Positions 1 to 6,619 of a DNA stretch of 6,619 nucleotides are shown one piece after another. How positions within the stretch are numbered: the first letter of the stretch is position 1; the number at the start of each line of letters is the position of its first letter. Source of the DNA: a bacterium (GTDB taxonomy: Bacteria; UBA9089; CG2-30-40-21; SBAY01); contig JBFLYA010000208.1 in the NCBI GenBank assembly GCA_040757115.1, positions 1 to 6,619 on the forward strand. The letters run 5' to 3'. The translations under genes were made by a program, and so were the position numbers. A model generated the notes under the pieces. The model was not told the DNA's origin. It worked only from the letters and a program-made list of their open reading frames with translations, and searched no databases.

Positions 1-65
1 TTTGTGGGTAACTTTTAACACCTCTATTATTATCAATTTCCTCCAAAGAGCAAAATGCAAAACTC

Positions 66-176
66 GTTTATAGTTTAGGGTTTATAGTTTATAGTGTATA
101 GTTTATAGTTTATGGTTTATAGTTTATAGTCTATAGTCCTTCAACTATAAACTATCAACTATAAACTATCAACTAT
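66..176. repeat. Palindromic heptamer array (TTTATAG unit)
   Basis: The left arm (66-137) is roughly ten near-copies of the heptamer TTTATAG, with variants such as TTTAGGG, TGTATAG and TTTATGG. After a short spacer (138-142) the right arm (143-176) carries the complementary units CTATAAA and CTATCAA. The array could therefore fold into one long hairpin. It is not CRISPR: the units abut with no unique spacers. Function unknown. Confidence 0.85.
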
Positions 177-263
177 CTACTACATTTCAGCGTTAAAATA
201 GTTGAAGCAAAGATATTACCAAATTCCTCCAACTCTTTGAGAAACCATGCTACTTCCTTTTTG

Positions 264-308
264 AAATTTGATTTGTAATTTTGCATTTTGATATTTGATA
301 TTTATTTG
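264..308. repeat. Degenerate heptamer tract (TTTGATA-like)
   Basis: Successive T-rich units recur about every 7-8 bases: ATTTGAT, TTTGTAA, TTTTGCA, TTTTGATA, TTTGATA. The last two are near-identical tandem copies. This is probably a small repeat array of the kind seen at 66-176, and no gene overlaps it. The repeat character is weaker than in the first array because the units vary. Confidence 0.5.
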
Positions 309-353
309 TTGTCTCCCCCAAATCCTATTTTGCAGAACCCTACTGAGTGATAT

Positions 354-372
354 AAGCATCAAAATGATGCTT
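354..372. other. 8-bp perfect hairpin
   Basis: AAGCATCA (354-361) and TGATGCTT (365-372) form a perfect 8-bp stem with an AAA loop. No T-run follows, so it is not a standard intrinsic terminator. It may be an operator-like palindrome, but no nearby gene or clear promoter supports that. Confidence 0.45.
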
Positions 373-447
373 GATTGAAGTCTATTATACCGGAAAAGGA
401 GGCATCAGGGAATAGTACAGTTTTCCTAAAAATGTATCTTTTTCTTC

Positions 448-477
448 TTGACATCAAATATCCTCATATGCTAAACT
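448..477 (+). promoter_or_regulatory. Sigma-70-type promoter, copy 1
   Basis: A perfect -35 box TTGACA (448-453) lies 18 bp before TAAACT (472-477), which matches TATAAT at 4/6. It is preceded by TG at 469-470, giving an extended -10 (TGn). Transcription would start near 484-486 and run through attC1 into the mntA-hepT pair, whose first codon is about 130 nt downstream. Strength and use are inferred. Confidence 0.65.
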
Positions 478-496
478 TAAAATAGTTCTACAAAGC

Positions 497-522
497 TGGC
501 AAAAAAACTGCCACAAAGTGGC
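497..522 (+). promoter_or_regulatory. Competing hairpins in leader, copy 1
   Basis: TGGCA (497-501) can pair with TGCCA (509-513), or GCCAC (510-514) can pair with GTGGC (518-522). The two stems share bases 510-513 and so exclude each other. They lie about 10-35 nt after the predicted transcription start. This layout resembles a small switch, but no T-run or ribosome site makes its output obvious. The copy at 2285-2310 has identical stems. Confidence 0.4.
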
Positions 523-525
523 TTA

Positions 526-587
526 GTTCAACCCAGCGCTGCACCTGACCCTCGCTTCGCTCGGGCAGGTGAGATTGGTCGTTAGCT
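526..587 (+). other. attC1 recombination site
   Basis: R'' is GTTCAAC (526-532) and R' is GTTAGCT (581-587), with cleavage expected between G581 and T582. On folding, AAC pairs with GTT and CCA (533-535) pairs with TGG (576-578). CACCTG (542-547) pairs with CAGGTG (566-571), A548 is an extrahelical base, and CCC (549-551) pairs with GGG (563-565). The length of about 62 bp, paired end boxes, bulged base and variable apex are the standard attC design. It marks the left edge of cassette A. Confidence 0.85.
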
Positions 588-616
588 CAATAAATTCTAA
601 AAAGCAAGGTTGAAAA

Positions 617-907
617 ATGAAAATAGAGAAGAAATTCAAAAGATTAAAAGAAATAAAAGCAGACATTCAAAAAAGTTATTTTATAAAACAAATTGGGGTG
701 TTTGGCTCATATATTAGAAAGGAAGAGGAATCTGAGAGTGATTTAGATATTTTGGTTGAATTCTATAAACCAATAGATATTTTTAAATTTATGGAATTAG
801 AAAGATTTCTCTCCGAAGAATTAAATATTAAAGTAGACCTTGTAAGTAAAAAAGCCTTGAAGCCTTTTATAGGAAGAGAGATTTTAAAGGAAGTAGTATA
901 TGTCTAA
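617..907 (+). CDS. MntA-like nucleotidyltransferase antitoxin
   Basis: This is a 96-residue minimal nucleotidyltransferase of the MNT family. The hallmark GSx10DxD motif is present (G30, S31, then D42 and D44) and a third acidic residue, D74, lies in a VDLV strand, so the metal-binding triad looks intact. In characterised MntA-HepT systems this protein is the antitoxin and inactivates HepT by adding AMP units to a tyrosine in the toxin's RX4HXY motif. The length is typical of the family. The ATG at 617 has a weak AAGG ribosome site about 7 nt upstream. The 3' end overlaps the start of the toxin gene by 8 bp, so the two are probably translationally coupled. The pair is the cargo of cassette A, and the promoter at 448-477 is the best candidate to express it. 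The family is clear; activity is inferred. Confidence 0.9.
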   Translation: MKIEKKFKRLKEIKADIQKSYFIKQIGVFGSYIRKEEESESDLDILVEFYKPIDIFKFMELERFLSEELNIKVDLVSKKALKPFIGREILKEVVYV

Positions 908-1262
908 GAGCGAGTTTAGAGATTCTTTGGTAGATGTTTGGAAAGAAATAGAACATATAGAAAGGTTTTCAACATCTCTTAATTATGAAGGATTGATGGA
1001 AGACGAGAAAACTCTGTATGCAATTGTAAGGTGTTTTGAAATTATTGGCGAGGCAGTAAAGAATATTCCAGAAGAGGTTAAAGAAAACTATTGCCAAATT
1101 CCATGGAAAGATATGGGGGGAATGAGGCACAAATTAATTCATGAATACTTTGGGGTTGACTATGAAATATTATGGGAGACCATAAAACATAGAATCCCAG
1201 AACTAAGAAGGGAATGGTTAAAGATACTGGAAGATTATGAATTAAAAGAGATTCAGAGCTAA
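900..1262 (+). CDS. HepT-like (DUF86) ribonuclease toxin
   Basis: This 120-residue, largely helical protein is of the HepT/DUF86 family, HEPN-fold RNases that act as toxins. The catalytic RX4HXY motif is complete (R76, H81, Y83). Upstream, R44 in the segment RCFEIIGEA matches the other conserved helix. Y83 is the residue an MntA partner would modify. The start at 900 lies inside mntA and has AGGA (888-891) about 8 nt upstream. The stop codon (1260-1262) lies inside the R'' box of attC2, as is common for cassette genes packed against their recombination site. Expected role: an RNase restrained by MntA, stabilising the array or acting in phage defence. Which of these applies here cannot be told from sequence. 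Confidence 0.9.
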   Translation: MSKSEFRDSLVDVWKEIEHIERFSTSLNYEGLMEDEKTLYAIVRCFEIIGEAVKNIPEEVKENYCQIPWKDMGGMRHKLIHEYFGVDYEILWETIKHRIPELRREWLKILEDYELKEIQS

Positions 1263-1318
1263 CAACTCGGCTATCAGCTAACCTCTCTTCGTTCGGTAGA
1301 TGAACTCTATCGTTAGCC
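1256..1318 (+). other. attC2 recombination site
   Basis: R'' is GAGCTAAC (1256-1263) and R' is GTTAGCC (1312-1318), with cleavage expected after G1312. The first eight bases of cassette A (G581 onward, GTTAGCTC) are the exact complement of this R'' box. In the central stem TCA (1274-1276) pairs with TGA (1301-1303) and CTA (1278-1280) with TAG (1297-1299). A1281 is extrahelical and CC (1282-1283) pairs with GG (1295-1296). The L boxes pair poorly. The site ends cassette A and opens cassette B. Confidence 0.78.
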
Positions 1319-1352
1319 GTACAAATTTTATCAATACAACAGGAGTTAGGTT

Positions 1353-2021
1353 ATGAAAAGTAGATTCCAAGATATACTATTCATACTTTTTGCTGTTGTA
1401 GTCATACCATTTTGCTATTGGACTTGTGGTATGAGAGGTCTTGCTGTTTTGGCATGGGCTTTTTTCTTACCACTCTATGTGCTGCGACTTGTAATCTGGT
1501 CTTTCTGGACAAGGTTGAAATCCTGGTTATCAGCTAAATGTACAGCCATATCCTGGAATATATTGGCATTCGGAGTCGGGGGAACTTTGGGAATTATTGT
1601 GTGGTTTGTGTTGTCCACAATCCTAAATGTTCCAAGATTTATCTTGCCCAAATGGTTGCAAATGCTCGGGTTTCTTATTGCAACAGTGGGATTAATATTG
1701 GCATTGTGGGCACAATGGCTTCTTGGCCTTCAAACTGCCATTCTTACGACTCGTATATTTGGCAAGGACAAACAAGAAGAGCGAAGAGTAGTCAGTACGG
1801 GTCCATACGCTATATTCCCTCATCCGATATTTTTAGGTGAGTGGTTAACTATAATTGGATGCTTTCTTTTAACATCACAGATTTCTCTGCTCATGTTATT
1901 ATTGATTGCTTTTTTATCAGACATGTTTGCGGCGAGCAGAGAAGAAAGAGATTTGCAAGAGCGATTTGGGGAGGAATACAAAACTTATCGCTCGCGGTTC
2001 TCCGTTTGGAAGCAATTGTAA
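1353..2021 (+). CDS. Integral-membrane methyltransferase, ICMT/PEMT-like
   Basis: This 222-residue membrane protein has hydrophobic segments at about residues 9-22, 29-50, 66-90, 100-128 and 160-188. The cytosolic signature GPYxxxxHPxxxG (G150 to G162, with H157) followed by EERDLxxRFGxEYxxYRxRF (197-216) is that of the ICMT and phospholipid N-methyltransferase family. These enzymes transfer a methyl group from S-adenosylmethionine to a membrane-embedded substrate. The bacterial substrate is usually unknown and cannot be called here. ATG 1353 has a good AGGAG site (1341-1345), 7 nt away. It is the only gene of cassette B. No promoter is evident in the 40 bp ahead of it, so it may depend on read-through from cassette A. 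Overlapping frames at 1538-1840 and 1841-2029 are shadows and do not indicate a frameshift. Confidence 0.85.
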   Translation: MKSRFQDILFILFAVVVIPFCYWTCGMRGLAVLAWAFFLPLYVLRLVIWSFWTRLKSWLSAKCTAISWNILAFGVGGTLGIIVWFVLSTILNVPRFILPKWLQMLGFLIATVGLILALWAQWLLGLQTAILTTRIFGKDKQEERRVVSTGPYAIFPHPIFLGEWLTIIGCFLLTSQISLLMLLLIAFLSDMFAASREERDLQERFGEEYKTYRSRFSVWKQL

Positions 2022-2044
2022 GAAAGTGAATTAATGAGAAGTTT

Positions 2045-2101
2045 GGCTAACGAATTAAGAATTTGTGTGGAGCAACGCTGACACACAATTCTGGGTTGAA
2101 C
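2045..2101 (+). other. attC3 recombination site
   Basis: R'' is GGCTAAC (2045-2051) and R' is GTTGAAC (2095-2101), a perfect GTTRRRY, with cleavage expected after G2095. The R'' box is the exact complement of the start of cassette B (GTTAGCC at 1312-1318). The fold is strong: AGAATT (2058-2063) pairs with AATTCT (2087-2092), T2064 is extrahelical, and GTGTG (2065-2069) pairs with CACAC (2082-2086). An apical AGC/GCT stem (2071-2073 / 2077-2079) has an AAC loop. The single bulged base is what integrases use to choose the strand. Confidence 0.88.
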
Positions 2102-2225
2102 TAACGCAATGGAGTATTATTTGGAATTTGAATAAAAGGCTATTTTGTATTTGGTAGGTTTAGTTATCTATTTTTGAGACTTCTATAGTCCGCTTTAATC
2201 CAGCTGTGAATGATTTTAATCAGCA

Positions 2226-2320
2226 CTTTTTCTTCTTGACATCAAATATCCTAATATGCTAAACTTAAAATAGTTCTACAAAGCTGGCAAAAAAACTGCC
2301 ACAAAGTGGCGTAGTTCAAC
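2226..2320 (+). repeat. 95-bp direct repeat, copy 2
   Basis: This is 93/95 identical to 438-532 at a constant offset of 1788 bp. The two differences lie in the promoter spacer (2253) and just after the second hairpin (2311). The promoter boxes and both stems are therefore unchanged. The repeat ends at the last base of the attC4 R'' box. Homologous recombination between the copies would delete a 1788-bp segment holding cassettes A and B. Confidence 0.95.
2236..2265 (+). promoter_or_regulatory. Sigma-70-type promoter, copy 2
   Basis: TTGACA (2236-2241) and TAAACT (2260-2265) are 18 bp apart, with TG of an extended -10 at 2257-2258. Transcription would begin near 2272-2274 and reach rnhA at 2480 after a leader of about 205 nt that includes the whole attC4 hairpin. 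The same competing hairpins as in copy 1 lie at 2285-2310. Confidence 0.65.
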
Positions 2321-2428
2321 GAATCATTGCAGCGGACTGCGGGGGAGCTGAGCACTTCTCAAAGTTTTGTTATGTATATAAAGTTTAGTGGCAATTCTCC
2401 CTGCCGCCGATGAACTCAAGCATTAGCT
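2314..2428 (+). other. attC4 recombination site, variant R' box
   Basis: R'' is GTTCAAC (2314-2320), the complement of the start of cassette C. R' reads ATTAGCT (2422-2428), with A where the invariant G of GTTRRRY should be. At about 115 bp it is the longest site here. The arms around 2328-2348 and 2397-2413 (GGGAG with CTCCC, CGG with CCG) give only an imperfect stem. The lost G and weaker fold suggest reduced or lost recombination at this junction. The complement test still identifies it as the end of cassette C. Confidence 0.65.
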
Positions 2429-2479
2429 GGTTGCGCCAAAATCGAGAAGGTATTCTGAAGACGGTGGATTTTGTAATAA

Positions 2480-3229
2480 ATGAGCCCAAAAAAGAAAAAA
2501 CAATACTATGTAGTCATACAGGGGCATAAGCCGGGAATCTACGATAAATGGTATGGACCAGGCGGTGCCGCAGAACAAGTTGTGGGATTTCCTGAAGCGC
2601 TTTATAAAGGATTCTACACTCAGGAAGAAATACATAAGTGGTTGAAGGAACCTGGTGAAACATCCTTTCTATTGGAGCGTATTCCTGAATTACTCGACAA
2701 ACCTGCTTGTTCACCACTTGAAGATTCCAATGCTTTGATTAAAAGAAGAGAGGTAGTGATTTACACCGACGGAGCGGCTATTAGCAATCCAGGACCCGGT
2801 GGTTATGGCGTGATTCTCCTTCACAAAGGGCGGAGGAAAGAACTATCCGGCGGTTACCGTCTGACGACTAATAATCGCATGGAACTGCGTGCTTGTATCG
2901 TTGGACTCAAGGCTTTGAAGTTCAAGTGTTCAGTGGTTATCTGGACTGACTCAAAGTATGTAATTCACGGTATTACTAAAGGCTGGGCAAGGCGATGGCG
3001 CGCCAACAACTGGATGCGTGGTCCAGAAAATAAGGCCGAAAATCCAGATTTATGGGCAGAGTTACTTGAGTTGTGTGAAAAACACGATGTGAAATTTAGA
3101 TGGGTAAAGGGACATGATGGCAATCCGCAAAACGAACGATGTGACCAATTGGCAAACAAAATGGCCAGACGAAGAGATTTGCCAGCAGACGAAGTTTATG
3201 AAACCATGAAAATCAAAAAGGACAGATAA
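2480..3229 (+). CDS. rnhA: Ribonuclease HI with N-terminal hybrid-binding domain
   Basis: This 249-residue RNase H1 cleaves the RNA strand of RNA-DNA hybrids. Residues about 8-55 (YYVVIQGHKPGIYDKW through FYTQEEIHKWL) form the RNase H1 N-terminal hybrid-binding (viroplasmin-like) domain, more familiar in eukaryotic enzymes and absent from the roughly 155-residue E. coli type. A linker (about 60-90) leads to the catalytic domain, with the DEDD set complete: D97 (YTDG), E135 (MELRA), D157 (TDSKYV) and D222 (NERCDQLA), plus catalytic-loop H212 (VKGHDG). The ATG at 2480 precedes the whole hybrid-binding domain, but its ribosome site is weak (GGTGGA, 2463-2468). The stop codon lies within the R'' box of attC5, which supports its being cassette cargo. 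By eye it is less A/T-rich than mntA-hepT, consistent with a separate origin. Likely expressed from the cassette C promoter. Confidence 0.93.
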   Translation: MSPKKKKQYYVVIQGHKPGIYDKWYGPGGAAEQVVGFPEALYKGFYTQEEIHKWLKEPGETSFLLERIPELLDKPACSPLEDSNALIKRREVVIYTDGAAISNPGPGGYGVILLHKGRRKELSGGYRLTTNNRMELRACIVGLKALKFKCSVVIWTDSKYVIHGITKGWARRWRANNWMRGPENKAENPDLWAELLELCEKHDVKFRWVKGHDGNPQNERCDQLANKMARRRDLPADEVYETMKIKKDR

Positions 3230-3288
3230 CCAATCGCTGAAGTTGACGGTGGGGGATAGTCGCACACCGCTTATTTCAGTCGTTAGAA
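3224..3288 (+). other. attC5 recombination site, last in array
   Basis: R'' is AGATAAC (3224-3230) and R' is GTTAGAA (3282-3288), with cleavage expected after G3282. Against the start of cassette D, CAGATAAC differs from the expected CAGCTAAC at one base. In the stem CTGAA (3237-3241) pairs with TTCAG (3275-3279), then a mismatched segment, then CGGTG (3247-3251) with CACCG (3265-3269) around a 13-nt apex. R' lacks the final pyrimidine. It closes cassette D. No partner complementary to the following bases is found after valS, so the array appears to end here. Confidence 0.7.
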
Positions 3289-3329
3289 AGTATTAAAAAG
3301 ACCAAAAAGAAAGGTAAAGGACAAATGAA

Positions 3330-5963
3330 ATGGATATTCCAAAATCTTACGACCCACATACAGTTGAAAAAAAATGGTATAAATTCTGGCAAGAAAATAA
3401 CTATTTTTATGCCAATGCTAACTCTGATAAAAAAACATTTTCTATCGTAATCCCTCCTCCGAATGTTACCGGCTCTCTTCACATGGGGCATGCCTTGAAT
3501 AATACCCTTCAAGATATTTTAATCCGATTTAAAAGGATGCAAGGATATAATACCCTCTGGCTTCCCGGAACAGACCACGCCGGTATTGCCACCCAGAATG
3601 TGGTTGAAAAACAACTTCGCCAAGAAGGTTTAAAAAGACACGATTTAGGGAGAGAAAAATTTATTCAAAGGGTCTGGGAATGGAAAAGACAATATGGAGA
3701 TTTGATTATTGAACAATTGAAAAGGTTAGGGGCATCCTGCGATTGGTCAAGAACACGATTTACAATGGATGAAGGATTATCTAAAGCGGTGCGAGAGGTT
3801 TTTGTCTCTCTTTATCAACAGGGATTTATCTACCAGGATTATTATATTGTAAATTGGTGTCCAAGATGCCAAACTGCATTAGCCGATATTGAAGTGGTGT
3901 ATAGAGTTATAAATGGCCACCTGGATTATATTAAATATCCCGGAGACAATGACCAGGCAATAATCGTTGCAACAACAAGACCGGAGACAATGTTAGGCGA
4001 TACAGCCGTTGCGGTTAATCCAGACGATAAACGATATAAACACCTGATTGGCAAGGAAGTGATATTGCCTATTTTAGGTCGAAGGCTTAAAGTCATAGGT
4101 GATAACTTTGTTGACCCTGAATTTGGCACAGGGGCAGTGAAGGTTACCCCAGCACATGACCCAAATGATTTTGAGATTGGTAAAAGGCACTCACTTCAGC
4201 AAATCAATATCCTCAATCCAGATGCCACAATGAATGAAAATGCAAGTCATTACCAGGGACTGGATAGATACGAATGTCGAAAAAGATTAGTCGAAGATTT
4301 AAAGGCACAAGGATTGTTAGTTAAAAGACAAGAATATTCCTACTCGGTCGGACATTGCTATCGCTGTGATACAATTATTGAGCCTTACTTATCCCAACAG
4401 TGGTTTGTCCGAATGAAGGAGCTGGCTAAACCAGCGATTGAAGCCGTCCAATCTGGTCGGACAGAGTTTATCCCTAAAAACTGGGAAAAGACATATTTTG
4501 AGTGGATGGTGAATATCAAAGATTGGTGCATCTCAAGACAAATATGGTGGGGACACCTGATACCTGTCTGGTATTGTCAAAAATGTAAAGCCACTTTAGT
4601 GGAAAGAGAGGACCCAACTAAATGTCTTAAGTGTGGGAGTAATGAATTGATTCAAGACCAGGATGTGCTTGATACCTGGTTTTCCTCAGCATTATGGCCA
4701 TTTTCTACACTCGGTTACCCGGAAAAGACAAAAGACCTATCTACATTTTATCCCACTTCCGTGCTTTCTACTGGTTTTGATATTATCTTTTTCTGGGTGG
4801 CAAGGATGATGATGATGGGATTGAAATTTATGGGCAATGTCCCTTTTAAGCAGGTCTATATCCATGCCTTAATTAGAGATGCCGAAGGACAAAAAATGAG
4901 TAAATCCAGAGGCAATGTCATTGACCCACTGGAAGTAATTGATAAATACGGCACAGATGCACTTAGATTTACACTGGCAATTATGGCTGTGCAAGGCAGG
5001 GATATTCTTTTATCTGAGGAAAGAATTGAAGGATACCGACATTTTTGTAATAAATTATGGAACGCCGGCAGATTCATTTTGACGAATTTAGAAGATTATG
5101 TTCGGAATTCAAAATTCGAAATTCGAAATTCGAAATTTTTATCATTAGCCGATAAATGGATTCTAAGCCGACTTAATCAGGTAATCGAAAAGGTAACCGA
5201 GGGGATAGATTCATATCGTTTTAATGAATCTGCTCAAATACTTTATGACTTTATCTGGCATGAATACTGTGATTGGTATTTAGAATTAATCAAACCAGAA
5301 TTAGGAGGGCAAAGAAGGAAGATAACACAACAGTTATTAATAGATACCTATGAGGCAATTTTAAGACTTCTGCATCCGTTTATGCCATTTATTACCGAAG
5401 AACTATGGGAGAAATTACCTGTTCACAAGACAACAAATTCTATTATGGTTACTCCCTGGCTAACATTCAATCCAGACCAGATAGATTTAGACTCAATAAA
5501 GGATATGGATTTGATTAAGGAAATAGTTGTTTCTATCCGCACGATTCGTTCAGAGATGAAGATACCCCCTCAAGTAAAATTTAAAACAGTCATTATTAAA
5601 AGTAAACCCTTTGCCCCATTGGAAGAAAATATCGTCTATGTGACATTTTTGACTCATACGGCTGAAGTAATCTTTGATTTAGATGCCACCAGGCCATTTG
5701 GAGCCGCTGTAATCATCGTTAAAGGAGTTGAGATTTATGTCCCATTAGCCGAAGTTGTTGATTTAGGTAAAGAAGAAGAACGATTGAGTAAAGAACTTTC
5801 AAAGGTAGAAAAGGAATTAAACTTACTTGAGGCGAAATTATCCAATGAAGATTTTATCACAAGAGCCCCAGTTGAGGTGGTTGATAAAGAAAAAGAAAAG
5901 TTAGAATCTTACATCTCAAAACGCGATAAGTTAGTGATGAGTTTAAAATATTATTTTCATTAA
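3330..5963 (+). CDS. valS: Valyl-tRNA synthetase
   Basis: This 877-residue class I aminoacyl-tRNA synthetase charges tRNA-Val in the cytoplasm. Its length is close to typical bacterial ValS. The HIGH motif is HMGH (51-54) in PPPNVTGSLHMGH, and the KMSKS motif is intact (522-526). The editing domain carries TTRPET (about 214-220) and GTGAVKVTPAHDPND (about 268-282). A CxxC pair (CQKC, CLKC) precedes DQDVLDTWFSS and probably binds zinc. A C-terminal coiled coil spans about 810-872. The ATG at 3330 has AGGA (3318-3321) 8 nt upstream; the nearby ATG at 3325 is out of frame. The gene starts 41 bp after the last attC site and is probably the chromosomal flank rather than cargo. Oddity: an in-frame heptamer array encodes residues 593-603 between the catalytic core and the anticodon-binding domain. 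No terminator is obvious after the stop. Confidence 0.98.
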   Translation: MDIPKSYDPHTVEKKWYKFWQENNYFYANANSDKKTFSIVIPPPNVTGSLHMGHALNNTLQDILIRFKRMQGYNTLWLPGTDHAGIATQNVVEKQLRQEGLKRHDLGREKFIQRVWEWKRQYGDLIIEQLKRLGASCDWSRTRFTMDEGLSKAVREVFVSLYQQGFIYQDYYIVNWCPRCQTALADIEVVYRVINGHLDYIKYPGDNDQAIIVATTRPETMLGDTAVAVNPDDKRYKHLIGKEVILPILGRRLKVIGDNFVDPEFGTGAVKVTPAHDPNDFEIGKRHSLQQINILNPDATMNENASHYQGLDRYECRKRLVEDLKAQGLLVKRQEYSYSVGHCYRCDTIIEPYLSQQWFVRMKELAKPAIEAVQSGRTEFIPKNWEKTYFEWMVNIKDWCISRQIWWGHLIPVWYCQKCKATLVEREDPTKCLKCGSNELIQDQDVLDTWFSSALWPFSTLGYPEKTKDLSTFYPTSVLSTGFDIIFFWVARMMMMGLKFMGNVPFKQVYIHALIRDAEGQKMSKSRGNVIDPLEVIDKYGTDALRFTLAIMAVQGRDILLSEERIEGYRHFCNKLWNAGRFILTNLEDYVRNSKFEIRNSKFLSLADKWILSRLNQVIEKVTEGIDSYRFNESAQILYDFIWHEYCDWYLELIKPELGGQRRKITQQLLIDTYEAILRLLHPFMPFITEELWEKLPVHKTTNSIMVTPWLTFNPDQIDLDSIKDMDLIKEIVVSIRTIRSEMKIPPQVKFKTVIIKSKPFAPLEENIVYVTFLTHTAEVIFDLDATRPFGAAVIIVKGVEIYVPLAEVVDLGKEEERLSKELSKVEKELNLLEAKLSNEDFITRAPVEVVDKEKEKLESYISKRDKLVMSLKYYFH
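5106..5140 (+). repeat. Heptamer array inside valS (AAATTCG unit)
   Basis: Three exact AAATTCG heptamers plus flanking partial units lie within the valS coding frame. Three heptamers make 21 nt, so the protein also repeats every seven residues (NSKFEIR then NSKF, residues 593-603). The location is the surface linker before LADKWILSRL, where an insertion should be tolerated. It looks like a repeat of the intergenic type that has entered the gene without breaking it. Confidence 0.85.
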
Positions 5964-5996
5964 GATATGATGATAACCGACACTCAAAATTTTTCC

Positions 5997-6162
5997 ACCT
6001 GTGCAATTAGACTAATTTATCGCAGAGACGCAAAGGAAAAATAAATGTAAAATGTAAAATAGGAAATGAAAAATGGGAAATTTTAGTACTTCGCAAGACT
6101 CATTACCTTTCAGTTATACATTTTCATTTTACATTTCTCATTTTACATTTAACCGCACAGGT
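5997..6162. repeat. Imperfect inverted repeat with TAAAATG heptamers
   Basis: The ends ACCTGTGC (5997-6004) and GCACAGGT (6155-6162) are perfect 8-bp complements. Inside, TAAATGTAAAATG (6042-6054) is perfectly complementary to 6139-6151. The adjoining sequence continues as imperfect complementary TAAAATG-like units to about 6075 and back to about 6113. The right end directly abuts the target duplication of the next element. No flanking duplication is seen, so calling it mobile would be speculative. Confidence 0.7.
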
Positions 6163-6170
6163 CGAGATTC

Positions 6171-6411
6171 GTAACCGTTCAGCCACAGAGGCACAGAGTT
6201 CACAGAGAATTAGAGAAATTAGCCACAAATGGACACGAATTAACCTGTGACATTCGATAAATGTAGTGCGAACCTTTAGGTTCGCTTTCCTGCTTGCCAG
6301 AAGCGCGGCTAAAGCCTCGCACTACAAATCTTTTTATTATTCGTGTTCATTCGTGGTTATATATTCCCTCTGTGTTCTTTGTGACTCTGTGGCTATATCC
6401 TGAACGGTTAC
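6171..6411. mobile_element. MITE-like element with 12-bp TIRs
   Basis: GTAACCGTTCAG (6171-6182) and CTGAACGGTTAC (6400-6411) are perfect terminal inverted repeats. Just outside them CGAGATTC (6163-6170) and CGAAATTC (6412-6419) match in direct orientation at 7/8, as expected of an aged 8-bp target duplication. Inward, the arms stay imperfectly complementary for about 60-70 bp: GCCACAGAG, CACAGAG and CACGAAT motifs on the left, and their complements on the right. At 241 bp and with no transposase, it fits a non-autonomous element moved in trans. From memory, similar CCACAGAG/CACGAAT spacers are common in genomes of uncultivated bacteria. Confidence 0.65.
6262..6326. repeat. Cruciform palindrome within the MITE
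   Basis: TGTAGTGCGA (6262-6271) pairs with TCGCACTACA (6317-6326). Two side hairpins can form between these arms. GCGAACCT (6268-6275) pairs with AGGTTCGC (6278-6285). GCG plus GGCT (6303-6310) pairs with AGCC plus CGC (6313-6320), with one mismatch. The outer stem and the side stems overlap by a few bases, so alternative folds compete. It is probably a separate repeat unit nested inside the larger element. Confidence 0.7.
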
Positions 6412-6471
6412 CGAAATTCTTCCCTGGAAATGAAGACATAAAGGTCAGACCGGGAGCGCGATGCTCTTACT

Positions 6472-6493
6472 GGTGGCAATAAAAGTTGCCACC
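6472..6493 (+). promoter_or_regulatory. Strong hairpin in nadC leader
   Basis: GGTGGCAA (6472-6479) and TTGCCACC (6486-6493) form a perfect 8-bp stem with a 6-nt loop (TAAAAG), ending 31 nt before the nadC start. A smaller GAGC/GCTC hairpin (6454-6457 / 6463-6466) lies just upstream. No T-run follows, so it is not a classical terminator. It may be a protein operator or part of a leader RNA structure. I do not recognise a known NAD-related riboswitch. Confidence 0.4.
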
Positions 6494-6524
6494 TGGAAAC
6501 AAAAATTACCAGAGGTGTAAGACT

Positions 6525-6619
6525 ATGGAATTATTGGACTTAGAAACTCTGATTGATACCGCTATTAAGGAAGATATAGGGAAAGGGGACATAACCACAG
6601 CCCTATGTCTGGTAAAAAA
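6525..6619 (+). CDS. nadC: Nicotinate-nucleotide pyrophosphorylase, 5' fragment
   Basis: Only the first 31 codons are in the window, and the frame is open at the right edge. The visible N-terminus contains EDIGKGDITT (residues 16-25), the conserved N-terminal block of quinolinate phosphoribosyltransferase. This enzyme converts quinolinate and PRPP to nicotinate mononucleotide in de novo NAD synthesis. The ATG at 6525 has AGAGGTG (6511-6517) 7 nt upstream, a good ribosome site. The related ModD family shares this fold and cannot be fully excluded from so short a piece, but the motif and spacing favour NadC. Confidence 0.8.
   Translation, partial: MELLDLETLIDTAIKEDIGKGDITTALCLVK

Follow-up and report, generated by a model that had tools for sequence, protein, structure and literature searches.

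The window analysed here is the entire contig C208 (6619 bp) of a fragmented metagenome assembly, the source genome G000 (4.32 Mb in 462 contigs, 99.87% complete). It contains three cassettes, which carry an MntA/HepT pair, a PEMT methyltransferase and an RNase HI, together with two copies of a mobile element, and it lies beside the chromosomal gene valS (Table 1). Stretches resembling the dispersed repeat at 36-342, at the left edge of the window, are found on several other contigs of the same genome.

Table 1. Coordinates of the cassettes, genes and element parts in the 6619-bp window.
Feature	Position	Strand	Remarks
Dispersed MITE-like repeat	36-342		Long AT-rich palindrome; within the left part of element copy 1
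Putative IS91-type element copy 1, right end	343-532	- (strand of the lost transposase genes)	Promoter-like site 448-477, outward (+); hairpin 510-522; terminal GTTCAAC
attC1 hairpin	533-581	+	Own R'' displaced by element copy 1; cut 581/582
Cassette A	582-1312	+	MntA-like nucleotidyltransferase and HepT-like RNase; R'' 1256-1263; attC hairpin 1264-1312
MntA-like nucleotidyltransferase	617-907	+	PF01909/PF18765
HepT-like RNase	900-1262	+	PF01934
Cassette B body	1313-2051	+	PEMT-type methyltransferase; R'' GGCTAAC 2045-2051
PEMT-type methyltransferase	1353-2021	+	PF04191
Putative IS91-type element copy 2, internally deleted	2052-2320	- (strand of the lost transposase genes)	At the R'' box of the cassette B attC
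Parts of element copy 2			Subterminal hairpin 2059-2092; inverted repeat 2095-2103 / 2312-2320; outward (+) promoter-like site 2236-2265; hairpin 2298-2310
Cassette B attC hairpin	2321-2422	+	Cut off from its own R'' by the element; cut 2422/2423
Cassette C	2423-3282	+	RNase HI gene; R'' 3224-3230; attC hairpin 3231-3282
RNase HI with N-terminal Cauli_VI domain	2480-3229	+	PF00075, PF01693
valS	3330-5963	+	Chromosomal gene adjoining the array; PF00133 and others; 98.5% identity in the congener G001

An attC covariance model built from 12 sites of this genome, with attC1 and attC2 included and attC5 excluded, scored attC1 (523-589) at 77.8 bits, attC2 (1254-1320) at 55.4 bits and attC5 (3221-3290) at 20.3 bits. 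A sequence-only reading of the window had proposed five attC-like sites separating four cassettes. The model recognised three of the five sites; the third (approximately 2045-2101) was not confirmed and corresponds to the left hairpin of the element, while the fourth hairpin (2321-2422) is real but forms the split-off half of the cassette B attC. Three of the four cassettes are retained, and the proposed coordinates are otherwise correct; the supposed third (2096-2422) is not a part of the integron and is best regarded as the body of an IS91-type element. An Rfam scan of the window gave no relevant match. The covariance model identified at least 39 attC sites in a genome scan and 110 in the examined contigs, with matches belonging to a short class (~65 nt) and a long class (~137 nt). 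The DNA of attC1 recurs at more than 12 places in the genome, and at other sites in the genome hairpins of its class have an R'' of the normal form, YTAAC; the cassette B attC hairpin shows 77% identity to a stretch on contig C30, and its right part is common to the long attC class. Matches to attC were also found in 7 of the 7 members of the order that were searched.

Several arrangements of cassettes in G000 were observed alongside these sites. Closely related cassette bodies show swapped attC hairpins, a block of ~222 nt composed of a half-REP and an attC is joined to dozens of unrelated sequences, and one cassette with an MNT/HEPN-type gene is present in six copies that share the same R'' and then continue into a differing hairpin or hairpin remnant.

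Neither intI nor attI was found on the 6619-bp contig, which begins 523 bases before attC1. An intact integron integrase of 460 aa with a long N-terminal extension is encoded on contig C39, with a promoter and attI to its right, and the genome also contains broken or partial integrases on several contigs and further attI-like sites, which end ...TATAATAACTTG|TTAG. The integrase scan found relatives of the extended integrase in anammox planctomycetes, Desulfobacterota and Nitrospirota; a plasmid tblastn search with the integrase as query confirmed the family and added nothing further. The window holds a genuine integron cassette array, as had been claimed from the sequence alone, and this array belongs to a large chromosomal-type integron system; it may be the distal part of a chromosomal integron or a CALIN, as was also proposed. 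Its tandem attC sites are recognised by a structural model, and the claim is borne out by the genome-wide attC sites, the intact integrase and attI on C39, and the rule relating cassette starts to their own R'' boxes. Like sedentary chromosomal integrons and CALIN arrays, the system has attC sites composed of R'', hairpin and R', cassette starts complementary to their own R'', toxin-antitoxin-type genes, and an integrase and attI elsewhere in the genome. Unlike them, G000 contains very different attC classes (hairpins of ~46 to 120 nt), several broken integrases and several attI-like sites.

The relationship between cassette starts and R'' boxes was examined in 79 neighbouring site pairs. Seven bases that come after the fixed GTT near the start were compared with the R'' of the far end in reverse complement. 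Genome-wide, the match between a start and its own R'' was 4.54 out of 7, compared to 3.59 in shuffled pairings (sd 0.11, maximum 4.03; 0 of 10,000 shuffles as high) and 3.87 between the start and the in-place R'' of the 79 site pairs. With the repeated module and the element left out, the values were 4.55 observed versus 3.33 shuffled (sd 0.15). Within the window, the start of cassette A (TTAGCTC) matches its own R'' at 8/8 bases, as far as none of 75 R'' boxes from elsewhere in the genome does, and the start of cassette B (TTAGCC) fits its own R'' in a way equalled by 1 of 75. For cassette C, the run after the G is only 3 bases long and an equal match is given by 74 of 75 unrelated R'' boxes, so the comparison does not discriminate. 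The self-complementary cassette ends had been presented as proof of the array; they carry that weight for the first two cassettes and in the genome-wide statistics, but the 7/8 match of cassette C is uninformative and the 9/9 match of the supposed third cassette has another cause. The latter complementarity, between GTTGAACTA (2095-2103) and TAGTTCAAC (2312-2320), lies inside the element, recurs in its copies elsewhere, and is the element's own inverted repeat. The element passes the cassette-end test because its ends, when joined in silico, adopt a long-armed fold that resembles attC.

Relatives provide a comparison at the valS locus. The RNase H cassette and attC5 are shared with the congener G001 at 96% identity, gap-free homology stops at window position 2432, and the cassettes lying to the left of the RNase H cassette are absent from G001. 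The break falls 10 nt inside the predicted cut at 2422/2423 and is the one case among the relatives of a junction difference at a predicted cut, in agreement with the expectation that related genomes would differ at the cassette junctions. In the family-level relatives G002 and G003, no cassette was found on the short stretch immediately upstream of valS.

Positions 2226-2337 repeat 438-549 at 92% identity, and over the 95 nt from 2226 to 2320 the identity to element copy 1 is 98%. It had been argued that the differing R'' boxes exclude shared repeat ancestry; this argument fails for the third cassette because the two stretches are ends of one mobile element. The shared block stops where R'' ends (532 and 2320), after which five different attC hairpins follow in the six G000 copies. 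A second conserved block, consisting of the hairpin at 2059-2092 and the bases that follow it, lies to the left of the right-end block in complete copies. The whole unit, from ATTAAGAATTTGTGTG to TTAGTTCAA, is present on contigs C208, C197 and C261, while single ends are present on C231, C56, C28 and C209. Every G000 copy has YTAAC or YTAAT as its left flank, a motif that belongs to an unrelated cassette as its R'' box; on C56, the cassette concerned begins with TTATCTG, in accordance with this R'' (CAGATAAC). An attC hairpin lies to the right of all six right ends in G000. The unit is conserved across the order: both element ends are also present in G003 and G005, and related right ends were found in further members, with two exceptions to the flanking pattern: the left flank of G005:C94 does not resemble R'', and a clear attC hairpin is missing to the right in G004:C122. 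The pairing of the right-end hairpin is kept across genomes (94% of cells paired, compared to 21-41% when slid), and in 4 cells both sides have changed with pairing kept. The assembly of G000 into 462 contigs, many with repeat ends, might suggest that the mosaic junctions are products of metagenome misassembly between repeats; however, element ends with identical boundaries recur in G001, G003, G005, G006 and G007, and the element copies within G000 differ by 2-10% and so are not a single collapsed repeat, making this explanation highly improbable.

The coding capacity of the element is seen in relatives. On G007:C184, the order is a left hairpin, a transposase with Zn_Tnp_IS91 and Y2_Tnp domains, a recombinase of the Phage_integrase family, and the conserved promoter region; both genes are on the minus strand, the transposase frame is broken, and the last part of the right end is missing. 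On G003:C96, both ends surround remnants of this transposase (71-80% protein identity) inside an attC site. An HUH/Y2 transposase with an IS91 zinc finger is therefore found in two relatives, in one of them as a remnant. A Y2_Tnp search of G000 identified no transposase, the window copy contains none either, and no copy with both genes and both ends intact was found among the genomes examined. The stretch 2052-2320 has the distinct ends, subterminal hairpins and lack of a long target duplication that characterise the IS91 family. A subgroup of this family with an additional tyrosine recombinase gene exists, and the relatives resemble it in combining Zn_Tnp_IS91 and Y2_Tnp with an adjacent Phage_integrase gene and in having hairpins near both ends; they differ from it in that the element sits at the attC R'' box and the window copies are short and geneless.

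On the basis of homology, the most suitable reading of 2052-2320 is a non-autonomous IS91-type element with an internal deletion that splits the attC of the methyltransferase cassette. The best explanation overall, and one that we consider very probable, is an integron array with two non-autonomous IS91-type copies inserted in attC sites at R''. Each copy would have inserted exactly at the R'' box (YTAA|C), so that its left end, which bears a hairpin, adjoins the host cassette's R'' and the remaining attC hairpin lies beyond its right end; for copy 2, we infer the empty site from other attC sites. Transposition would have depended on an enzyme supplied in trans, either the HUH transposase or the tyrosine recombinase that accompanies it, and normal recombination at the split attC sites would probably be lost or poor.

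Other identities for the repeated unit were considered. If 2096-2422 were a normal (promoter) cassette that possesses an attC of its own, giving four cassettes and five attC sites, then the 9/9 complementarity of GTTGAACTA at its start to TAGTTCAAC at its far end and the attC-like fold of its circularised ends would be expected; however, cassettes carry their attC on the right, while here the constant hairpin is on the left and five different hairpins are found on the right in G000. In addition, the unit begins inside the preceding R'' box rather than at a G|TT cut, and in relatives it contains IS91-type genes, so that we regard an ordinary cassette as improbable. The reading of the repeated tail as a promoter cassette was set aside once the left hairpin proved constant, and its reading as attI with Pc was rejected since the tail ends unlike the attI-like sites of G000. 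REP palindromes with a Y1_Tnp gene account for the leader of another repeated block but not for the 95-nt tail.

It is also conceivable, although we think it rather unlikely, that the unit moves as a cassette-like circle by site-specific recombination at R'' (AA|C) rather than by HUH rolling-circle transposition, the enzyme being either the unit's own tyrosine recombinase or an IntI that works on the top strand of attC; this differs from the preferred explanation in the enzyme only. An AA|C crossover mirrors the usual G|TT cut, the joined ends form an attC-like site, the coding relatives have a tyrosine recombinase, and for delta-attI cassettes a crossover at R'' has been proposed (Partridge 2000, as cited in PMC12901181). 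IntI recombination of the top strand is approximately 1000-fold weaker than that of the bottom strand (PMC8946536). The extrahelical base of the joined site lies on the same side as in the attC sites of the array, which predicts insertion at R' and sets back top-strand IntI recombination as the only cause, but all copies are found at R'' in one orientation, and zinc-finger and HUH domains of IS91 type are also present in the relatives.

Both window copies of the putative IS91-type element contain a sigma-70-like promoter site (TTGACA-18-TAAACT with a preceding TG) that matches 10 of 12 consensus bases and is kept in relatives. Across the whole region, promoter-like sites show little excess over shuffled sequence (9 versus 6.4). 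A terminator-like hairpin in the element faces in the opposite direction to the promoter-like site. From the right end of the element, this site would direct transcription of the next cassette, which is MntA/HepT for copy 1 and RNase HI for copy 2. The outward promoters of ISCR1 increase the expression of downstream genes (PMC6218425), and the element resembles ISCR1 in having an outward promoter at one end, although here it is only a promoter-like site; by analogy, the element may switch on downstream cassettes.

Mobile elements that target attC have been described previously. IS1111-attC elements and group IIC-attC introns target the attC sites of cassettes (PMC11187229, PMC9229058), but they employ a DEDD RNA-guided transposase or are retroelements, in contrast to the HUH transposase and tyrosine recombinase of the relatives here. 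An IS1111-attC identity was rejected, as no IS110/IS1111 DEDD transposase is present and the coding relatives have Zn_Tnp_IS91, Y2_Tnp and Phage_integrase. In Shewanella, the IS91-like ISShvi3 lies beside an attC site and forms a new cassette structure, and no IS interrupting an attC was detected there (PMC9229058). A limited literature search on IS91 with attC, hybrid attC and mosaic attC turned up only the precedents cited here; none of them describes attC being targeted by an IS91-type element, and other papers may exist. Tentatively, these elements could represent an IS91-type lineage specialised on integrons, whose joined ends imitate attC, which inserts at R'' and brings a promoter, and whose copy-copy recombination and clean loss re-pair cassette bodies with foreign hairpins. 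Such a lineage would explain the six MNT/HEPN-type cassette copies with differing hairpins after the same R''.

For annotation, the locus demonstrates that attC prediction can be misled, with element ends that resemble attC and an element body that passes the cassette-end test. The swapped attC hairpins and the ~222-nt block of half-REP and attC bear on the origin of new cassettes. Since attC sites determine which genes integrons move, and distal cassettes usually lack a promoter and are silent, an attC-targeting element with a promoter of its own would switch on distal cassettes and would also freeze or re-pair them.

A cassette of about 914 nt carrying an MNT/HEPN-type gene, a label taken from its translation and not from a domain search, was found in six copies with 76-100% identity to the copy on contig C116. 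All six share an identical R'' (GCCTAAC), after which the attC hairpin, or what remains of an attC, differs from copy to copy: attC hairpins look to have been swapped among related cassette bodies. Homologues of about 73% identity on contigs C54 of the window's genome and C371 of the congener have neither a TTAG start nor an attC.

About 40 copies were also identified of a block of ~222 nt that consists of half a REP-like palindrome (GGGTCAAACC...), a linker and a 137-nt attC. These copies are joined to unrelated upstream sequences, in some cases within older attC sites, and the block looks like a ready-made attC in the course of attachment to new DNA. The whole palindrome lies close to a Y1_Tnp gene at locus L228. 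Among other repeats, window positions 36-342 hold an AT-rich palindromic, MITE-like dispersed repeat that occurs on several contigs, and a repeat-rich stretch of ~450 nt between attC5 and valS in the congener (L244, 1147-1597) is missing from the window.

Positions of features by locus
Feature	Locus (contig)	Position	Strand
~222-nt block	L014	1138, 3005, 9160, 9821, 12048	
~222-nt block	L188, L182, L176 and others		
MNT/HEPN-type cassette	L018 (C116)	3441-4409	
MNT/HEPN-type cassette	L175 (C329)	2297-3260	
MNT/HEPN-type cassette	L189 (C231)		minus
MNT/HEPN-type cassette	L172 (C282)		minus
MNT/HEPN-type cassette, two copies	L182 (C93)		
Integron integrase, 460 aa	L010	13613-14995	
Pc + attI-like sites	L010	10417, 15127	
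Pc + attI-like site	L013	16434	minus
Pc + attI-like site	L170	19747	minus
Pc + attI-like site	L175	1718	
Pc + attI-like site	L189	604	minus

At its N-terminus the integron integrase is extended by ~140 aa in which no Pfam domain lies, and relatives from anammox planctomycetes, Desulfobacterota and Nitrospirota have this extension too. A single genome carries several sites of the Pc + attI-like kind (TATAATAACTTG|TTAG), which gives the impression of a number of integron platforms existing side by side.

Follow-up and report, generated by a model that had tools for sequence, protein, structure and literature searches.

A high-copy MITE family with IS66-type ends downstream of valS and its probable mobilizer

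The locus

The window, a 6,619-nucleotide stretch of DNA, contains the valyl-tRNA synthetase gene (valS) and, downstream of it, two short mobile elements. The younger element, MITE1, lies at 6171-6411 and is inserted in the right edge of MITE2 (5995-6164), which is older and belongs to a second family. Neither element, nor any of the target duplications described below, is assigned a strand. Repeats of other kinds occur elsewhere in the window. Positions 66-182 hold an A/T-rich inverted repeat composed of GTTTATA / TATAAAC units, with 63-bp arms that are 71% complementary. A 112-bp direct repeat is found at 438-549 and 2226-2337 (92% identity), and between its copies are small genes, including a nucleotidyltransferase and HepT-like pair and a methyltransferase-like gene, with GTTAGC-type palindromes among them. 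The region bracketed by these repeats looks as if it could be an integron-style cassette array. Within the valyl-tRNA synthetase frame, a short tandem TTCGAAATTC-type repeat (5101-5139) preserves the open frame and contributes NSKFEIRNSKF-like residues.

MITE1 is a 241-bp non-autonomous element. The 12 bases at either end of it are exact reverse complements of each other, forming a left terminal inverted repeat GTAACCGTTCAG at 6171-6182 (plus strand) and a right one CTGAACGGTTAC at 6400-6411 (minus strand), and the two bases next to them on the outer sides, both of them C, do not pair. The flanking octamers CGAGATTC (6163-6170) and CGAAATTC (6412-6419) match at 7/8 positions and are the left and right copies of an 8-bp target duplication. 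A preliminary description of this DNA had called 6163-6419 a probable MITE, citing perfect 12-bp terminal repeats that delimit 241 bp, complementarity that stops at their outer ends and octamers that agree at 7/8 in direct orientation; all of these particulars stand.

Inside the terminal repeats, CACAGAG repeats make up a left subterminal arm (6181-6207, plus strand) that pairs with a right arm (6368-6394, minus strand) at 85% complementarity (inverted repeat I13). The central palindrome TGTAGTGCGAACC...CTCGCACTACA (6262-6326; inverted repeat I15) is part of the core of the element and, in an alignment of copies, is partly missing from a 166-bp deleted copy. When the strand is folded, a single long hairpin spans the entire 241 bp (-113.2 kcal/mol, z -11.3). 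No open reading frame of at least 60 amino acids is contained within the element, and a scan against Rfam returned no family at gathering score. A MITE being defined as a short non-coding element of <500 bp, MITE1 at 241 bp is one by that definition.

A high-copy family with 8-bp duplications

The end sequence GTAACCGTTCAG, allowing at most one mismatch, occurs 434+456 = 890 times in the 4.32-Mb genome, as against 12+9 = 21 occurrences of a reversed-pattern control. Besides split copies, about 20 near-full-length copies of MITE1 (79-99% identity) are present at other sites. These copies and the 890 ends refute the view that the locus is a chance palindrome with chance similarity in its flanks, which we consider the least credible of all readings, even though at least one 12-bp inverted pair arose in 31 of 200 shuffles of the A/T-rich window and a 7/8 octamer match is weak by itself.

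Duplication and load statistics were based on 800 kb of genome stretches, and duplications of different widths were compared over 400 kb. Among 36 adjacent facing end pairs in the 400 kb, 16 were bordered by a perfect 8-bp duplication, while a left flank set against the right flank of another copy gave a perfect 8-bp match in 0.08% of cases. At other widths the same 36 pairs yielded 3 perfect matches for 7 bp and none for 9 to 12 bp. The 800 kb contained 33 perfect 8-bp duplications, the middle of which is A/T-rich. The terminal inverted repeats are constant among MITE1 copies, and large internal insertions and deletions are found in copies whose ends remain intact. The preliminary description had proposed a search for further ends and for duplications around each copy, with missing duplications or variable ends as grounds for abandoning the idea; the hundreds of constant ends and the recurrent duplications uphold it.

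Elements of 100-600 bp between GTAACCGTTCAG-type ends account for about 2.7% of the sampled DNA. At 5 of 31 duplicated copies the joined flanks carry an open frame of 150 amino acids, compared with 78% of random points, indicating that the copies lie mainly between genes. Several contigs begin within about 130 bp of a MITE end, so the fragmentation of the assembly is probably due in part to the MITE load. Two copies (L093:1760-1994 and L138:16418-16568) lie directly downstream of TTGACA/TATAAT promoter-like sites, where the element would join the transcript leader, and the second of these apparently precedes a tRNA-like sequence.

The spacer repeats CCACAGAG / CCGCAGAG are mostly carried by MITEs. 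Within the genome, CACAGAG-type motifs were found no more than 40 bp from an end in 59/65 cases for CCGCAGAGACRCAGAG, 13/13 for CCACAGATGGACAC and 8/11 for CCACAGAGRCACAGAG. The earlier suggestion that such spacer sequences are parts of a mobile family holds. An exact 28-mer scan of a named genome collection gave zero matches.

Insertion into an older element

MITE2 has the ends CCACCTGTGCAATTA / TAACCGCACAGGTCG and a left target duplication AAATTTTT at 5987-5994. The ends of its family read CSACCTGTGCRRTTA, and 8-bp duplications border 5 to 6 of 11 pairs. The MITE1 duplication, CGARATTC, takes in the final two bases of MITE2 together with six of the bases in MITE2's own duplication, and taking MITE1 out restores the latter (AAATTTTT ... 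AAATTCTT, 7/8). A relative of MITE2 in another genome (G002) reads CGAAAT at the place where MITE1 is inserted, which explains the mismatch between the MITE1 octamers: by this comparison, the left octamer CGAGATTC most likely carries one later substitution (the G).

Members of the MITE2 family are also found within copies of MITE1 (L021, L023), at the site AATCTTTT, so that the order of insertion seen in the window is reversed. These insertions occur in both orientations and suggest that AATCTTTT inside MITE1 is an insertion hot spot for MITE2. The preliminary description had not noticed MITE2 beside MITE1.

Empty sites in a congener

A script was used to remove an element together with one copy of its duplication, and the joined flanks were matched to a congeneric genome (G001). 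The joined flanks of the copy at L087:3060 matched at 72/72 bases and those of the copy at L092:14892 at 68/70, both gap-free across the junction. A third candidate, L104:17331, was set aside, its match being broken at the junction by a 5-bp gap. In the congener, the window locus is represented by the same valS end and, downstream, by the start of the same gene, with no MITE; the intergenic sequence differs, so this locus attests the absence of MITE1 and was rejected as a clean empty site of the window copy.

The strong hairpin and the mostly intergenic location of the copies would also suit a structured RNA, a regulatory hairpin or a REP-like extragenic palindrome that had spread without transposition. 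Constant ends with duplications of a single width, exact empty sites, big internal indels in copies that keep their ends and the lack of an Rfam family at gathering score all speak against such an origin, which we regard as very improbable. The single-width duplications and exact empty sites contradict it and likewise substantiate the earlier preference for transposition over a generic intergenic palindrome; together with the high-copy family and its constant ends, they bear out the identification of the locus as a MITE.

IS66 as candidate mobilizer

Elements of the IS66 family have ends that start GTAAGCG or GTAACCG and produce 8-bp repeats (PMC11946415, PMC12888890, PMC3281130). MITE1 has the GTAA(C/G)CG ends and 8-bp duplications of the transposase-only type of this family, and the ends of the MITEs begin GTAAGCG/GTAACCG as in IS66 (GTAACCGTTCAG and GTAAGCGTTCAG forms). 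The same genome contains an IS66 element of 1,563 bp (L061:893-2455) with one transposase gene and perfect GTAACCGTTCAGGTA ends, whose 12-bp ends are identical to those of MITE1. Its left end GTAACCGTTCAGGTATAGC and the right MITE end GTAACCGTTCAGGATATAGC differ by a single base. The preliminary description had recommended looking for a longer transposon with the same terminal repeats and a transposase, without naming IS66, and this element answers to it. Its transposase frame is interrupted by one TAG and one TAA, which leaves present activity unproven, and it is the only long IS66 copy seen in this assembly. The elements may no longer be mobile in this strain, or they may rely on copies that the assembly lacks.

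Intact IS66 copies are present in relatives of the same order, with the ends GTAACCGTTCAC (L107) and GTAACTACTCAG (L106), and both proteins are assigned to IS66 by Pfam and NCBIfam; the intact transposase of L107 is 468 amino acids long. The IS66 copies of relatives end in GTAACCGTTCA or GTAACTAYTCAG, and a contig labelled as Spartobacteria (L183) has the end GTAACCGTTCACGGG. MITE1 differs from IS66 in having no transposase gene, and the two have only their ends and a few subterminal bases in common: inside the ends, some 8 subterminal bases are alike apart from one indel (GGTATAGC / GGATATAGC), and there is no longer match. Two weak IS66 matches of 526-566 amino acids in G001 and G007 (L115, L122) have no such ends nearby. 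Long end pairs at L037, L101, L087, L166, L169 and L171 were considered as autonomous elements and rejected, no transposase being noted by eye among their open reading frames.

The element at 6171-6411 is best read as a MITE mobilized in trans by an IS66-family DDE transposase, with a probability of roughly 0.87. The transposase would recognise the GTAACCGTTCAG ends and move the element into A/T-rich targets by means of an 8-bp staggered cut, which would leave the 8-bp duplication behind. No 8-bp duplication was seen around the IS66 copies L061, L106, L107, L108 and L178 in their fragmented assemblies, so we only infer IS66 to be the actual mobilizer. The MITE1 core, with its foldback arms of CACAGAG-type repeats, is presumably cargo without a coding role.

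Distribution across genomes

The frequency of the motif GTAASYGTTCAG is high in G000, G001 and G008 and moderate in G002, G003, G005 and G013; other members of the phylum have few occurrences or none. G008, which belongs to a different family, has 535 ends, and duplications of at least 7/8 border 19 of 31 pairs, between whose ends lie cores that carry CCACAGAT and CCACAAAG repeats. No IS66 match was obtained in G008 despite these ends. Together with the broken IS66 copy of the genome studied here, this would be expected if the MITE were moved by a transposase of some other family that makes 8-bp duplications, IS66 being a bystander or passenger. We consider that alternative unlikely: IS66 copies whose ends are identical or nearly identical to those of the MITE are present in the genome and its relatives, the end motif and the duplication length are both published IS66 traits, and the longer end pairs that were inspected gave no sign of another transposase among their open reading frames.

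Relation to known MITEs and significance

By kind, MITE1 is an ordinary MITE, and such elements are already well known. Like the type II prokaryotic MITEs (PMC10969869), it is non-coding, <500 bp long, mostly intergenic and bordered by duplications, with a strong hairpin and a similarity to a parent IS that is confined to the ends. Chunjie, a 235-bp MITE of Geobacter uraniireducens (PMC10969869), is of similar size and also intergenic with many partial copies, although its copy number (38 full, 57 partial) is lower than that of the MITE1 family. MITECca01 of Cardinium (169 copies, 3.5% of the chromosome) is likewise a lineage-specific MITE burst linked to a parent IS (PMC9769881). MITECca01 has an IS982-family parent of which intact copies exist, whereas the end type of MITE1 is that of IS66 and the long parent-like copy seen here is broken. 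What is new here lies in the specifics, namely the link to IS66, the high copy number (a load of about 2.7%) and a single end type common to several cores.

IS66 goes unmentioned in a 2024 review of prokaryotic MITEs (PMC10969869), and no MITE linked to it was found in the literature searched, an absence that is no proof of novelty. On this basis, IS66 would be one more IS family that supports MITE bursts. More tentatively, and with somewhat less than even odds, the CACAGAG/CGCAGAG-type intergenic repeats of uncultured bacteria could have IS66 transposases as their hidden driving force: cores unrelated to one another but sharing IS66-type ends would have reached hundreds of copies in several families within one phylum and would persist even where IS66 has decayed or is gone. 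In this uncultured lineage, intergenic palindromes that had lacked an explanation can now be assigned to a distinct mobile family, for which IS66 is the probable mobilizer.
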